A DNA stretch of 64,000 nt, taken from contig NZ_AP029018.1 in NCBI RefSeq assembly GCF_037076525.1, forward strand, positions 1,116,001 to 1,180,000. The letters run 5' to 3'. Shown here one piece after another: positions 1 to 64,000 of the stretch. Below the pieces are notes generated by a model. It had not been told where the DNA came from. It did not search any database and was given only the letters and a program-made list of their open reading frames with translations. Source of the DNA: Selenomonas sp. TAMA-11512 (lineage in GTDB: Bacteria > Bacillota > Negativicutes > Selenomonadales > Selenomonadaceae). A program made the position numbers and the translations under genes. The first letter of the stretch is position 1. Each line of letters begins with the position of its first letter.

Positions 1-2
1 CT

Positions 3-17
3 TTGACACTGTAGTGT
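3..17 (+). promoter_or_regulatory. Possible -35 box overlapped by a short inverted repeat
   Basis: A TTGACA hexamer at 3-8 overlaps a small inverted repeat, ACACT-GT-AGTGT (6-17), about 115 bases before the first gene. This arrangement would suit a promoter blocked by a dimeric repressor, for instance a TetR-family regulator of the efflux operon. No convincing -10 box follows at 16-18 bp and no regulator gene is visible in the window, so this is only a suggestion. The rest of 20-130 is AT-rich and holds no gene that I can support. Confidence 0.25.
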
Positions 18-132
18 ACGATGTTTCCGACAGGGAGACAGAAGATTAAAATTCTGAGAAAGAAAAACGCAATATTGAAATTTAAATTTTAATTTTATAT
101 CATTAGTAGTGATACAAAAGGAGGGGAACATC

Positions 133-1107
133 GTGAAGAAAAAAATATTCGTCTTGCTGGTAATTCTCGTCGGCTTTGCAGCAGGATATATCTATTGGCA
201 GAACTCGTGCAAGGAGCCGGAAACGCTGACCCTACATGGCAATGTTGACCTGCGTGAGGTGACGATTGCATTCCGTGAGAGTGACCGTATCAAAGAGATT
301 CTGGTTGAAGAGGGAGACAGAGTTAAGGCCGATGACGTGCTGGCACGACTTGAGAACCGTGAGCTGATGATAAACCTAGCCAAGGCGCGCGCTCAGGTAT
401 CGAATGATGAAAACACCCTCCTGCGGCTTCAAAACGGCACACGGGAAGAGGAAAAGGCACAGGCGAGGGCAAAGGTCGAACAGGCAAGAGCGGCGGCAAT
501 GGATGCCGATATGACGTATCGGCGCAATCTCGCAGTTTATCAGAGTACGGAAGGGGTGAGCCGTCAGACGGTTGATCGTGCGAAGGCGACGAGGGATGCG
601 CGATATGCGGAGCTTCATGAAACCGAGGCGGCACTGGAGCAAGCGGAAAACGGTCCTCGTGTTGAGGATATTCGAGCAGCGGAGGCAAAGCTCGCCTATG
701 CGAAAGGAGAGGCAGAGCGTCTAGAGTATCTATTGGGTGAGTATGAATTGCGAGCGCCTTCCGACGGCGTCATCCGATCGAGACTTCTCGAGGTCGGGGC
801 GATGGCAGGTCCCGGTGCCCCGGTCTTTAAACTGTCTTTGGACGATAAAAAATGGGTCAGAGCCTATGTGCAGGAGAAGGATTTTTCAAAGATATACGAA
901 GGTAAAGCAGTAATGATTTACGTGGATAGTCTTGATGAGCCTGTCCGTGGACAAATTGGATACATCTCCAATACGGCAGAGTTTACACCGAAAAATATTG
1001 AGACGGAGGAATTGCGGACAGCGCTCGTCTATGAAATTCGCATCTTCGTAAACGATGCAGAGAATGTCCTTCGGATGGGGATGCCTGTGACGGTGAAGGT
1101 GAAGTAG
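133..1107 (+). CDS. HlyD-family membrane-fusion (adaptor) protein of an ABC efflux system
   Basis: Periplasmic adaptor protein of about 324 residues. The N-terminus is a basic stretch plus one hydrophobic segment (signal anchor), followed by a barrel-sandwich half with the motif HGNVDLREV, a long Lys/Ala/Glu-rich coiled-coil hairpin, and the second half of the lipoyl-like domain (LRAPSDGVI-type strand). This is the HlyD/YbhG architecture. I chose the GTG at 133 because AAGGAGGGG (118-126) lies six bases before it; an in-frame GTG at 109 has no such site. The stop is two bases from the next ATG, and the neighbours are the ATPase and two permeases, so the four genes probably form one export operon for drugs or other hydrophobic compounds. 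The substrate cannot be read from the sequence. Confidence 0.9.
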   Translation: MKKKIFVLLVILVGFAAGYIYWQNSCKEPETLTLHGNVDLREVTIAFRESDRIKEILVEEGDRVKADDVLARLENRELMINLAKARAQVSNDENTLLRLQNGTREEEKAQARAKVEQARAAAMDADMTYRRNLAVYQSTEGVSRQTVDRAKATRDARYAELHETEAALEQAENGPRVEDIRAAEAKLAYAKGEAERLEYLLGEYELRAPSDGVIRSRLLEVGAMAGPGAPVFKLSLDDKKWVRAYVQEKDFSKIYEGKAVMIYVDSLDEPVRGQIGYISNTAEFTPKNIETEELRTALVYEIRIFVNDAENVLRMGMPVTVKVK

Positions 1108-1109
1108 CC

Positions 1110-2618
1110 ATGCATACGTATATACTCCATGCAGCAAACGTTACAAAGACGTTTCGTACAAAACGGGGTGAGGTTCATGCTCTGAAAGGTGTTTCAATGT
1201 CTCTTGAAGAGGGCTCGCTTACAGCGATGGTGGGGCCTGACGGAGCAGGGAAGACGACGTTTATACGAATGGTGACAGGACTCCTGGCACCGGATACCGG
1301 ATCGATAATCGTCGATGGCATCCATGTGGCAAAAGAGCCGCAGCGTGTGCAGGATATCCTAAGCTATATGCCGCAGAAGTTCGGGCTCTATGAAAACCTT
1401 ACCGTCGAGGAAAATATCAATTTTTATGCCGATCTGCATAATGTGTCAAAAGAAGAGCGGGAAAAAAGGTTTCCACGTCTTTTAACGATGGCGGGACTGG
1501 AGTCTTTCACAGGGAGATTGGCGGGAAAGCTTTCCGGCGGCATGAAGCAGAAACTTGCTCTCATTACAGCGCTTGTCCGCAAACCGCGGCTGCTGCTTCT
1601 TGATGAGCCCAGTGTCGGTGTCGATCCGCTGAGTCGGCGGGAGCTGTGGGAGATATTGCACGAGCTGAAGGAAAGTGAAAAGCTTACAATTTTGGTCAGT
1701 ACCGCCTATCGCGATGAATGTGAGCAGGGGGATATGGTACACGTTTTTATAGAGGGAGAGATCATCGCAAGTGATACACCAAATGGAATCAGGGAGGTGC
1801 TGGATAGGCGTGTATTCGGTACAGCGCAGGAGAAAGCGGTGATTCGCGGCGTTTCTTGCGGTTCACTTCGATCGACAGATTCCGTTATTTCCGTTCGTCA
1901 TCTTGTCAAACGCTTTAATGACTTTACTGCCGTGGCGAATACATCCTTTGATGTACGTGCAGGTGAAATCTTCGGGCTTCTGGGGGCGAACGGCGCGGGG
2001 AAAACGACGACCTTTCGCATGCTTTGCGGTCTTTTGGAGGCGACGGAAGGAGAGCTGTATGTCAAGGGGATCGATATGCGAAAAAAACGACGAGAGGGAC
2101 GAAAGTATCTCGGTTATGTTTCGCAGAAGTTCTCGTTGTATGACGGACTCTCGGTACAGGAGAACCTTGTGTTTTTCGGTGGCGCCTACGGGCTCTTCGG
2201 GGAGGCCCTTGCGCAGCGTATTGAAGAGGTTGCCGAGGAGTTTGATCTCAAAGAACGCATGGAAGAGGCGGCCGGAGATATCCCTATGGGATTTCGACAG
2301 AGACTTGCCATGTCGGCAGCGCTTCTTCACAATCCGGAGATTTTATTTCTTGACGAACCGACGAGCGGTATTGATCCTCTGGAGCGTATTGCCTTTTGGA
2401 AAGAGATAAAAAGACTGCAGGAAAATGGGAAGACAGTTATTGTCACGACGCATTTTATGGACGAGGCGGAGTATTGCGACCGCATACTGATACAAGATCA
2501 CGGTCGTGTCCTCGCTCTTGGAAGTCCTCGAGAGGTTAGAGGGCAATACGATCTTTTAGATGAAAATATGAATGATGTATTCATTGAAATCATCGAGCGA
2601 GAAAGGAGGGGTGAATGA
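1110..2618 (+). CDS. ABC transporter ATP-binding protein with two fused nucleotide-binding domains (YbhF-like)
   Basis: A 502-residue protein with two ABC ATPase domains in tandem, as in E. coli YbhF. Domain 1 has Walker A GPDGAGKT (42-49), signature LSGGM (141-145) and Walker B LLLLDEP. Domain 2 has Walker A GANGAGKT (about 292-299), Walker B ILFLDEP and switch histidine H448 in VTTHFMDEAE. The two halves are complementarily degenerate. Domain 1 has alanine where the switch histidine should be (VSTAYRDECE, A199), while domain 2 has IPMGF (391-395) in place of LSGGQ. Pairing head to tail therefore gives one canonical and one degenerate ATP site. The protein should energise the two ABC-2 permeases encoded downstream. 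Confidence 0.92.
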   Translation: MHTYILHAANVTKTFRTKRGEVHALKGVSMSLEEGSLTAMVGPDGAGKTTFIRMVTGLLAPDTGSIIVDGIHVAKEPQRVQDILSYMPQKFGLYENLTVEENINFYADLHNVSKEEREKRFPRLLTMAGLESFTGRLAGKLSGGMKQKLALITALVRKPRLLLLDEPSVGVDPLSRRELWEILHELKESEKLTILVSTAYRDECEQGDMVHVFIEGEIIASDTPNGIREVLDRRVFGTAQEKAVIRGVSCGSLRSTDSVISVRHLVKRFNDFTAVANTSFDVRAGEIFGLLGANGAGKTTTFRMLCGLLEATEGELYVKGIDMRKKRREGRKYLGYVSQKFSLYDGLSVQENLVFFGGAYGLFGEALAQRIEEVAEEFDLKERMEEAAGDIPMGFRQRLAMSAALLHNPEILFLDEPTSGIDPLERIAFWKEIKRLQENGKTVIVTTHFMDEAEYCDRILIQDHGRVLALGSPREVRGQYDLLDENMNDVFIEIIERERRGE

Positions 2619-2619
2619 A

Positions 2620-3726
2620 ATGGACGGGGTGCGTAGATTTCTGGCATTGGTAACAAAAGAATACTTGGAGCTGAAGCGGGATAAAAGCAGTCTGCTGCTG
2701 GGAATTGTCCTGCCCTGTGTACTCATCGTCATCATCGGCAGCGGTCTTTCACTGGATGTGAAGAATGTGCCGACGGCAATCGTGTTGGAGGACACTTCTC
2801 CGACAGCAAGAAATGCCATTCGATTTGTCGACGGCTCGGAGTATTTTTCTCCCTACTATGTGACAAGTCGTCATGAAGCGGAGGAGCTGATGGAAGAGCG
2901 TGCCGTAAGTGCGATGCTCATTGTTCCGAGTGATTTTAGTGAGAAGCGGGCACGAGGTGAGGCTGAGCTGCAGATTCTTCTCAATGGCACAGAGGCAACG
3001 ACGGCAATGTCTGCAGGCAGCTATCTTAAGGCGGCTGTTCTGGCGATTGTGCAAAGAGAGGCCATTGCAGCCGGAAGCGGCGGCATCAGCATTATTTCGC
3101 GCGTTTGGTTCAACGACGCCAATACGAGTGCGTGGTTTTTTATTCCGGGGTTGCTCATGATTATCCTGACCATCGTCGGTATCCTTCTCACGTCTGTCGT
3201 CATGGCAAAGGAGTGGGAAAGGGGGACATTTGAATCCGTTTTTGTGACGCCTGTTCGCGTTTGGGAGATTATTCTGGCAAAAATCGTTCCCTATTTCAGT
3301 ATTGCGATGATCGGTCTTGTTTTTTCTTTGGTGGTGGGAGTCACGCTCTATGATCTTCCCATGCGTGGATCACTCGTCTTTACCCTGCTCGCTTCCATGC
3401 TCTTTCTCCTAGTCGCACTTGGCATAGGACTTTGCATATCCGCTGTGACGAAGAACCAGTTTCTTGCCTGTCAGGTCTCCTTGCTTTTGGGATTTCTTCC
3501 GAGCGTCATGCTGTCAGGTTTTCTTTTTGACCTGCAGTCAGAGCCGATGGCGATACAGATTGTGAGCCGATTTCTTCCGACGACATACTACCTTGAAGTA
3601 TTGAAAAGTCTGTTGCTTGGCGGAAATTACTATCCTTTGATTGTGCGAAACATCTCTATTTTGGCCGGCTATGCGTGTTTGTTTTTTTGCATTGCCTTTA
3701 AAATCACGCGAAAAGAGGTGGCATAA
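2620..3726 (+). CDS. ABC-2 type permease (YbhS/YbhR-like), first subunit
   Basis: Membrane permease of about 368 residues. It has an N-terminal cytoplasmic helix (FLALVTKEYLELKRDK), one transmembrane segment, a large extracytoplasmic domain (roughly residues 45-165), and five more hydrophobic segments containing the ABC-2 hallmark EWERGTFESVFVTPV. The ATG at 2620 follows GAAAGGAGGG (2601-2610) and lies just after the ATPase stop codon; an upstream in-frame ATG at 2572 would overlap the ATPase by about 45 bases and has no such site. Together with the next gene it would form the heterodimeric channel of the export system. Confidence 0.9.
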   Translation: MDGVRRFLALVTKEYLELKRDKSSLLLGIVLPCVLIVIIGSGLSLDVKNVPTAIVLEDTSPTARNAIRFVDGSEYFSPYYVTSRHEAEELMEERAVSAMLIVPSDFSEKRARGEAELQILLNGTEATTAMSAGSYLKAAVLAIVQREAIAAGSGGISIISRVWFNDANTSAWFFIPGLLMIILTIVGILLTSVVMAKEWERGTFESVFVTPVRVWEIILAKIVPYFSIAMIGLVFSLVVGVTLYDLPMRGSLVFTLLASMLFLLVALGIGLCISAVTKNQFLACQVSLLLGFLPSVMLSGFLFDLQSEPMAIQIVSRFLPTTYYLEVLKSLLLGGNYYPLIVRNISILAGYACLFFCIAFKITRKEVA

Positions 3727-4826
3727 TGGGTCATACATTGCACGCCATCCTTGTTCTTGCAAGAAAGGAGTTGCAGGTTATCTTTGCCGATCCCCGTATG
3801 CGTGTGGCGATGCTTGTGCCGGCTTTTCTGCAGGGGATGCTCTTTGGCTATGCCGCAAACTATAATCTGAAGGTTGCGCCCTTTGTCCTTGTAGATATGG
3901 CTCATACATCAGAGAGTCGGTCCTTTGCCGCAAAACTCACAAGCACGAATACATTTCATTTGACAGATGTTCTGGGAAGTCCCGCAGAGGTTGCAGAACG
4001 GATTGACAGCGGTGAGGCACGGATTGCCGTCATCATCCCAGAAGATTTTTCTCGAAATCTCATCAGCGGAAGAGCAGCGCCCGTCGAGGTTGTTGTTGAT
4101 GGGAAAAATACGCTCATCGCCGGTCAGGCAACAAGCTATTTACTGCAGATTGCAGCAGAGTACAACAGGGAAATGGGACTTGGTGCGTCCATTACTGTAA
4201 CGACGCGAACATGGTACAATGAAAACCAAACAACGCAGTGGAATTTTCTTCCTGCCCTTATCGCCATGATTTCCTTTGTACAGGTCATGCTTTTGGGCGG
4301 TCTGTCCATTGCCAGGGAAAGGGAGCAGGGAACACTCGATCAGCTTCTCGTTACGCCGCTTTCTCCAACGGAGATTTTGGCAGGGAAATCAATTCCGCCC
4401 ATGCTGATTGGTTTGGTACAGAGCACAATTCTGCTTTGTATAGCGAATTTCTACTTCCAGGTACCTTTCCGAGGAAGCCTGCTGACACTGTATGCTGTAC
4501 TCTTCATCTTTATTCAGAGTACGACGGGATTTGCACTTGCTCTATCGGCAGTGTCAAAAACGATGCAGCAGGTCATGGTCTATATCTTTGTCTCGATATT
4601 GCCGCTCGTCCTGCTTTCCGGCATGGCGACGCCGATTGATAATATGCCCGAAGTCCTGCAGTATCTGACATATCTGGATCCCTTGCGGTTTGCTATGGAA
4701 GCTGTTCGGCGAGTGTACCTTGAAGGAGCAACCGTGATGGAGATTGCGGACCGGCTGCTGCCTATGATTGTCATCGGTATGGCTGCTATGCCCTTAGCAG
4801 GGAGTTTGTTCAGGAAAGAAGTGTAG
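3726..4826 (+). CDS. ABC-2 type permease, second subunit
   Basis: A 366-residue paralogue of the preceding permease with the same plan: N-terminal amphipathic region, first membrane helix, large external domain, then a bundle of five helices with the motif AREREQGTLDQLLVTPLS. Its ATG overlaps the last base of the previous stop codon (AATG), which indicates translational coupling and a fixed 1:1 ratio. It is the last gene of the four-gene operon and is followed by a hairpin at 4837-4864. Substrate unknown. Confidence 0.9.
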   Translation: MGHTLHAILVLARKELQVIFADPRMRVAMLVPAFLQGMLFGYAANYNLKVAPFVLVDMAHTSESRSFAAKLTSTNTFHLTDVLGSPAEVAERIDSGEARIAVIIPEDFSRNLISGRAAPVEVVVDGKNTLIAGQATSYLLQIAAEYNREMGLGASITVTTRTWYNENQTTQWNFLPALIAMISFVQVMLLGGLSIAREREQGTLDQLLVTPLSPTEILAGKSIPPMLIGLVQSTILLCIANFYFQVPFRGSLLTLYAVLFIFIQSTTGFALALSAVSKTMQQVMVYIFVSILPLVLLSGMATPIDNMPEVLQYLTYLDPLRFAMEAVRRVYLEGATVMEIADRLLPMIVIGMAAMPLAGSLFRKEV

Positions 4827-4836
4827 ATGTGAATCC

Positions 4837-4864
4837 GAACCGTCGCGAAGTACCGCGATGGTTC
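4837..4864 (+). terminator. Probable terminator of the efflux operon
   Basis: An 11-base-pair stem, GAACCGTCGCG (4837-4847) against CGCGATGGTTC (4854-4864), has a six-base loop and one G-U pair. It starts ten bases after the permease stop. The following T-tract is short and broken, so termination may be inefficient. Confidence 0.55.
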
Positions 4865-4926
4865 ATTTTGCTGTAATATATCCGCTTATTGCGGCTTTTG
4901 ATCACAGTTTGAAAGGAGTATTTATA

Positions 4927-4965
4927 GTGAAAAAGGCTGGAAAAAATTTCTTGCAAAATATATGA
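4927..4965 (+). other. Twelve-codon reading frame with a good ribosome-binding site
   Basis: A GTG at 4927 is preceded at eight bases by GAAAGGAG (4911-4918) and opens a 12-codon frame (VKKAGKNFLQNI, stop TGA at 4963). The basic start followed by hydrophobic residues resembles the first residues of a lipoprotein or signal peptide. It may be the remnant of a deleted solute-binding-protein gene, a leader peptide, or chance. It sits 84 bases before an amino-acid importer operon that lacks a binding protein. Apart from this frame and the inverted repeat at 4997-5015, nothing is recognised between 4865 and 5048. Confidence 0.3.
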
Positions 4966-4996
4966 GAAAGAAGGAAAATAGGTAGGGTGTCTTTAA

Positions 4997-5015
4997 TATC
5001 CATAGAATATGGATA
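4997..5015. promoter_or_regulatory. Perfect 8-bp inverted repeat, possible operator
   Basis: TATCCATA-GAA-TATGGATA is a perfect dyad with a three-base spacer, about 34 bases upstream of the permease start codon. It has no T-tract and is too short and AT-rich for a terminator. A repressor site for the amino-acid importer is the most natural guess. No matching regulator gene is visible. Confidence 0.3.
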
Positions 5016-5048
5016 AAAATGTGTGCGATGCATTGAGGAGAGAAGTTC

Positions 5049-5693
5049 ATGGAGCGAATTGCCGAGATTTCCCTGTTGATGCTTGAGGGAGCGGGAATCA
5101 CATTGGAAATTTTCTGTGTGACGCTTTTATTGTCGCTTCCATTGGGGCTGTTCGCTGCCTTGGGACGGGTCTCTACGCTGCGTCCGCTGCGCCTTGTCTT
5201 GGAATTTTACATCTGGCTGATGCGCGGGACTCCACTGATGCTGCAGCTTCTTTTCGTCTACTTCGCGCTTCCGATGGCGGGCATCCGTCTTTCGGACATG
5301 ACGGCGGCGCTTTTAGCATTTACGCTGAACTACGGTGCCTATTTTGCGGAGATTTTCCGCGCGGGGATAGGCTCCATTGATCGCGGGCAGTATGAGGCGG
5401 CTCGTTCTTTGGGCATGACGTATGTGCAGACGATGCGGCGCATCATTGTGCCGCAAATGATACGCCTTGTTCTTCCGCCCGTGTCGAACGAGACAATCAA
5501 TCTCGTCAAGGACACTTCGTTGATTTACATTCTCGCGATGAACGATCTCCTGCGTGTGGCACGCACGATTGTACAGCGTGAATTTGATATGACTCCGTTT
5601 TTTGTTGCGGCGGTTTTCTATCTGGCAATGACGTTTGTATTGACATGGATGTTTAAGCGACTGGAGGCTCACTATGGCAAATACGACGCCTGA
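5049..5693 (+). CDS. Polar amino-acid ABC transporter permease (HisM/GlnP family)
   Basis: Inner-membrane permease of 214 residues with about five transmembrane segments. It carries the EAA loop that docks onto the ATPase ([21 protein letters not shown]) and the family motif [14 protein letters not shown] near residue 60. The ATG at 5049 follows GAGGAGAGAAG. Its 3' end overlaps the ATPase gene by 20 bases, so the two are coupled. The substrate is probably a polar amino acid or cystine, judging by family only. The usual solute-binding protein is not encoded next to it; it may be elsewhere or lost. Confidence 0.92.
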
Positions 5694-6450
5694 CACGATG
5701 CTCCGGATGCATCAGATTTATAAGCGCTTCGGCGATCATGAGGTCTTGAAGGGGATCGATCTCGAAGTCAAGCGGGGCGAGGTGCTCGCCATCATCGGAC
5801 CTTCGGGGTCGGGGAAATCGACGCTTCTTCGCTGTGTCAATCGTCTCGAAACAATCGACAGGGGTTCTATCGAGATCGGCGGCGAGTATCTTGCCGTGGA
5901 GAATGAAGCCGGATCGTCGGTTTATGCGAACGATTCGACGGCGCGCAAGCTTCTGGCTCGTACGGGGATGGTATTTCAGCAGTTTAATCTGTTTCCGCAT
6001 ATGACGGTTATCGATAATCTTATGGAAGCGCCGCGGCAGGTTAAGAAGCAGACGACGGAGGAAATTTTACCCGTCGCTGAGGAGCTGCTGAAAAGGGTCG
6101 GCCTGTTTGACAAGCGTGATGCCTATCCCAATCGGCTTTCGGGCGGACAGAAGCAGCGTGTGGCAATCGCGCGGGCGCTTGCCATGCAGCCGGATATCAT
6201 GCTCTTTGATGAGCCGACGTCGGCACTTGATCCCGAGTTGACGGGAGAAGTTTTGGAGACGATGCGATCGCTCGCGGAACAGCATACGACGATGGTTGTT
6301 GTGACGCATGAGATGGCATTTGCAAAAGAGGCTGCCGGTCATGTCATCTTTATGGCGGACGGCAATATCGTCGAGCAGGGGCGGCCGAGCGAACTGTTTA
6401 CGAATCCGAAGGAGGAGCGGACAAAGCTCTTCCTGGGGAATTGTCTGTAA
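5674..6450 (+). CDS. Polar amino-acid ABC transporter ATP-binding protein (GlnQ/HisP family)
   Basis: A 258-residue ATPase with all canonical ABC motifs: Walker [10 protein letters not shown], signature LSGGQKQR, Walker [14 protein letters not shown] and switch [12 protein letters not shown]. Length and motifs match GlnQ/ArtP-type importers. The ATG lies inside the permease 3' end after GGAGG. It should drive import through the preceding permease. The C-terminus ([16 protein letters not shown]) is the usual family ending. Confidence 0.94.
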
Positions 6451-6465
6451 GAGAGGAGGGGGCAA

Positions 6466-7704
6466 ATGACGCGAGTAAAGCGCAGTGTGCTCTTTTTGAT
6501 GATGTGTGTGACGCTTTTAGGGGCGTTCTTCCTTTACAGTCATACGGCGGAGGCGGCGGGGTTTGCCGAGCGCGCGAAAAATCTCACGGCGATTGAAGGT
6601 GTGCGCATCAGCACGAGCGGCGACAAGGTGCGCATCGTTGTCGATGCGGCCGATGAGGTTGACTATCAGACGAAGACGCTGGCTTCTCCCGGGCGCGTTG
6701 TCGTTGATATATCGAATGCATGGCTCAGTCCGAAGATCGCGAAATCTCAGTCGATTGACAGCCGCTTTGCGAAAGCGGTGCGTGTGGCGCAGTTTGATTC
6801 GAATACGGTGCGCATCGTCGTGGATACGGAGATGGCGACCAATGCGAATAACTACGATGTCTTTTCACTGACAGGGGGCTCTGCCGCCTATCGTATTGTC
6901 ATGGACTTCGGTAACCTGCAGAAATCAACGGGCGGCACGACGATTGCCGTGAAAAAGAGCGGCGGCAGAGCGTCTTCTTCCGGAGAGGTGAAGGCAGAAA
7001 AGAAGAGCACCGAGACGAAGAGTGCCGAGACAAAGAGCGCGGAAACGAAGAGCACCGAGACGAAGACGGAAGACAGGAAGACAAAAACGACAAAGGTCTC
7101 GAAGGGCACCTATAATCGTTCGCCGGGCATTGACGGCAAGCGAATCGCGCTGGATCCGGGACATGGCGGCAGTGATACGGGCGCGATCGGACCGACGGGT
7201 GTGACGGAAAAGAGCATAGCGCTGCGCATTACGAAGCGACTGGAGGAGCTCTTAAAGAAGGCCGGAGCCACAGTCTACATGACACGTACAGGGGATACGG
7301 AGGTTGCAAAGGACGGGGCGAATGCCTCGGATATTGATGAACTGCAGGCGCGTGTCGACGTTGCGAATGACAACGGGGCCGATATTTTCCTCTCCATTCA
7401 CCTGGATTCCTTTACAAATTCGGAGGTGTCCGGCACGACGGGCTATTACTATGAAAAGGGATCGGAAGAGAGCAGAGAGCTGGCGGCGGCGATTAAGAAT
7501 CGGATTGTCAAATCGCTTGATACGACGGACCGAGGCGCTAAGGGAAGCAATTTCTATGTCTGCCGTAAGACGGATATGCCCGCAGCCCTCATTGAGGTTG
7601 CCTTCATCTCGAATCCCGCGGAGGAGCAGCTCCTCCATTCGGATACCGGTGTAGAGAAGGCCGCGAAAGCGATTTTTGACGGAATAAAGGATTACTTTGG
7701 CTAA
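6466..7704 (+). CDS. N-acetylmuramoyl-L-alanine amidase with N-terminal AMIN domain
   Basis: Secreted cell-wall hydrolase of 412 residues. Residues 1-30 form a signal peptide (basic start, hydrophobic core, SHTAEA cleavage region). Residues 33-155 form an AMIN domain (VRISTSGDKVRIVVD and RIVMDF), which targets such enzymes to septal or envelope sites. Residues 160-215 are a Lys/Glu/Thr linker with a five-residue unit KS(T/A)ET repeated four times. The C-terminal Amidase_3 domain carries the zinc ligands H233 (DPGHGG), E248 and H312 (SIHLDS) and the catalytic E377 (ALIEVAF). It starts at an ATG behind GAGGAGGGGG. The stop overlaps the next gene, linking it to the putative glycosylation genes. 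Confidence 0.94.
   Translation: MTRVKRSVLFLMMCVTLLGAFFLYSHTAEAAGFAERAKNLTAIEGVRISTSGDKVRIVVDAADEVDYQTKTLASPGRVVVDISNAWLSPKIAKSQSIDSRFAKAVRVAQFDSNTVRIVVDTEMATNANNYDVFSLTGGSAAYRIVMDFGNLQKSTGGTTIAVKKSGGRASSSGEVKAEKKSTETKSAETKSAETKSTETKTEDRKTKTTKVSKGTYNRSPGIDGKRIALDPGHGGSDTGAIGPTGVTEKSIALRITKRLEELLKKAGATVYMTRTGDTEVAKDGANASDIDELQARVDVANDNGADIFLSIHLDSFTNSEVSGTTGYYYEKGSEESRELAAAIKNRIVKSLDTTDRGAKGSNFYVCRKTDMPAALIEVAFISNPAEEQLLHSDTGVEKAAKAIFDGIKDYFG
7003..7062 (+). repeat. In-gene tandem repeat coding for KS(T/A)ET units
   Basis: Four consecutive 15-base units (amidase codons 180-199) encode KS followed by T or A and then ET; a fifth degenerate unit follows. The units differ at synonymous positions, so they are not a recent exact expansion, but linker length could still vary between strains by recombination. 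The encoded segment is a disordered spacer between the AMIN and amidase domains. Confidence 0.7.
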
Positions 7705-8746
7705 GTCGTTGGTGGAAAAAAATGTTGGCAGCATGCGAGAGCATTGGGCGGCTGTCGATGCAATGCTGAAGAAAGGCGGGGAGCTCTTGTCACTCGATAA
7801 CCTTGCGAGGAAGGACGGCGGGCTGCTCCGCTTTCTCACGCCGACCGATGCGCCGCTCTCCGTGCTTGTCATCGACGGGGCGGAGTACCTGCCGCACCTT
7901 CGCGCAATGCTGCCGCAGGCAGCGATTTATGCGGTGGTAAGAGAGCAAGACCTTGCGGATGATGCGCGGTATGCCGGACTGGATGTCGCGTGGACGGTGA
8001 CGGACTGGCGCGAAGAGCGTCTGCCGTACCCCCTGGCGAGCTTTGATTATGTGTTGGCGGATTTCTGCCTGGAGCTTGCCGGGAACCCGCAGGACATTGC
8101 GTCCGGTTTCGGTTACTACATCAAGGATACGGGCTATCTGCTGACGAGCTTTGAAAATGTACGTCATTGGAAGACGATAGAAGCGCTAAAAAAGGGACAT
8201 TTCTACAGCATCGTACGTCATCCCTTTACGACAGCGGAGATGGAGACCCTTTTGGGCGCATCTTTCTATAAATCCGTCTCCTTCTCGGCCATTCGGGAAG
8301 AGGCTCCGGTAAATATCATAGAGGGACTTGTCGAGGCGGGATTTGAGAATTATCAAAATGATCTCGAGGTGCGATACTGGCTTGTCAAGGCACGCCGCTC
8401 TGTGGATGAGGTGGCGCTTTTAAAGTCGTATTTTACGCCGGATGTTCGAAGGGAACTCGTTACGTATCTTCGTCGTTTGGAATACGGCATAGAGGTTGCG
8501 GAGAATGGGAAGCGGCTGTGGGCACTCATCGAAAGAGAGAGGATTTTTGCCGATTATCTGGCGAGTTTTATCGTGGAAACCGTCGTGCATCATCGTTCGC
8601 TTCTGGAGTCGCTGCTGGTGACGGGTGAGTTCTCCTTTTTGAGGGCGCTCTTGGAGAATCTCTGCGGGCTTTTGCCGGAGGAGCTGCCGATGCTGGAGGA
8701 CATGGCACGGGCGCTTGTCGTACGGGAGGAGAAGCAGAATGGGTGA
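7697..8746 (+). CDS. Unknown protein with a methyltransferase-like N-terminal half
   Basis: A 349-residue cytoplasmic protein that I cannot assign to a named family. The N-terminal half suggests a degenerate Rossmann methyltransferase: LSVLVIDGAEY (about 52-62), an acidic strand end, FDYVLADFCLELAGNPQD (about 115-132) at the position of motif IV, and a loop near DTGYLLTSFENVRHW. The classical glycine-rich motif GxGxG is missing. Residues 230-345 are predicted helical and unlike a methyltransferase. The start is TTG at 7697, eight bases inside the amidase gene, after AAAGG (7686-7690). The gene overlaps the following glycosyltransferase by eight bases. Context points to a role in glycan assembly or modification of a surface or flagellar protein. 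Confidence 0.6.
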   Translation: MAKSLVEKNVGSMREHWAAVDAMLKKGGELLSLDNLARKDGGLLRFLTPTDAPLSVLVIDGAEYLPHLRAMLPQAAIYAVVREQDLADDARYAGLDVAWTVTDWREERLPYPLASFDYVLADFCLELAGNPQDIASGFGYYIKDTGYLLTSFENVRHWKTIEALKKGHFYSIVRHPFTTAEMETLLGASFYKSVSFSAIREEAPVNIIEGLVEAGFENYQNDLEVRYWLVKARRSVDEVALLKSYFTPDVRRELVTYLRRLEYGIEVAENGKRLWALIERERIFADYLASFIVETVVHHRSLLESLLVTGEFSFLRALLENLCGLLPEELPMLEDMARALVVREEKQNG

Positions 8747-9443
8747 CATGGAAAAGCAATCTCCCGACGAGCGTAAGATTGCCTTCATCACGTGTGTCAA
8801 TGATGATAAGTGGTATGATGAGTGTCTGCTTTATTTGAAGCATGTCGAACTGCCGGCGGGGTTTACGGCGGACTATCTGAAAATCGAAGACGCATCCTCC
8901 ATGACGGCAGGCTATAACCGGGGCATGCGGCAGAGCAATGCGAAATATAAGGTATACCTGCATCAAGATACGCTTTTAGTCAACAAGCGTGTCATATATG
9001 AGCTGCTTGATATTTTTTCCGATTCGTCCATCGGTCTCGTCGGCATCATGGGCGCGCGGAGCCTTCCCGCAAGCGGCGTTTGGTGGGACGGGCTGCGCAC
9101 GTATGGGCGTGTCCTGCACGCCTGTGAGGCGGAAAGCATCGTCGATTCGAGACAGAGGGAGCCGGAGGGCCCCTATGTCGATGTCGAAGGAGTCGACGGT
9201 CTGTTTATGGCGACACAGTATGATGTTCCATGGCGAGAAGATCTCTTTAGGGGATGGCACTTTTACGATGTATCGCAGTGTCGTGAGTTTGCAAGACGCG
9301 GATATCGGAGCGTGATACCCAATCAGGAGAAGGGCTTTTGGTGCATTCACTGTCCCGTGGAAAAGCCGCTGGCAAAGGAATATAAGGATTATCAAAAGCT
9401 GTTTTTACAGGAATATGCGGGCGAGTTTCATCCGGAGGTCTGA
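8739..9443 (+). CDS. StrF-like glycosyltransferase (GT-A fold, Glyco_tranf_2_5 type)
   Basis: A protein of 234 residues resembling the StrF-type glycosyltransferase domain: IAFITCVNDDKWYDECLLYL at the N-terminus, SMTAGYNRGM, YLHQDTLLVN at the acidic metal/nucleotide site, and a conserved block around VDGLFMATQYDVPWREDLF and GWHFYDVSQC. The ATG at 8739 follows GGGAGGAGAAG and overlaps the previous gene by eight bases. It lacks a membrane segment and so is probably cytosolic. Neighbouring an OGT-like protein, it may extend or start a glycan on the same acceptor. Donor and acceptor cannot be told from the sequence. Confidence 0.75.
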   Translation: MGDMEKQSPDERKIAFITCVNDDKWYDECLLYLKHVELPAGFTADYLKIEDASSMTAGYNRGMRQSNAKYKVYLHQDTLLVNKRVIYELLDIFSDSSIGLVGIMGARSLPASGVWWDGLRTYGRVLHACEAESIVDSRQREPEGPYVDVEGVDGLFMATQYDVPWREDLFRGWHFYDVSQCREFARRGYRSVIPNQEKGFWCIHCPVEKPLAKEYKDYQKLFLQEYAGEFHPEV

Positions 9444-9461
9444 AAGGAGGGACGGGGAATT

Positions 9462-11471
9462 TTGGATGGTAAAGATAACTGGTTAATACTGGCTGATAAG
9501 TTTGCACGACAAGGCGATTTTCGCGGCATGCGAGCGGCAGCCAAAGAAGTCCTCAGCGAGGATGAAAACAATGTGGATGCTCTTGCCATCATGGCAGAAG
9601 TGGCTGTCTACATGCAGGATGAGGATGAGGCACGCAGCTGGCTGGCGCATGCGGAAGAGCGGGATGCGGAGAATCTGCGTGTTCAGCTTGTTCGGGCCGC
9701 TCTTTTTGCCATCCGTTTTTCCCTGCAGGAAGAAATCGAGACGCTGCTTGCTGTCATGCAGGCGACGGAGAGAACAACAACGCCCGAGGATAAGACGCAG
9801 CCTGCGCGATATATTCGCATGCGGGCATTGGGGTGGCTCGCCGATGCCTGGCTGCTCTCCGGAGAGCCGGAGCATGCGATGCAGACGCTTTTTGAGTTGA
9901 GCCGGTATGCGGACTCCGCGGAGGAGGCGGCAAGCTTCTACAGCAAGGGGCTCTTTTGCTCGAATTATCGGACGCGTCCGATGCAGCAATCGAAGGCACT
10001 GCATGAGGGATATGATACATTTTTTTCGGATGTCAAGAAAATCCATCCGTTGCGTGAGCAGGAGAAAATCATCCATGCGCAGGTGCCTCCCGCGCGCAAG
10101 GAGATGATGACTGCCGCTGACGCGATTGCGGCCGTTGATGCGGCAAAGAAGCGTGTGGCGGAAAGGCGATTTCTGGAAGAGCGAAAAGCGAATCCGCCTC
10201 GTCTTTGGTCATGGGAACAGCGAGCGCAGGAACGCCTGAAGGAAGCCGAACGCGTGCGGGAAGCGCTCTTTCATCAGAAAGAGCAGGAGCGACAAGCGGA
10301 AGAGCGAAAGAAAGGCTTTCTCGGCAGAGTTTTAAAATCAATGGAGACATCAAAAGAGGCGATATCGCGCCCCGCCGAAGGAAAACAGAGGACAAGACGA
10401 ATTCGCATCGGCTACATCTCACCGGATTTTCGCCTGCATGCGGCCGCGTATTTTTTTACACCTCTCTTACGAGACTTTGACGGAACACACTTTGAGGTTA
10501 TCTGCTATGCTATCGGTCGCCGTGATCGCGTCACACAGTTTTTTAAGCGTCATCGCGTCGCTTGGCGGGATGTCAGTCGTTTAAGCGCAAGAGATGCGGC
10601 GCGTCAGATTGCAAAGGACAAGTTGGATATTCTCGTCGATCTGTCCGGACACACGCAGGATACGGCGCTTCCGATCTTGGCGCATCGTCCTGCGCCTGTG
10701 CAGATTTCAGCGATCGGCTATATGAATACGACGGGGATGAAGGAAGTCGACTACTTCTTGTCGGATCTGTACTGTGCGCCTTACGATATGGGAACGACAG
10801 GCTTTACAGAGAAAGTACTGCGCCTGCCGCACACCCATATTTGCTATGCGCCCGATATTCGTGAGATGCCGGAGCCTGCAGCAGAGCCGCCCTGTGTGAA
10901 GAATGGATACATCACGTTTGGCAGTTTTAATAACTTCTCCAAGGTTTCGGAGGAGGTTCTGCAGCTATGGCGGAGCATCCTGGACCGCTTACCGACAGCA
11001 AAACTCCTAATCAAGAGCAAGATTACGAGCATTCCATCAGGACGTGAGATCGTGATTGCCAAGTGCAGGGCGTTCGGCATTGATGAAGAGCGGCTTGTTC
11101 TGGAGCCGTACAGTGAGGATTATCTGGAGTGTTATGCGCATGTGGATATAGCGATCGATACCTTCCCATATACGGGGGGCCTGACAACGTGCGAGGCACT
11201 CTATATGGGCGTGCCTGTCATCACACGGGCGGGAACGACGCACGGTGCGCGTTTTTCGGCGGGCATACTGCAAAATGCGGGGCTTGTCCAGCTCATCGCC
11301 AAGGGAGATCTCGACTATCTGCGAAAAGCCGTTGAACTTGCAGGGAACATGGAGACCATCCGCAAGCTCCGCAAAACGCTGCGCGCGCGCGTGCAGAGCT
11401 CTCGGCTCATGGATGGCGAAGCTTACATGAGGGAGCTTGAAAGCCTATACGATCAGATAGCAGAGGAATGA
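9462..11471 (+). CDS. TPR protein with SPINDLY/O-GlcNAc-transferase-like catalytic domain (GT41 type)
   Basis: A 669-residue cytoplasmic enzyme. Residues 1-200 are helical repeats of TPR type (ALAIMAEVAVYMQDEDEARSWL). Residues 215-300 form a highly charged Glu/Arg/Lys coiled-coil-like insert. From about 308 on lies a GT41 catalytic region: RIRIGYISPDFRLHAAAYFF, ILVDLSGHTQDTAL, APVQISAIGYMNTTGM, DTFPYTGGLTTCEALYMGVP and GTTHGARFSAGIL match the OGT/SPY blocks. Enzymes of this family O-glycosylate Ser/Thr of proteins; bacterial members often modify flagellin, autotransporters or S-layer proteins. The start is TTG at 9462 behind GAAAGGAGGG. The gene ends the amidase-to-OGT run before a 21-bp terminator stem. 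Confidence 0.88.
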   Translation: MDGKDNWLILADKFARQGDFRGMRAAAKEVLSEDENNVDALAIMAEVAVYMQDEDEARSWLAHAEERDAENLRVQLVRAALFAIRFSLQEEIETLLAVMQATERTTTPEDKTQPARYIRMRALGWLADAWLLSGEPEHAMQTLFELSRYADSAEEAASFYSKGLFCSNYRTRPMQQSKALHEGYDTFFSDVKKIHPLREQEKIIHAQVPPARKEMMTAADAIAAVDAAKKRVAERRFLEERKANPPRLWSWEQRAQERLKEAERVREALFHQKEQERQAEERKKGFLGRVLKSMETSKEAISRPAEGKQRTRRIRIGYISPDFRLHAAAYFFTPLLRDFDGTHFEVICYAIGRRDRVTQFFKRHRVAWRDVSRLSARDAARQIAKDKLDILVDLSGHTQDTALPILAHRPAPVQISAIGYMNTTGMKEVDYFLSDLYCAPYDMGTTGFTEKVLRLPHTHICYAPDIREMPEPAAEPPCVKNGYITFGSFNNFSKVSEEVLQLWRSILDRLPTAKLLIKSKITSIPSGREIVIAKCRAFGIDEERLVLEPYSEDYLECYAHVDIAIDTFPYTGGLTTCEALYMGVPVITRAGTTHGARFSAGILQNAGLVQLIAKGDLDYLRKAVELAGNMETIRKLRKTLRARVQSSRLMDGEAYMRELESLYDQIAEE

Positions 11472-11519
11472 TATATAAAATACAGCCGGCACGACAAGGT
11501 GCCGGCTGTATTTTATATA
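11472..11519. terminator. Strong intrinsic terminator with 21-bp perfect stem
   Basis: Positions 11472-11492 are the exact reverse complement of 11499-11519, with the six-base loop GACAAG. The core GCCGGCAC/GTGCCGGC is flanked by A-rich and T-rich arms. It closes the glycosylation operon and insulates the groESL promoter that follows. Confidence 0.92.
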
Positions 11520-11546
11520 AAAAGTCAAAAAATCAAAGAAAGGGTA

Positions 11547-11578
11547 TTGACTTTTTGCTTTATTGGATTTATTATAAT
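11547..11578 (+). promoter_or_regulatory. groESL promoter
   Basis: TTGACT (11547-11552) and TATAAT (11573-11578) precede the CIRCE element. The 20-bp gap is longer than ideal, so the -35 contact may be weak or shifted. The expected start point near 11585 would lie directly at CIRCE, as needed for HrcA repression. Confidence 0.65.
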
Positions 11579-11586
11579 ACATGTGA

Positions 11587-11613
11587 TTAGCACTCGAGTG
11601 TTTAGAGTGCTAA
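11587..11613. promoter_or_regulatory. CIRCE operator (HrcA binding site)
   Basis: TTAGCACTC (11587-11595), nine spacer bases, then GAGTGCTAA (11605-11613): an exact match to the CIRCE consensus. HrcA binds this dyad and represses groESL until heat shock. The hrcA gene is not in the window. Confidence 0.97.
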
Positions 11614-11641
11614 ACAAGATAACAGTTAGGAGGAAAACATC

Positions 11642-11923
11642 ATGATCAAGCCATTGGGTGATCGAGTTGTCATTAAAGTTTCCGAGGGGGATGTCAAGAC
11701 CGCCAGCGGTATCGTGCTTCCCGATACAGCGAAGGAGAAGCCGCAGAAGGGCGAGATTGTCGCAGTAGGTACGGGTAAACTCCTCGATAACGGCCAGCGT
11801 GCACAGATGGAAGTCAAGGCAGGCGATCAGGTCGTCTTCTCGAAGTATTCCGGTACGGAAATCAAGGTAGATGAGGTCGAGTATCTCATCGTCCGTGAGA
11901 GTGATATTCTCGCTATTCTCTAA
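11642..11923 (+). CDS. groES: Co-chaperonin GroES
   Basis: A 93-residue co-chaperonin of normal length. It begins [11 protein letters not shown], has the mobile loop around [16 protein letters not shown] that contacts GroEL, and ends DILAIL. It caps the GroEL ring during ATP-driven folding in the cytoplasm. The start is the ATG after TTAGGAGGAAAACATC. It is cotranscribed with groEL from the CIRCE-controlled promoter. Confidence 0.98.
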
Positions 11924-13576
<1,653 letters not shown>

Positions 13577-13605
13577 GATACTTGCATCAAATTACATAAG
13601 CACAC

Positions 13606-13645
13606 AAAAGCACCTCTCGTGTTTTCGGACATGAGAGGTGCTTTT
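13606..13645. terminator. Bidirectional terminator between groEL and nadE
   Basis: A 17-bp stem with one G-U pair: 13606-13622 (AAAAGCACCTCTCGTGT) against 13629-13645, with loop TTTCGG and flanking A and T tracts on both sides. It suits termination of groESL on the plus strand and of nadE on the minus strand. Confidence 0.9.
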
Positions 13646-13751
13646 ATGATGCTCCGTTTTTTATCATGAAGCCGCGAAAGGAAAGCCGAACGGCGCGGGA
13701 GGAACATCTGCTTCCCTTGATCGCACTCATTTATGTGCATGGAATTATGCG

Positions 13752-15647
13752 TCAGGTTTCGCTTTTGAGAAGCTGTTTTTTCAGCGATCTGTAACCGACG
13801 GTGTAGTAGGTGCCGTTCTGTGATTCTCTGTGGTCAAAGCCATAGGCGCGGCGGCTGACAGCAAGAATGGGAGGGGATTGAATGCGCTTGGCAATCGCCA
13901 TTCCCGTGAAGAGATTCCACCAGCGTTCGAGGTCGGCGATAAAGTCGGCGGGCGTTTTGAAAAGCTCCTTGACAATGCCCGGCCTGCAGCCTAACTGCTC
14001 TTCGAGGGTGCCGTTGACGTACCACTCGAGGATGTCCTGCGGTGCTGCCTTTTCCCATCGTTCGACAAAGGAGCGAAAGAGAAAGTCGTGGTACGGGTAG
14101 CAGAGAGGGTCTCCCTTGCCTTCATCGACGTTCTGCGCGTCGGACAGCTCGGCAGAGGGGACGATGTCGATGGTCGCCTGTGGAATAACTTCCCGCCGAT
14201 AGACGTGCTCGTTGAGGTAGCGGGCCAGATCGTAGATCTGGAATTTCCAAAGATCGGCGAGAGCGGCGAGAAAACCGGACTGATCTCCGTAGAGTGTGGA
14301 GTAGCCGACCGTGGTTTCCGCTTTGTTGGCATTGCAGGTGAAGCCTCCGCCAAAAGCTGCGGCGACGCCTGCAAGAATGCGGGAGCTGCGGTCGCGAGCC
14401 TGTATGTTTTCCATTGTGAAGGAGGAGACTTGCAGATGGCTATCGCTGCCGTCGGCAAAGAAGGTGATCGGCGTCGTTTCAAGTTGTTTTTTTGTATGCT
14501 CGACAGATTCCTGTATGGGGAGAACAGCGTAACGGCAGCCGATGTTCGCGGCAAGGCCGGCGGCAAGTCCTTTTGTCGTCTCCGAGTTAAAGACACCGGG
14601 CATATTGACGAGGAGGACATTTTCTCTGCCGAGGACGTTGGCATAAAGCGCTGCCGCGACAGCGGAATCAATGCCGCCGGAAACGCCGATGACGACCTTT
14701 TTCATGTTGATGCGGGAGAGGAAGGTCTTGACGCCGTAGGCGATGGATTTGTAAATGTGGGCAATGTCGGATTCCTCTTTGTCCCGGATAGGCGCCGCAT
14801 CGGCAATGGCTTCAAGGCGGAGGAAGGCGATATTTTCCTCGTAGGCGTCTATCTCAAGGATGCGCTGCCCCTTTGCATTGTAGACGGTGGACGCTCCGTC
14901 GAAAGTGAAGACGGTCTTGCCGTTGTTTTGCAGGCCGACGTTGTTGACATAGATGAGCGGGGCATCGGCGTCTCTCGCTTCCCTGCCGAAGAGGCGGTGG
15001 CGTTTCTCGTTCTTGCCAAGGGTGTAAGGGGAGGCGGAGATGTTGACATAGAAGTCAACATTGCCCTTTGCTTTCAGGATCTCCATGGGTTCTAAGCTGT
15101 AGTTTTCACTCCATCCGTCTTCACAAAGGAGGCAGCCGATGGTATAGCGGCGATCACCGAGCTTTAAGGAGATGGGTGAGAGAAGGGAGGAGACCTGTGT
15201 GCCGAGCTCTCCGGCAAGCTTTTGAAGACTGTAGAAGTGGCGTGTATCATCGAACTCGCGGTAGTTGGGGAGAAGTGTCTTAATCTGGAAGGGGTAGGGC
15301 ATGCCGCCGGGGGAGACAAGTCGCTTATTCTGTGCCGCGAAGAAGGCGTTGTACTTTCGCGGGCGTCCGTCGTTGTTCTTTTTTGCCCAGTCAACGGCAA
15401 GAGAGCCGAAGAGGACGGCAATGCCGTCCGCCGCCCGTATGACGGCTTCGTTCGCAGCCTCTATATCGCGCAGAAAGGAGCGCTCTTCCCACGTATCGCC
15501 GAGAAGATATCCGGGGACAGCCATCTCGGGAAAGATGATGAGGTCAGCGCCCTTGTCCTTGGCACGTTGAATGAACTGCAGCATGGTTTCCGTGTTGTCG
15601 CCGGGGCGTCCCGGAATGACATTCATTTGAGCAATGGCGATTTGCAT
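13752..15647 (-). CDS. nadE: Glutamine-dependent NAD+ synthetase
   Basis: A 631-residue two-domain enzyme converting nicotinic acid adenine dinucleotide to NAD+ with glutamine as the ammonia source. The N-terminal nitrilase-like glutaminase (about 1-270) carries the Glu in IIFPEMAVPGY, the Lys region before LLPNYREFDD, and the nucleophile Cys in GCLLCEDGW. The C-terminal synthetase has the PP-loop VIGVSGGIDSAVAAAL and the ending AYGFDHRESQNG. It stands alone on the minus strand, divergent from ybaK and convergent with groEL. A 335-codon frame running antisense inside it is a coding shadow. Confidence 0.95.
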   Translation of the reverse strand: MQIAIAQMNVIPGRPGDNTETMLQFIQRAKDKGADLIIFPEMAVPGYLLGDTWEERSFLRDIEAANEAVIRAADGIAVLFGSLAVDWAKKNNDGRPRKYNAFFAAQNKRLVSPGGMPYPFQIKTLLPNYREFDDTRHFYSLQKLAGELGTQVSSLLSPISLKLGDRRYTIGCLLCEDGWSENYSLEPMEILKAKGNVDFYVNISASPYTLGKNEKRHRLFGREARDADAPLIYVNNVGLQNNGKTVFTFDGASTVYNAKGQRILEIDAYEENIAFLRLEAIADAAPIRDKEESDIAHIYKSIAYGVKTFLSRINMKKVVIGVSGGIDSAVAAALYANVLGRENVLLVNMPGVFNSETTKGLAAGLAANIGCRYAVLPIQESVEHTKKQLETTPITFFADGSDSHLQVSSFTMENIQARDRSSRILAGVAAAFGGGFTCNANKAETTVGYSTLYGDQSGFLAALADLWKFQIYDLARYLNEHVYRREVIPQATIDIVPSAELSDAQNVDEGKGDPLCYPYHDFLFRSFVERWEKAAPQDILEWYVNGTLEEQLGCRPGIVKELFKTPADFIADLERWWNLFTGMAIAKRIQSPPILAVSRRAYGFDHRESQNGTYYTVGYRSLKKQLLKSET

Positions 15648-15737
15648 GAAAAATACCTCGTTTATATGCAGAAAAGTCAGTTTGCGCCAAAAGCAGCGGA
15701 GAAGGAAATAAGCATAGGCGAATTTAAAAAGCTGTGT

Positions 15738-15743
15738 TATAAT
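15738..15743 (+). promoter_or_regulatory. Possible -10 box for ybaK
   Basis: TATAAT lies 30 bases before the ybaK start, in the divergent nadE-ybaK gap, within an AT-rich stretch. No clear -35 box is found 16-18 bases upstream, so confidence is low. Confidence 0.4.
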
Positions 15744-15772
15744 AATATGGATTGACTTGAGGGGGCAACGCG

Positions 15773-16252
15773 ATGAAGGGAGTCAAAAAAACAAATGCCG
15801 CTCGTATACTCGACGGGCTCGGCATTTCGTATACGCTGGAAAATTATCCTGTTGACCCGGATGACCTGTCTGCTGTGCACGTCGCAGAACAGATCGGAAA
15901 ACCGGCGCAGCAGATTTTCAAGACGCTTGTCTGCCGCGGGGACAAAACGGGTATCCTGATGGCGTGCATTCCCGGTGACGGAGAGCTGGATCTCAAAGCG
16001 GCGGCGAGCCTTTCAGGAAATAAGCGAGTGGAGCTCGTGCACCTCAAAGAAGTACAGGCGCTCACAGGCTATATTCGAGGCGGATGCTCTCCGCTGGGCG
16101 CAAAGAAGGACTATCCTGTGTTCATTGACGAATCCGCAAGGCGATGGGATGAAATTGCCATCAGCGCCGGCGTGCGAGGAGAGCAGATATTTTTGACGCC
16201 GACGGATTTGGAGACCGCGACGAAGGGGATTTTCGGGAAAATCACACGTTGA
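15773..16252 (+). CDS. ybaK: Cys-tRNA(Pro)/Cys-tRNA(Cys) deacylase, YbaK/EbsC family
   Basis: A 159-residue trans-editing enzyme that hydrolyses cysteine misattached to tRNA(Pro). Family features are ARILDGLGISYTLENYPVD, QIFKTLVCRGDKTGILMACIPGDGELDLKAAA with the key lysine in FKTLV, GYIRGGCSPLGAKKDYPVFID, and EIAISAGVRGEQIFL near the end. The length is normal. The ATG follows TTGAGGGGGCAAC. It stands between nadE (divergent) and thrC, with 65 bases before thrC, and may share its transcript. Confidence 0.93.
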   Translation: MKGVKKTNAARILDGLGISYTLENYPVDPDDLSAVHVAEQIGKPAQQIFKTLVCRGDKTGILMACIPGDGELDLKAAASLSGNKRVELVHLKEVQALTGYIRGGCSPLGAKKDYPVFIDESARRWDEIAISAGVRGEQIFLTPTDLETATKGIFGKITR

Positions 16253-16317
16253 TATTTTAGCACAGATGAGAGAGAATTTCCATAAGGGAAAGAAATAAGA
16301 ACACAGGAGGAATATTC

Positions 16318-17799
16318 GTGAAATATCAGAGCACACGGGGAAATGCAGCGGGAATCGAATCGGCGGAAGCGATTTTGGAAGGCCTGGCGGGAGATGGCGG
16401 ACTTTTCGTCCCGGAGGAGCTGCCGCAGACAGATCGAAGCTTTATCGAGTCGCTTGCCGCGCTGCCGTACGCGGAGCGCGCGGCAAAGATCATCGGTCTC
16501 TTTTTGACGGACTACACGACGGAAGAGCTTCTTGCCTGCACAAAGGCCGCTTACGGCGGAAAGAAGTTTGACAATGCTCGTATTGCGCCTGTTCGAAGCA
16601 TTTCGGATGATTCCTTTCTCGAGCTCTGGCACGGTCCGACGAGTGCGTTTAAGGATATGGCATTGCAGCTTCTGCCGCAGCTTATGCAGACGGCGCTCAA
16701 GAAGACGGGCAAGAAGGAAGACATCCTTATTCTTGTTGCGACCTCGGGAGATACCGGAAAGGCGGCGCTCGAAGGATTTGCGGATGTGGAGCAGATTAAG
16801 ATTCTGACGTTTTATCCGGAGGGCGGCGTCTCGGACATTCAGCGCCTGCAGATGGTCACACAGCAGGGAAAAAATGTCGAGGTCATCGCTGTCAAAGGCA
16901 ATTTTGACGACGCACAGAACGGCGTGAAGAAGATTTTCAACGACGCCGCCTTTGCCGGGGAGCTGAAAGCGGAGGGTGTTGAATTGTCGTCGGCAAACTC
17001 CATCAACTGGGGCAGACTTGTGCCGCAGATTGTCTACTACTTCACGAGCTATATCGATCTCGTGGCAGAGGGGCGCATCACAGCCGATGAGGTGCTTGAC
17101 TACACGGTGCCGACAGGAAACTTCGGAGATATTCTTGCGGGCTACTATGCGAAGCGCATGGGCCTGCCTGTCGGTCGTCTCGTTTGCGCTGCGAATGACA
17201 ATAATGTGCTGGCGGACTTCCTCACGACGGGTATCTACGATCGAAACCGCGACTTCCACAAGACGATTTCACCCTCCATGGACATCCTGATTTCAAGCAA
17301 TCTGGAGCGCCTCTTATACCATGTCGCGGGCAGTGAAAAGACGACGGCGTGGATGGCGGAGCTTGCGGCGACGGGCCGCTATCAGGCGGATGCGGAGACG
17401 ATGTCGACGATACGTGAGACGTTCCGTGCGGGGTGGGCGGATCAGAGTGCGACGCGCGCGGCCATTCAATCGGTCTACGAAAAAGACAATTATGTGCTCG
17501 ATCCGCATACAGCGGTCGCTTACCGTGTCGCGCAGGATTACATCAAGGCGGAGCGGAGCCGGACAAAAATGGTCATTGTCTCTACGGCAAGCCCCTATAA
17601 GTTCAACGATACCGTGCTTGCGGCTCTGGACAAAGATGTGCCGAAGGATCCGATGGAAGCGCTCACGGCGCTTTCGAATATTGCCGATGCCCCGATTCCG
17701 GCAGGCTTGGCATCCCTTAAAAACGCGGAAGAACTTCATCGTACCGTTGTGGAGAAATCGGAAATGCAGCGAGCCGTTGCCGCCTTTGCAAGGAAATAA
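16318..17799 (+). CDS. thrC: Threonine synthase
   Basis: A 493-residue PLP enzyme making threonine from O-phosphohomoserine. Its length and N-terminus (YQSTRGNAAGIESAEAILEGLAGDGGLFVPEELP) fit the fungal/E. coli-type ThrC. The PLP lysine lies in GPTSAFKDMALQ; the phosphate-binding segment is VATSGDTGKAALEG, and NSINWGRLVPQIVYYF is characteristic. The GTG start at 16318 follows ACAGGAGGAATATTC. hom and thrB, which provide the substrate, lie 37 kb away in this window, so the pathway is split. Its stop codon overlaps the next ATG by one base. Confidence 0.95.
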   Translation: MKYQSTRGNAAGIESAEAILEGLAGDGGLFVPEELPQTDRSFIESLAALPYAERAAKIIGLFLTDYTTEELLACTKAAYGGKKFDNARIAPVRSISDDSFLELWHGPTSAFKDMALQLLPQLMQTALKKTGKKEDILILVATSGDTGKAALEGFADVEQIKILTFYPEGGVSDIQRLQMVTQQGKNVEVIAVKGNFDDAQNGVKKIFNDAAFAGELKAEGVELSSANSINWGRLVPQIVYYFTSYIDLVAEGRITADEVLDYTVPTGNFGDILAGYYAKRMGLPVGRLVCAANDNNVLADFLTTGIYDRNRDFHKTISPSMDILISSNLERLLYHVAGSEKTTAWMAELAATGRYQADAETMSTIRETFRAGWADQSATRAAIQSVYEKDNYVLDPHTAVAYRVAQDYIKAERSRTKMVIVSTASPYKFNDTVLAALDKDVPKDPMEALTALSNIADAPIPAGLASLKNAEELHRTVVEKSEMQRAVAAFARK

Positions 17800-19070
17800 T
17801 GGAAAAGAAAGTGGAGGTCTGCCAGCCATCCTATGTAGAGCATTTTGTCTGCGATGGAGCACGGTGTCAGGCTCGCTGCTGCCGCGGGTGGCAGATCGCG
17901 GTCAACGACGCCGCTTACGCGCTCTATGAGGAAATCGACGGAGACCTCAGGCAGGACGTCCTGGCCTCCATCCGCTCTTTTCCGCCCAATGCGGCATTTC
18001 CAAAGGGCGGTCGGGAAATTATCCTCCGGGAAGACGGCTCGTGTCCGATGATCTGCACGAAGGATCAGCTGTGCCGGATACAGCGCACGTATGGGGAGAC
18101 GTACTTATCGATTGCCTGTCAGGTATTTCCCCGTATGGCGCACAGCCTGGAGCGGATCCAGTTTCGCACGATGTCTCTCGCCTGTCCGGTGGCGGCTGAT
18201 GCGGCAATGACGGTGGAGGGGATGAAATGGTCCCGGACCGCGTATCTCGATGAAGAGGAGCGCATCTGGCAGGCGCTTTTTCAAGCGGAGGGCTGGGGAA
18301 CGCCCTACCGGCGGCAGGAAAGCGACAGTGACCGTCGCCGAATGACGGTTGTGCTTTCCATGGCGGCGGTCAGTACGTCCGAGGCGCTGTCACTTGTGGA
18401 GCGGCTGTGTCTGTTGGCGTATCTTGCGGATGATATCGATGAGCAAGAGCTGAACGATGCGGACGATGACGCAATAGACACATGCGTTCTTCCCTATTTC
18501 GATATGGGGGAGACGCAGGCGAAGATACGCAGTGTCCTGTCGGATTTGCCGTTTGATCCGGTCGGATATGCCGCCCTGTGGAGAAACGTATTCCTGCGCC
18601 TGCAGGAGACGGAAGATGCGCTGGAAATCATACGGCCGATACTGGATAGGGTAAATCAGGTGTATCGTCCGGATTTGGATGCGAAAGATGTTGATTTGGA
18701 ACAGCTCGCTGTTCGCATACTCGAGGTTCGCGCTGTCTATGAAGAGGAAATGAACCGTCGGTATGGGGAGCTCATGAAGTGCTATCAGCTGCATGAGTTC
18801 CAGCACTTGGGGTTTCCGTATCAATTTGACGGAACGAAGCTGGAGAATGTGTTTTTGCACATCCTGCTGATTGCCTTCTTTGAGGTTTGCTTCTACGGAT
18901 TGACGGCTTACTGTGGTCATGTGCCGGAGAGGCATGAGGTCATTGAATTCATAGCCTTGATCAGTCGGGCAGTAGATCACAGCATACCGTTTCGGAAAGC
19001 GATGGAAGAAATTGTAAAACACGAGGGGAAGCGCCCTGAGGTTTTTTTGAGAAAACTGCTGGTGCATTAA
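17799..19070 (+). CDS. fliB: FliB-family flagellin lysine-N-methylase
   Basis: A 423-residue protein of the FliB family, which methylates lysine side chains of flagellin. Two cysteine clusters are visible: C18, C23, C27, C28 (CDGARCQARCCRGW) and C82, C86, C92, C107 (CPMICTKDQLC ... ACQVFPRM). FliB is reported to bind a [4Fe-4S] cluster and to use S-adenosylmethionine, and these are the expected ligands. The rest is helical. The ATG overlaps the thrC stop by one base (TAATGG), an unusual partner for a flagellin modifier. No flagellin or flagellar structural gene is in the window, so the substrate is inferred from the family only. Confidence 0.85.
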   Translation: MEKKVEVCQPSYVEHFVCDGARCQARCCRGWQIAVNDAAYALYEEIDGDLRQDVLASIRSFPPNAAFPKGGREIILREDGSCPMICTKDQLCRIQRTYGETYLSIACQVFPRMAHSLERIQFRTMSLACPVAADAAMTVEGMKWSRTAYLDEEERIWQALFQAEGWGTPYRRQESDSDRRRMTVVLSMAAVSTSEALSLVERLCLLAYLADDIDEQELNDADDDAIDTCVLPYFDMGETQAKIRSVLSDLPFDPVGYAALWRNVFLRLQETEDALEIIRPILDRVNQVYRPDLDAKDVDLEQLAVRILEVRAVYEEEMNRRYGELMKCYQLHEFQHLGFPYQFDGTKLENVFLHILLIAFFEVCFYGLTAYCGHVPERHEVIEFIALISRAVDHSIPFRKAMEEIVKHEGKRPEVFLRKLLVH

Positions 19071-19091
19071 GAAAACAGAGGAGGGGAACGG

Positions 19092-19823
19092 ATGAAAGAG
19101 GCAAAGATCTTCGGGTTGTCAATTGCTGCCGTTACAATGCAGGAAGCTGTAGCGGCGGCAAAGCGCATGATAGAAAATGGCCGTCCGAGTCTCATTGTCA
19201 CGGCGAATGCAGAGATGCTGATGCGCGCGACGCACGATGAAGAGCTCTACCGTGTGCTCGAGGGCGCGGATATCGTCGTTCCCGACGGCGCCGGCACCGT
19301 GTGGGCGGCGCATACATTGGGATATGAGATGCCGGAGCGCGTTGCGGGATTTGATCTTGTGCAGGAACTGATGCGTCTGGCACCTGCACAAGGCTGGCGG
19401 ATCTATCTCTTCGGCTCGGCTCCGGGCGTCGCGGAGGCGGCGAAGGCAGAGGCGGAACGCCTCTATCCGGGCATCGCGATTTGCGGTGTCCGAAACGGAT
19501 TCTTTACCGAAGAGGACGAGCCGGAAATCGTCGCGGAGATCAAGGAGGCAAAGCCGCATATCTTTCTCGCTGCGCTCGGTGTCCCGAAGCAGGAAAAGTG
19601 GCTGGATGCGCACATGGAGGAAATCGGAGCTCCGCTCTCCATCGGTGTGGGCGGAACGCTGGACGTCATGGCGGGTGTTATGAAGCGTGCACCGCTGTGG
19701 ATGCAGAAGGCAAAGCTGGAGTGGCTGTTTCGCGGGCTGATGCAGCCCAAACGCGCGGGACGACTGCTTGCGCTGCCGAAGTTCGTCATGAAAGTCTATG
19801 CCGAAAAGGCTGGGACGAAATAG
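19092..19823 (+). CDS. tagA: WecG/TagA/CpsF-family glycosyltransferase
   Basis: A 243-residue glycosyltransferase. The conserved blocks are ITVSAEM-like IVTANAEMLMRAT, ADIVVPDGAGTVWAA with the catalytic-base aspartate region, GWRIYLFGSAPGVAE, AALGVPKQEKWL and GVGGTLDVMAG. These enzymes transfer N-acetylmannosamine, or a uronic-acid equivalent, to lipid-linked GlcNAc in wall or envelope polymer synthesis. The ATG follows GAGGAGGGGAACGG. No partner teichoic-acid or ECA genes are adjacent; the neighbours are fliB and the phosphatidylethanolamine genes. The exact sugar is not deducible. Confidence 0.9.
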   Translation: MKEAKIFGLSIAAVTMQEAVAAAKRMIENGRPSLIVTANAEMLMRATHDEELYRVLEGADIVVPDGAGTVWAAHTLGYEMPERVAGFDLVQELMRLAPAQGWRIYLFGSAPGVAEAAKAEAERLYPGIAICGVRNGFFTEEDEPEIVAEIKEAKPHIFLAALGVPKQEKWLDAHMEEIGAPLSIGVGGTLDVMAGVMKRAPLWMQKAKLEWLFRGLMQPKRAGRLLALPKFVMKVYAEKAGTK

Positions 19824-19826
19824 ATA

Positions 19827-19855
19827 TGGACAAAGGCCGCAGGACGGTCTATAAT
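19827..19855 (+). promoter_or_regulatory. Promoter for psd-pssA
   Basis: TGGACA (19827-19832), a 17-bp spacer and a perfect TATAAT (19850-19855) begin four bases after the tagA stop codon and end about 75 bases before psd. This marks the phospholipid genes as a separate transcription unit. Confidence 0.7.
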
Positions 19856-19928
19856 ATCTTGGTTGATTACGTTAAAACAGGATTAAGGACTACTATGTGA
19901 ATAAACGATACGAAACGGAGGTGACGCA

Positions 19929-20567
19929 ATGCAGCGGATTATTGTATCGGAAGGCTATGTTTTTATCGGAGGCGCACTCATTCTGGCTGTGCTTTTAGGG
20001 CTTGGCGTACATTCCTATCTTGCTGTCCCGTTTGTGGTGCTGGCCTTTTACTTTGCGTATTTTTTTCGTAATCCGAATCGTCAGATCATCCCCGATCCGG
20101 ACGCCATCTACTCTCCGGCGGATGGAACGGTGACGGAGATTTCTCCTGTGGATGACGATGAATTTGTCCGTGAAAAGGCGAACAAAGTCGTCATCTTCAT
20201 GTCGGTTTTTAATGTCCATGTCAATCGCAGTCCGATGGATGGAGAGATCAAGCTGCAGAAGTATTTCTGCGGACGCTTCCGTCCTGCGTACAAGGATACG
20301 GTCGGTATGGAGAATGAGCACCATGTGCTCGGCATCGAAAATGACCGTATTCGTATCACGGTCAAGCAGATTGCGGGTATTCTTGCCCGTCGTATTGTTT
20401 CGTGGGTCTCGCTGAGCGACTCGCTGAAGCAAGGCGAAATCTACGGCATGATTCGATTCGGTTCGTGCCTTGAGGTTGTTGTGCCGATGGATGTGGAAAT
20501 TCTTGTACAAAAGGGCGAGAAGGTACAGGGTGGTAAGACCATATTAGGGAGGATGACCAATCGATGA
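19929..20567 (+). CDS. psd: Phosphatidylserine decarboxylase proenzyme (short form)
   Basis: A 212-residue proenzyme that self-cleaves between G178 and S179 (IRFGSCLEVVVP), generating the pyruvoyl group that decarboxylates phosphatidylserine to phosphatidylethanolamine. Two N-terminal membrane helices (about 10-45), then YSPADGTVTEI and FMSVFNVHVNRSPMDG, are the usual blocks of the short archaeal/Firmicute-like form. The ATG follows GGAGGTGACGCA. The stop overlaps the pssA start by four bases, so substrate-making and substrate-using enzymes are coupled. Confidence 0.95.
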   Translation: MQRIIVSEGYVFIGGALILAVLLGLGVHSYLAVPFVVLAFYFAYFFRNPNRQIIPDPDAIYSPADGTVTEISPVDDDEFVREKANKVVIFMSVFNVHVNRSPMDGEIKLQKYFCGRFRPAYKDTVGMENEHHVLGIENDRIRITVKQIAGILARRIVSWVSLSDSLKQGEIYGMIRFGSCLEVVVPMDVEILVQKGEKVQGGKTILGRMTNR

Positions 20568-21265
20568 GAAGCTTGATTCCCAATACGCTGACATCGCTGA
20601 ATCTTGTTTTCGGGATGTGCTCGATGATGGCAACGTATCAAGGGGACTATGTCTTCGGTGCAGTTTTTATCTTGTTGGCGCTCGTAGCGGACGGCCTTGA
20701 CGGGCGAGCAGCTCGCGCGTTCGGTGTTTCGGGAGAGCTCGGCAAGGAACTGGATTCTCTTTGTGATCTCGGATCTTTCGGCATCGCGCCGGCATTTCTT
20801 GCGTACAGCTATTGTCTGGCGTTCTATGGCCGGCTCGGACAGGCAGTCGCGATCATCTTTGCTCTCTGCGGCATGTGGCGATTGGCCCGCTTTAATGTCA
20901 ATGCGGATGTCGTTCACGGCTACTTTATGGGACTGGCGATTCCGGCAGGAGGCTGCGTCGTGGCGACTTCGATTTGGCTTTTCTCTTTGACGGGGACAGA
21001 CGCGACTATACTGTTGCCCTGCTTTCCTGCCGCAATGGTCGTTGTCTCCTATCTCATGGTCAGCGGCATTCACTATCCCAACTTCAAGGGGGATGGGGGA
21101 GAGAAGATCTATTTCGCTTCGAAGGTCTTTGCACTTCTTGTCTTTGCCGGGATTCTGTATCTTGGCAGAGAGGCGATTGTGCCCGCAATATTCTTAGGTG
21201 TCTTCGGGACATATATGCTTTTTGGTGTGTTTAACTATGCACTGCATCTTGTTAGCGGAAAGTAA
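20564..21265 (+). CDS. pssA: CDP-diacylglycerol-serine O-phosphatidyltransferase
   Basis: A 233-residue integral membrane enzyme making phosphatidylserine from CDP-diacylglycerol and serine. The CDP-alcohol phosphotransferase signature D-G-x2-A-R-x8-G-x3-D-x3-D is present as ADGLDGRAARAFGVSGELGKELDSLCD. About seven hydrophobic segments follow. It overlaps psd by four bases and is followed at 21 bases by a membrane glycosyltransferase, possibly in the same transcript. Confidence 0.95.
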   Translation: MRSLIPNTLTSLNLVFGMCSMMATYQGDYVFGAVFILLALVADGLDGRAARAFGVSGELGKELDSLCDLGSFGIAPAFLAYSYCLAFYGRLGQAVAIIFALCGMWRLARFNVNADVVHGYFMGLAIPAGGCVVATSIWLFSLTGTDATILLPCFPAAMVVVSYLMVSGIHYPNFKGDGGEKIYFASKVFALLVFAGILYLGREAIVPAIFLGVFGTYMLFGVFNYALHLVSGK

Positions 21266-21286
21266 TCAAACGAAGGAGAAGGACGA

Positions 21287-22552
21287 ATGAATTTTTACCC
21301 TTTTGATATCGTGATGCTGCCGCTGCAGGTGATTATTCTCCTATTTACCATTTACTATTTCTGCATCGGATTCTGCGGCATGTGGCGCCGCAGAGAAAGT
21401 AAGATTTTGACCCCGAAGAGCACGTTTGCCGTTATCGTGGCGGCGCATAACGAGCAGGCGGTCATCGGTCAGCTGTTGGAAAATCTGAAGGCTCTTGACT
21501 ATCCGAAAGAGCTCTATGACGTGTACGTCATTGCCGATAATTGCAATCCCGATGACAAGACGGCGGAGATTGCCGCGGCCGCGGGTGCCCTGGTACAGGT
21601 GCGCACGCATCCGACGAAGAAAAGCAAAGGCTACGCGATGGAATGGATGTTTGAGCGTCTTTTCAAGATGGAAAAGAAGTACGACGCGATTGTCGTCTTT
21701 GATGCCGATAACCTTGTGCATCCCCGATTCCTCCTTGAGATGAACAATCGCCTCTTAAAGGGAGATCAGATTATCCAGGGCTATCTCGACGCTAAAAATC
21801 CGTATGACACATGGGTGGCGGGTACGTTTGCCATCGCGTTTTGGGTTATCGATCACATTTCGCATCTTGCAAAGACGAACATCGGTCTGTCCGCCGTCCT
21901 CGGCGGTACGGGGATGTGCATACGCACCGAGGTGTTAGAGCGTCATGGCTGGCGCGCGACGTGCCTTACAGAGGACATGGAGTTCACGATGAAGTCTCTC
22001 GCGGAAGGCATCAAAACGACATGGGCGCACGACGCCATCGTCTACGATGAAAAGCCGCTGACGTTTATGCAGTCGTGGCGGCAGCGCAAGCGATGGGCGC
22101 AGGGGCAGTTTGATGTGGCGCATCGGTTCATTCCGAAGATGATCAAGGAAGGCTTCAGGCGCCGCGATATCCGCATCTGGGACGGCTGCCTCTATCTGCT
22201 GCAGCCGCATTTCCTGATGATATCGACGATCTTCATTATCATCAGCTATGTCCAGCTCGCGTTTCCTCCGTTTTACACGAATGTATATACGCTTGTGCCG
22301 TCGCAGCTGATGACGATCATCATGCTGGGACAGTACATCCTGCCGATGATCATCCTGTTGAAGATACAGGTCAAGTGGAAAGCTTGGTTCTACATGCTGC
22401 TCTATCCGGTATTCATCTACTCGTGGATTCCGATCATCTTCCTCGGGTTTATTCACCGCAATGAGCACGAATGGGCGCATACGCAGCACACGCGCTCCAT
22501 GAGCATGAATGACATCATGGGGAATGTCAAGAATACAAAGGATTTGCAATAA
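21287..22552 (+). CDS. Membrane-bound family 2 glycosyltransferase
   Basis: A 421-residue processive-type GT2. An N-terminal membrane helix (about 5-28) precedes a GT-A domain with FAVIVAAHNEQAVIG, VIADNCNPDD, VVFDADNLV (DXD-like metal site), TCLTEDMEFTMK (catalytic acid) and QRKRWAQGQ (the QxxRW acceptor motif). Three to four C-terminal membrane helices follow. This plan is shared by cellulose, hyaluronan and poly-GlcNAc synthases and by lipid glycosyltransferases. It comes after the phospholipid genes, so a glycolipid or exopolysaccharide product is possible. The specific product is not recognised. Confidence 0.88.
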   Translation: MNFYPFDIVMLPLQVIILLFTIYYFCIGFCGMWRRRESKILTPKSTFAVIVAAHNEQAVIGQLLENLKALDYPKELYDVYVIADNCNPDDKTAEIAAAAGALVQVRTHPTKKSKGYAMEWMFERLFKMEKKYDAIVVFDADNLVHPRFLLEMNNRLLKGDQIIQGYLDAKNPYDTWVAGTFAIAFWVIDHISHLAKTNIGLSAVLGGTGMCIRTEVLERHGWRATCLTEDMEFTMKSLAEGIKTTWAHDAIVYDEKPLTFMQSWRQRKRWAQGQFDVAHRFIPKMIKEGFRRRDIRIWDGCLYLLQPHFLMISTIFIIISYVQLAFPPFYTNVYTLVPSQLMTIIMLGQYILPMIILLKIQVKWKAWFYMLLYPVFIYSWIPIIFLGFIHRNEHEWAHTQHTRSMSMNDIMGNVKNTKDLQ

Positions 22553-22644
22553 ATATACAACGCACTGAAAGAGACCTGCTGCTTCTGAGGCGGAGGCGAG
22601 ACAGGAAACAGGGCGGCGAGGATAGAGAGATATGCATTAATAAA

Positions 22645-22690
22645 GGGGCTGTTGTGCGAAGTACAGGTATCGTGCTGCAGCCCTGTTTTC
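22645..22690 (+). terminator. Possible terminator after the GT2 gene
   Basis: GGGCTG (22646-22651) can pair with CAGCCC (22678-22683), extended by a G-U pair, with TGTTTTC following. The 26-base loop is long and may hold an inner helix. It separates the phospholipid/GT2 transcript from queD-queE. I tested it as a preQ1 riboswitch and do not see that consensus. Confidence 0.45.
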
Positions 22691-22715
22691 ATTGGAGGCA
22701 AGAGGAGTATACGAT

Positions 22716-23093
22716 ATGTATGAAATAAAAGTAAACGCGGAGTTCGAGGCGGCGCATCGCGTGGCGGGCTACCCGGGGAAGTGCGACCGTCTGCACGGAC
22801 ACAGCTGGAAGGTGGAAGCGATCGTACGGGGAAAAGAGCTCGATGCGCTTGGCATGCTCGTTGATTTCAAGGTCGTCAAAGGGGCGCTGAATGAAATTTT
22901 AGATACGATGGACCATCAGTATCTCAACGAGCTGGAGGCGTTCCAATCCGTCAATCCGACAGCGGAGCATCTGGCGGCGTATATTTACGGAAAGCTGAAG
23001 GCGAGCTCGCGGGATTGGGCGGACGGTAAGCTCCACGCCATCCGTGTCTGGGAATCGCCCCGCGCTTCCGTGACGTATAGTGAAGAGTCATGA
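22716..23093 (+). CDS. queD: 6-carboxy-5,6,7,8-tetrahydropterin synthase
   Basis: A 125-residue enzyme of the 6-pyruvoyl-tetrahydropterin-synthase fold catalysing the second step of queuosine precursor synthesis. Zinc ligands are H14, H27 and H29 (AAHRV, LHGHSW), and the catalytic cysteine is C23 (KCDRLHGH). The ATG at 22716 follows AAGAGGAG at nine bases; an in-frame TTG at 22692 lies inside the preceding hairpin region and is less likely. It overlaps queE by four bases. queC and queF are not in the window. Confidence 0.94.
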   Translation: MYEIKVNAEFEAAHRVAGYPGKCDRLHGHSWKVEAIVRGKELDALGMLVDFKVVKGALNEILDTMDHQYLNELEAFQSVNPTAEHLAAYIYGKLKASSRDWADGKLHAIRVWESPRASVTYSEES

Positions 23094-23818
23094 AGGAAAA
23101 TATCATCGAAGTGTTTTCCTCGATTCAAGGGGAGGGCAAATATGTCGGCTGCCGGCAGATCTTCCTGCGGCTAACGGGCTGCAATCTTTCCTGTCCTTAC
23201 TGCGATACGGATTTTGCCGCTGCGTCACACCCGACGTGTCAAGTGGAAACAATACCGGGAAGTCACCTGTTTAAGGAGCTGACGAATCCCGTCTCGCTGG
23301 ATGTCCTCGTGCAGGAGCTGCGGTCGCTTCTGACGGTGCCGCACCATTCGATAAGCCTGACGGGAGGAGAGCCGCTGCTGCATACGGCGTTCATCCGGGC
23401 GCTGGCGGAGGCAATGAAGGTGCCGATCTTCCTCGAGACGAACGGGACGCTCGCTGAGCGGCTCCGAGAAGTTCTCCCATATATTGCGCACATCAGCATG
23501 GATATCAAGCTTCCGAGCCTTGTGGGGGAGGATACACTTCCCCTGCACGAAGCGTTTCTGCAGGCGGCGAGAGAAAAGGACTGCTATGTCAAGCTTGTCG
23601 TCGCCGACAGCACGGAGGACGGGGAGATCGAGGATATTTGCCGACTTGTGCAGAGGGTGTCTCCCCGGTCGCTCGTCATCCTGCAGCCCGTGACTCCCTA
23701 TGGCGGCATAGAGGCGGCATCGCCGCGGCGAATGCTTGGATTGCAGGCATTGGCACTGCGATATCTCTCGGATGTGCGCATCATCCCACAGACACATCGG
23801 ATGATGAATCAGTTATAA
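23090..23818 (+). CDS. queE: 7-carboxy-7-deazaguanine synthase (radical SAM)
   Basis: A 242-residue radical SAM enzyme converting 6-carboxy-tetrahydropterin to 7-carboxy-7-deazaguanine. The cluster motif is CX3CX2C: C31, C35, C38 (GCNLSCPYCDTDFA), close to the N-terminus as typical of QueE. FSSIQGEGKYVG before it and SLTGGEPLL, LETNGT and ISMDIKLPS after it complete the fold. The ATG overlaps the queD stop (ATGA), so consecutive pathway enzymes are coupled. Confidence 0.95.
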   Translation: MKENIIEVFSSIQGEGKYVGCRQIFLRLTGCNLSCPYCDTDFAAASHPTCQVETIPGSHLFKELTNPVSLDVLVQELRSLLTVPHHSISLTGGEPLLHTAFIRALAEAMKVPIFLETNGTLAERLREVLPYIAHISMDIKLPSLVGEDTLPLHEAFLQAAREKDCYVKLVVADSTEDGEIEDICRLVQRVSPRSLVILQPVTPYGGIEAASPRRMLGLQALALRYLSDVRIIPQTHRMMNQL

Positions 23819-23925
23819 CCTGTTTTCCTTACCGGCCGGGGTATCCTTGCAGAGACGGATGAGTCAATGATTACCATAAACAGCCGGTGTAAAAGCGTAT
23901 ACGAGAAAGTCGGAAGGTGAATATT

Positions 23926-24993
23926 ATGCGAAACTATCATGTTGCGGTACTGGCCGGTGACGGCATAGGTCCGGAGGTTCTGGCGGAGGGCAAAAAGGTA
24001 TTGGAAGCCGTGAGCCGACTGGACGGCTGTTTTCAGGTTGCTTTTACCGACTTCCCGTGGGGATGTGAATACTATCTGAAGACAGGGGAAATGATGCCGG
24101 AGGACGGTCTGGATGTGCTTCGGGATTTTGATGCCGTCTACCTGGGGGCAGTCGGCTATCCGGGCGTGCCGGATCACATCTCCCTCGGCGGACTGCTGCT
24201 GCAGATTCGCCGAGGCTTTGACGAGTATATCAACCTGCGTCCCGTCAAGCTTCTTCGGGGAGCGCCCTGCCCGCTGCAGGGCGTGAATCGTGAAGATATC
24301 GACATGATCGTCGTGCGTGAAAACAGCGAGGGCGAGTATGCCAATGTAGGTGCCCGCCTCTATCCGGGCACGCCGCAGGAGATCGCGCTGCAGACAGGCG
24401 TGTTCTCAAGGAAGGGAACGGAACGGGTCATCCGCTATGCCTATGAGCTCGCGAAAAAAGAGGGCAAGACGCTTACGAGCATCAGCAAGGGCAATGCGCT
24501 CGGCTACTCGATGGTCTTTTGGGATGAAATCTTCGCGGAAGTCGGCAGGGAATATCCCGAGGTGGAGACGCACTCCCTCCTTGTGGATGCGGCAAGCATG
24601 TTCTTTGTCAAGGATCCCAAGCGGTTCCAGGTCGTCGTCACGAGTAATCTCTTCGGGGATATCCTGACCGATCTCGGCGCGGCAATCGCCGGAGGCATGG
24701 GGCTCGCTGCGGGAGCAAACCTCAATCCGGAGAAGAAGTTCCCATCGATGTTTGAACCGATTCATGGCTCGGCGCCCGACATTGCAGGGAAGGGGCTTGC
24801 CAATCCGCTCGCTGCCATCTGGTCGGTCAGCCAAATGCTGGATTTTTGGGGTGAAGAGGCATGGGGCCGCAAGGTCCTGCAGGCAATTGAAGCTCTTCTT
24901 GCCAAGAAGAGCGCACTGACGCCGGACTTAGGCGGCAGTGCGAAGACGCATGAAGTCGGAGCGGCTTTGATCAGGGAATTGGAAGCATTATAA
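23926..24993 (+). CDS. Tartrate / D-malate dehydrogenase-like enzyme (isopropylmalate dehydrogenase superfamily)
   Basis: A 355-residue NAD-dependent beta-decarboxylating dehydrogenase: VAVLAGDGIGPEV at the start, DAVYLGAVGYPGVPDHISL, the metal/substrate region around SNLFGDILTDLGAAIAGGMGLA, and FEPIHGSAPDIAGKG binding the cofactor. The substrate loop reads RENSEGEYANVG rather than the RELTGGIYFG of LeuB, which favours tartrate or D-malate dehydrogenase (TtuC/DmlA type) over leucine synthesis. No leuA, leuC or leuD is adjacent. I chose the ATG at 23926 because GGAAGG lies ten bases upstream; a GTG at 23917 is part of that site. Substrate is an inference from one loop. Confidence 0.8.
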   Translation: MRNYHVAVLAGDGIGPEVLAEGKKVLEAVSRLDGCFQVAFTDFPWGCEYYLKTGEMMPEDGLDVLRDFDAVYLGAVGYPGVPDHISLGGLLLQIRRGFDEYINLRPVKLLRGAPCPLQGVNREDIDMIVVRENSEGEYANVGARLYPGTPQEIALQTGVFSRKGTERVIRYAYELAKKEGKTLTSISKGNALGYSMVFWDEIFAEVGREYPEVETHSLLVDAASMFFVKDPKRFQVVVTSNLFGDILTDLGAAIAGGMGLAAGANLNPEKKFPSMFEPIHGSAPDIAGKGLANPLAAIWSVSQMLDFWGEEAWGRKVLQAIEALLAKKSALTPDLGGSAKTHEVGAALIRELEAL

Positions 24994-25006
24994 GCTGGGA
25001 GAATAC

Positions 25007-26626
25007 ATGTCACAGGAATTACAACAGGAAATCAAAAAGAGAAGGACGTTTGCCATTATCTCTCATCCGGACGCCGGTAAGACGACGCTGACAGAGAAGC
25101 TCCTGCTTTACGGAGGAGCCATTCACCTCGCCGGTTCGGTCAAGTCGCGCAAAACGCAGCGACATGCCGTCTCCGACTGGATGGAGATCGAGAAGCAGCG
25201 CGGTATTTCGGTCACGTCTTCGGTCCTGCAGTTCAATTACGACGATTTCTGCATCAACATCCTCGATACGCCCGGGCATCAGGACTTCTCGGAGGATACG
25301 TATCGCACGCTGATGGCAGTCGACAGCGCCGTTATGATTATCGATGTCGCAAAGGGCGTCGAGGCGCAGACGAAGAAGCTCTTCCGCGTCTGCCGGGAGC
25401 GCGGGATTCCCATCTTCACATTTGTCAATAAGCTTGACCGCTTTGGCAAGGCGCCGCTCGATTTGATGGATGAGCTGGAGAATGTTCTCGGTATTCGCTC
25501 GTATCCGATGAACTGGCCGGTGGGCGTCGATGGAAACTACAGGGGGGTCTACAATCGTCAGACGAAGGAGGTGGAGCTCTTCGCGGATGATATCAATCAC
25601 GGGCAGACGGAGCGCGAATCCATCATCGGAGCGTATGACGATGAGGGCTTTATGTCGCAGCTTGACGATGCTGTCCGCGCAGCGCTTGCCGATGATATTG
25701 AGCTGCTTGAAATGGCGGGGGAAGCGTTTGATCTCGAAAAGGTAGCGCATGGCGAGCTGACACCCGTGTTCTTCGGTTCGGCGATGACGAATTTCGGCGT
25801 CAAGGGCTTCCTGGAAGAGTATTTGCGTCTGGCGCCTCCGCCGCAGCCGCGCATGTCGAGTGACGGTCTCATTTCACCGGACGATGAGAAGTTCTCCGCG
25901 TTTGTGTTTAAAATACAGGCGAATATGAACCCCGCGCACCGTGACCGCCTTGCCTTTATACGCATCTGCTCGGGCAGGTTCGAGCGCAACATGAGCGTCT
26001 ATCACGACCGCAGCGGGAAGCCCATCAAGCTTGCGCAGCCGCAGCAGTTCCTGGCGCAGGACAGGCAGATCATCGAAGAGGCGTATCCGGGAGATATTGT
26101 CGGCCTGTTTGATCCCGGAATCTTCGGTATCGGAGATACGATCTGCGACAGTGCGCGCAGGTTCAGCTATGAGGATTTTCCCGTGTTTCCGCCGGAAAAG
26201 TTCGCTCGCGTCTCGGCAAAGGATACGATGAAGCGAAAGCAGTTCGTCAAGGGCGTCATGCAGCTGACGCAGGAGGGAGCGATACAGCTCTTCGTGCAGG
26301 CGGGCGCGGGGTCGGACTCCTACATTGTCGGCACCATCGGCACACTTCAGTTTGAGGTCCTCGAGTATCGTCTGAAGAACGAGTACGGCGTCGATATCGT
26401 GATGCAGATGCAGCCGTTTGAGGTGGCGCGCTGGCTCGCGCGAGAGGATGGTGCCGAGATCCTGCCAAGTTCTTTGAAGGGCGCTGACAGAGGCATGTTT
26501 GTCTACGATCGAAGAGAAAATCCCGTGCTTCTTGTCAATAATGAGTGGGCGCTTGGATGGATTCAGGATAATAATCCGGATATTGAGCTCTACAATGTGC
26601 CTGTTGACAGAAAGGCTATCGATTGA
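25007..26626 (+). CDS. prfC: Peptide chain release factor 3
   Basis: A 539-residue translational GTPase that removes RF1 and RF2 from the ribosome after termination. G1 is SHPDAGKTT, and switch II is DTPGHQDFSEDTYR with FVNKLDRFG as G4; the segment RKTQRHAVSDWMEIEKQRGISVTSS is distinctive for RF3. The length matches the family. It starts 13 bases after the dehydrogenase stop. The stop codon overlaps the -35 box of the purE promoter. Confidence 0.96.
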   Translation: MSQELQQEIKKRRTFAIISHPDAGKTTLTEKLLLYGGAIHLAGSVKSRKTQRHAVSDWMEIEKQRGISVTSSVLQFNYDDFCINILDTPGHQDFSEDTYRTLMAVDSAVMIIDVAKGVEAQTKKLFRVCRERGIPIFTFVNKLDRFGKAPLDLMDELENVLGIRSYPMNWPVGVDGNYRGVYNRQTKEVELFADDINHGQTERESIIGAYDDEGFMSQLDDAVRAALADDIELLEMAGEAFDLEKVAHGELTPVFFGSAMTNFGVKGFLEEYLRLAPPPQPRMSSDGLISPDDEKFSAFVFKIQANMNPAHRDRLAFIRICSGRFERNMSVYHDRSGKPIKLAQPQQFLAQDRQIIEEAYPGDIVGLFDPGIFGIGDTICDSARRFSYEDFPVFPPEKFARVSAKDTMKRKQFVKGVMQLTQEGAIQLFVQAGAGSDSYIVGTIGTLQFEVLEYRLKNEYGVDIVMQMQPFEVARWLAREDGAEILPSSLKGADRGMFVYDRRENPVLLVNNEWALGWIQDNNPDIELYNVPVDRKAID

Positions 26627-26652
26627 CAGACGTTCTTCTTTTTTGATAAAAT
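26623..26652 (+). promoter_or_regulatory. purE promoter
   Basis: TTGACA (26623-26628), an 18-bp spacer and TAAAAT (26647-26652) overlap the prfC stop codon. The leader to purE is only about 25 bases, so it leaves no room for a purine riboswitch. This should drive purE-purC and, past the internal terminator, possibly the rest. Confidence 0.8.
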
Positions 26653-26684
26653 AAAAGAAGTAAAACAAAAGGGAGGATTCCTAG

Positions 26685-27170
26685 ATGAAGGTTGCCATTT
26701 TCATGGGAAGCGACTCGGACTGGCCACTGATGAAGCCCGCGGCTGAGACGCTCAAGGAGTATGGCGTGGAGGTCGATGTGCTGGTTGCGTCGGCTCACAG
26801 AACGCCGGAGAAGGTACACAGCTATGCCAAATCGGCACGTGAAAACGGTGTAGGCGTCATCATTGCAGCCGCCGGCGCCGCAGCACATCTGGCAGGGGTT
26901 ATTGCCAGCTGTACGACGCTGCCGATCGTCGGCGTGCCCATTAACGCCACGCCCCTGAATGGCATGGACGCGCTCCTCTCTACAGTGCAGATGCCGTCGG
27001 GGATACCTGTCGGCACGATGGCGGTCAACGGTGCGAAAAACGCCGCCATTTTTGCCGTCCAGATTTTGGCGGTGCAGGATAAGGCCTTACAGGACAAGTT
27101 GACTGCCGCGCGCAGGAAGATGGTGGAGGACGTTGAGAAAAAGGCGGCTCGTGTCGCCGCACAGTTATAA
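26685..27170 (+). CDS. purE: N5-carboxyaminoimidazole ribonucleotide mutase
   Basis: A 161-residue class I PurE. It moves the carboxylate of N5-CAIR to carbon 4 in de novo purine synthesis. The motifs [30 protein letters not shown] and SMPXGXPV-like [13 protein letters not shown] are intact. No purK is adjacent; it may be elsewhere. The ATG follows GGGAGGATTCCTAG. It is the first of five or six clustered purine genes. Confidence 0.96.
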
Positions 27171-27185
27171 AAGGAGATATTCAGC

Positions 27186-27899
27186 ATGTCAAAAAAACTT
27201 CTGTACGAGGGTAAGGCAAAGATTATCTATGAGACGGAAAATCCGGATGAACTGCTTGTCTACTATAAGGATGATGCAACGGCCGGCAATGGCGCCAAGA
27301 AGGGCACAATCGTCGACAAGGGTATCATGAACAACAAGATTACGACGTTCTTCTTTGACCTGCTCGCGAAGAAAGGAATTGAGCATCACTACCTCAAGGT
27401 TCTTTCCGACCGCGAGGTGCTTGTCAGGAAGCTGGAGATCATTCCGCTCGAGGTTGTCGTCCGCAACATTGCCGCGGGTTCTCTCGCAGCGCGTCTCGGC
27501 CTCAAAGAGGGTACGCCGATGAAGTGCCCGATTGTCGAACTCTACTACAAGAACGATGATCTCAACGATCCCATGATCAACCATTATCACATCAAGGCGA
27601 TGGAGATGGCGTCCGAGGCGGAGATCAAGACGGTGGAGGAAGCGGCGCTCCGCGTCAATGAGATCCTCGTCGACTACCTCAAGACAAAGGACATCACGCT
27701 TGTGGACTTCAAGCTTGAATACGGCCGTGACGGCAATGGCAAGATCATCCTTGCTGACGAGATTTCGCCGGATAACTGCCGCTTCTGGGACAGCAACACG
27801 AACGAAAAGCTGGATAAAGACCGCTTCCGTCGTGATATGGGCAACGTCGAGGATGCCTATAAGGAAATTCTCAAGCGCCTTACCGGCGAAGTGAGATAA
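27186..27899 (+). CDS. purC: Phosphoribosylaminoimidazole-succinocarboxamide synthase (SAICAR synthetase)
   Basis: A 237-residue enzyme joining aspartate to CAIR with [76 protein letters not shown] and [12 protein letters not shown] are the usual blocks. It starts 15 bases after purE with AAAAGGAGATATTC. It is followed by a strong hairpin and T9 tract before purM, so its dosage may differ from the downstream genes. Confidence 0.97.
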
Positions 27900-27946
27900 A
27901 TGCATCCATCCGCCTGAGCAGACGGAGGGTCAAACGGCATGACGGC

Positions 27947-27991
27947 AAGGAGTTGTTACATTCTATACCATGTGACAACTCCTTTTTTTTT
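27947..27991 (+). terminator. Strong intrinsic terminator inside the purine cluster
   Basis: AAGGAGTTGTTACA (27947-27960) pairs with TGTGACAACTCCTT (27971-27984), with one G-U pair and a ten-base loop, and the stem runs into nine consecutive T. It lies between purC and purM, and only 14 bases separate the T run from the purM start. It is either the operon end, with a promoter for purM not recognised, or an attenuator. Confidence 0.88.
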
Positions 27992-28005
27992 AGCAGGAGG
28001 CAGAT

Positions 28006-29058
28006 ATGGAAGAGAAACTCACGTATGCCACGGCAGGTGTCGACATCGATGCGGGCAATGAGTCCGTACGGCTTATCAAGGACAGTGTCAAGGCGACGTA
28101 TCGCCCCGAGGTCTTGGGTGATCTGGGCGGCTTTGGCGGTCTTTTTGCCCTCTCCGGCAAGTATAAGAATCCCGTGCTCGTTTCGGGAACGGACGGTGTG
28201 GGGACGAAGCTGCGGCTTGCGTTCATGCTCGACAAGCACGACACCATCGGACAGGATGCAGTCGCCATGTGCGTCAACGATATTCTTGTGCAGGGAGCCG
28301 AGCCGCTCTTTTTCCTCGACTATCTCGCTGTCGGTAAGCTTTTCCCGGAGCAAGTCGCCGAGGTTGTCAAGGGCGTTGCCGCCGCGTGTAAGGAATCGGG
28401 CTGTGCGCTCATCGGTGGAGAGACCGCGGAAATGGCAGGCTTCTATCCGGAGGGCGAATACGATATCGCCGGCTTTGCCGTCGGTGCCGTTGAGAGGGAA
28501 AAGATCATCACGAGTGAACGTGTCCAAGCGGGGGACGTTCTTCTGGGGCTCCCTTCGTCGGGCGTGCATTCGAACGGCTACTCGCTTGTCCGCAAGATTG
28601 TCTTTGAGAAAAAGGGCATGAAGGGGGATGAAGTCATCCCCGAGCTCGGCAAAACCGTTGGCGAGGAATTACTGACGCCGACACGCCTCTATCCGCGTGT
28701 TTGCCTGCCGCTCATCGAAAAATTCGAGCTGCACGGCATGGTGCATATCACCGGCGGCGGATACTATGAAAACATCCCTCGCGCGCTGCCGGATCATATG
28801 GGAGCGGAGATTGACGCGTCGGCATGGACGCCGCAGCCGATATTCAAGCTTTTAAAGGAATGGGGCAACGTCGATTGGCATGAGATGTATCGCACGTTCA
28901 ATATGGGAATCGGCATGATTTTGATCGTCTCCGCAAAAGAAGCGGAAAAGATCAAAGCCCATCTCAAAGAGGCGGGCGAGACAGTCTATGAGATTGGCCG
29001 CGTCACTGAGGGAGCGCATGAGGTCATAGTCAAAGGCGGCGTTTTCGATGGCGAATAA
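28006..29058 (+). CDS. purM: Phosphoribosylformylglycinamidine cyclo-ligase (AIR synthetase)
   Basis: A 350-residue ATP-dependent enzyme closing the imidazole ring. [84 protein letters not shown] and [15 protein letters not shown] are family blocks. The ATG follows AGCAGGAGGCAGAT immediately after the terminator. It overlaps purN by 11 bases. Confidence 0.97.
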
Positions 29059-29662
29059 GAGGGAGAAGATCGGTATTCTTTGCTCCGGCCGCGGCTCGAA
29101 TATGGAGTCGATTCAAAAGGCTGTTGCAAGCGGACAGATCAAGGCGGATATTGCCGTTGTCATCGCGGACAAACCTGAGGCAAAGGCGCTCGAAAAGGCA
29201 GCCGCGGTCGGTATCCCGTCGGTTGCCGTAGATCGAAAAGCATATGCGGAACGCGAGGACTTTGAGCGTGCGCTCATCAAAGCGCTGGATGAGGAAGGCG
29301 TGACGCTTGTTGTCTTAGCCGGATTTATGCGTCTCTTGTCACCGCTTTTTGTCGGACACTACAGGGGGCGTATCCTCAATATCCACCCCTCGCTTCTCCC
29401 GTCGTTCGGCGGGGCGCATGCGCATCGTGACGTACTCGATTACGGCGTCAAGGTATCGGGCTGCACGATTCACTTCGTCGACGAGGGGATGGACTCGGGA
29501 GCCATTATCCTGCAGGCAAGCGTGCCTGTCCTGGATGGCGATACGGAGGATACGCTTGCAGCGCGCGTGCTGGAGCAGGAGCATATCCTATATCCGCGCG
29601 CGATCGAGCTCTATGTCGATGGCAGACTTGAGGTCGAGGGCCGTCAGGTAAAGATAAAGTAA
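29048..29662 (+). CDS. purN: Phosphoribosylglycinamide formyltransferase (GAR transformylase)
   Basis: A 204-residue formyl-tetrahydrofolate-dependent enzyme of the third purine step. [53 protein letters not shown] (with the catalytic N-H-D set) and [19 protein letters not shown] are diagnostic. The start lies inside purM (11-base overlap). Confidence 0.97.
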
Positions 29663-29669
29663 GATGGAG

Positions 29670-29722
29670 GCGGAGTGCTTTCCGCTCGCTTATAAAGACG
29701 TCAGCCATCCGCTTATAGCGAG
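29670..29722 (+). other. Hairpin-prone gap between purN and purH
   Basis: GCGGAGTGCTTTCCGC (29670-29685) can fold on itself. An imperfect pairing of CTCGCTTATAAAG with CTTATAGCGAG is possible just after it. There is no T-tract, so it does not look like a terminator. Its role, if any, is unknown. Confidence 0.25.
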
Positions 29723-29766
29723 GACTTTCTCTCAGGATAAGCTATGGAAATGGAAGGAAGAGACAT

Positions 29767-30360
29767 ATGAAAATAAAAAGAGCATTGATCAGCGTATCCG
29801 ATAAAGCAGGTGTCGTGGAGTTTGCAAAGCGCCTGCACGCGGCAGGGGTGGAGATCATCTCGACGGGCGGCACGATGAAGGCGCTGAAGGAGGCAGGGAT
29901 TCCTGTCATCTACGTCTCGGATGTCACAGGGTTCCCGGAGATCATGGACGGGCGCGTCAAGACACTCAATCCGTTCATTCATGGAGGCATCCTCGCGGTT
30001 CGAGAAAACCCCGCGCACGTCAAGGCGATGGAGGAGTTCAAGATCACGCCGATTGATCTTGTTGCCGTCAATCTCTATCCGTTTGAGGCGACGATTGCGA
30101 AGCCGGATGTTACGCTTTCCGATGCGATTGAGAACATCGATATCGGCGGCCCCGCGATGATCCGGGCAGCCGCGAAGAATTTCCGCTATGTCACGGTCAT
30201 CACCGATCCTTCCGGGTACGAAGGCGTCGCGGCAATGATCGAGAAGGACGGCTGTGTCAGCGGAATGAAGCGCATGGAGCTCGCGCAGAAGGCGTTTGAA
30301 CACACATCTGTCTACGACAAGCACATCGAGGAGTATCTCAAGGGACAGATTGAAAAGTGA
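29767..30360 (+). CDS. purH: Stand-alone IMP cyclohydrolase (N-terminal PurH domain only)
   Basis: A 197-residue protein equal to the N-terminal, MGS-like IMP cyclohydrolase half of bifunctional Pur[86 protein letters not shown] and [12 protein letters not shown] cover that domain completely. The gene ends at a normal stop and is followed at 96 bases by purD; no trace of the roughly 300-residue AICAR transformylase half is seen in any frame between them. The formyl transfer must therefore come from a gene outside the window. The ATG follows GGAAGGAAGAGACAT. Confidence 0.93.
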
Positions 30361-30456
30361 GTCCGCTTTCTCTTTTCCTGGAGACGGTGCATGCCTGTGC
30401 CATGCAGACTGAGGCAGGAGCTTTGCACAGCGTGACAGGGGTATAAGGAGTTGGAT

Positions 30457-31728
30457 ATGAATATATTAATCATCGGCGGAGGCGGACGCGAGCACGCGCT
30501 CCTGTGGAAGATCGCGCAGAGTCCGCTCGCGGACAAGTGCTATGCGATTCCGGGAAATCCGGGGATGGAAGCGCTGGCTGTCTGTGATGCCTCCATTTCC
30601 ATCGAGGATAATGAGGCGCTCGTCGCCTATGCAAAAGAAAAGGGGATAGGGCTTGTTGTCGTCGGGCCCGAAGTGCCGCTGACCAATGGCGTGGCCGATG
30701 CCTTTGAGGCAGCCGGGATTCCCGTTTTCGGACCGTCGAAGTCGGCCGCGGAGATCGAGGGATCGAAGGCGTTCTCGAAAAATCTGATGGCAAAGTATGA
30801 TATTCCCACGGCGAAATATGCTGTCTTCACCGATGGTGAAGAGGCTCGCACCTATATCCGCAAGGAAGGTGCTCCCATCGTCATCAAGGCGGACGGGCTG
30901 GCGGCAGGCAAGGGCGTTATCGTAGCCATGACGGAGCGGGAGGCACTGGATGCCATCGGCGATATCATGGATGACAAGAGCTTCGGCACGGCTGGGAGCC
31001 GCGTTGTCGTCGAGGAATTTATGGAAGGAGAGGAAATGTCTCTCCTGGCCTTTACGGATGGCGAAACGATCATCCCCATGGTTCCGTCGCAGGATCATAA
31101 GCGAGCACTCGATGGAGACAGGGGGCCGAATACGGGCGGTATGGGTACCTATGCGCCGGCGCCTGTGGGTACGGCGGATATCGTGCAGGAAGCGTACGAA
31201 AAGGTTCTTCGGCCCACGGTGGATGCCATGAAGGCGGAAGGACGTCCGTATAAGGGCTGCCTCTACGCCGGGCTGATGGTCACGGAGACAGGTGTCAAGG
31301 TCGTCGAGTTCAACTGCCGCTTCGGCGATCCGGAGACGCAGGTGGTCTTGCCTCTGCTGGACAGCGATTTGGTAAAGATCATGCTTGCCTGCGATAAGGG
31401 CACGCTCTCGGAGGAATCTGTCGCGTGGAAAGATGGAGCGGCGGTCTGCGTTGTCATGGCGGCCGGCGGATATCCGGGAAGCTATGACAAAGGAGATGTC
31501 ATCACGGGGATTGAAGAGTCCGAGCACGCCGGATGCCTTGTCTTCCATGCGGGTACAAAAGCGGCGGACGGATCTGTCGTCACAAACGGCGGCCGCGTCC
31601 TCGGTGTCGTCGGAGAGGCGGAAGACATCCGCAGTGCAGTGAAGAAAGCCTATGATGGCGTCGAAAAGATACACTTTAAAGACGCTTTTTATCGAAAAGA
31701 TATTGCGCATCGTGCGCTAAATCGTTAA
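30457..31728 (+). CDS. purD: Phosphoribosylamine-glycine ligase (GAR synthetase)
   Basis: A 423-residue ATP-grasp enzyme. MNILIIGGGGREHALLWKI, VVVGPEVPLTNGVAD, GKGVIVAMTEREA, MVPSQDHKRALDGDRGPNTGGMGTYAP and EFNCRFGDPETQVVLP are intact. The ATG at 30457 follows AAGGAG (30445-30450); the TTG at 30451 is too close to that site. Last of the purine cluster. The typA promoter appears to overlap its stop codon. Confidence 0.97.
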   Translation: MNILIIGGGGREHALLWKIAQSPLADKCYAIPGNPGMEALAVCDASISIEDNEALVAYAKEKGIGLVVVGPEVPLTNGVADAFEAAGIPVFGPSKSAAEIEGSKAFSKNLMAKYDIPTAKYAVFTDGEEARTYIRKEGAPIVIKADGLAAGKGVIVAMTEREALDAIGDIMDDKSFGTAGSRVVVEEFMEGEEMSLLAFTDGETIIPMVPSQDHKRALDGDRGPNTGGMGTYAPAPVGTADIVQEAYEKVLRPTVDAMKAEGRPYKGCLYAGLMVTETGVKVVEFNCRFGDPETQVVLPLLDSDLVKIMLACDKGTLSEESVAWKDGAAVCVVMAAGGYPGSYDKGDVITGIEESEHAGCLVFHAGTKAADGSVVTNGGRVLGVVGEAEDIRSAVKKAYDGVEKIHFKDAFYRKDIAHRALNR

Positions 31729-31731
31729 AAT
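31703..31731 (+). promoter_or_regulatory. Possible typA promoter
   Basis: TTGCGC (31703-31708), 17 bases, then TAAAAT (31726-31731) overlap the purD stop codon, 41 bases before typA. It is a moderate match to the sigma-A consensus. Confidence 0.45.
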
Positions 31732-31771
31732 AGACAGGTTGAGATTTTTTAGGAGGGAACTACAACAAGTT

Positions 31772-33592
31772 ATGAGTGTAAACGAGAATCTGAGAAATAT
31801 TGCCATTATTGCCCACGTCGATCACGGAAAGACGACGCTTGTCGATGCCATGCTGAGGCAGAGCCATGTCTTCCGTTCCAACGAACAGGTCGCGGAGCGC
31901 GTCATGGACTCGGGCGATCTTGAGCGTGAGCGCGGTATAACGATTCTTTCCAAGAACACGGCAATTCTGTACGGAGATACGAAGATCAACATCGTTGATA
32001 CGCCGGGGCATGCGGACTTTGGCGGTGAGGTTGAGCGTGTTCTCAACATGGTCGATGGTGTTGTCCTGCTCGTGGACGCCTTTGAAGGGCCTATGCCGCA
32101 GACGAAGTATGTCCTGCGCAAGGCGCTTGAGCAGAAGCTGAAGCCGATCGTCGTTATCAACAAGATCGACCGTCCGGACCAGCGTGTAAACGATGTCTAC
32201 GACGAAGTCCTCGAGCTCTTTATGGAATTGGATGCGGATGATGATCAGCTTGACTTCCCCTGCATCTACGCGACAGCCCGCGATGGTATTGCGAAGTATT
32301 CCATGGATGATGACAGTGATACCCTTGAGCCGCTGATGGAAACCATCGTTAAGGAATGCCCTGCGCCGACGGGAGACGGAGAAGGCCCGCTGCAGATGAT
32401 GATCACGACGCTGGAAGCCGATGAGTATGTCGGTAAGGTTGCCATCGGGCGCATCATCCGCGGTAAAGTTCGCGCAAACCAGAATGTTATTCTCATCTCG
32501 AACGGAAACGAGGAAACAAAGGCAAAGATCGGCAAGGTTTTCGTCTATCAGGGACTGCAGCGCGTCGAGGTGCAGGAAGCCTCTCTGGGTGAAATCGTTG
32601 CGCTTACAGGTCTGGGTGAGGTCAGCATCGGCTATACCGTCGCCGATCCGGAGAACCCGGAGGCGCTGCCTACGATCAATATTGATGAGCCGACACTGTC
32701 GATGACGTTTGGGGTCAATACGAGTCCCTTTGCAGGACGCGAGGGACAGTTTGTCACGTCCCGCCACATTCGTGATCGTCTCTTCAAGGAGACGGAAACG
32801 AATGTCAGCCTTCGCGTGGAGGAGACAGATTCCGCGGATGTGTTCAAGGTATCCGGCCGTGGTGAGCTCCACCTGTCCATTCTCATTGAGACGATGCGCC
32901 GTGAGGGCTATGAACTGCAGGTCGGCAAGCCCGAAGTCGTCTACAAGACGATCAACGGAGAGAAGTGCGAGCCGCTCGAGAACCTTACAATCGAAGTGCC
33001 GCAGGAGTACATGGGCACGGTCATGGAGTCGCTCGGCACGAGAAAGGCGGAGCTCCAGAATATGACGGAAGTCTCCGGCTACATTCGCATGGAGTTCGTC
33101 ATCCCTGCCCGCGGTCTTATTGGATTCCGATCGGAGCTGCTGACAAACACGAAGGGCAACGGCATCATGAACCACGTTTTCCGCGGCTATGTGCCATACA
33201 AGGGCGATATCCCGGGACGCTCCCGCGGCTCTCTCGTCGCGTTTGAACAGGGCGAGACGACGGGCTATGGCATCTTTTCCCTGCAGGATCGCGGAACGAT
33301 GTTCATTGCTCCGAATCAATCCGTTTACGAGGGTATGATCGTCGGAGAGAACTCCCGTGAGATGGATATCGATATCAATCCGTGCAAGAAGAAGAATGTC
33401 ACCAATATGCGCACGTCGGCATCGGATGAAGCAATCCGCCTTGTGCCGCCTCGCATCCTGAGTTTGGAGCAGGCGCTCGAATACATCAACGACGATGAGC
33501 TGGTCGAGGTCACGCCGGAGAATATCCGTCTCCGCAAGACGATTCTCGATCGTACGGCGAGAGGGCGCGCCAGCAAAAACGCCAGAAAGTAA
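31772..33592 (+). CDS. typA: Ribosome-associated GTPase TypA/BipA
   Basis: A 606-residue translational GTPase acting in ribosome assembly and stress adaptation. G1 AHVDHGKTT, switch [10 protein letters not shown]3 [14 protein letters not shown] and G4 [12 protein letters not shown] are present, with the C-terminal BipA block [18 protein letters not shown] chose ATG at 31772 because it gives the standard N-terminus [12 protein letters not shown]; the AGGAGGG at 31751 is about 15 bases away, longer than usual. A 654-codon open frame runs antisense to it and is a shadow. Confidence 0.96.
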
Positions 33593-33670
33593 ATATAGCT
33601 CTTTTGACGGACGGGAGCAGTGAAACAGTTGTCTGTTTTGCAGCTTCTGTATGATGGAGTTAGAAGCGGA

Positions 33671-33713
33671 AAAAGAAGCGATGCACGGCGTAACGACCGG
33701 CATCGCTTCTTTT
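33671..33713 (+). terminator. typA terminator
   Basis: AAAAGAAGCGATGC (33671-33684) pairs perfectly with GCATCGCTTCTTTT (33700-33713); the 15-base loop holds a smaller ACGGCG/CG helix. A and T tracts flank the stem. Confidence 0.88.
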
Positions 33714-34021
33714 GTCGAATGCATGATTGCCTCCTGCTGCTCTTGGAGTGTGCATAGACGGTGTTTTGATAAAACGAATGTAGAGTAATGGCTGTAATTT
33801 TTCCATAAGCATCGCAGAAAAAAATTTTAAATCAAAAGAAGGAGTTTTGAAAAATACAGAGAAATATTTCTAATATCATACCAATGATGCGTTTTATAGT
33901 TTTTTCTTTCGCATGATTGGCACAAGATATTGTGGTTTGCCCAGTGTTTTCAAGGCAAGGCGCAAAGCAATAATAATATTTTCATTCGTCTATAAAAATT
34001 TTTTGAAACGAGGTCTATGCG
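33714..34021. other. Long AT-rich gap before sepF
   Basis: About 300 bases without a supportable gene. It is AT-rich, with several T and A runs (33800-34010) and no clear -35/-10 pair at normal spacing. TTGGCAC at 33917 was considered as a sigma-54 -24 element but the matching -12 GC is missing. The sepF promoter presumably lies here. Confidence 0.4.
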
Positions 34022-34543
34022 ATGAACTTGATGGAAGGTATTAACAAATTAACGGATTTTCTCATGCCGCCGATTGAAGAAGAAAAAGTTGTCCGCATCG
34101 GTGGTGCAAAACAGGAAGAGATGGAAGAAGAGGAGATTCTGGAAGAAGTCAAGGTTGTCAATGGAGCAAGCCGTTTCCGTTCCGTACCCGTTCAGAAGGC
34201 CGTGCCGACGTCGTCGGTGCGCCGTGCGACCGTATCGGAGCAGCCTGCGCGTCCGCAGCTCACGGTGCATACGACAAAGGTGGCATCTTTGGATGTCAAG
34301 ATTCACGTGCCGACAAGCTTTGATTACTGCCCGCGCATTGCCGATGATCTCAAAGCAGGCAGAGCGACAATTGTAAACTATGAGCGCGTACAGTTTGAAG
34401 AGCAGGTGCGCATCTGTGATTTTGTCAATGGTCTCGTATATGTGCTTGAGGGCGAGGTCAATCGTGTTTCGGATACAATGGTGCTCTATGTGCCGCAGGG
34501 AGTTAACGTCTATAACGCGGAGCCCGTGGCCTTGACAGATTGA
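34022..34543 (+). CDS. sepF: Cell division protein SepF
   Basis: A 173-residue FtsZ-binding membrane anchor of Gram-positive-type divisomes. The N-terminus MEGINKLTDFLMPP is the amphipathic membrane-targeting helix. A variable charged linker follows (about 20-90), then the SepF fold with KIHVPTSFDYCPRIADDLKAGRATIVNYERV, RICDFVNGLVYVLEGEVNRVSDTMVLYVPQGVNV. Here it is monocistronic rather than in the usual ylm/sepF cluster. The ATG follows GAAACGAGGTC. Confidence 0.93.
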   Translation: MNLMEGINKLTDFLMPPIEEEKVVRIGGAKQEEMEEEEILEEVKVVNGASRFRSVPVQKAVPTSSVRRATVSEQPARPQLTVHTTKVASLDVKIHVPTSFDYCPRIADDLKAGRATIVNYERVQFEEQVRICDFVNGLVYVLEGEVNRVSDTMVLYVPQGVNVYNAEPVALTD

Positions 34544-34562
34544 TTTTCATAGAACAGGACGG

Positions 34563-34594
34563 AACCGTCGTGCGCGTGTGCGACGGTTTTTTTA
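34563..34594 (+). terminator. sepF terminator
   Basis: AACCGTCG (34563-34570) pairs with CGACGGTT (34581-34588) across a GC-rich ten-base loop, followed by a run of T. Typical intrinsic terminator. Confidence 0.88.
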
Positions 34595-34657
34595 TTGCCT
34601 TTTCACGTGTTTTGTGATAGCCTATAGAATGCAGAAAAAGGGGATGGGGGCGATACA

Positions 34658-35611
34658 ATGCTGCAAATCTACAAATCCATGGAAAGCGGTCCGCTGGAAG
34701 AGCTTTCTCTTAAAAAAATAGAAAAAGGCGCATGGATCAACATGATTGCACCAACACCCTATGAACTGAAGGTTATCGGCGATATTACGGAGGTCGACCC
34801 TGACTTTCTGCGGTCCGCACTCGATGATGAAGAGCGCTCGCATACCGACGTCGAGGACAATGCCGTCATGGTCTTGACGAATGTGCCTGTGATGCGAGGC
34901 CTTGATACATACGACACGCTGCCGCTTGCCATCATCTTGACGAACGATTATCTCATTACTGTTTGCCTGGAAGAGACTCCGGTTTTATCCGAGTTCAACG
35001 AAAAGACGTATAAGATTTTCCGCACCTTTAAAAGGACGCGATTCCTCTTTCAGATTCTATACAAGTCGGCAACCTTCTATCTACGCTATCTGCGTCAAAT
35101 CAGCAAGCATTCCGATGAAATTGAAGCGAATCTGCGCCGGTCCATGGAGAATACCGATATCCTGCGTCTCCTTGAACTCCAAAAGGGCCTGACCTACTTC
35201 AGCGTGGCGCTCCGCTCCAATGGTGTTGTGCTTGATAAGCTGATGCGTATCCGTACGGGGACCGGAATGACGCCCATCATCAAAGTCTATGAGGAAGATG
35301 AAGACCTCTTAGAGGATGTCATCATTGAAAATAAGCAGGCGCGAGAGATGGCGGAGCTGTATAGCAAGATTCTTGCCCGTATGGCAGACAGCTTTTCTTC
35401 CATCATCTCCAACAACCAGAACCTGGTTATGAAATTTCTCGCCGCGATGACGATCATTTTGGCGATACCGACCGTGATATCGAGCTTCTTCGGCATGAAT
35501 GTGCCCGTTCCCATGGAAGGTGATACGAGTGCCTTTGTCTACATCGCGGGAATAGCTGCTGTCATCGCCGGCTGCTCATCCTATATCCTCTGGCGAAAGA
35601 ACATGTTCTGA
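34658..35611 (+). CDS. corA: CorA-family magnesium/divalent cation transporter
   Basis: A 317-residue channel subunit. A large cytoplasmic domain rich in acidic residues and long helices precedes two C-terminal membrane helices. The signature GMN lies at the end of the first helix in ISSFFGMNVPVPMEG, and the protein ends with the basic tail WRKNMF. CorA pentamers take up Mg2+ (some members Co2+ or Ni2+). The ATG follows AAAGGGGATGGGGGCGATACA. A small unknown gene follows at 14 bases. Confidence 0.93.
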   Translation: MLQIYKSMESGPLEELSLKKIEKGAWINMIAPTPYELKVIGDITEVDPDFLRSALDDEERSHTDVEDNAVMVLTNVPVMRGLDTYDTLPLAIILTNDYLITVCLEETPVLSEFNEKTYKIFRTFKRTRFLFQILYKSATFYLRYLRQISKHSDEIEANLRRSMENTDILRLLELQKGLTYFSVALRSNGVVLDKLMRIRTGTGMTPIIKVYEEDEDLLEDVIIENKQAREMAELYSKILARMADSFSSIISNNQNLVMKFLAAMTIILAIPTVISSFFGMNVPVPMEGDTSAFVYIAGIAAVIAGCSSYILWRKNMF

Positions 35612-35625
35612 AAGGGGGAAAAGTC

Positions 35626-35856
35626 GTGCCATCCATGACCGAGTCCGATCTGAAGGCGGGCGTAATCTTTGGAGATCGTGCAACGGATGAATACGTCTAT
35701 ATGCCGGCAAGTGAAATCGGAGTAAAAGTGCCTGTCTGCGTCTATGAGGCGCCGGGTCTTCGCGACGATATCGACTTTGCCGAAGCGCTTCGCCTTATTC
35801 GTGTTCGCAGCCTCCGTCCGACGACACATCCGCGGCTGGGAAAGACCTCCTGCTGA
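35626..35856 (+). CDS. Small hypothetical protein downstream of corA
   Basis: A 76-residue soluble protein that I do not recognise. It has a GTG start at 35626 after GAAAGGGGGAAAAG, 14 bases behind corA, and is followed by a terminator, so it is the likely last gene of a corA transcript. It contains mixed charged and hydrophobic segments (EYVYMPASEIGVKVPVCVYE) and an Arg-rich end (LIRVRSLRPTTHPRLGK), with no membrane helix and no cysteine cluster. An ATG three codons later is an alternative start. Confidence 0.55.
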   Translation: MPSMTESDLKAGVIFGDRATDEYVYMPASEIGVKVPVCVYEAPGLRDDIDFAEALRLIRVRSLRPTTHPRLGKTSC

Positions 35857-35870
35857 TAATTTTGACACAT

Positions 35871-35906
35871 AAAAGACCGCTGTCTCTTACGAGGCGGCGG
35901 TCTTTT
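35871..35906. terminator. Bidirectional terminator between small plus- and minus-strand genes
   Basis: AAAAGACCGC (35871-35880) pairs perfectly with GCGGTCTTTT (35897-35906). A and T tracts on both sides suit termination of the corA transcript and of the mutY transcript coming from the other side. Confidence 0.85.
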
Positions 35907-36010
35907 GGCATTTCAAGGGGAAACTCGAGCACAGTCTGTGATGGAACCCGTGGATAAAGGCAGAGTGAAAAGGTACGCGAAGACATGCGGATAAAGATAT
36001 CGAAGCTTCT

Positions 36011-36403
36011 TCAAATGTGAAAATAGTTGAACATCTTCATGGTAATCGTCTTTGCATCGGCATCCTTGTGCTTGAGCAAATAGGAGAGGGAGCCTTTGAA
36101 GTAAAAGGAAGAAATGGGGATAAAGTGACGGCGCTTTTTGAAATTGCCCCACTGAAGAAGTTTATGATATATGACAGAGATGTCTTCTTTTGTAGCATTA
36201 TGCTTTTTGAGAAGTCGATTCAGACGACTGTCTCTTTGCAGGTCTTCGTAGATGATATCAAGGATGGCGGGATCATGGGGCTTCTCCGCGTATTCTGCAA
36301 TGAGCTTGGTGAGATGGGCAGATCGCTGCCAAGAGCGGTGTACGCCGCAGATGAAGAATATCGTCAGAGCCAAGATGAATAGAAGGAGGATGAAATTTGC
36401 CAT
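36011..36403 (-). CDS. Small membrane-anchored protein of unknown function
   Basis: A 130-residue protein with one N-terminal membrane helix (ANFILLLFILALTIFFICGV, about 2-22) and a basic cytoplasmic remainder (RSWQRSAHLTKLIAEYAEK ... LNRLLKKHNATKEDISVIYHKLLQWGNFKKRRHF). The ATG is preceded on the minus strand by GAAAGGATTTACGC. It lies downstream of mutY, 96 bases after its stop, in the same direction. I do not recognise a family. A 121-codon frame on the other strand over the same bases has no good start site and is probably a shadow. Confidence 0.55.
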   Translation of the reverse strand: MANFILLLFILALTIFFICGVHRSWQRSAHLTKLIAEYAEKPHDPAILDIIYEDLQRDSRLNRLLKKHNATKEDISVIYHKLLQWGNFKKRRHFIPISSFYFKGSLSYLLKHKDADAKTITMKMFNYFHI

Positions 36404-36499
36404 GCGTAAATCCTTTCGTGTTCAGAGCGGTGTATGAAGAGAAGATGCATAGAGCGGCCATCGTACAGGCAGTAAAAAGCACGGTCTGCACGGCTTCTG

Positions 36500-37594
36500 T
36501 TACAAATAATAGGAAAATGCGGTGGGGATACTGTATCGATTCGCGATGTCTTCTTCGGATGCCCATACGAGCTGATCGGGAAATGCCTCGTCGCTGCTCA
36601 TATAGGCGGCGGGTGCTTCCTTTACGCCGGTCGCTTTCGGAGAGGTAGAGGCAAGCTTGATATCCCAGCCCTGCATGTGCCATTCGATATGACTGAAGAT
36701 GTGTTTTTTTACGGGGAGCTTTTCGATATGCGTAACATCGTATCCGCGGTCGTCAAATAAATCTAAAAGGCTTTGCTTTTTGTAGTAATCATTCAGGTGC
36801 GGCAGTTCCCAAAGGTTGGCAAGCAGTCCTTCGGAAGATCGCTGCCGTATAGCCAGTTGGTTTTGACAGGAGAGGCGCAGGACGGTCAGTTTTTCTATGC
36901 GGCGCTTTTTCTTCGGAGACCGGTAGGGAAGAGCATCTGTCAAATCATCTGCATACGCGCGGCAAAAGGAGGACAGCGGACAGCAGAGGCATAGAGGCTT
37001 TTTGGGAAGACAGATGCTGGAACCGAGGTCCATGAAGGCTTGCGTCATATCACTGCAGGATTTTCCCTGGTCCGGAAGGATTGGAAGCAGAGCTTCTTCG
37101 ACGCGGCGTTTCGTTGTATCCTGCAGAATATCTAAAGAAAACCCGGCGAGACGCATGACGACACGGAGAACATTTCCGTCTACGGCCGGATAGGGGAGAT
37201 GATAAGCAATGGACAGGATGGCGCCGGCTGTATATCGTCCGATACCGGGAAGTGAGAGAAGAGCATCAAAATCTCGAGGAAGCTCTCCATTATACTTTTC
37301 CATCACTTCCTGTGCAGCACGCTTGAGGTTTCTCGCGCGGCTGTAATAACCCAACCCCTGCCAGTACTTGAGAAGCGTTTCTTCCTCTAACGCGGCTAAG
37401 CTCGGAATATCGGGAATCGCGTCAATGAAGCGGGTATAGTAACTGCGGACGGCTTCTACGCGTGTTTGCTGCAGCATGATTTCGGATATCCAAACGTGAT
37501 AGGGAGTGGGTGCATCACGCCAGGGAAGTGTACGCATAGAGGCCCGATACCAGGTGAGCAGAGCATCTCGTATATGGACATTGAGTTCCAGCAA
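36500..37594 (-). CDS. mutY: A/G-specific adenine glycosylase
   Basis: A 364-residue base-excision repair enzyme removing adenine opposite 8-oxoguanine. The helix-hairpin-helix LPGIGRYTAGAIL leads to the catalytic D139 (PAVDGNVLR), with E38 in SEIMLQQTRVE. The [4Fe-4S] loop is C195-x6-C202-x2-C205-x5-C211. The C-terminal NUDIX-like domain (about 230-364) that reads 8-oxoG is present: ELPHLNDYY and VKKHIFSHIEWHMQGW. It is on the minus strand, opposite to most neighbours. Confidence 0.95.
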   Translation of the reverse strand: MLELNVHIRDALLTWYRASMRTLPWRDAPTPYHVWISEIMLQQTRVEAVRSYYTRFIDAIPDIPSLAALEEETLLKYWQGLGYYSRARNLKRAAQEVMEKYNGELPRDFDALLSLPGIGRYTAGAILSIAYHLPYPAVDGNVLRVVMRLAGFSLDILQDTTKRRVEEALLPILPDQGKSCSDMTQAFMDLGSSICLPKKPLCLCCPLSSFCRAYADDLTDALPYRSPKKKRRIEKLTVLRLSCQNQLAIRQRSSEGLLANLWELPHLNDYYKKQSLLDLFDDRGYDVTHIEKLPVKKHIFSHIEWHMQGWDIKLASTSPKATGVKEAPAAYMSSDEAFPDQLVWASEEDIANRYSIPTAFSYYL

Positions 37595-37620
37595 TGTAAT
37601 TATCCTCCAAGAAGCAACAG

Positions 37621-37649
37621 AAAAAGCGGCAGCCGAAGCTGTCGCCTTT
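37621..37649 (-). terminator. Terminator of the small minus-strand gene 37670-37879
   Basis: Read on the minus strand, GCGACAGC (37645-37638), the stable loop TTCG and GCTGCCGC (37633-37626) form a stem with one mismatch, extended by A-T pairs and followed by a T run. Confidence 0.65.
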
Positions 37650-37669
37650 CCATTGTATCGTACGAGTTC

Positions 37670-37879
37670 CTATTTCTTGAGCGCTTCTTTCAGAATCGCC
37701 GTGACAGCTTCCTGTGCTACGCGCAGGACATCGGTGTATGCCTGATTGTAAAGCTCACCGCCGTCAACAACACCGCGGCCGTTCTCAGTAACAAAGAATT
37801 TTTTTGGACGCTCGCTGAAGTTCTCGTCGGCTTCCTTGAATTTCTCTGCTACCAGCTGTTCTAATTCCTGATCTGTCAA
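37670..37879 (-). CDS. Small hypothetical protein
   Basis: A 69-residue acidic/basic mixed protein, TDQELEQLVAEKFKEADENF..., predicted helical at both ends, with no cysteine and no membrane helix. The frame is open from a GTG at 37888, but that codon touches the GAGAGAGG ribosome site directly. The TTG at 37879 is eight bases from the site and is the more credible start. It is followed by a terminator and so forms a one-gene unit. I recognise no family. Confidence 0.5.
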   Translation of the reverse strand: MTDQELEQLVAEKFKEADENFSERPKKFFVTENGRGVVDGGELYNQAYTDVLRVAQEAVTAILKEALKK

Positions 37880-38020
37880 GATAGTCACCTCTCTCTCAAA
37901 AACACAAAATTATTATACACCAGTTTCAACATTCCATCAATGGATTCACGTGCGATATTTTCATTTTAACTGAAAAATTACTTTTATAATGCCCGCTTTT
38001 ATGGTGTAAGGAATTTTTCC

Positions 38021-38049
38021 TTGACAAGCTTTTTTTGATTTGCTATACT
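38021..38049 (+). promoter_or_regulatory. Strong sigma-A promoter for ylxM-ffh
   Basis: Perfect TTGACA (38021-38026), a 17-bp spacer and TATACT (38044-38049), with an extended -10 TGC at 38041. It should drive ylxM, ffh and the ribosomal and tRNA-modification genes beyond. Confidence 0.9.
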
Positions 38050-38102
38050 TTGTTAGGTGTTAAGCAAAATTCCTTTGCATGTTGCAGGATAGAGGTGACG
38101 GG

Positions 38103-38435
38103 ATGCTGGATAAGCGTTTGCAGATGTCGAATCTCTTCGATGTGTACGGACTTCTTTTAACGGATAAACAGCAGCTGTCTCTTACAAGATACCTCTTTGA
38201 GGATTATTCGCTGGCAGAGATAGGTGAGGAGATCGGCGCCTCTCGTCAAGCCGCCTATGATCTCGTTCACCGTGCGCAGGAAACCATGGAGCAGATGGAG
38301 GAAAAGCTGGGATTTCTTGAGCGGACGACAAAAGCGCGGGCTCTTATCGAGGAGCTGGCGGAGGATCTCAGAAACGGTGCGAACGCGGATAAGATGAAAA
38401 ATACTGTGGAGCAGTTGGCTGCTTTGCACAGATAG
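38103..38435 (+). CDS. ylxM: YlxM/p13-like DNA-binding protein (UPF0122)
   Basis: A 110-residue helix-turn-helix protein that nearly always precedes ffh in Firmicutes. It opens with YGLLLTDKQQLSLTRYLFEDYSLAEIGEEIGASRQAAYDLVHRAQ, a sigma-70 region-4-like helix-turn-helix, then an acidic helical tail. I chose ATG at 38103 because AGAGGTG lies five bases upstream; an in-frame ATG at 38079 lacks a site. In some species it affects SRP function. Confidence 0.9.
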   Translation: MLDKRLQMSNLFDVYGLLLTDKQQLSLTRYLFEDYSLAEIGEEIGASRQAAYDLVHRAQETMEQMEEKLGFLERTTKARALIEELAEDLRNGANADKMKNTVEQLAALHR

Positions 38436-38449
38436 AGAGGAGGGAAAAC

Positions 38450-39829
38450 ATGCTGTTTGAAAATTTGTCGGAGCGCCTGCAGGCGACGTTTAAGAAGCTT
38501 CGCGGTCACGGAAAGCTGACGGAAGATGATGTCAATCAGGCTATGCGTGAAGTGCGGATGGCGCTGCTGGAAGCCGATGTCAACTTCAAGGTTGTCAAGT
38601 CTTTTATTGAAAAGGTCAAAGAGCGCGCAATCGGGCAGGAAGTTTTGGAGACTTTGACGCCGGCGCAAGTCGTCATCAAGATTGTAGATGAAGAGCTTAC
38701 TGCTCTGATGGGCGGCGAGACGGCTCGCATCGAGATCGCACCGCAGCCGCCGACCGTTATCATGATGGCGGGTCTGCAGGGTGCCGGTAAGACGACTTCG
38801 GCGGGCAAGCTGGCACTGATGTTTAAGAAGCAGGGGAAAAAGCCTCTCCTGGTTGCGGCGGATATATATCGCCCTGCGGCTATCAAACAGCTGCAGGTGC
38901 TGGGCGGACAGCTTGATGTGCCGGTTTTTTCTCTCCCGGAGGGAAATTCCGCGGTGCGCATAGCGCAGGATGCCGTGGAATTTGCCAAATCGCACCTGCA
39001 TGACATTGTCATCATTGACACGGCAGGACGCCTGCACGTCGATGAGGCTCTGATGAAGGAGCTGAAGGATATACGGCAATCGGTATCTCCGCATGAGATA
39101 CTGCTCGTTGTCGATGCGATGACCGGTCAAGACGCGGTTCATGTTGCCGAGACGTTCCACGAGACGCTTACGATTGACGGCGTTGTGCTCACAAAGCTCG
39201 ACGGTGATGCTCGCGGCGGTGCGGCTCTTTCCATCAAGGCGGTTACGGGGTGCCCGATCAAGTTCATCGGCGTGGGCGAAAAGCTGGATCCGCTGGAGCC
39301 GTTTCATCCGGACCGCATGGCATCCCGAATTCTCGGAATGGGCGATGTCCTATCCTTAATCGAAAAGGCACAATCGACCTTTGACTTGGAAGAAACGCAG
39401 AAAATGGAGAAGAAGCTTCGCAAGGCGGACTTCACACTCGATGATTTTCTCTCACAGATGCAGCAGGTCAAAAAGCTGGGCTCTCTGGATTCCATCTTAG
39501 GCATGATTCCCGGCATGGGCGGGCTGAAAAAACAGCTTGCAGGGCAGGAGCTCGATCTCGACGGCAAGGAAATTCGGCGTATAGAAGCCATCATCCGTGC
39601 GATGACGCCAAAGGAGCGCGCGGATATCTCCATTATCAACGGCAGCCGCAGAAAGCGCATAGCTGCCGGCAGCGGAACGCGCGTGCAGGATGTCAACAAG
39701 CTCTTGAAGCAGTTCGGCGAAATGCGTAAGATGATGAAGAAGATGAAAAAGCAGATGGGAAACGGCAAGAGAGGCATGGGGATGCCCTCGCTGCCGAATC
39801 TGCCGTTTAAAATGCCCTTTATGAGATAA
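38450..39829 (+). CDS. ffh: Signal recognition particle protein Ffh
   Basis: A 459-residue SRP GTPase. It has an N-terminal helical bundle (1-85), the G domain with GLQGAGKTTSAGKLA, ADIYRPAAIKQLQ, DTAGRLHVDE and TKLDGDARGGAALS, and a C-terminal M domain rich in Met (MRKMMKKMKKQMGNGKRGMGM) that binds signal peptides and 4.5S RNA. It targets membrane proteins to the translocon with FtsY. It starts 14 bases after ylxM. Confidence 0.97.
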   Translation: MLFENLSERLQATFKKLRGHGKLTEDDVNQAMREVRMALLEADVNFKVVKSFIEKVKERAIGQEVLETLTPAQVVIKIVDEELTALMGGETARIEIAPQPPTVIMMAGLQGAGKTTSAGKLALMFKKQGKKPLLVAADIYRPAAIKQLQVLGGQLDVPVFSLPEGNSAVRIAQDAVEFAKSHLHDIVIIDTAGRLHVDEALMKELKDIRQSVSPHEILLVVDAMTGQDAVHVAETFHETLTIDGVVLTKLDGDARGGAALSIKAVTGCPIKFIGVGEKLDPLEPFHPDRMASRILGMGDVLSLIEKAQSTFDLEETQKMEKKLRKADFTLDDFLSQMQQVKKLGSLDSILGMIPGMGGLKKQLAGQELDLDGKEIRRIEAIIRAMTPKERADISIINGSRRKRIAAGSGTRVQDVNKLLKQFGEMRKMMKKMKKQMGNGKRGMGMPSLPNLPFKMPFMR

Positions 39830-39848
39830 TTCCCGCTTCGGGTATTAT
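39826..39848 (+). other. Hairpin at the ffh-rpsP junction
   Basis: ATAATTCCCG (39826-39835) pairs with CGGGTATTAT (39839-39848) with one mismatch and a three-base loop. It spans the ffh stop codon and has no T-tract. It may be a processing or translation-buffering element before rpsP. Confidence 0.35.
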
Positions 39849-39876
39849 ATAATCCGTATTTAAGGAGGTGATATAC

Positions 39877-40152
39877 ATGGCAGTTAAGATTCGTTTGAAC
39901 CGCATGGGTGCGAAAAAGAATCCGTTCTATCGCATTGTCGTTGCTGATTCGCGTGCTCCTCGTGACGGACGCTTCATTGAAATCCTCGGCAATTATGATT
40001 CGACGAAGGAGCCGGCCGTCATCAACGTGGATGAGGAGAAGGCTCTTGATTGGATGCAGAAGGGTGCGCAGCCGACGGATACCGTTCGTTCCCTCTTCAG
40101 CAAGAAGGGTATCATGGCAAAGTTTGCCGAGGCAAAGAAGGCAAAGAAGTAA
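39877..40152 (+). CDS. rpsP: 30S ribosomal protein S16
   Basis: A 91-residue ribosomal protein, standard length. [34 protein letters not shown] is the typical start. I chose ATG at 39877, directly behind the near-perfect ribosome-binding site AAGGAGGTGAT (39863-39873); an ATG three codons upstream is excluded by that site. It ends in a Lys-rich tail. Confidence 0.97.
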
Positions 40153-40202
40153 TTGTCTTGCCGTTTTGGCTGAATTCTTGCGGACGGGCGAGTTCTCTCC
40201 GC

Positions 40203-40249
40203 AAGATGCAGCTGAAATGCGAATGTATTTTTTCAAGATGTAGCTGAAA
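40203..40249 (+). repeat. Two near-identical 15-bp direct repeats before khpA
   Basis: AAGATGCAGCTGAAA (40203-40217) recurs as AAGATGTAGCTGAAA (40235-40249), one mismatch, 32 bases apart, in the rpsP-khpA gap. The second copy provides the purine-rich region before the khpA start. Function unknown. Confidence 0.5.
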
Positions 40250-40259
40250 GAGGCACAGC

Positions 40260-40487
40260 ATGAAAAAAATTGTGGAAGTCATTGCAACCTCTTTGGTCAG
40301 TCATCCGGAGCAGGTGGTCGTCACTGAGCGTCAGGAAGATGATATGACACTCGTCGAGCTCCACGTTGCTGCGGAGGATATGGGGAAGGTTATCGGACGT
40401 CAGGGGAGAATTGCCAAGGCAATTCGCACGGTCGTCAAAGCAGCCGCAACCCGTGAAAATCAAAGAGTGACGGTAGAGATTGTCTGA
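40260..40487 (+). CDS. khpA: KH-domain RNA-binding protein KhpA (YlqC)
   Basis: A 75-residue single KH domain. LVELHVAAEDMGKVIGRQGRIAKAIRTVVKAAA holds the GxxG loop (GRQG) that contacts RNA. It usually sits between rpsP and ylqD/rimM, as here, and in other Firmicutes forms a heterodimer with KhpB. The ATG follows GAAAGAGGCACAGC. It ends before a hairpin. Confidence 0.93.
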   Translation: MKKIVEVIATSLVSHPEQVVVTERQEDDMTLVELHVAAEDMGKVIGRQGRIAKAIRTVVKAAATRENQRVTVEIV

Positions 40488-40491
40488 GAGG

Positions 40492-40533
40492 ATGCGGCAG
40501 GATTCCCGAGGTGGGGATTTGTGCCGCATTTTT
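40492..40533 (+). terminator. Hairpin with T-tract between khpA and ylqD
   Basis: ATGCGGCA (40492-40499) pairs with TGCCGCAT (40522-40529), continued by TTTTT. Inner CCC/GGG pairing shortens the loop. It looks like an intrinsic terminator inside the operon. TATAAT at 40536-40541 just after it could be the -10 of a downstream promoter, but I find no -35. Confidence 0.6.
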
Positions 40534-40569
40534 CCTATAATTAACAGAGATGAAAGGATGTCGTGTACA

Positions 40570-40977
40570 ATGGACAGCATTCAGTTAAAGGTGCCCGTAA
40601 CGGTCAAAGCAAAGCTTACAGAGACGCTCAAGGACCGCATTATCAAAGAGCTGGAGGACGGGCTTGCCAAAGTCGAGCTTGAACTGCAGCAGATCAATAT
40701 AGAGGAAAAGCGTGTTGTTGCGGAGGAAGCGCAAAAGGATCTGCAGCGCGCGCAGGCAGCTCGTCAGCACTACGGCATGGAAAAGCAGCGCCGCCTTGAC
40801 TACAAGGAGCAGGCGGAGCAGAAGCTGGAGGAGACAAAGAAGCTGGCGATCGGTGCGGAAATCGTGCAGGGGACGCTCGAGCACGTCGCCGAAGTAAAGG
40901 TTGGCGACGATATGCGTGAGCTGATGAATGTTGAAATTCTGGTTGAGGATGATAAGATTGTCGCCATCCGCAGTTAA
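40570..40977 (+). CDS. ylqD: YlqD-family protein
   Basis: A 135-residue protein of the Firmicute YlqD family (function unknown), which lies next to khpA and rimM in most of these genomes. It begins DSIQLKVPVTVKAKLTETLK, has a long charged coiled coil (about 30-85: LELQQINIEEKRVVAEEAQKD...), then a small beta domain ending VEILVEDDKIVAIRS. The ATG at 40570 follows AAAGGATG at 11 bases. An ATG at 40558 and a GTG at 40480 are less likely because the latter lies in the upstream hairpin. Confidence 0.85.
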   Translation: MDSIQLKVPVTVKAKLTETLKDRIIKELEDGLAKVELELQQINIEEKRVVAEEAQKDLQRAQAARQHYGMEKQRRLDYKEQAEQKLEETKKLAIGAEIVQGTLEHVAEVKVGDDMRELMNVEILVEDDKIVAIRS

Positions 40978-41482
40978 CTCATCAAAAGATGAGCGCATCG
41001 TCATCGGAAGAGTCGGTGCGCCGCACGGCATCAAGGGTCTGCTGCGCGTACTTCCGTTGACGGACTTTCCGGAGCGATTTGATTCGCTGAAGGCCGTATA
41101 CGTGAAAGATGTATTGCGTGAAGTCTCCGCTGTAGAGCATCATGGAGATAAGCTCCTACTGTGCTTTCAGGGGTTTGAGACGCGTGAAGAAGCGGCACGG
41201 CTGACGGGAGAGCTTTTATCCGTACCCAGATCGGAAGCGGCGCCTCTTGCAGAGGGCGAGTATTATACATTTGATATCATCGGACTGCAGGTTCGAGACA
41301 CAGAGGGGAATGCGCACGGCACAATCACGCAGGTCTTGAAGACGGGCAGCAATGATGTCTATGTCGCCAAGGATGCGTCCGGGAAAGAGCTCTTAATTCC
41401 CGCGCTTAAAAAGGTTGTCAAGGAAATCAATGTCGATGATGGATTTTTGCTGATCGATCCGGCTGAACTTGCAGAGGTCTGA
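40958..41482 (+). CDS. rimM: 16S rRNA processing protein RimM
   Basis: A protein of about 174 residues that binds S19 and helps mature the 30S head. ERIVIGRVGAPHGIKGLLRVLPLTDFPERF and the PRC-barrel part (GEYYTFDIIGLQVRDTEGNAHGTITQVLKTGSNDVYVAK ... LLIPALKKVVKEINVDDGFLLI) are complete. The start is uncertain. TTG at 40958 has GAGG nine bases upstream; ATG at 40949 and 40928 are in frame but poorly spaced. Any of these overlaps the ylqD 3' end. Confidence 0.92.
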   Translation: MSPSAVNSSKDERIVIGRVGAPHGIKGLLRVLPLTDFPERFDSLKAVYVKDVLREVSAVEHHGDKLLLCFQGFETREEAARLTGELLSVPRSEAAPLAEGEYYTFDIIGLQVRDTEGNAHGTITQVLKTGSNDVYVAKDASGKELLIPALKKVVKEINVDDGFLLIDPAELAEV

Positions 41483-41485
41483 CGG

Positions 41486-42238
41486 ATGAAACTCGATTTC
41501 ATAACACTTTTCCCGGAAATGCTTCAGGGTGTTTTTGGAAGCAGCATCATAAGGCGGGCTGTTGAAGCAGGCATTTTGCGCATTGACTATACACAGCTTA
41601 GAGATTTTGCCTTCGATAAGTTCAAGCAGGTGGATGATACACCCTTTGGCGGCGGAAGCGGAATGGTTTTAAAGCCGGAGCCGATGTTTCGCGCCGTGCG
41701 GAAGGTTCTTGCAAACAGTCGGGACATTCCCTCCGTGAACCGCCGTATTCTCTTGATGAGCCCGGATGGAGTTCCTTTTACCCAAGAAAAGGCAAAGGAG
41801 CTGGCAAAATATGAACAGATTATTTTTCTGTGTGGACATTATGAGGGGTTTGATGCCAGGATTGTGACGGAGCTTGTCGACGAAGCGGTATCGATCGGAG
41901 ACTACGTGCTGACGGGCGGCGAGCTTCCCGCTATGGTCATTGCCGACGCGGTCGCGAGAATGCTGCCGGGGGTCCTGGGGGCTATGGACTCTGCACCGAC
42001 AGATTCCTTTTACGACGGCCTTTTGGGGTTTCCGCAGTACACAAGACCTCGCAGCTTTGAGGGCTTGGATGTCCCGGAGGTGCTGATCTCGGGAGACCAT
42101 GCGAAGATCGCTCGATGGCGGCGAAAGGAATCGATTAAGAATACGCTCCTACATCGGCCGGACCTGCTGGAGCAAAAAGAGCTTGCGGAGGAAGATCAAA
42201 AACTCTTGGATGAGATCGAGAAGGAAATACACCTGTAA
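41486..42238 (+). CDS. trmD: tRNA (guanine-N1)-methyltransferase TrmD
   Basis: A 250-residue SPOUT methyltransferase making m1G37, which prevents frameshifting. KLDFITLFPEMLQGVFGSSI, the Gly-rich DDTPFGGGSGMVLKPEP, the trefoil-knot SAM site LCGHYEGFDARI ... SIGDYVLTGGELPAMVIADAVARMLPGVLG, and GFPQYTRPRSFEG are intact. It starts three bases after rimM. The ribosomal protein L19 gene normally found right after trmD is absent. Confidence 0.97.
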   Translation: MKLDFITLFPEMLQGVFGSSIIRRAVEAGILRIDYTQLRDFAFDKFKQVDDTPFGGGSGMVLKPEPMFRAVRKVLANSRDIPSVNRRILLMSPDGVPFTQEKAKELAKYEQIIFLCGHYEGFDARIVTELVDEAVSIGDYVLTGGELPAMVIADAVARMLPGVLGAMDSAPTDSFYDGLLGFPQYTRPRSFEGLDVPEVLISGDHAKIARWRRKESIKNTLLHRPDLLEQKELAEEDQKLLDEIEKEIHL

Positions 42239-42252
42239 AGGAGAGATGCAGA

Positions 42253-42978
42253 ATGGAGGAAAGACTGCAAAAAATTCTTGCACAGGCAGGCGTTGCTTCC
42301 AGGCGAAGTGCAGAAGAGCTCATTCTTGCAGGACGTGTCTCTGTGGACGGGCAGATCATACGCACGCTCGGCACGAAGCACGATGCGCGTCGTGTGAAAA
42401 TCAAAGTCGACGGAAAGCCGATTCGGCGCGTAGAGGAAAAGCTCTACTTTTTGCTGAACAAACCAAAGGGCTACGTGTCGACGGTGAGCGATGAGCACGG
42501 GCGCAGGACGGTCATGGATCTTCTGCCGGATGTGCAGGTGCGCGTCTATCCCATCGGACGCTTAGATGTCAATACGGAAGGTCTTCTGCTGCTTACGAAT
42601 GACGGTGAGCTTACGAATCGTCTCCTGCACCCCGGCCGCATGGTTGCAAAGACGTATCGCGCACGGGTCAGCGGTGCGCTTGATGCGTTGAAGCTGAAGG
42701 AGCTGCGGCGCGGGGTTCGGCTGGATGACCGCCTTACGGCACCGGCGGAGGTTCGCGTTCTCGGCGTGACGGATAAGGGGCTTACCGAGGTTGAGATCGT
42801 CATTCACGAGGGGCGCAACCGTCAAGTTCGGCGCATGATGGAAGCGGTCGGCTGCGACGTGAAATCATTGAAGCGCACGCGATTTGCCGAATTGACGCTG
42901 CAGGGGGTCAGGCGCGGACAGTATCGCGCGCTGACGCAGACGGAGATTGAGCGTCTTTACGAGCTGTCAGAAAGGTGA
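42253..42978 (+). CDS. rluB: Pseudouridine synthase RluB/RsuA family
   Basis: A 241-residue enzyme. An N-terminal S4 RNA-binding domain (ERLQKILAQAGVASRRSAEELILAGRVSVDG) is followed by the catalytic domain with YVSTVSDEHGRRTVMDLLPD and the catalytic aspartate in YPIGRLDVNTEGLLLLTNDGELTNRLLHP; HEGRNRQVRRMMEAVG closes it. It most likely modifies U2605-equivalent 23S rRNA (RluB), but RsuA/RluE cannot be excluded. It occupies the place after trmD where rplS is expected. Confidence 0.92.
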   Translation: MEERLQKILAQAGVASRRSAEELILAGRVSVDGQIIRTLGTKHDARRVKIKVDGKPIRRVEEKLYFLLNKPKGYVSTVSDEHGRRTVMDLLPDVQVRVYPIGRLDVNTEGLLLLTNDGELTNRLLHPGRMVAKTYRARVSGALDALKLKELRRGVRLDDRLTAPAEVRVLGVTDKGLTEVEIVIHEGRNRQVRRMMEAVGCDVKSLKRTRFAELTLQGVRRGQYRALTQTEIERLYELSER

Positions 42979-42981
42979 GCC

Positions 42982-44268
42982 ATGCAAAGAGTGATCGTCA
43001 TAGGCGCAGGCGCCGCCGGAACAATGGCAGCCATTGCTGCGGCTGAGCAGGGGGCGGAGGTGCTGCTCATAGAGAAGATGAAGCGTCTGGGGCGTAAGCT
43101 GTCGATTACGGGAAAAGGTCGATGCAACATTACGAATGCGGCTCCCGAGGATGAGATCATAAAGCATATCCCGGGGAATGGACGATTCTTATACAGTGCG
43201 ATACACGCCTTTAATAATCAGGATGTTATTCGACTGTTTGAAAGCCTTGGAGTTCGAACAAAGGTGGAGCGCGGGCAGCGCGTATTTCCTGTCAGCGATA
43301 AGGCGTCGGACGTTGTCGAGGCATTGGAAGAGCGGCTGGAAGAGCTTGGCGTCAAAGTGTATACGGAGTGCCGGGTAAAGGAATTAATTACGGAGTATGC
43401 GTCTGCCATGTCGGCGAACGATGCGGAAGGTATGATGTTGAGAATGCGCGGTGTCAGGCTTTATAACGGCAAGGCGGAAGAAGCGGATGCCGTGATTGTG
43501 GCAACGGGCGGCGCATCGTATCCGGGGACGGGATCCTCCGGGGACGGGCAGCGATTGGCCGCGTCTGTCGGTCATACCGTCATTCCAATGGAGCCGTCGC
43601 TTGTACCGTTGGAGACGGAAGAGACATGGGTCAAAGAGATGTCGGGGCTTTCGCTTCGCAATGTGAAAGTGACTTTGCTCTCGGAGGGAAAGTGTACGGC
43701 TGAGGCGTTCGGAGAGATGATGTTTACGCATTTCGGCGTGACGGGGCCGGTGATTCTATCCTTAAGCAGAACTGCCGCGCAGGAGCTTCGAAAGGGCTCT
43801 TTTGTGGAGCTGAGGCTCAATCTGAAGCCCGCGCTGTCAGAAGAGCAGCTCTTGGCGAGAGTAAAGCGAGACTTTGAACAGTATAATAAAAAAAGTATAA
43901 AAAATGCGATGCGGGATTTGCTGCCTGCCAAGCTGATCCGACCCGTTATTGATGCGGCTTATATGGATGAAGACAAGCCTGTGCACCAAATCAGCAGACA
44001 GGAACGGAATCGCCTGGTGAAGACGCTGCAATCTCTTATCTTAACAATATCCGCAACGAGGCCGATGGCGGAGGCGATTGTCACGGCGGGCGGTGTTTCT
44101 GTCAGAGAGCTTCACCCGAAAACGATGGAGTCCAAGCTGATTTATGGTCTCTACTTTGCGGGTGAAGTCGTTGATGTGGATGGATTTACAGGCGGCTACA
44201 ACCTGCAGGCCGCTTTTTCTATGGGGCATGCAGCCGGGATTGCCGCGGCGCAAAAAACGGGGGAGTGA
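42982..44268 (+). CDS. HI0933-family FAD/NAD(P)-dependent oxidoreductase
   Basis: A 428-residue flavoprotein of the HI0933/YhiN (BaiN-like) family. The FAD Rossmann motif is VIVIGAGAAGTMAAIAAAEQG, followed by the family tag LGRKLSITGKGRCNITNA. VIVATGGASYPGTGSSGDG, the central TFTHFGVTGP-like MMFTHFGVTGPVILSLSR and GLYFAGEVVDVDGFTGGYNLQAAFSMGHAAG complete it. The natural substrate of most members is unknown. It is three bases after rluB and six before aroA, in one transcript. Confidence 0.9.
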   Translation: MQRVIVIGAGAAGTMAAIAAAEQGAEVLLIEKMKRLGRKLSITGKGRCNITNAAPEDEIIKHIPGNGRFLYSAIHAFNNQDVIRLFESLGVRTKVERGQRVFPVSDKASDVVEALEERLEELGVKVYTECRVKELITEYASAMSANDAEGMMLRMRGVRLYNGKAEEADAVIVATGGASYPGTGSSGDGQRLAASVGHTVIPMEPSLVPLETEETWVKEMSGLSLRNVKVTLLSEGKCTAEAFGEMMFTHFGVTGPVILSLSRTAAQELRKGSFVELRLNLKPALSEEQLLARVKRDFEQYNKKSIKNAMRDLLPAKLIRPVIDAAYMDEDKPVHQISRQERNRLVKTLQSLILTISATRPMAEAIVTAGGVSVRELHPKTMESKLIYGLYFAGEVVDVDGFTGGYNLQAAFSMGHAAGIAAAQKTGE

Positions 44269-44274
44269 GACGGC

Positions 44275-45576
44275 ATGGAAACGAAGAAGATAGAAAAGAT
44301 GCGAGGAGCCCTGCGCGGCGAAATCACCATTCCCGCAGATAAATCCATATCCCATCGAAGCGTGCTTTTTTCCGCGCTGGGCAAGGGAAAAACACATGTT
44401 AAAAATTTCTTGGAGGCAGCAGACTGCCTGTCCAGTGCTGCGTGCATGAGAGCGTTGGGAGCGGATGTCGAACGCGTCGGAGAGGGTGAGTACATCATCA
44501 ACGGCTGCGGGCTGCGCGGACTGAAAGAGCCGTCGATTGTGCTGGACGCCGGAAATTCCGGTACGACGCTGCGCCTCTCCATGGGGATGCTGGCAGGACA
44601 GCCGTTTCTCACAACGTTCATGGGGGATGCTTCGCTGTCGAGGCGGCCGATGGGGCGAGTCATCAAGCCGCTGGCACAGATGGGGGCAAATATACGCGGG
44701 CGTGAAGGCGACAAGCTGCTGCCGATTACGATTTTGCCGAAACACACTCCCCTGCAGGCCATACAGTATGACAGCCCCGTGGCGAGTGCGCAGGTGAAAT
44801 CTGCGATACTGCTTGCCGGACTCTATGCGGACGGTGATACGACGGTCAGAGAGCTGTATGTATCACGTGATCACAGCGAGAGAATGCTTTCCGCCTTTGG
44901 CGCAAAGCTCAAAAGAGAAGGCTCCGCCGTTACGATCTCGCCGGCAGAAGAGCTTGTATCTCCCGAGGAAATCATTGTGCCGGGAGATATCAGCTCGGCC
45001 GCGTTTTGGCTGGTTGCCGGAAGCGTTATCGAAGGCAGTGATTTGCTTTTAAAGAATGTAGGTGTCAATCCGACCCGAACGGGTATTTTAGATGTGCTCT
45101 TTGACATGGGGGCAAAACTGGAGCTTTTGGACGCCAGAGTCAGCGGCGGGGAGCCTGTGGCGGATATTCACGTGCAGGCGCACGGACTGAAAGGTGTGTA
45201 CTTCGGCGCGGAGATCATTCCGCGCCTTGTCGATGAAATTCCCATCATCGCCGTAGCGGCGCTCTTTGCAGAAGGAGATACGGTCATCGAAGGCGCCGGG
45301 GAGCTTCGTGTCAAGGAGACGGATCGCCTCTCAGCAATATTGACGGCGCTCAATGCCCTTGCACCGGGTTCCGTGGAAGAGAGAGGCGACGGTCTTATCA
45401 TTCACGGCGGCAGGCCGCTGAAGCATGCAAAAGTGGATTCCTATGATGACCATCGCATGGCGATGGCACTGTCCGTTGCAGGCGCGGCAGGCGCCGGTGC
45501 GGATATCGAAAAGCCGTCCTGTGTGCGGATTTCCTATCCGAGCTTCTATGAGGAGCTGGAAAGGCTGTCAAGGTAG
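44275..45576 (+). CDS. aroA: 3-phosphoshikimate 1-carboxyvinyltransferase (EPSP synthase)
   Basis: A 433-residue shikimate-pathway enzyme joining PEP to shikimate 3-phosphate. GEITIPADKSISHRSVLFSAL holds the PEP/substrate lysine, and LDAGNSGTTLRLSMGMLAGQPF the key NSGT loop; DASLSRRPMGRVIKPL, SAQVKSAILLAGLYADG, RELYVSRDHSERML and KVDSYDDHRMAMALSVA follow. Here aroA is separated from other aro genes but heads the common aroA-cmk-plsC-ispH-rpsA order. Confidence 0.97.
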   Translation: METKKIEKMRGALRGEITIPADKSISHRSVLFSALGKGKTHVKNFLEAADCLSSAACMRALGADVERVGEGEYIINGCGLRGLKEPSIVLDAGNSGTTLRLSMGMLAGQPFLTTFMGDASLSRRPMGRVIKPLAQMGANIRGREGDKLLPITILPKHTPLQAIQYDSPVASAQVKSAILLAGLYADGDTTVRELYVSRDHSERMLSAFGAKLKREGSAVTISPAEELVSPEEIIVPGDISSAAFWLVAGSVIEGSDLLLKNVGVNPTRTGILDVLFDMGAKLELLDARVSGGEPVADIHVQAHGLKGVYFGAEIIPRLVDEIPIIAVAALFAEGDTVIEGAGELRVKETDRLSAILTALNALAPGSVEERGDGLIIHGGRPLKHAKVDSYDDHRMAMALSVAGAAGAGADIEKPSCVRISYPSFYEELERLSR

Positions 45577-45600
45577 AGACGATAAGGAGGACTCTGGAAG

Positions 45601-46263
45601 ATGCGTAAACGGAATTTAGTTGTTGCCATTGACGGTCCTGCGGGCGCGGGTAAAAGCACCGTTGCTCAGCTTGCCGCAAAGAAACTGGAATATACGTACA
45701 TTGATACGGGAGCCATGTATCGTGCGGTCGCTTGGAGATCTTTGCGTGCGGGGGCTCCTCTGACAGACGAGAAGATTCTCCGTGCGCTTGAGGATATAGA
45801 CGTTCTGCTCTCCTACGAGGATGGAAAAACACGTGTCTTTGTCAATGGAGAAGACGTGACGAAGGAGATTCGCACGCCGGAGGTCAGCGCCGTTGTATCA
45901 AGAGTTGCCGCCATGGGAGAAGTGCGTGCGAAGCTCGTGGAGCTGCAGCGGAAAATGGCTGTGCATGGCGCCGTTCTCATGGACGGCCGCGATATAGCAA
46001 CGAATGTCCTGCCGAATGCAGACGTCAAAATCTTCCTCACGGCATCCATTGAGGAGCGGGCAGCTCGTCGCTGGAAGGAGCTTAAAGAAAAAGGCTATGA
46101 CACGAGCTTTGAAGAAGTCAAGTCCGATATTGCGAAGCGCGATAAGGCGGACAGCGAGCGGGAGATATCGCCGCTTGTGCAGGCGGAAGACGCGGAGCTC
46201 TTGGATACGACGGGCATGACGATCGAGGAAGTCGTGGCTGCCATACTAAAGAGGTGCGAGTGA
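45601..46263 (+). CDS. cmk: Cytidylate kinase
   Basis: A 220-residue kinase phosphorylating CMP and dCMP. VVAIDGPAGAGKSTVAQLAAKKL is the P-loop; YIDTGAMYRAVAWR, GRDIATNVLPNADVKIFLTAS and the lid RDKADSEREISPL are diagnostic. The ATG follows ATAAGGAGGACTCTGG. The stop overlaps the plsC start by one base. Confidence 0.97.
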   Translation: MRKRNLVVAIDGPAGAGKSTVAQLAAKKLEYTYIDTGAMYRAVAWRSLRAGAPLTDEKILRALEDIDVLLSYEDGKTRVFVNGEDVTKEIRTPEVSAVVSRVAAMGEVRAKLVELQRKMAVHGAVLMDGRDIATNVLPNADVKIFLTASIEERAARRWKELKEKGYDTSFEEVKSDIAKRDKADSEREISPLVQAEDAELLDTTGMTIEEVVAAILKRCE

Positions 46264-46859
46264 TGTACACGCTGTTAAAGTCCCTCTTTTATATTCTGTT
46301 TGTCACAGTTTTTCGGACGCAGTCAAGCGGCGCGGAAAATCTCCCCAAAGAAGGGGGCGTGCTCGTGGCGGCAAATCATATGAGCAATCTCGACCCGCCT
46401 CTATTGGCGACATTTTTGCCGCGGCCGCTGAGCTATATGGCGAAGCAGGAGCTGTTTGAAGTACCGCTTCTGGGCGCGATTATTCGCGCGGCACATGCAT
46501 TCCCGGTGAAGCGCGGGAAAAGCGATCGCGCGGCAATTAAAGCGGCGGTCACGGCGCTCAAAGAGGGACGCTGTGTCGGCATTTTCCCCGAGGGGACGCG
46601 CAGCGCCGACGGCAAGCGTCGTGCGGCAGAGGCCGGTGTAGCTCTGCTTGCCGCCATGACGGGCGTTCCCGTTTTGCCGGCAGCGATCTCCGGGACCGAA
46701 CGTGTGCTGCACGGGGCGCTGTTTCCGCAGCTGCACATCGTCTATGGGACACCGATGCTCTTTCAAGGGGAGCGCGGCAATAAGGCGGATTTGGAAGCCT
46801 TTTCCAACGCTGTTATGGACGCTGTTTACGCCTTGAAAGCAGGTGTGGAAGATCGTTAA
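46263..46859 (+). CDS. plsC: 1-acyl-sn-glycerol-3-phosphate acyltransferase
   Basis: A 198-residue membrane-associated acyltransferase making phosphatidic acid. HX4D is present in AANHMSNLDPPLLA, FPEGTRS as the phosphate-binding block, and VLPAAISGTERVL near the end. The ATG at 46263 overlaps the cmk stop and follows GAGGTG at six bases; a GTG at 46254 is the site itself. With plsY (52151) it supplies the two acylations of glycerophospholipid synthesis. Confidence 0.94.
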   Translation: MYTLLKSLFYILFVTVFRTQSSGAENLPKEGGVLVAANHMSNLDPPLLATFLPRPLSYMAKQELFEVPLLGAIIRAAHAFPVKRGKSDRAAIKAAVTALKEGRCVGIFPEGTRSADGKRRAAEAGVALLAAMTGVPVLPAAISGTERVLHGALFPQLHIVYGTPMLFQGERGNKADLEAFSNAVMDAVYALKAGVEDR

Positions 46860-46863
46860 AAAG

Positions 46864-46879
46864 TAGGCTAATGCGCCTA
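46864..46879 (+). terminator. Weak hairpin after plsC
   Basis: TAGGC (46864-46868) pairs with GCCTA (46875-46879), followed by TCTTTATTT. The five-pair stem is weak; termination is possible but uncertain. Confidence 0.35.
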
Positions 46880-46936
46880 TCTTTATTTGATTAACTGGAA
46901 AAACCTAAAAAAAACTGGCGAAAAAATATGCCCTTG

Positions 46937-46945
46937 TGGTATAAT
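46937..46945 (+). promoter_or_regulatory. Extended -10 promoter upstream of ispH
   Basis: TGG-TATAAT (46937-46945) is a perfect -10 hexamer with an extended TGn element; a -35 candidate at the right distance is poor. Transcription from here towards ispH would pass through the repeat element at 46966-47125. Confidence 0.6.
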
Positions 46946-46965
46946 GATTTGCGAGTTGCTGTTTA

Positions 46966-47125
46966 GGAAGCACTGATACATGCAGCACAGCCATCTTGGC
47001 GTATCTTTTCCGCCCTCTCTTTGTCGGCAAATCCTCCACAGAGCACCACTCTGCGTTCGGTTTGCCTCCTTGATAGAACGAAAAATCTACACCAATCTGA
47101 CCGACTTCATTTTATCAGCGATTCC
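46966..47125 (+). repeat. MITE-like palindromic repeat, copy 1
   Basis: A 160-bp element beginning GGAAGCACTGATA and ending TATCAGCGATTCC. It is closely similar over its whole length to the reverse complement of copy 3 and more distantly to copy 2. Its centre holds GGCAAA (47021 region) facing TTTGCC around a CAGAG-CACCA-CTCTG hairpin, and the outer parts are imperfect inverted repeats. Flanks are TTTA and TTAG, not a clean duplication. It lies between the extended -10 box and ispH, with no open frame of note. With this element counted, nothing else is recognised between plsC and ispH. Confidence 0.88.
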
Positions 47126-47193
47126 TTAGAAGACATGTTTCTCATGTGAAGACTGCAGCGGCTTGTAGTTCATATAGTACTGGTGGTAGATAT

Positions 47194-48024
47194 ATGGAAG
47201 TGATCTTGGCAGAATCCTTAGGATTTTGCTACGGTGTCAAGCGAGCGATAAAAATTGCTCGGGAAAGTGCTTCTGCCGATGGTACTGCCTGTACGCTGGG
47301 GCCTATCATTCACAATCCTCAGATGGTTGCACAGCTTGCGGAGGAAGGTATCGGAAAGGTGGATGATCTGTCTGAACTGGACGCAGGCAGAATTATCATT
47401 CGCTCTCACGGGGTGGGGCCCAACATCTATGAGTCAGCGGAAGAAAAGGGATTGGAGCTTGTCGATGCGACATGCCCGCATGTCCGCAGAGCGCAGATGG
47501 CAGCCCATGAACTTGCCGAGGAGGGTTACCGTGTCGTCATCATTGGCGAAAAACGGCATCCTGAGGTGAAAAGCATTGTCGAATGGTCTGGCGACCAAGC
47601 CGTCGTCGTGGAGACGGAAGAGGAGGCAGAGGCTCTGGGGAGCATCGGCCGACTTGGCGTTGTGGCGCAGACGACTTTTTCCGGGGAGAAATTCAAGAGC
47701 ATTATAGCGATTCTCTTGGATAAATCGAATGATGTTCGTATTCTGCGCACCATTTGCAACGCGACGGATCAGCGGCAGACAGCTGCGCTTTCGCTTGCGG
47801 GTGAAGTGGATTTGATGCTTGTCATCGGCGGCAAGAACAGCGCGAATACGACGCGTCTCGCACAGTTATGTGCAATGAAGTGCCAAACCTATCATATCGA
47901 GACTGCGGCTGAGCTGCAGGACGAATGGTTTGATAAAATCAATAAAATTGGTATCACAGCCGGGGCATCGACGCCGGACTGGGTTATCAAGGAGGTATAT
48001 CAAAAGTGCAAGAACAAGACATGA
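47194..48024 (+). CDS. ispH: 4-hydroxy-3-methylbut-2-enyl diphosphate reductase
   Basis: A 276-residue iron-sulfur enzyme, the last step of the MEP isoprenoid pathway. The three cluster cysteines are C12 (GFCYGVKRA), C94 (DATCPHV) and C188 (TICNATDQRQ). H40 and H72 (SHG) and the HPE-like RHPEV line the active site. I chose ATG at 47194 because it gives the standard N-terminus MEVILAESLGFCYGV; upstream codons run back towards the repeat. The ribosome-binding site (GGTGGTAG) is weak. It overlaps rpsA by 19 bases. Confidence 0.95.
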   Translation: MEVILAESLGFCYGVKRAIKIARESASADGTACTLGPIIHNPQMVAQLAEEGIGKVDDLSELDAGRIIIRSHGVGPNIYESAEEKGLELVDATCPHVRRAQMAAHELAEEGYRVVIIGEKRHPEVKSIVEWSGDQAVVVETEEEAEALGSIGRLGVVAQTTFSGEKFKSIIAILLDKSNDVRILRTICNATDQRQTAALSLAGEVDLMLVIGGKNSANTTRLAQLCAMKCQTYHIETAAELQDEWFDKINKIGITAGASTPDWVIKEVYQKCKNKT

Positions 48025-49139
48025 TGAGTTTATTGGAAGAACAAGAGCGTGCTATGCAGGACGTTCGCGAGCATGACGTTGTCAAGGCAACGGTCGTTGC
48101 GGTTGAGGATGGTGTTGCCTATGTCAACATCCAGGGCCTCAAGGCGGATATCCCTGTACCGAAGCGTGAGCTGGCACAGCCCGAGCCGGATTCCGCCCGC
48201 GACGTTGTCAAGGTGGATGATGAGCTTGAGGTTTTCGTTGTCTCGCTTGGCGGCGAGAACGGCGCTACCGTCTCCAAGGTTCGTGCGGACCGCATGGTCG
48301 CATGGAAAGAGCTTGAAGCTCTGATGGAGGAAGGCAAGACGGTTCAGGCGAAGGTAACGCAGGTTGTCAAGGGCGGTCTTGTTGCTTCTGTCAACGGTCT
48401 TCGCGGGTTCATTCCGGCTTCGCAGATGGAGCTTCACTTCGTCAAGGATCTTTCCATTTACGTGGATCAGGTAGTCGAAGCGCTTCCAATCGAGATCGAT
48501 ATCCGCAAGCAGCGTCTTGTTCTCTCGCGCCGTTCGCTCCTTGAAACAGAGCGTGAGAAGAAGCAGGAAGCTCTGTTTGAAACGCTTGAGGCGGGTCAGG
48601 TTCTCAAGGGCACGGTAAAGCGCCTTGTCGACTACGGCGCATTTATCGATATCGGCGGCGTGGACGGTCTTGCACATATCTCGGATCTTTCCTGGAGCCG
48701 TGTTAAGCAGCCGGCGGATGTCCTTACGGTCGGTCAGGAAGTCGATGTGTTTGTCAAGACATTTGATCCCGAGACGAAGCGCATCTCCCTTTCCATCAAG
48801 GATACGATGCGTGATCCGTGGCTGGATCGTGCAGAGCGCTATGCAGAAGGCAACCACATTAAGGGAAAAATCATTAAGCTGACAGATTTCGGCGCTTTCA
48901 TGGAAATTGAGCCGGGCTTTGATGGTCTTATTCCTATGGGTGAGCTTGCCGAGCGCCGCATTGCGCGAGCCGATGAGGCGGTCCATCTGGGCGATATCGT
49001 TCTCGTCAAAGTGCTTCACATCGACATGAAGCGTAAGCGCATTTCGCTTTCCATTACAAAGGCGGATGCGAATGCGGAGGTTGCAGAGTCTGCGTACATC
49101 GATACACCGCTTACGGGTCAGGCTGAGGAAGAGGCTTAA
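48006..49139 (+). CDS. rpsA: Ribosomal protein S1-like protein with four S1 domains
   Basis: A 377-residue RNA-binding protein with four S1 domains (roughly 24-92, 108-173, 192-262, 279-348); typical blocks are VKATVVAVEDGVAYVNIQG, GGLVASVNGLRGFIPASQ, VDYGAFIDIGGVDGLAHISDLSW and KLTDFGAFMEIEPGFDGLIP. It is shorter than the six-domain E. coli S1. The GTG start at 48006 follows GGAGGT (47991-47996), which lies inside ispH in the -1 frame relative to it. In some Clostridia IspH and S1 are one fused protein; here they are separate. Its TAA stop is part of the repeat target site TTAA. Confidence 0.93.
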   Translation: MQEQDMMSLLEEQERAMQDVREHDVVKATVVAVEDGVAYVNIQGLKADIPVPKRELAQPEPDSARDVVKVDDELEVFVVSLGGENGATVSKVRADRMVAWKELEALMEEGKTVQAKVTQVVKGGLVASVNGLRGFIPASQMELHFVKDLSIYVDQVVEALPIEIDIRKQRLVLSRRSLLETEREKKQEALFETLEAGQVLKGTVKRLVDYGAFIDIGGVDGLAHISDLSWSRVKQPADVLTVGQEVDVFVKTFDPETKRISLSIKDTMRDPWLDRAERYAEGNHIKGKIIKLTDFGAFMEIEPGFDGLIPMGELAERRIARADEAVHLGDIVLVKVLHIDMKRKRISLSITKADANAEVAESAYIDTPLTGQAEEEA

Positions 49140-49300
49140 GGACGCACGGATAAATTCAGCACCACCATCTTGACGCATCCTTTTTCTCGTGCTTTGTAGG
49201 CAAATCCTCCACAGAGCAAGCCTCTGCGTCCGGTTTGCCTCCTTGTTCGGACGAAAAAGCTACGCCATGATCTGACGGACTTCATTTTATCAGCGATTCC
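49140..49300 (+). repeat. MITE-like palindromic repeat, copy 2, abutting the rpsA stop codon
   Basis: A 161-bp element beginning GGACGCACGGATAAA and ending TTTATCAGCGATTCC, the same orientation as copy 1. It is flanked on both sides by TTAA (49136-49139 and 49301-49304), a probable 4-bp target duplication; the left TTAA includes the rpsA stop codon. The centre again has GGCAAA ... CAGAG-CAAGC-CTCTG ... TTTGCC. The loop differs from copies 1 and 3 while the arms are conserved, so selection or recent origin preserves pairing. No terminator is seen between rpsA and this element. Confidence 0.88.
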
Positions 49301-49418
49301 TTAATTTTGCAGCAGCTGCCATCCTACGGATTGGCTGATTTTGGGGCGTTGCCAAGGAGATATCCTCTCCGATGGCGGCGCCTCTAATTTATTATTTGTA
49401 AGAAAGGAGGCGATCACA

Positions 49419-50810
49419 TTGTCTTACGGCGAAATCAGCCACATATACGAAGGAAGCCTGGCTGAGGAAATCGGGCTTGTTGCAGGAGATAAGATTGTTT
49501 CGGTCAATGGTGAGAAGCTTAGAGATATCATTGATTTGAGTTTTGCTATGGCCGAGGAAGAGATAGAAATGCTCATCGAACATGCGCATGGGGAACAGGA
49601 GCTTTTTGCGTTTGATAAGGATATCGATGAGGAATTGGGCGTGGAATTTCGCTCCGCCGTATTTGACGGAATTCGTCGTTGTGCAAACAATTGCTGTTTC
49701 TGCTTTGTTGATCAGATTGCGCCGAACATGCGCAACAGCTTGTCTGTCAAGGATGATGATTATCGTCTCTCTTTTCTGTACGGCAACTTTGTGACATTGA
49801 CCAACTTGGCGGATGCGGATTTCAAGCGTATTGCCAAGTATCACCTGTCGCCTCTGTTTATATCCATACAGGCGACGAATCCTGAGCTCCGGGCGAAATT
49901 GCTTCGCACACCGCGTGCAAGGCTTCTGGCAGAACAGCTCAATCGTCTTGACGCAGACGGCATAGAGTATCATACACAGATTGTGCTATGTGCGGGGTTA
50001 AACGACGGAGAGGAGCTTGCCCGCAGCATTCGGGATGTATTGGCGAGAAAGCCGCATGCGCAGTCTTTGGCGATCGTACCCGTAGGCATTACGAAGCACA
50101 GGCGCGACACGGCTCCGCTGGACATGTTTGATGCGGCCGGCGCTGCAGCTGTCATTGACATGGTGGAGCCGCTGCAAAGACAGCAGCGTGAGGAGTCGGG
50201 ACATACATTCATATATCTCGGGGATGAATTCTACTTCTTAGCCAACCGGGAACTTCCGCCGACGGAATACTATGACGGGTTTCCGCAGCTCGATAACGGA
50301 ATCGGACTTGCACGTAATTTTTTGGAAAGCTGGGAAGAGGAAGAAAGAGCTGCGCAGCTGTCTGCGCCTGCGGCGCAAAGTAAAGAAATCGTCCATATCG
50401 ATGTCTTATCCGGTACGGCGATTGCGCCGATGATGGAGCGATTAGCAGCGATGGTTGCGCAAGATCATGTACGCGTACGCATTTTACCTGTCGTGAATGA
50501 GTACTTTGGAGTGACGGTGAATGTATCCGGTTTGTTGACCGGTGAGGATATTCTCCGGACACTCGAAAATGCAGGCGGAGCGAGAGATATTTTGCTTTTT
50601 CCGGAAAGCTCTCTGCGCGCAGGTGAAAATATTCTGCTGGACGATATGTCCTTAGAGGATATACAGCGGATATATCCCCGTACACGCATAGAGACGGTTC
50701 AGAGCGGACGAGATTACTATCGTGCGCTGACGGATATCGAGAACTATCGCGGGCGTGGAGGCGAGCAAGCCTTTTATACATGGCAGAGCAACGCGGGATA
50801 TACAAAGTAA
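49419..50810 (+). CDS. DUF512 protein: PDZ plus radical-SAM-like domain
   Basis: A 463-residue protein of the family widespread in Clostridia and Negativicutes beside der. An N-terminal PDZ-like domain (SYGEISHIYEGSLAEEIGLVAGDKIVSVNGE) is followed by a radical SAM motif C88-x3-C92-x2-C95 (RRCANNCCFCFVDQ) and the C-terminal DUF512 domain (HIDVLSGTAIAPMMERL ... NVSGLLTGEDIL ... LLDDMSLEDI). Function unknown. The start is TTG at 49419, behind AGAAAGGAGG; the frame is open further upstream towards 49341 but without a site. It follows copy 2 of the repeat and precedes der by 15 bases. Confidence 0.88.
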   Translation: MSYGEISHIYEGSLAEEIGLVAGDKIVSVNGEKLRDIIDLSFAMAEEEIEMLIEHAHGEQELFAFDKDIDEELGVEFRSAVFDGIRRCANNCCFCFVDQIAPNMRNSLSVKDDDYRLSFLYGNFVTLTNLADADFKRIAKYHLSPLFISIQATNPELRAKLLRTPRARLLAEQLNRLDADGIEYHTQIVLCAGLNDGEELARSIRDVLARKPHAQSLAIVPVGITKHRRDTAPLDMFDAAGAAAVIDMVEPLQRQQREESGHTFIYLGDEFYFLANRELPPTEYYDGFPQLDNGIGLARNFLESWEEEERAAQLSAPAAQSKEIVHIDVLSGTAIAPMMERLAAMVAQDHVRVRILPVVNEYFGVTVNVSGLLTGEDILRTLENAGGARDILLFPESSLRAGENILLDDMSLEDIQRIYPRTRIETVQSGRDYYRALTDIENYRGRGGEQAFYTWQSNAGYTK

Positions 50811-50825
50811 GGAGGGACATACAGC

Positions 50826-52148
50826 ATGGCAAAGCCGATTGTGGCGGTCGTCGGCAGACCGAATGTCGGTAAATCGACACTGTTTAATCAGATAGGAAAT
50901 CGCCGCGTGTCCATTGTGGACGATTTTCCGGGTGTAACGCGTGACCGTATCTATATGAACGCAGAGTGGCTCAATCGCGAGTTTACGATGATTGATACGG
51001 GAGGAATCGAGCTCGAAACATCGGATCAGCTTCTCACAGCGACGCGTGCACAGGCGCATCTTGCCATGGAAGAGGCGGATGTCATACTCTTTGTCGTCGA
51101 TGTCCGTGCAGGGCTTACGCGTGATGATGAGGAGGTCGCGAAGCTCCTTCGCGCAACGAAAAAGCCTGTTCTGCTTGCGGTCAACAAGGTGGACAGTCCG
51201 AATCAGGAGTTGGATGTCTATGAGTTTTACAGCCTCGGTCTGGGAGATCCCATTCCAATTTCAGCGACGAACATGCTGAATATAGGCGATCTGCTGGATG
51301 CCGTCGTTGCAGCCTTTCCGGAGGATACAGGCGAGGATATCGAGGAAGACGTCATCAGCATTGCGGTCATCGGCCGACCGAATGTAGGCAAGTCGTCTCT
51401 CGTCAACCAGCTTCTCGGCGAAGAGCGCGTCATTGTCAGCGACGTTGCCGGTACGACACGCGATGCCATCGATACGCACTTTGTCAAAGATGATATTAAG
51501 TACACCTTGATCGATACCGCAGGGATGCGCAGGAAGTCCAAGATTGACATTCCCGTGGAGCGATACAGTGTGATGCGCGCACTGCGTGCGGTAGAGAGGG
51601 CGGATGTCGTCCTCATGGTCATTGATGCCGTCGAAGGTGTCACGGAGCAGGATAAGAAGATTGCGGGTTATGCGCATGAGTCCGGACGAGGTGTTATACT
51701 CGTCGTCAATAAGTGGGATATTTACCCGGATAAGGATGATAAATCGACGCTTCGTTTTACGGAGACGCTGCGCAGTGAAATCGGGTTTCTGCAGTTTGCA
51801 CCGGTTCTCTATGCGTCGGCGCTCACGGGACAGCGTGTCCAGCGCATTACAGAGCTTGTCAAGTATGTGGCGGATCAGCATGCGATGCGCATACAGACAA
51901 GTGTCTTGAATGAGCTTCTGCGAGACATGATATCAATCAATCCTCCGCCGGCGCATAAGGGGAAAAAGCTTAAGATATACTTTATGACGCAGGCGGATAT
52001 CAAACCTCCAAAGTTTATTCTCTTTGTTAATGACCCTGAACTTGTGCATTTCTCCTATGTGCGGTATATAGAAAATACGCTGCGTGAGAATTTCGGTTTT
52101 GAGGGGACTCCGCTGAAGATTATTGTACGCGGCAAGGAGGAGGATTAA
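50826..52148 (+). CDS. der: Ribosome biogenesis GTPase Der (EngA)
   Basis: A 440-residue GTPase with two tandem G domains, unique to this family. Domain 1 has GRPNVGKST, DTGG and NKVD; domain 2 has GRPNVGKSS, DTAGM and NKWD. A C-terminal KH-like domain (about 355-440) follows. It matures the 50S subunit. The ATG follows AAGGAGGGACATACAGC. Confidence 0.97.
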   Translation: MAKPIVAVVGRPNVGKSTLFNQIGNRRVSIVDDFPGVTRDRIYMNAEWLNREFTMIDTGGIELETSDQLLTATRAQAHLAMEEADVILFVVDVRAGLTRDDEEVAKLLRATKKPVLLAVNKVDSPNQELDVYEFYSLGLGDPIPISATNMLNIGDLLDAVVAAFPEDTGEDIEEDVISIAVIGRPNVGKSSLVNQLLGEERVIVSDVAGTTRDAIDTHFVKDDIKYTLIDTAGMRRKSKIDIPVERYSVMRALRAVERADVVLMVIDAVEGVTEQDKKIAGYAHESGRGVILVVNKWDIYPDKDDKSTLRFTETLRSEIGFLQFAPVLYASALTGQRVQRITELVKYVADQHAMRIQTSVLNELLRDMISINPPPAHKGKKLKIYFMTQADIKPPKFILFVNDPELVHFSYVRYIENTLRENFGFEGTPLKIIVRGKEED

Positions 52149-52150
52149 GA

Positions 52151-52729
52151 ATGCTGTTTTCCCTGCTTTTTGCCTATTTCCTGGGAGCCGTGCCGAACGG
52201 ATTATGGCTGTGCCGACTGCTCTATAAGAAAGACATACGTAAGTACAACAGCCACAATATCGGAGCAACGAATGTCTGGAGAACATTCGGCAAGCTGCCC
52301 GGAATCATGGTATTCCTTCTTGATTTTTTGAAAGGGGCATTGGCCGTATATCTTGCTTCTCATCGCGGCGGAACACCGGAAGCAATGGTGGCGGCTGGGA
52401 TAGCGGCGATGCTGGGGCATTCCTTCTCTATATTTCTGAAGTTCAAAGGCGGCAAGGGAGTTGCGACAGGCCTGGGGGTCATTGCCGTCTTGATGCCCTT
52501 AGTGACCGGCATCGTGTTTCTTGTATGGTTTGCCATTGTCTATAGGACACGGTATGTCTCTCTCGGCTCGGTTGTATCTGCCGCGCTTGTGCCGATGCTT
52601 GCATATCTGTTCGACGCACCTCAAATTTATGTGATACTTGGTGCGGCTGCCGCCGCTCTTGTTATCGTGCGACATCGAGCGAATATTGCCCGTCTCATGC
52701 ACGGCTCTGAAAATAAGGTGAATTGGTAA
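52151..52729 (+). CDS. plsY: Glycerol-3-phosphate acyltransferase PlsY
   Basis: A 192-residue membrane protein with about five transmembrane helices. It transfers acyl from acyl-phosphate to glycerol-3-phosphate. Conserved cytoplasmic motifs are YKKDIRKYNSHNIGATNVWRTFGK, the second HSFSIFLKFKGGKGVATGLG and the third IVRHRANIARLMHGSENK. It starts two bases after der; der-plsY is a usual pair. Confidence 0.95.
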   Translation: MLFSLLFAYFLGAVPNGLWLCRLLYKKDIRKYNSHNIGATNVWRTFGKLPGIMVFLLDFLKGALAVYLASHRGGTPEAMVAAGIAAMLGHSFSIFLKFKGGKGVATGLGVIAVLMPLVTGIVFLVWFAIVYRTRYVSLGSVVSAALVPMLAYLFDAPQIYVILGAAAAALVIVRHRANIARLMHGSENKVNW

Positions 52730-52744
52730 AAGTTCTTTTAAGGC

Positions 52745-52774
52745 TGGACATCTGTATAAGAAAAATGCTAAAAT
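52745..52774 (+). promoter_or_regulatory. Promoter for pheB-hom-thrB
   Basis: TGGACA (52745-52750), an 18-bp spacer and TAAAAT (52769-52774) come shortly after the plsY stop. Transcription would begin near 52781, downstream of the first in-frame ATG (52773), which supports the later pheB start. The leader is too short for a T-box. Confidence 0.65.
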
Positions 52775-52814
52775 GACGTCAGAGTCATATCTGTGTGGAA
52801 TGGAGCAGTATACA

Positions 52815-53333
52815 ATGACAAAGGACGAAAAGGAGAAGCTCAAAGCCCGCGCTGAAATACGAGCGGCAAAGGCGCTCCAAAAGGCCAATGCAAAGGCAAA
52901 AAGCGGATTCTTTCTTGTACGTGAAGAGATTCTTCCGGAGGCAATCAAAAAGACGATACGCGTGAAGGAGTGCCTCAAGCAGGGAGAAGTGCGAACGATC
53001 AATGAAGCGGTTGCTCTTCAAAAACTGTCTCGAAGCGCTTACTATAAGTACAAGGACTATGTGTTTCCGTTTTATGAGATCAGCCAAAATAAGATTATTA
53101 CGCTGACGCTTCTCTTAGAGCACAAGCAGGGGATTCTTTCGAGTGTGCTCAATGCGATTTCCGATGAGGGCGGAAATATCCTTACAATCAATCAGGGGAT
53201 TCCCTTGCAGGGCGTCGCGAACGCCACATTCTCGATTGAGACAAAGAATATGACGGTGGAACTTGAGTCGTTATTGGATAAATTGCGCAATCTGAAAGGT
53301 GTCAAGCGTCTGGAGATTGTAGGGCAGGAATGA
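52815..53333 (+). CDS. pheB: ACT-domain protein PheB (UPF0735)
   Basis: A 172-residue regulatory protein. The N-terminus is a Lys/Ala-rich helix (TKDEKEKLKARAEIRAAKALQKANAKAK), longer than in B. subtilis PheB. Then comes FFLVREEILPEAIKKTIRVKECLKQGEVRTINEAVALQKLSRSAYYKYKDYVFPF, resembling a helix-turn-helix, and a C-terminal ACT domain (ITLTLLLEHKQGILSSVLNAISDEGGNILTINQ) that would sense an amino acid. The ATG at 52815 has GGAG nine bases upstream. It lies 13 bases before hom, so threonine or phenylalanine control is plausible. Confidence 0.88.
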   Translation: MTKDEKEKLKARAEIRAAKALQKANAKAKSGFFLVREEILPEAIKKTIRVKECLKQGEVRTINEAVALQKLSRSAYYKYKDYVFPFYEISQNKIITLTLLLEHKQGILSSVLNAISDEGGNILTINQGIPLQGVANATFSIETKNMTVELESLLDKLRNLKGVKRLEIVGQE

Positions 53334-53346
53334 GAGGGAGAATAGT

Positions 53347-54645
53347 TTGAAAGAGATAAAGATCGCTCTTTTGGGATCGGGGACGGTCGGGTCCGGTGTC
53401 CTTGAGGTTTTGAAGTGCAATGCAGAGGATATCGCAAGGCGAAGCGGAGCTCGAATCCTTGTTGAAAAAGTCCTCATTCGTGATGCCAACAAAGCGCGTC
53501 CGCATCTTTCTGCGTATAAGACGACAACGGATATAGAGGATATCCTGAAGGACGATTCGATTTCCATTGTCGTTGAGCTGATGGGCGGAGTTACTCCCGC
53601 AAAGGATTACATGCTTCGTGCGTTAAAGGCCGGCAAGCATGTGGTTACGGCAAATAAGGATGTAATCGCGGCACATGGGGAAGAGCTCTTTGCGGCAGCC
53701 AAGGAGAATCACGCAGACATTCTCTTTGAAGCCAGTGTAGGCGGCGGGATTCCGATCATAACGCCGCTTAAGACCTCTCTTGCCGGAAATAAGATCACAG
53801 AGATCATGGGCATTGTCAACGGTACGACGAATTACATGCTCACAAAGATGACCGAAGACGGATCGAGCTATGACGAGGTGCTTAAAGAAGCGCAGGAAAA
53901 GGGATATGCCGAGGCAAATCCGACGGCTGATGTGGATGGTCTGGATGCTGCGCGCAAGGTTATGATTCTGTCCTCTATCGCCTTTAATACGAAGATCGAT
54001 TTCGATGATGTGCCCGTTGAGGGGATTCGGCACATAACGCCAAAGGATATTGCCTATGCGAAAGAGCTGGGCTACGTCATCAAACTGCTGGCGATCGGCC
54101 GTGATTTGGGAGAGCAGGGGCTTGATATTCGCGTGCATCCCGTATTCCTGCCGAAAGCGCATCCGCTTGCATCGGTGAATGATGTTTTCAATGCGATTTT
54201 TGTCCGGGGAAATGCCATCGGCGAGGCTATGTTCTACGGACGAGGTGCCGGATCGCTGCCTACAGCGTCGTCTGTCGTAGCGGATATCGTCGAGGTGGCT
54301 CGGGATATTTGTGCCGACGTTTTTGGACGCCATACGCGTATTCGTACGGAGGCAAAGAAGCTTTGTCCGCTTGCGGAGACGAAGTCATCGTATTATGTTC
54401 GTCTCCTGGTCAGTGACCAGCCCGGTGTTTTGGGCGCCATTGCAACTGCCTTCGGTGAACAGGGCGTAAGCTTGAAGTCCGTTATTCAGACACGCCGTGA
54501 AAAGGATCGGGCAGAGATTGTTGCCGTCACGCACTGCGTGCGGCATGCGAAGCTGCAGGCTGCAGCAGGAGTTCTGCAGAGTCTGCCGGTCGTTACGGAG
54601 ATTCGAAGCATGATTCGTGTGGAGAATGAGCAGGGGGGCGACTGA
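53347..54645 (+). CDS. hom: Homoserine dehydrogenase
   Basis: A 432-residue enzyme of the threonine/methionine branch. KIALLGSGTVGSGVLEVL binds NAD(P); VTANKDVIAAHGEELF, EASVGGGIPIITPLK, GIVNGTTNYMLTKM and GYAEANPTADVDGLDAARK are catalytic blocks. The C-terminal ACT domain (about 350-430) suggests threonine feedback. The start is TTG at 53347 after GAGAGGGAGAATAG. It is one base from overlap with thrB. Confidence 0.96.
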   Translation: MKEIKIALLGSGTVGSGVLEVLKCNAEDIARRSGARILVEKVLIRDANKARPHLSAYKTTTDIEDILKDDSISIVVELMGGVTPAKDYMLRALKAGKHVVTANKDVIAAHGEELFAAAKENHADILFEASVGGGIPIITPLKTSLAGNKITEIMGIVNGTTNYMLTKMTEDGSSYDEVLKEAQEKGYAEANPTADVDGLDAARKVMILSSIAFNTKIDFDDVPVEGIRHITPKDIAYAKELGYVIKLLAIGRDLGEQGLDIRVHPVFLPKAHPLASVNDVFNAIFVRGNAIGEAMFYGRGAGSLPTASSVVADIVEVARDICADVFGRHTRIRTEAKKLCPLAETKSSYYVRLLVSDQPGVLGAIATAFGEQGVSLKSVIQTRREKDRAEIVAVTHCVRHAKLQAAAGVLQSLPVVTEIRSMIRVENEQGGD

Positions 54646-55574
54646 TGCAGACGAGAACGGTGCGTGTACGCGTGCCGGGTACAAGTGCGAACTGTGGTCC
54701 CGGGTTTGATGCGATTGGTGTTGCATGTACGATTTATAATGAGTTGGAGCTGGCATTGACGAGCGAGCCTTCGCTGACGATCGAGATCGAAGGTGAGGGC
54801 GCGGAAAACATCCCGAAAGATGAACGCAATATTGTCTGGAAGTCAATCGTACATCTTTTGCGTCGGGCAAAACGGGCAAAAGAGTATCGCGGTGCCGTCA
54901 TTCATATGAAGAATGATATTCCTCTGTCGCGAGGTCTCGGAAGCAGTGCGGCTGCGATTGTTTCCGGATTGAAGGCTGCAAATATTTTGCTGGATGAGCC
55001 TTTTACACGGCGCGACCTTCTCGACATGGCAACGGAGATCGAGGGACACCCGGACAATGTCGCGCCGGCACTCTTCGGAGGCTTTACCGTCAGCGTGACC
55101 GGGAAGCGGCGTGTGGATTGTTTTGCCTTTCAATCACGCCTGCCGCTGAAGCTTGTTGTTGCAGTGCCTGATTTTCCGCTGTCGACGAAGATGGCAAGAA
55201 GTGTTCTGCCGGCGGAGGTGCCGATGCAGGACGCCGTTTATAATGTCGGACGTGCCGCGATGCTTGTGGCGGCCTTATCCAAAGGGAATCCGCATTTTCT
55301 GCGCACGGCTTTTGACGATGCTCTGCATCAGCCGTATCGTGAGAAGCTCATCCCCGGTATGCGGGATGTCTTTCGCGCCGCAAAATCCGCCGGTGCCGTC
55401 GGGGCGACGCTGTCCGGTGCCGGACCGTGCCTGATTGCCTTTACTCTGGAGCATGAGGATAAGGTGGGGGCGGCTATGGTGAGGGCCTTCGAACGGCATG
55501 ATGTGCATGCGGAGGCGCTGCAGCTGGAGATTGATACAACGGGGGCGGAAGAGATCATCGGTTCGTCAAAATAG
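54645..55574 (+). CDS. thrB: Homoserine kinase
   Basis: A 309-residue GHMP kinase making O-phosphohomoserine for ThrC. VRVPGTSANCGPGFDAIGVA, the ATP loop IPLSRGLGSSAAAIVSGLKAAN and LSGAGPCLIAF are the three GHMP motifs. Its ATG overlaps the hom stop by one base. thrC lies far away at 16318. Confidence 0.96.
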   Translation: MQTRTVRVRVPGTSANCGPGFDAIGVACTIYNELELALTSEPSLTIEIEGEGAENIPKDERNIVWKSIVHLLRRAKRAKEYRGAVIHMKNDIPLSRGLGSSAAAIVSGLKAANILLDEPFTRRDLLDMATEIEGHPDNVAPALFGGFTVSVTGKRRVDCFAFQSRLPLKLVVAVPDFPLSTKMARSVLPAEVPMQDAVYNVGRAAMLVAALSKGNPHFLRTAFDDALHQPYREKLIPGMRDVFRAAKSAGAVGATLSGAGPCLIAFTLEHEDKVGAAMVRAFERHDVHAEALQLEIDTTGAEEIIGSSK

Positions 55575-55588
55575 GAGGGGAATGGCTC

Positions 55589-56824
55589 ATGACGGAGACC
55601 GCCTTTATCGAGGCTATACGGAGCATGGGCGGGACCGTATATCTCGTTGGAGGATATGTGAGAGACACACTCCTGGGCCGCAAGCCGAAGGATCGGGATT
55701 ATGTCATAACGAACATCGAGGAGGCGGCGTTTTGTCGCCTTTTTTCATCAGCGGAAAAGGTGGGGAATCATTTTCCTGTCTACCTGCTTCCCATCCGGGG
55801 CGAGATGCGTGAAGTGGCTTTTGCGCGCAGGGAAAAAAAGACGGCGAGCGGATACAGAGGCTTCGCGGCGCATTTCAGTCCGGAAACAACGATAGAAGAG
55901 GATTTGGCTCGTCGCGATACAACGATGAACAGCATTGCACTGCGTTTGCCGGACAGAGAGATGATCGATCCGTTTGGCGGGAAACAGGATATTGAGAGAG
56001 GGATCATTCGAGCTGCAACAAAGCACTTTGCAGAGGATCCCGTGCGCGCTCTTCGCGCGGCAAGACAGGCTGCGGAATTGGGATTTACGATAGAAGCGGA
56101 AACAGTGAACGCCATGAGGTCGCTGCGAGGAGAACTGAGGAGCGAGCCGCAGGAGCGCATATTCGAGGAGCTGAAAAAGGCGCTGGCTGCGCCCAAGCCG
56201 TCGGTCTTTTTCTCCGCACTCCTAGAGGCAAACCTTTTAGATATCGCTTTTCCGGAATTATATGCGCTTCACGGCAGACCTGAAATACTTGCATTTCATC
56301 CGGAAGGGGATTCCTTTCGGCACACGATGCTCGTTCTTGATGAAGTTGCTGCACGCACGGAAAATACTATGGTGCGCTTCGCGGCGCTGGTCCATGATAT
56401 CGGAAAAGGGCGGACTCTCGAGGAGATGCTGCCGCATCATTACGGGCACGAATTGCGCGGACAAGACGCGCTTCTGGAATGGAATGAGCGGCAGAAACTG
56501 CCGCGTGAATGGCTGCAGGCAGGACTTTTCGTCGTTCAACAGCACATGCGTGCGGCCCGGTTGAAAAAGCCGGGCAAGATTGTCGATCTGTATACGGCGA
56601 TTGCGCGCAGCGCGCTGGATTTCAAGGGATTTACAGATATCATTGCGGTGGATTATCATGGTTTGCCGTACTATTTGGCGGATTCTGATCTCTATGAGCG
56701 GGTTATGAAGGTTCACGCAAAGAATCATCCGGACGATTTGGCCGGTGAAGCGGTTGGCGCATGGCTGCGCGGCCAACGCATACATACATTGCGGCGGCTG
56801 TGCGGTGAAAGAAATCCAGTGTAA
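55589..56824 (+). CDS. cca: CCA tRNA nucleotidyltransferase / poly(A) polymerase family with HD domain
   Basis: A 411-residue enzyme. VYLVGGYVRDTLLGRKPKDRDYVI carries the GG and DxD catalytic motifs; RRDTTMNSIALRL and DPVRALRAARQAAELG are the B and C motifs. An HD domain follows (RFAALVHDIGKGRTLEEMLPHHYGHE). It adds or repairs the tRNA 3' CCA end; with the HD domain the 2',3'-phosphatase activity of E. coli Cca is possible. The ATG follows AGGAGGGGAATGGCTC, 14 bases after thrB. Confidence 0.9.
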   Translation: MTETAFIEAIRSMGGTVYLVGGYVRDTLLGRKPKDRDYVITNIEEAAFCRLFSSAEKVGNHFPVYLLPIRGEMREVAFARREKKTASGYRGFAAHFSPETTIEEDLARRDTTMNSIALRLPDREMIDPFGGKQDIERGIIRAATKHFAEDPVRALRAARQAAELGFTIEAETVNAMRSLRGELRSEPQERIFEELKKALAAPKPSVFFSALLEANLLDIAFPELYALHGRPEILAFHPEGDSFRHTMLVLDEVAARTENTMVRFAALVHDIGKGRTLEEMLPHHYGHELRGQDALLEWNERQKLPREWLQAGLFVVQQHMRAARLKKPGKIVDLYTAIARSALDFKGFTDIIAVDYHGLPYYLADSDLYERVMKVHAKNHPDDLAGEAVGAWLRGQRIHTLRRLCGERNPV

Positions 56825-56910
56825 AGAGGGACGTTCTGTCTGTCAAGAGCTACGGGAGCGCATAGTGTTCCGGTCTGTCATCGTAAGGATGGCGGAGTGG
56901 GAGGATTTCG

Positions 56911-57258
56911 ATGGATCGGAGAAACGTGCAGAAAAGAGAGAATAGAGTAGAGAAAAAGCGCTTGTTTGAATGCGATATGGTATTGGAGATCATATCTGTT
57001 TACTGCCATCGAAAGCATGGCACGCAAAAGGGCGAACTTTGCTCGGATTGTCGGGCGCTTTCACTTTATGCAAAGGATCGCATAGAAAAGTGCCCCCGCA
57101 TGGCGGAGAAGACCTTTTGCAGCGCGTGTCCCATTCATTGCTACGACCGGGAGAGGCGGGCCAAAATTCGTGAAGTCATGGGCTATGCGTCGCCGTGGAT
57201 GCTCATCTATCATCCGATGCAGTTCCTTCGCCACGTGTGGTACAGTTGGAAAACGTAG
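56911..57258 (+). CDS. ygbA: YgbA-family (nitrous oxide-stimulated promoter) protein
   Basis: A 115-residue Cys-rich protein of the YgbA_NO family. YCHRKHGTQKGELCSDCRALSLYAKDRIEKCP ... KTFCSACPIHCYDRERRAKIREVMGYASPWMLIYHP matches the family pattern of CX2C-like pairs and a conserved HC. E. coli ygbA is induced by nitric oxide through NsrR; the molecular role is unsettled. Metal or Fe-S binding through the Cys/His set is an inference. The ATG follows GTGGGAGGATTTCG. It is not in a nitrosative-stress operon here. Confidence 0.82.
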   Translation: MDRRNVQKRENRVEKKRLFECDMVLEIISVYCHRKHGTQKGELCSDCRALSLYAKDRIEKCPRMAEKTFCSACPIHCYDRERRAKIREVMGYASPWMLIYHPMQFLRHVWYSWKT

Positions 57259-57323
57259 ACAGTCATGCAGAAATAGCGTAGAATGAAGACGGGTTTTTGA
57301 TATATGCAGGGAGGGTTTATGCC

Positions 57324-57665
57324 ATGCAGGAGGAAGAATCTCGCGTACGCGTGATGTCCACCGGTGAAAAGAACGGATATCAAGGGCTTACGGTCAATGA
57401 AGCGGGGGGAAGCGACAGCGAAAGCACGCACGAGGATTATGGCAGCCGACAATACGGTTTTCGTGCGGGCGCGTCGAATAGCCGATTCGGTAAGGTATAT
57501 ACATTCGGTTCCTCAAGCAGCAGTTGGCTGACAAGGATGGCGATCGTCATCATACTGGCGGCGCTCCTTACGTTTTTCCTGTTTGTAGCGCTTCCGGTGG
57601 CTTTGATTGGCGCGGCGGTCGGAGGGATTATCTACATCGTGCTCCATCTCCTGCAAAAGAGATAG
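57324..57665 (+). CDS. Small protein with Ser/Gly-rich head and C-terminal membrane helices
   Basis: A 113-residue protein that I do not recognise. The first 65 residues are polar, acidic, then Ser/Gly/Arg-rich and probably disordered (GGSDSESTHEDYGSRQYGFRAG). The rest is hydrophobic: two segments around MAIVIILAALLTFFLFVALP and ALIGAAVGGIIYIVLHLL, ending QKR. The ATG at 57324 follows GGGAGGG at eight bases. It ends three bases before the convergent tmcAL stop. A C-tail-anchored or hairpin membrane topology is likely; function unknown. Confidence 0.55.
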   Translation: MQEEESRVRVMSTGEKNGYQGLTVNEAGGSDSESTHEDYGSRQYGFRAGASNSRFGKVYTFGSSSSSWLTRMAIVIILAALLTFFLFVALPVALIGAAVGGIIYIVLHLLQKR

Positions 57666-57668
57666 TTT

Positions 57669-58898
57669 TCAGGGGAGGCAAATGGGGGATTGGAGATAAT
57701 CTTGCCGCAGTGTGCCGATGGCGGGCTTTGACAATGCCTGCAGATCATTGGCAAGGAGATCGTAGCGGAGCATTTTTTGGAGTGCGGTTCTTTGACTTGT
57801 CTGCAAGAGTTGTTCTTCGGAGAGCTCTGTAGCTACACGGCTGATGAGTGGGAGACGGCACTCTTTTCTGATGCGCGTGAGCACATGCGCGCTTTTTTTG
57901 AATGCGAGAGGCCGCACATAGAGCGGGAGGGCACGATCGAATTCCGCGATGTCCTCTTTTGTCAGGCGGAGCAGGATATAGCTGAGCAGGCGCTGCACAC
58001 GGCTATAGGGGAATCGCCGGTTTTGCACATAGTCTGCGAGTTCCTCATAGCTGTTCGATTCCTTGGCAGCTCGGCGCAGACGATGCTCAATGCCTTCAGA
58101 GACGCCGGCAAGTTCGGAAAGCTCGGCGTCGCTGCGGGTCAAAATCTCCCGGATGAGAAGCCTGTGCAGTGTGTCCATGGAGGGATATCCTTCCGCGGCG
58201 GAAGCCTGCAAGGCATGACAGCTCTCCGACGGGACGGCCGTCCGAATCGCATCCCACATAGGCGGCGAAGCCATACAGGCGCGACGAATGGCAGTCGCAC
58301 TGGATATATCTCGCTGTAGTTTCGTCTCATTATGTGCGGCGGATTTGCGCAGGAGCGCAATAGGCTCTATAGGGCTTTGCAGGTGATGTAGGCTGCGCAG
58401 ATACTCGACCGCCAAAATGTTATTGGGTGTGCGAAGGGCATCTTCGTCCATGAGGGACTGACCGGATATAGCTTTCGACACGGCGACGGCATACGCATCA
58501 CCTGCTCGGATATGACGCTGTATCTCTTTCTGCGTGGAGGCGTTTTCCAGAGTGGAAGCAAGAGCGGAAAGTATCGAAGGATTGCTTTCCGCTCCGAAGG
58601 CGACATAGTCCACGCAGCCGAGACGATGCAGAAGGGCAATACCTCCGCGGGCGAAGTCCTGTGCGGAGCGCAATGCGAAAACGGCAGGCAGCTCCGCTAC
58701 GAGGTCTGCGCCGTGCATGCAGGCGATGGAGGCTCTTGTCCACTTGTCCAGGATGGCAGGCAGTCCGCGCTGCGTGAAGGCACCGCTCATGACGACGACG
58801 ATGTGCGCGGTCGGATATCGGTGACGGACTTCCTGGATTTGGTATATATGTCCGTTGTGAAAGGGGTTATATTCTGCTATGACTCCGATAATAGGCAT
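57669..58898 (-). CDS. tmcAL: tRNA(Met) cytidine acetate ligase (TmcAL/YlbM family)
   Basis: A 409-residue nucleotidyltransferase-like enzyme that in B. subtilis makes N4-acetylcytidine at the wobble position of elongator tRNA(Met) from acetate and ATP. The start PIIGVIAEYNPFHNGHIYQI carries the HxGH motif, and ERYAPAVFA-type AELPAVFALRSAQDFARGGIALL and SNPSILSAL follow. I chose ATG at 58898 behind GAGGAG on the minus strand; the open frame extends to 59030 only through the repeat element. It is divergent from mnmA, another wobble-base enzyme. Confidence 0.92.
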   Translation of the reverse strand: MPIIGVIAEYNPFHNGHIYQIQEVRHRYPTAHIVVVMSGAFTQRGLPAILDKWTRASIACMHGADLVAELPAVFALRSAQDFARGGIALLHRLGCVDYVAFGAESNPSILSALASTLENASTQKEIQRHIRAGDAYAVAVSKAISGQSLMDEDALRTPNNILAVEYLRSLHHLQSPIEPIALLRKSAAHNETKLQRDISSATAIRRACMASPPMWDAIRTAVPSESCHALQASAAEGYPSMDTLHRLLIREILTRSDAELSELAGVSEGIEHRLRRAAKESNSYEELADYVQNRRFPYSRVQRLLSYILLRLTKEDIAEFDRALPLYVRPLAFKKSAHVLTRIRKECRLPLISRVATELSEEQLLQTSQRTALQKMLRYDLLANDLQALSKPAIGTLRQDYLQSPICLP

Positions 58899-58928
58899 GG
58901 CGGACTCCTCTGATGTAATGATTATATA

Positions 58929-59088
58929 GGAAGCACTGATAAAATGAGGTCTGTCAGATTGGTGCAGATTTTTCGTCCTGTCAAGGAGGCAAACCGGACG
59001 CAGAGTGGTGCTCTGTGGAGGATTTGCCAACGCAGAGAGGGCGGAAAAGATGCGCCAAGATGGCTGTGCTGCATTTATCAGTGCTTCC
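58929..59088 (-). repeat. MITE-like palindromic repeat, copy 3, between tmcAL and mnmA
   Basis: A 160-bp element in opposite orientation to copies 1 and 2. The ends GGAAGCACTGATAAA and TTTATCAGTGCTTCC are perfect 15-bp inverted repeats, flanked by TATA on both sides (58925-58928, 59089-59092). The interior pairs imperfectly (GGTGCAGATTTTTCGTCC with GGCGGAAAAGATGCGCC) around the GGCAAA/TTTGCC and CAGAG/CTCTG core. It is the cleanest and probably youngest copy. It fills most of the tmcAL-mnmA intergenic region, so it may carry or separate their promoters. Confidence 0.9.
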
Positions 59089-59143
59089 TATAGATTGTAG
59101 CAGAGTTTTTGCGTGAGATAAAGATTGGATTTGGTGATATATT

Positions 59144-60208
59144 TTGGCAAAGAAGGTTGCCGTAGCGATGAGCGGCGGTGTGGACAGTTCTTTGACAGCG
59201 ATGCTTCTCCAGGAGGAAGGCTATGAGGTCAGCGGCATGACGATGCTGCTTTTTGATACATATGATGCGGACGGGAATATCATCGAGCCGCAGTCGGTTG
59301 TTGACGCAAGACGTGTGGCGGAGCAATTGGGAATACCGCATCGAGTCGTCGATCTGCGTGATCGATTCAAGGCACGCGTGGTGGACTATTTCCTCCACGA
59401 ATACGGCGTGGGACGAACGCCGAACCCCTGTGTCATGTGCAATCGACAAGTGAAGTTCGGCGGACTTTACGAGTCTGCGCAGGAAGCCGGGATTGACCTC
59501 GTTGCAACGGGGCACTACGCGCGCATTGAGCAGCTGGAAAACGGAACGTATGCTGTGCGAAAGGGCATGGATATAAGAAAAGATCAATCGTATGCACTTT
59601 GCCGACTGACGCAGGAGCTCCTGGCGCACTTCATCACCCCGCTGGGCGGCTTGGAGAAGACAGAGACGAGGGCTTTGGCGAAGCAGTATGGACTGATCGT
59701 CGCGGATAAGCCGGAGAGCCAGGAAATCTGCTTTGTGCCAAAGGATGACTACAAAGCCTATCTCGCGCATCATGCGCCGGAGATGCTGGAGGCAGGCGAT
59801 ATCGTGGATCTGAACGGCAGAGTGCTGGGGACACATCAGGGTGTGCCGTTCTATACCATCGGACAGAGGAAGGGGCTTGGCATCGCGGCGGAGCATCCGC
59901 TCTACGTTGTTGGTCTGGATGCGGAGAAAAAGCGTGTCGTCGTTGGTGCCAATGCGGATCTCTTTGTGAAGGGACTTACAGCGACAGATGTGAATTGGCA
60001 GCAAGGAGAAAGAACGGCACCCTTTGAAGCCAATGTCAAGATACGGTATGGCAATCGTGAGACAAAAAGTCGAATCGAGCCGTTGGATGGCGGGCGGATA
60101 CGGGTGATTTTTGCAGAACCGCTTCGGGCGGCGACTCCTGGACAATCGGTTGTGATGTACGAGGGAGATATGCTCCTGGGAGGAGCGTTTATCGAGAGGG
60201 CTCTATAA
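59144..60208 (+). CDS. mnmA: tRNA-specific 2-thiouridylase MnmA
   Basis: A 354-residue enzyme thiolating U34 of Lys, Glu and Gln tRNAs. VAVAMSGGVDSSLTAMLL is the PP-loop; GRTPNPCVMCNRQVKF and SQEICFVPKDDY carry the two catalytic cysteines; ATGHYARI and KDQSYALCRL are also typical. The start is TTG at 59144 after GGTGAT; no better start gives the family N-terminus. It lies 55 bases after the repeat element. Confidence 0.95.
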   Translation: MAKKVAVAMSGGVDSSLTAMLLQEEGYEVSGMTMLLFDTYDADGNIIEPQSVVDARRVAEQLGIPHRVVDLRDRFKARVVDYFLHEYGVGRTPNPCVMCNRQVKFGGLYESAQEAGIDLVATGHYARIEQLENGTYAVRKGMDIRKDQSYALCRLTQELLAHFITPLGGLEKTETRALAKQYGLIVADKPESQEICFVPKDDYKAYLAHHAPEMLEAGDIVDLNGRVLGTHQGVPFYTIGQRKGLGIAAEHPLYVVGLDAEKKRVVVGANADLFVKGLTATDVNWQQGERTAPFEANVKIRYGNRETKSRIEPLDGGRIRVIFAEPLRAATPGQSVVMYEGDMLLGGAFIERAL

Positions 60209-60235
60209 ATGGGCGCTTCGCGTGTGCTTTTCTGC

Positions 60236-60264
60236 TTGCAGAATGCGCTTATAAGGTGCATAAT
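60236..60264 (+). promoter_or_regulatory. Promoter for the DUF2939-like gene
   Basis: TTGCAG (60236-60241), 17 bases, CATAAT (60259-60264), about 45 bases before the start codon. Moderate match to sigma-A. Confidence 0.5.
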
Positions 60265-60308
60265 ATAGAGAACATGGAGCATAGGATTCCCACAGGAGGA
60301 GATTAGAG

Positions 60309-61424
60309 ATGACGCGCGTTTCAAGGGCTGGAAAAATACGGCTGTACGCTGTGTTGGTATTGGTAGCAGCGGCTGTTGTCGGCTGCGGAATCTGGTATTT
60401 TTCCTACTATACGAAGTCTCCCGATTATGCTGTGGAACGCATACAAGAGGCAATCGAGCAAAAAAATCAGGAGATGTTCCTGCGCTATGTCGATTTGGAT
60501 GCTGTGCTGGACAGCTCTATAGATGCGCTGCTCTTGGGTGTGGTAGAGTTTGATGATCAGATGCCTGCGGAAGCAAGAGCAGCGATGATGAGCTATTTGC
60601 GCATGTTTAAAATGCCCTTGGTGACGACGCTTAAGCAGGAGATTCTGCACTATGTGGCAAATGGCGAATGGATGCAGGCGGATGCGGAGGAACAGTCGGA
60701 GAATCCGTTGGATATGAATGCCGTCCTGACACGGACGGGACTCAGCGGTCTGCAGTTCCGCCAAATCGATTACATTACACAGGATAAGGAAGCGGGGACG
60801 GCGGCCGCAGGTGTTCGTGTGTTCCAAACGGATGCGGCGGAAGAGTTTGTCTTTGATGTTGAGCTTGTACAAAATGAGGGAAAAGGGTGGCAGGTGAAAT
60901 CCATCCGGAACTTTCAAGATTTTATCATGCTGGTTGAACGGACAAATAAAAAACTGCTGGTGAGCTATCTGGAACAGACGAAGAGCATCATGGAAAGACA
61001 TGACGCTGCAGTGCGCAATATTGATTTGGAAATTCGAGAGGCGCTTCAAAAAGGGGCTCTCGGCAATACTGCGACGAGGGAGACTCTAAAAGCGCTCATG
61101 GTGAACAAGCTGATCCCGGAGTGGGAAAGCAGGAAGGCGGAGCTTCAGGTAATTGCACCGCCGCAGGCAGCGAATACACTGCACAATCTGCGCATCAAGA
61201 TTGCGGATTTGCATATCGCTTATGCACAGGGATATGCGGCATGGATGGAGGATAAAAAGGCGAGCACCATTCGCGAGGCGGAAGCCAAGCTCAAGCAGGC
61301 GAGAACGCTTGAAGAGGAAGCCTCTATTCTTGCAAGGCATATCGCCGGAACGAGAGAGCATACACCCGTTCCCGATATGCCGTCTGCAGATATATCCGAG
61401 GCAACGAGTGCCCGAAGCAAATAA
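60309..61424 (+). CDS. Membrane-anchored DUF2939-like protein
   Basis: A 371-residue protein with one N-terminal membrane helix (about 11-33, AVLVLVAAAVVGCGIWYFSYY). The motif SPDYAVERIQEAIEQKNQEMFLRYVDLDAVLDS resembles the DUF2939 domain, in which residues forming a YVD block follow a membrane anchor. Residues 60-230 form a mixed alpha/beta extracytoplasmic region; 230-345 are helical and charged, likely coiled coil. A polar tail ends the protein. The ATG follows CAGGAGGAGATTAG. Function unknown. It is convergent with rpsT across a strong shared terminator. Confidence 0.65.
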   Translation: MTRVSRAGKIRLYAVLVLVAAAVVGCGIWYFSYYTKSPDYAVERIQEAIEQKNQEMFLRYVDLDAVLDSSIDALLLGVVEFDDQMPAEARAAMMSYLRMFKMPLVTTLKQEILHYVANGEWMQADAEEQSENPLDMNAVLTRTGLSGLQFRQIDYITQDKEAGTAAAGVRVFQTDAAEEFVFDVELVQNEGKGWQVKSIRNFQDFIMLVERTNKKLLVSYLEQTKSIMERHDAAVRNIDLEIREALQKGALGNTATRETLKALMVNKLIPEWESRKAELQVIAPPQAANTLHNLRIKIADLHIAYAQGYAAWMEDKKASTIREAEAKLKQARTLEEEASILARHIAGTREHTPVPDMPSADISEATSARSK

Positions 61425-61431
61425 GGGTAAA

Positions 61432-61481
61432 AAAAGAGACTGTCGCATAAGTTACGTATTGCTTATGCGACAGTCTCTTTT
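61432..61481. terminator. Bidirectional terminator with 20-bp perfect stem
   Basis: 61432-61451 is the exact reverse complement of 61462-61481, around the ten-base loop TTACGTATTG, with A and T tracts on both sides. It ends both the DUF2939-like transcript and rpsT. Confidence 0.93.
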
Positions 61482-61490
61482 ATATCTGTG

Positions 61491-61757
61491 TCAGATAGCC
61501 ATTGCGTTGACCTTGCGAGCGAGACGCGACTTCTTACGAGCAGCGGCGTTCTTATGATAAACACGGTTCGCGGCAGCCTGATCGATCGTCTTGCAGGCGA
61601 GACGAAGGAGGGTCTTAGCCTCGTCAGCATTCCCAGCCTCAACAGCATCAAGAACACGACGAGAAGCCGTACGGACACGGGACTTCTCCGAAGCGTTTTT
61701 CGCACGACGAACGGCATCCTTCTTTACGCTCTGAATCGATGCTTTGATATTTGGCAA
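61491..61757 (-). CDS. rpsT: 30S ribosomal protein S20
   Basis: An 88-residue highly basic helical protein: PNIKASIQSVKKDAVRRAKN at the start, ANRVYHKNAAARKKSRLARKVN at the end. The start is TTG at 61757, six bases behind GGGAGGTG on the minus strand; the longer frame to 61793 starts inside that site region. E. coli rpsT also uses UUG and is autoregulated at translation, so the non-ATG start may be functional. Monocistronic. Confidence 0.95.
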   Translation of the reverse strand: MPNIKASIQSVKKDAVRRAKNASEKSRVRTASRRVLDAVEAGNADEAKTLLRLACKTIDQAAANRVYHKNAAARKKSRLARKVNAMAI

Positions 61758-61943
61758 ATGGTTCACCTCCCTCGAAAAAATTCCCGCAATCATTGCAGGA
61801 TAATCATGACGTTCATGAAAACGTACTTGGTTATTCTAGCATGATGCAAAGGGAATTGCAACCTAAAATTGTTGAATAGAGAAAGAGTTGATGAGAAAAT
61901 CTTCTGATTGCAAAGGAAAACAAATACAATATATAGAAAATTA

Positions 61944-61952
61944 TGATATAAT
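61944..61952 (+). promoter_or_regulatory. Extended -10 promoter for the beta-CASP gene
   Basis: TGA-TATAAT (61944-61952) is a perfect -10 hexamer with an extended TGn element; no clear -35 box. It lies 34 bases before the start codon in a very AT-rich stretch. Confidence 0.55.
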
Positions 61953-61986
61953 AATTCCATATAATTTTGATCAGGGAGTGGTAAAA

Positions 61987-63600
61987 ATGAAGCTGACATT
62001 CCTCGGCGCTGCGCACATGGTTACGGGCTCGTGCTATCTCTTGGAATCCATGGGAAAGAAATTTCTTGTTGATTGCGGTATGTTTCAGGGCGGGAGACGG
62101 ACACGTGATTTAAATTATAGGGAGTTTCAGTTTATCCCTGCAGATATTGACTGCGTCCTTTTGACGCACGCGCATATAGATCATTGCGGCTTGCTGCCGA
62201 AGCTTTGCAAGGAAGGATTTCGCGGAGAGATCTTTGCGACGAAGGTGACGACGGAACTGGCACAGATTATGCTGCCGGATGCGGCGCATATTCAAGAGTA
62301 TGATACACAGATCATGAACCGCAAGGGACAACGAAGCGGCGATGAGCCCGTACAGCCGCTCTATACGATGGAAGATGCCGTGAGCTCATTGAAGCATTTC
62401 GTCTCCGTTGAATACAACGAGCGATTTGCTATTGCAGATCATATCTCTGTGTGCTATCGAGATGCCGGGCACATCATGGGATCGGCGATCATTGAGATTT
62501 TCATTCATGAGAACGGCGAAGAGACAAAGCTTGTATTCTCCGGCGACTTGGGCCAGCCCGATCAGCCGATTCTGAAAAATCCAACCGCCATTAAGGGCGC
62601 GGACTATCTGATTGTCGAATCGACGTATGGTGATCGTCTGCATCAGATGTATGACCGTGAACAGGCGCTCTTGGACATCATTCAAGATACGATGGACCGC
62701 GGAGGCAATGTCATTATCCCCTCATTTGCCGTAGGGCGTACGCAGACTCTGCTCTACTACTTCTACAAGCTTTGGAAGGAAGGGCGCATGGAGGATATTC
62801 CGATTATCCTAGACAGCCCGTTGGCGATTTCCGCGACGCGCATATTTATGGAAAATATGCAGGACTTTGATGAGGAGGCCATTGCACTCTTTTCGGAAAG
62901 TGGAGGGACAATACCGCAGATGCCCCATCTGCACATCTGCAAGACGGCCGAGGAGTCTCGCGCTCTGAATTCGCGGGACAGTTCCGCCGTTATCATCTCG
63001 GCGAGCGGGATGGCGGACGCAGGACGCGTTCTGCATCATTTAAAGCACAATCTTTGGCGCCCGGAATCGACGGTGCTTTTTGTCGGCTATCAGGCGGAAG
63101 GAAGCTTGGGACGCCGTCTCTTAGATGGTGCAAAGCGCGTGCGCGTGCTTGGAGAGGAAATCGTTGTCCGTGCGAATATCAAGATGCTTGACGGATTCTC
63201 GGCGCACGCGGATCTGCATCAAATTATGGACTGGCTGGAGCCATTGCAGGAACCGAGACCGGCTAAGATCTATATCGTGCATGGTGAAGCCCCTGCTGCG
63301 GAATCGCTCAAAGAGCAGATTGAGAAGAAACTGGGAGAGGATGTCTATATTCCTTTCTATGGGGATATGGTTAATATAGAGGGGCGTACAGATACGCTGA
63401 CGGCTTCGGCACTGCCGGAGATTCATGTGGAGATGGAAATGGAGGATTTCCTGCGGACGGTGGATTCCACTTACCGGCAGCAGCGCCGTCGCCTCCTGCA
63501 ATATGTTGTACGAAATCCGCAGCACATGGAGACGGTTATTCGCACGATGCAAAAGGGTTGGAACTATATGCGCAGGCTGTTTTCCAACTATAATATTTGA
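61987..63600 (+). CDS. Metallo-beta-lactamase-fold beta-CASP ribonuclease-like protein
   Basis: A 537-residue protein. The MBL motif HxHxDH is in LTHAHIDHCGLLPKL, with DCGMFQGG before it and DAGHIMGSAIIEIF and FSGDLGQPDQPIL after it. The beta-CASP part has VIIPSFAVGRTQTLLYYF, IILDSPLAISATRIF and VIISASGMADAGRVLHHLKH, and the RMMBL end FSAHADLHQIMDWL. This arrangement matches CPSF/Ysh1-like RNA nucleases rather than RNase J. ATG at 61987 follows GGGAG at eight bases. Substrate RNA not known. rbgA follows at 19 bases. Confidence 0.9.
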   Translation: MKLTFLGAAHMVTGSCYLLESMGKKFLVDCGMFQGGRRTRDLNYREFQFIPADIDCVLLTHAHIDHCGLLPKLCKEGFRGEIFATKVTTELAQIMLPDAAHIQEYDTQIMNRKGQRSGDEPVQPLYTMEDAVSSLKHFVSVEYNERFAIADHISVCYRDAGHIMGSAIIEIFIHENGEETKLVFSGDLGQPDQPILKNPTAIKGADYLIVESTYGDRLHQMYDREQALLDIIQDTMDRGGNVIIPSFAVGRTQTLLYYFYKLWKEGRMEDIPIILDSPLAISATRIFMENMQDFDEEAIALFSESGGTIPQMPHLHICKTAEESRALNSRDSSAVIISASGMADAGRVLHHLKHNLWRPESTVLFVGYQAEGSLGRRLLDGAKRVRVLGEEIVVRANIKMLDGFSAHADLHQIMDWLEPLQEPRPAKIYIVHGEAPAAESLKEQIEKKLGEDVYIPFYGDMVNIEGRTDTLTASALPEIHVEMEMEDFLRTVDSTYRQQRRRLLQYVVRNPQHMETVIRTMQKGWNYMRRLFSNYNI

Positions 63601-63618
63601 AAAAAGAGGATAGAAGAC

Positions 63619-64000
63619 ATGCCAAGGGCTATAAAAAAGGGTAAGGAGAAAACGGGAGAGAAAAAGGCGGACACGGTAAGAGGAGAGAAGCCGGAACCCA
63701 TCATCCAATGGTTCCCGGGGCACATGAAGAAGGCGCGAGAGCTGATCGAGGAAAATCTAAAGCTTGTTGATGTCGTTGTAGAGCTCCTCGATGCACGGAT
63801 ACCGATGGCGAGTGCAAATCCGATGCTCCGTGAGATCATCCGGGGATTGCCTCGAATCATTGTATTAAACAAGAGCGATTTGGCAGATCCACGGATAACG
63901 AAACGATGGGTAGAGCATTTCACCCGGCGGGGGATGGCGGCAATCGCTATAGATGCCGTGACAGGCAAGGGCGTAAAAGGGCTGTTGTCCCTGATTGCCG
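63619..64000 (+). CDS. rbgA: Ribosome biogenesis GTPase RbgA (YlqF), cut by the window end
   Basis: The first 127 residues of a circularly permuted GTPase that helps late 50S assembly. After a Lys-rich N-terminal extension of about 28 residues (unusually long), the typical IQWFPGHMKKARELI is followed by VDVVVELLDARIPMASANPML and G4 in IIVLNKSDLADPR. The P-loop and C-terminal RNA-binding domain lie beyond the window. The ATG at 63619 has AGAGGATAGAAGAC upstream. In many Firmicutes it lies in the rpsP-trmD region; here it is 21 kb away from it. Confidence 0.92.
   Translation, partial: MPRAIKKGKEKTGEKKADTVRGEKPEPIIQWFPGHMKKARELIEENLKLVDVVVELLDARIPMASANPMLREIIRGLPRIIVLNKSDLADPRITKRWVEHFTRRGMAAIAIDAVTGKGVKGLLSLIA

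Follow-up and report, generated by a model that had tools for sequence, protein, structure and literature searches.

The closest described relatives of the repeats treated here are type II MITEs of IS5-family origin—short, non-coding elements that share their ends with an insertion sequence (IS), resemble that IS at the ends only, and bear 4-bp YTAR duplications. The IS5 group targets YTAR and duplicates 4 bp. The present family is like these MITEs in all such traits and unlike them in its interior, which holds a fold that compensatory change has preserved throughout the class Negativicutes and beyond, between different ends.

Other dispersed repeats come near in single respects. The bcr1–bcr3 repeats of the Bacillus cereus group are high-copy, MITE-like, and often found in untranslated regions, and bcr10 and bcr18 have a conserved structure (PMC3446304, PMC6542083). 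As described there, bcr1–bcr3 are set apart from the present family by their single species group and a TTTAT-associated mechanism; the duplications seen here, YTAR and 4 bp long, speak against identity with bcr1. ERIC and YPAL/RU-2 of enterobacteria are 127–168-bp dispersed palindromes forming long stem-loops (PMC2759123, PMC2267715), which differ, by these accounts, in their TA duplications and enterobacterial range; the one RU-2 sequence printed there has no tip motif and a branched fold, which speaks against identity with YPAL/RU-2. REP repeats with RAYT transposases are dispersed extragenic palindromes of 20–40 bp (PMC3733652) and, in that description, involve a different transposase, whereas the GTAG and CGTC letters of the present family are paired within the tip and are not terminal tags. 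Chunjie, by its published description a multi-copy MITE of Geobacter uraniireducens (PMC10969869), comes from a group that also carries the present core. IStrons—group I introns with an IS (PMC4227781)—likewise join a folded RNA to DNA-transposon mobility as portrayed there, whereas the core described here is a single hairpin that shows no sign of catalysis. In the open-access literature searched, a scope outside which most subscription papers lie, no description of the present family was found.

We propose, with a probability of roughly three in four for the whole, that these repeats are best explained as MITEs served in trans by an IS5-type transposase, with a module folding as a single strand between exchangeable ends.

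Copies, ends and a partner insertion sequence

The window—the whole stretch of 64 kb that was analyzed—holds three copies of one repeat of about 160 bp, as the earlier note had read from the letters. A position check and a covariance model, the latter built after the three repeats had been located, both confirm this: in a search up to E 10, the three copies (on both strands) are the model's sole matches in the window. Copy 1 (46966–47125, plus strand, 160 bp) lies between a plsC-like gene and ispH, and its flanks TTTA/TTAG form an imperfect duplication. Copy 2 (49140–49300, plus strand, 161 bp) directly follows the rpsA stop codon; the left TTAA of its target duplication (49136–49139) holds this TAA codon, the ORF ending at 49139, and the right one (49301–49304) is exact. 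Copy 3 is inverted (58929–59088, minus strand, 160 bp) and intergenic, ahead of a plus-strand gene at 59144, with exact TATA duplications at 58925–58928 and 59089–59092 and a perfect 15-bp terminal repeat, GGAAGCACTGATAAA. The duplications of copies 2 and 3 and the perfect repeat of copy 3 had likewise been claimed before, and they stand.

The stretches examined of the window's own genome contain 93 match pieces, 60 of them full length, i.e., spanning the model, with the 266-bp variants entering as two pieces each. With copy 1 as query, at least 41 genome matches at E ≤ 1e-3 were obtained (40 of 135 first-look candidates scored), and a right-end pattern gave 80 + 62 matches versus 0 + 0 for its reversed control. 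Both ends bear terminal inverted repeats of the GGAAnCRCTGATAAA type. A 4-bp YTAR target duplication is exact in 25 of 59 full copies—one full-length copy below 60 bits having been dropped from the 60—against a mean of 7.9 and a maximum of 15 in 2000 re-pairings. Among 53 copies from other genomes that have GGAA-type ends, 32 show identical 4-bp flanks (mean 6.0, maximum 13 expected), a sample that seems to include some shared insertions twice, namely those of the pairs L040/L041 (two places) and L045/L046. Deletion derivatives of 38–61 bp also occur; the element itself has 160 bp, many copies, and no coding capacity, as is the case for MITEs.

Relatives provide filled and empty sites at two loci. 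Upstream of ispH, genome G055 (L223) is filled, its copy flanked by CTAG/CTAA, and G106 (L226) is empty with a single CTAA; at the rpsA stop codon, G119 (L229) is filled, and a search of 13 other genomes of its genus turned up no copy at this site. Sister genomes hold six IS5-family elements of 1235–1247 bp that terminate in GGAAnCRCTGATAAA, allowing for 0–1 mismatch; in four, the frames are open over 343–350 amino acids. The transposase at L066 (332 amino acids) reaches 309.3 bits against the IS5-family model NF033581 (cut-off 140), and the partner transposase also matches PF01609 and PF05598. The flanks of these IS copies are mostly YTAR-like, the two flanks being non-identical in five of the six. 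Similarity between MITE and IS is confined to the ends, past which nothing exceeds chance. In the window's own genome, incomplete transposases of the partner type were found and no complete one. The partner was found for GGAA-type ends only; for ends of the GGGCGTGTTGATTAA type, a single long candidate was examined (L313, 1369 bp), which contains a DOC-family gene and no further ORF of at least 100 amino acids inside.

Because YTAR duplications, empty and filled sites, and IS5-family elements with matching 15-bp ends come together, the repeats behave as MITEs—small jumping DNA elements, whose movement we infer from sequence. The earlier note had asked for further genome copies, for relatives with empty sites, and for an IS sharing the ends, all of which turned up; absence of such copies or sites, or a position fixed in relatives, was not what the genomes displayed. 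Its picture of a non-autonomous element moved in trans hence holds for copy number, 4-bp duplications, empty sites, and IS5-family ends, but it overlooked what matters most, the strand-specific fold of the interior.

A strand-specific folded core

The core arms, read on the plus strand of copy 1 as GGCAAA..CAGAG-loop-CTCTG..TTTGCC, had been recognized as conserved, which they are; beyond this, they belong to a single hairpin that takes in the whole element on one strand. The folded strand is minus for copies 1 and 2 and plus for copy 3, with tip hairpins at 47026–47066 (minus), 49199–49239 (minus), and 58988–59028 (plus). Covariance scores follow the same strands: 171.0 bits on minus versus 41.8 on plus for copy 1, 132.3 on minus versus 22.4 on plus for copy 2, and 169.4 on plus versus 51.4 on minus for copy 3. 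The fold is a single long hairpin in which the tip and the internal loops are conserved; by eye, several of these loops are tandem G.A. Most copies in the class keep a length of 156–162 nt and a constant order of loops. Three of 31 printed copies from other genomes (L040_1755, L041_1755, and L059_1501) form no clean single hairpin.

Compensatory change supports this structure. In the model alignment, 94.3% of cells are paired (84.5 after shuffling), and double changes occur in 38 of 57 pairs versus 16.8 shuffled—a level reached in 0 of 500 shuffles and far above slid controls. Two further sets were taken from copies outside the model, both freed of opposite-strand rows and of copies at least 80% identical to a kept one. 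The first comprises 41 non-redundant copies, some from genomes that also supplied model sequences; in this alignment, which was fitted to the model and leans towards it, 91.8% of cells are paired (62% shuffled), with 626 double-change cells (173 shuffled, maximum 215) and double changes in 55 of 57 pairs (43.5 shuffled, maximum 50). The second, fitted and leaning in the same way, comprises 65 non-redundant copies outside the class, drawn from 80 of 120 cross-phylum loci with rows below 110 nt also removed: 90.2% paired (57.1% shuffled), 1082 double-change cells (339, maximum 392), and 54 pairs with double changes (46.8, maximum 49). Among pairs whose commonest form is Watson–Crick, G.U outnumbers A.C by 146 to 47 in the first set and by 190 to 86 in the second. 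The interior is under structural selection, with compensatory change maintaining a strand-specific core throughout the class.

Energies and placement bear on the form in which this strand acts. The folded strand has the lower energy in all 90 copies (90 of 90), and DNA energy parameters return the same preference (90/90), as would suit a fold that acts as single-stranded DNA, extruded or folded during replication or transfer and recognized by a recombination or replication factor. Integron attC sites and single-strand origins are folded single-stranded DNA recognized by such factors. Orientation to genes is also unclear, unlike the prediction for a role in transcripts: relative to the gene 5' of the folded strand, 26 of 60 full copies have the same and 28 the opposite orientation, and relative to the 3' gene, 33 and 24. 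With so little preference, a role in neighboring transcripts lacks placement support, and an origin of the strand bias in co-transcription with neighbors was rejected. On the other side, replication direction is unbiased (32 versus 28 of 60), for which replication-coupled single-strand folding was rejected, and the family has the ends, target duplications, and partner IS of a DDE transposase, a type held to act on double-stranded DNA. We consider the single-stranded DNA reading unlikely and an RNA role of the folded strand likelier.

Around copy 1, a scan for internal promoters found 0 versus 0.7 expected, and terminator-like sites numbered 2 versus 0.3 expected. One of the latter lies on the tip in its plus-strand reading, and such a site on the opposite strand could be a pointer to a quite different role of the element.

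Distribution across genera and phyla

The model matches 111 of 380 genomes and 31 of 102 genera of Negativicutes, and other genera carry the same fold between other termini. Outside the class, loci were picked by an exact 23-base tip pattern that alone is worth about 24–30 bits (e.g., L376 and L374), and 105 of 108 of them match the model; Geobacter is one of the groups carrying the core. This choice of loci invites the reading that they belong to a different family, the tip being a small motif of common occurrence and a permissive model admitting any long hairpin for the remainder. The three tip loci without a model match (L327, L335, and L408) and the low scores of Gemmatimonadetes and alphaproteobacterial loci (23–26 bits) and Nitrospira loci (25–36 bits) fit such a view. 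Against it stand 79 model matches of at least 40 bits, reaching 86.1 bits over positions 1–159, an unchanged succession of stems and loops in most loci that were folded, and the lack of any match up to E 10 in 100 kb of E. coli. We therefore regard a separate family outside the class as improbable.

Target duplications were not seen outside the class: 6, 1, and 0 of 59 flanks are identical over 2, 3, and 4 bp (shuffled 3.8, 1.2, and 0.2). A blastn search of plasmid and phage records with one g9 copy as query gave no match, and viral contigs gave 0 exact tip matches. Rfam 15 at gathering score yielded nothing in the window, tRNAs only in 11 cross-phylum loci, and in five class loci a 6S RNA as sole match above cut-off, which does not overlap the element. 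A conserved neighbor gene hinting at function was rejected: in protein clustering near the tip, the largest cluster covers 11 of 120 cross-phylum loci, the neighbors being unrelated. By eye, this and the next cluster resemble transporter and signaling proteins.

That the palindrome might be a by-product of the terminal repeats of a type II MITE, with a functionless interior and a strand bias due to mutation or sampling, agrees with the typical size, ends, and duplications, with the deletion derivatives, and with a model built on the better-folding strand. Double changes far above shuffled and slid controls, their recurrence in the 41 and 65 copies outside the model, and a length and loop order unexpected under decay argue otherwise. 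As the covariation holds outside the training set, this reading is largely refuted and appears very improbable. A cis-regulatory RNA fixed at particular genes could account for a structured core with covariation and for the several copies that adjoin stop codons, but the two empty loci in relatives refute it, and target duplications and unrelated neighbors leave it a next to negligible chance.

Proposed mechanism and significance

For the IS5-served MITE with a folded module, we picture an IS5-family transposase that would recognize the 15-bp ends in trans, and an element that would thereby insert into YTAR with duplication of 4 bp. The module of about 130 nt between the ends, whose structure the covariation shows, would act as a single strand, most likely as RNA, the element being transcribed from outside. 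It would be inherited with the element, and the different terminal repeats that surround it in other genera and phyla would stem from an exchange of ends. As a weak guess at its function, the RNA fold might interact with some widely conserved host factor, such as RNA polymerase or a ribonuclease, and thereby make insertions within transcripts tolerable.

What lies inside a MITE usually counts as filler; in this family the inside is the conserved part, and it is the ends that vary. This interior is no arbitrary filler: compensatory change maintains a strand-specific fold in it throughout the class and, between other ends, in further phyla. A conserved hairpin between different ends in distant bacteria suggests a mobile structured nucleic acid not described so far. 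More tentatively, and at slightly less than even odds, it might represent a widespread class: a folded RNA or single-stranded DNA core in several phyla, repeatedly captured by different transposon ends and owing its spread as MITEs to the action of the fold on a conserved host factor, from which element or host profits.

If the fold is functional, the tens to more than 100 copies that lie scattered over each genome in many genera would be candidate functional sites, unannotated by Rfam 15 in the stretches scanned, and selfish DNA would be distributing a folded module over distant bacteria. The family thus makes it testable why a transposable element keeps a strand-specific structure.

Probable mobility and IS5-type ends

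Inspection of the sequence bears out the three repeats of about 160 bp that an earlier note had placed at 46966-47125, 49140-49300 and, inverted, 58929-59088 (copies 1–3), together with the TTAA duplication flanking copy 2 and TATA on either side of copy 3; a covariance-model search of the window returned these three places and no further ones. The left TTAA of copy 2 (49136-49139) contains the TAA stop codon of rpsA—the copy starts directly 3' of this stop.

In the single-contig genome of the strain (2,593,422 bases, window at 1116001-1180000), copy 1 as query gave at least 41 matches with 40 of 135 candidates scored, a list from which copy 2 is missing. A pattern for the right end, allowing up to two mismatches, matched 80 times forward and 62 times reverse (142), its reversed control 0 and 0 times, and nhmmer on fetched stretches detected 93 separate pieces, 60 of which extend across the whole model. 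Short forms of 38-61 bp and one tandem pair are also present, as are four variants of 266-267 bp (G000:C1:133141-133407, 622895-623160, 1912801-1913066, and 2328368-2328633), in which about 106 additional hairpin-forming bases lie within the core and the outer part of the fold is kept. A 922-bp stretch at G000:C1:2533769-2534690 is bordered by ends of the element type, with TTAA at either side.

Identical 4-bp flanks border 25 of 59 full copies in this genome (2000 re-pairings: mean 7.9, maximum 15), with YTAR as the favoured target; in other genomes, exact 4-bp duplications accompany 32 of 53 copies that share this end type (mean 6.0, maximum 13). Upstream of ispH, one genome reads CTAG-element-CTAA (G055, L223), another a single CTAA (G106, L226) and a third, by eye, a solitary right end (G111, L227). 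At the rpsA stop codon, G119 (L229) carries a copy inserted independently of window copy 2; none was found there in the remaining 13 genomes of its genus, and the fetched rpsA loci of two genomes each of genera g30 and g18 are without one. None of the outcomes that the note named as refuting a mobile repeat was obtained: there are further copies, empty sites in relatives and variable positions. The rpsA stop codon (window 49136-49140; L229) has received independent insertions in two genera, and since YTAR targets may include TAA or TAG, insertion at a stop codon can leave the protein intact.

A search for PF01609 found four transposase stretches in the strain, two of which (L063 and L061, both incomplete) adjoin ends matching the MITE end. 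At L063:1009-2017 (G000:C1:1829733-1830741), a MITE copy sits within the incomplete IS5-family transposase gene, with TTCA at both outer flanks. The transposase protein is present in 20 of the 189 genomes of the family searched. Six elements (L066-L070, L085) of 1235-1247 bp bear the ends GGAAnCRCTGATAAA, exact apart from one mismatch at one end in L066, L067, L068, and L085; open frames span 343-350 aa in four of them and are shorter in L069 and L085. Against the IS5-family model NF033581 (cut-off 140), the 332-aa transposase of L066 reaches 309.3 bits. By blastn, what the six elements share with copies 1–3 is the terminal 15-16 bases, the remaining alignments covering 9-16 bases at E ≥0.039. 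They are putative partners that would move the non-autonomous element suggested earlier, which corresponds to a type II MITE as defined in section 6 of PMC10969869. Judged from sequence, DNA mobility via an IS5-family transposase appears well supported.

A conserved fold under different ends

Both strands of 59 copies from the strain and 31 from other genomes were folded. The strand reading GGAAnCGCTGATAAAATGA in the strain has the lower energy in 90 of 90 copies, with means of -74.3 versus -44.2 for the other strand in the strain and -79.5 versus -54.9 elsewhere; RNAalifold on 28 copies of <90% identity yields -54.0 for this strand and -8.4 for the opposite one. Most copies in the class Negativicutes measure 156-162 nt (exceptions: L214, 186; L277, 150). 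The consensus of a 36-sequence alignment has 57 pairs, in which 94.3% of cells are paired (shuffled 84.5) and both sides change in 38 pairs (shuffled 16.8) and 178 cells (shuffled 54.6); 0 of 500 shuffles reach the observed values, and all six slid versions are far lower. As the structure had been derived on the folded strand, the count was repeated on 41 non-redundant copies outside the model—in an alignment biased in its own favour by having been fitted to the model, and with some copies from genomes that also supplied model sequences. Here, 91.8% of cells are paired (shuffled 62%), with 626 double-change cells (shuffled 173, maximum 215) and double changes in 55 of 57 pairs (shuffled 43.5, maximum 50). 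Within the class, there is good support for selection acting on a folded single strand. We infer that RNA is the form concerned, since G.U cells outnumber A.C cells, by 248 to 38 in the 36-sequence alignment and, among pairs of the 41 copies with Watson-Crick as the commonest form, by 146 to 47; DNA parameters, however, yield the same strand preference. By eye, the loops show 5'-AGAU/AGAU tandem G.A in two places about ten bases apart.

The calibrated covariance model of the core, searched with strict filters and at most 15 (family) or 7 (class) candidates scored per genome, detects the fold in at least 82 of 189 genomes and 20 of 30 genera of the family, and in at least 111 of 380 genomes, 31 of 102 genera and ten families of the class. 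Deeper scoring of 21 genomes gave 99 matches in G048, 44 in G110, 43 in G006, 42 in G013, and 41 in G132; in a set of 17 it gave 121 in G282, 75 in G280, 43 each in G252 and G255, and 30 each in G244 and G326, the other deeply scored genomes having fewer, some a single match. Named contigs matching the tip, the conserved apical part, include Selenomonas ruminantium and Veillonellaceae. At L052:1242-1422 in G024, a 6S RNA gene (RF00013) lies right next to one element copy.

In four genomes (G132, G065, G064, G071), GGGCGTGTTGATTAA-type ends enclose the same core, with TA at either flank in 5 of 7 copies seen, and G110, G146, G070 (L211), and G336—of another family—bear further end types, still mutually complementary. 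Duplications are not established for non-GGAA ends, since identical 2-bp flanks in 7 of 15 copies lie within the shuffled range (mean 5.0, maximum 9) and 3- or 4-bp identity occurs in 0 of 15. Other elements of 109-286 bp with GGGCGTGTTGATTAA-type ends occur in G132 and G065, some folding around parts of the core. No transposase was found that goes with these ends. The single long candidate retrieved, a 1369-bp element (L313:1083-2451; G132:C91:10882-12250), contains a 134-aa ORF for a DOC-family toxin (PF02661, TIGR01550), as if GGGCGTGTTGATTAA-type ends could also move toxin-antitoxin cargo.

Occurrence in other phyla and known systems

The tip pattern GGCRTAGCNNNGCTAYGTCGAGG occurs in at least 120 stretches of a named genome collection (257 billion bases), where base composition leads us to estimate a handful by chance; no instance of it was found in a collection of viral contigs. 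Titles include Geobacter and relatives, Desulfosarcina, Desulfobulbaceae, Myxococcales, Nitrospira, Nitrospinota, Gemmatimonadetes, Acanthopleuribacter, Selenomonas, Lysobacterales, other gammaproteobacterial MAGs, and one alphaproteobacterial MAG. At E ≤0.01, the model matched 117 of the 120 listed loci and 105 of the 108 outside Negativicutes; L327, L335 (Acanthopleuribacter), and L408 (Gemmatimonadetes) gave no match. Among listed loci outside the class, 79 matches (50 and 29 in two batches) reach at least 40 bits, led by Desulfobulbaceae (86.1), a gammaproteobacterial MAG (81.2), Nitrospinota (73.9), and Lysobacterales (51.9). Gemmatimonadetes and the alphaproteobacterial MAG (23-26 bits) and Nitrospira (25-36) are uncertain members, because their scores hardly exceed the tip used for selection. 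In 65 non-redundant outside copies, all from the first batch, 90.2% of cells are paired (shuffled 57.1), with 1082 double-change cells (shuffled 339). As a negative control, 100 kb of E. coli was searched at E values up to 10 and yielded nothing; of two 20-kb stretches, one in and one beside the window, the latter contained a single match at E 5.6—a 64-bp remnant also detected by nhmmer. The flanks of 59 copies outside the class show no duplication excess; several Desulfobulbaceae-type copies have, by eye, longer terminal repeats adjoining TA-containing triplets.

Structured MITE-like repeats are already known, namely bcr (PMC3446304, PMC6542083) and ERIC and YPAL (PMC2759123, PMC2267715), whose descriptions, in the parts consulted, mention neither a single folded core under different ends nor a spread over several phyla. 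In the RU-2 sequence given in PMC2759123 the tip is missing, and the fold is a different one. The Chunjie MITE of Geobacter uraniireducens could be a family member. Structured-RNA surveys (PMC8632094, PMC6429828) mention mobile or repeat candidates as a class, and the present element is not among the candidates in the portions consulted; scans of selected stretches with Rfam 15 likewise returned no family of this kind.

How the fold may act

A replication-linked role should bias copies to the replication direction, and none is seen (32 vs 28). A role in neighbouring transcripts should likewise bias orientation, which is absent relative to the gene on the 5' side (26 vs 28) and little relative to that on the 3' side (33 vs 24). 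Contact with a conserved host factor is our guess, as it remains and suits the multi-phylum range. The fold would interact with this factor and might exert its effect via those copies transcribed in the folded direction or, alternatively, at the level of the family's source copies.
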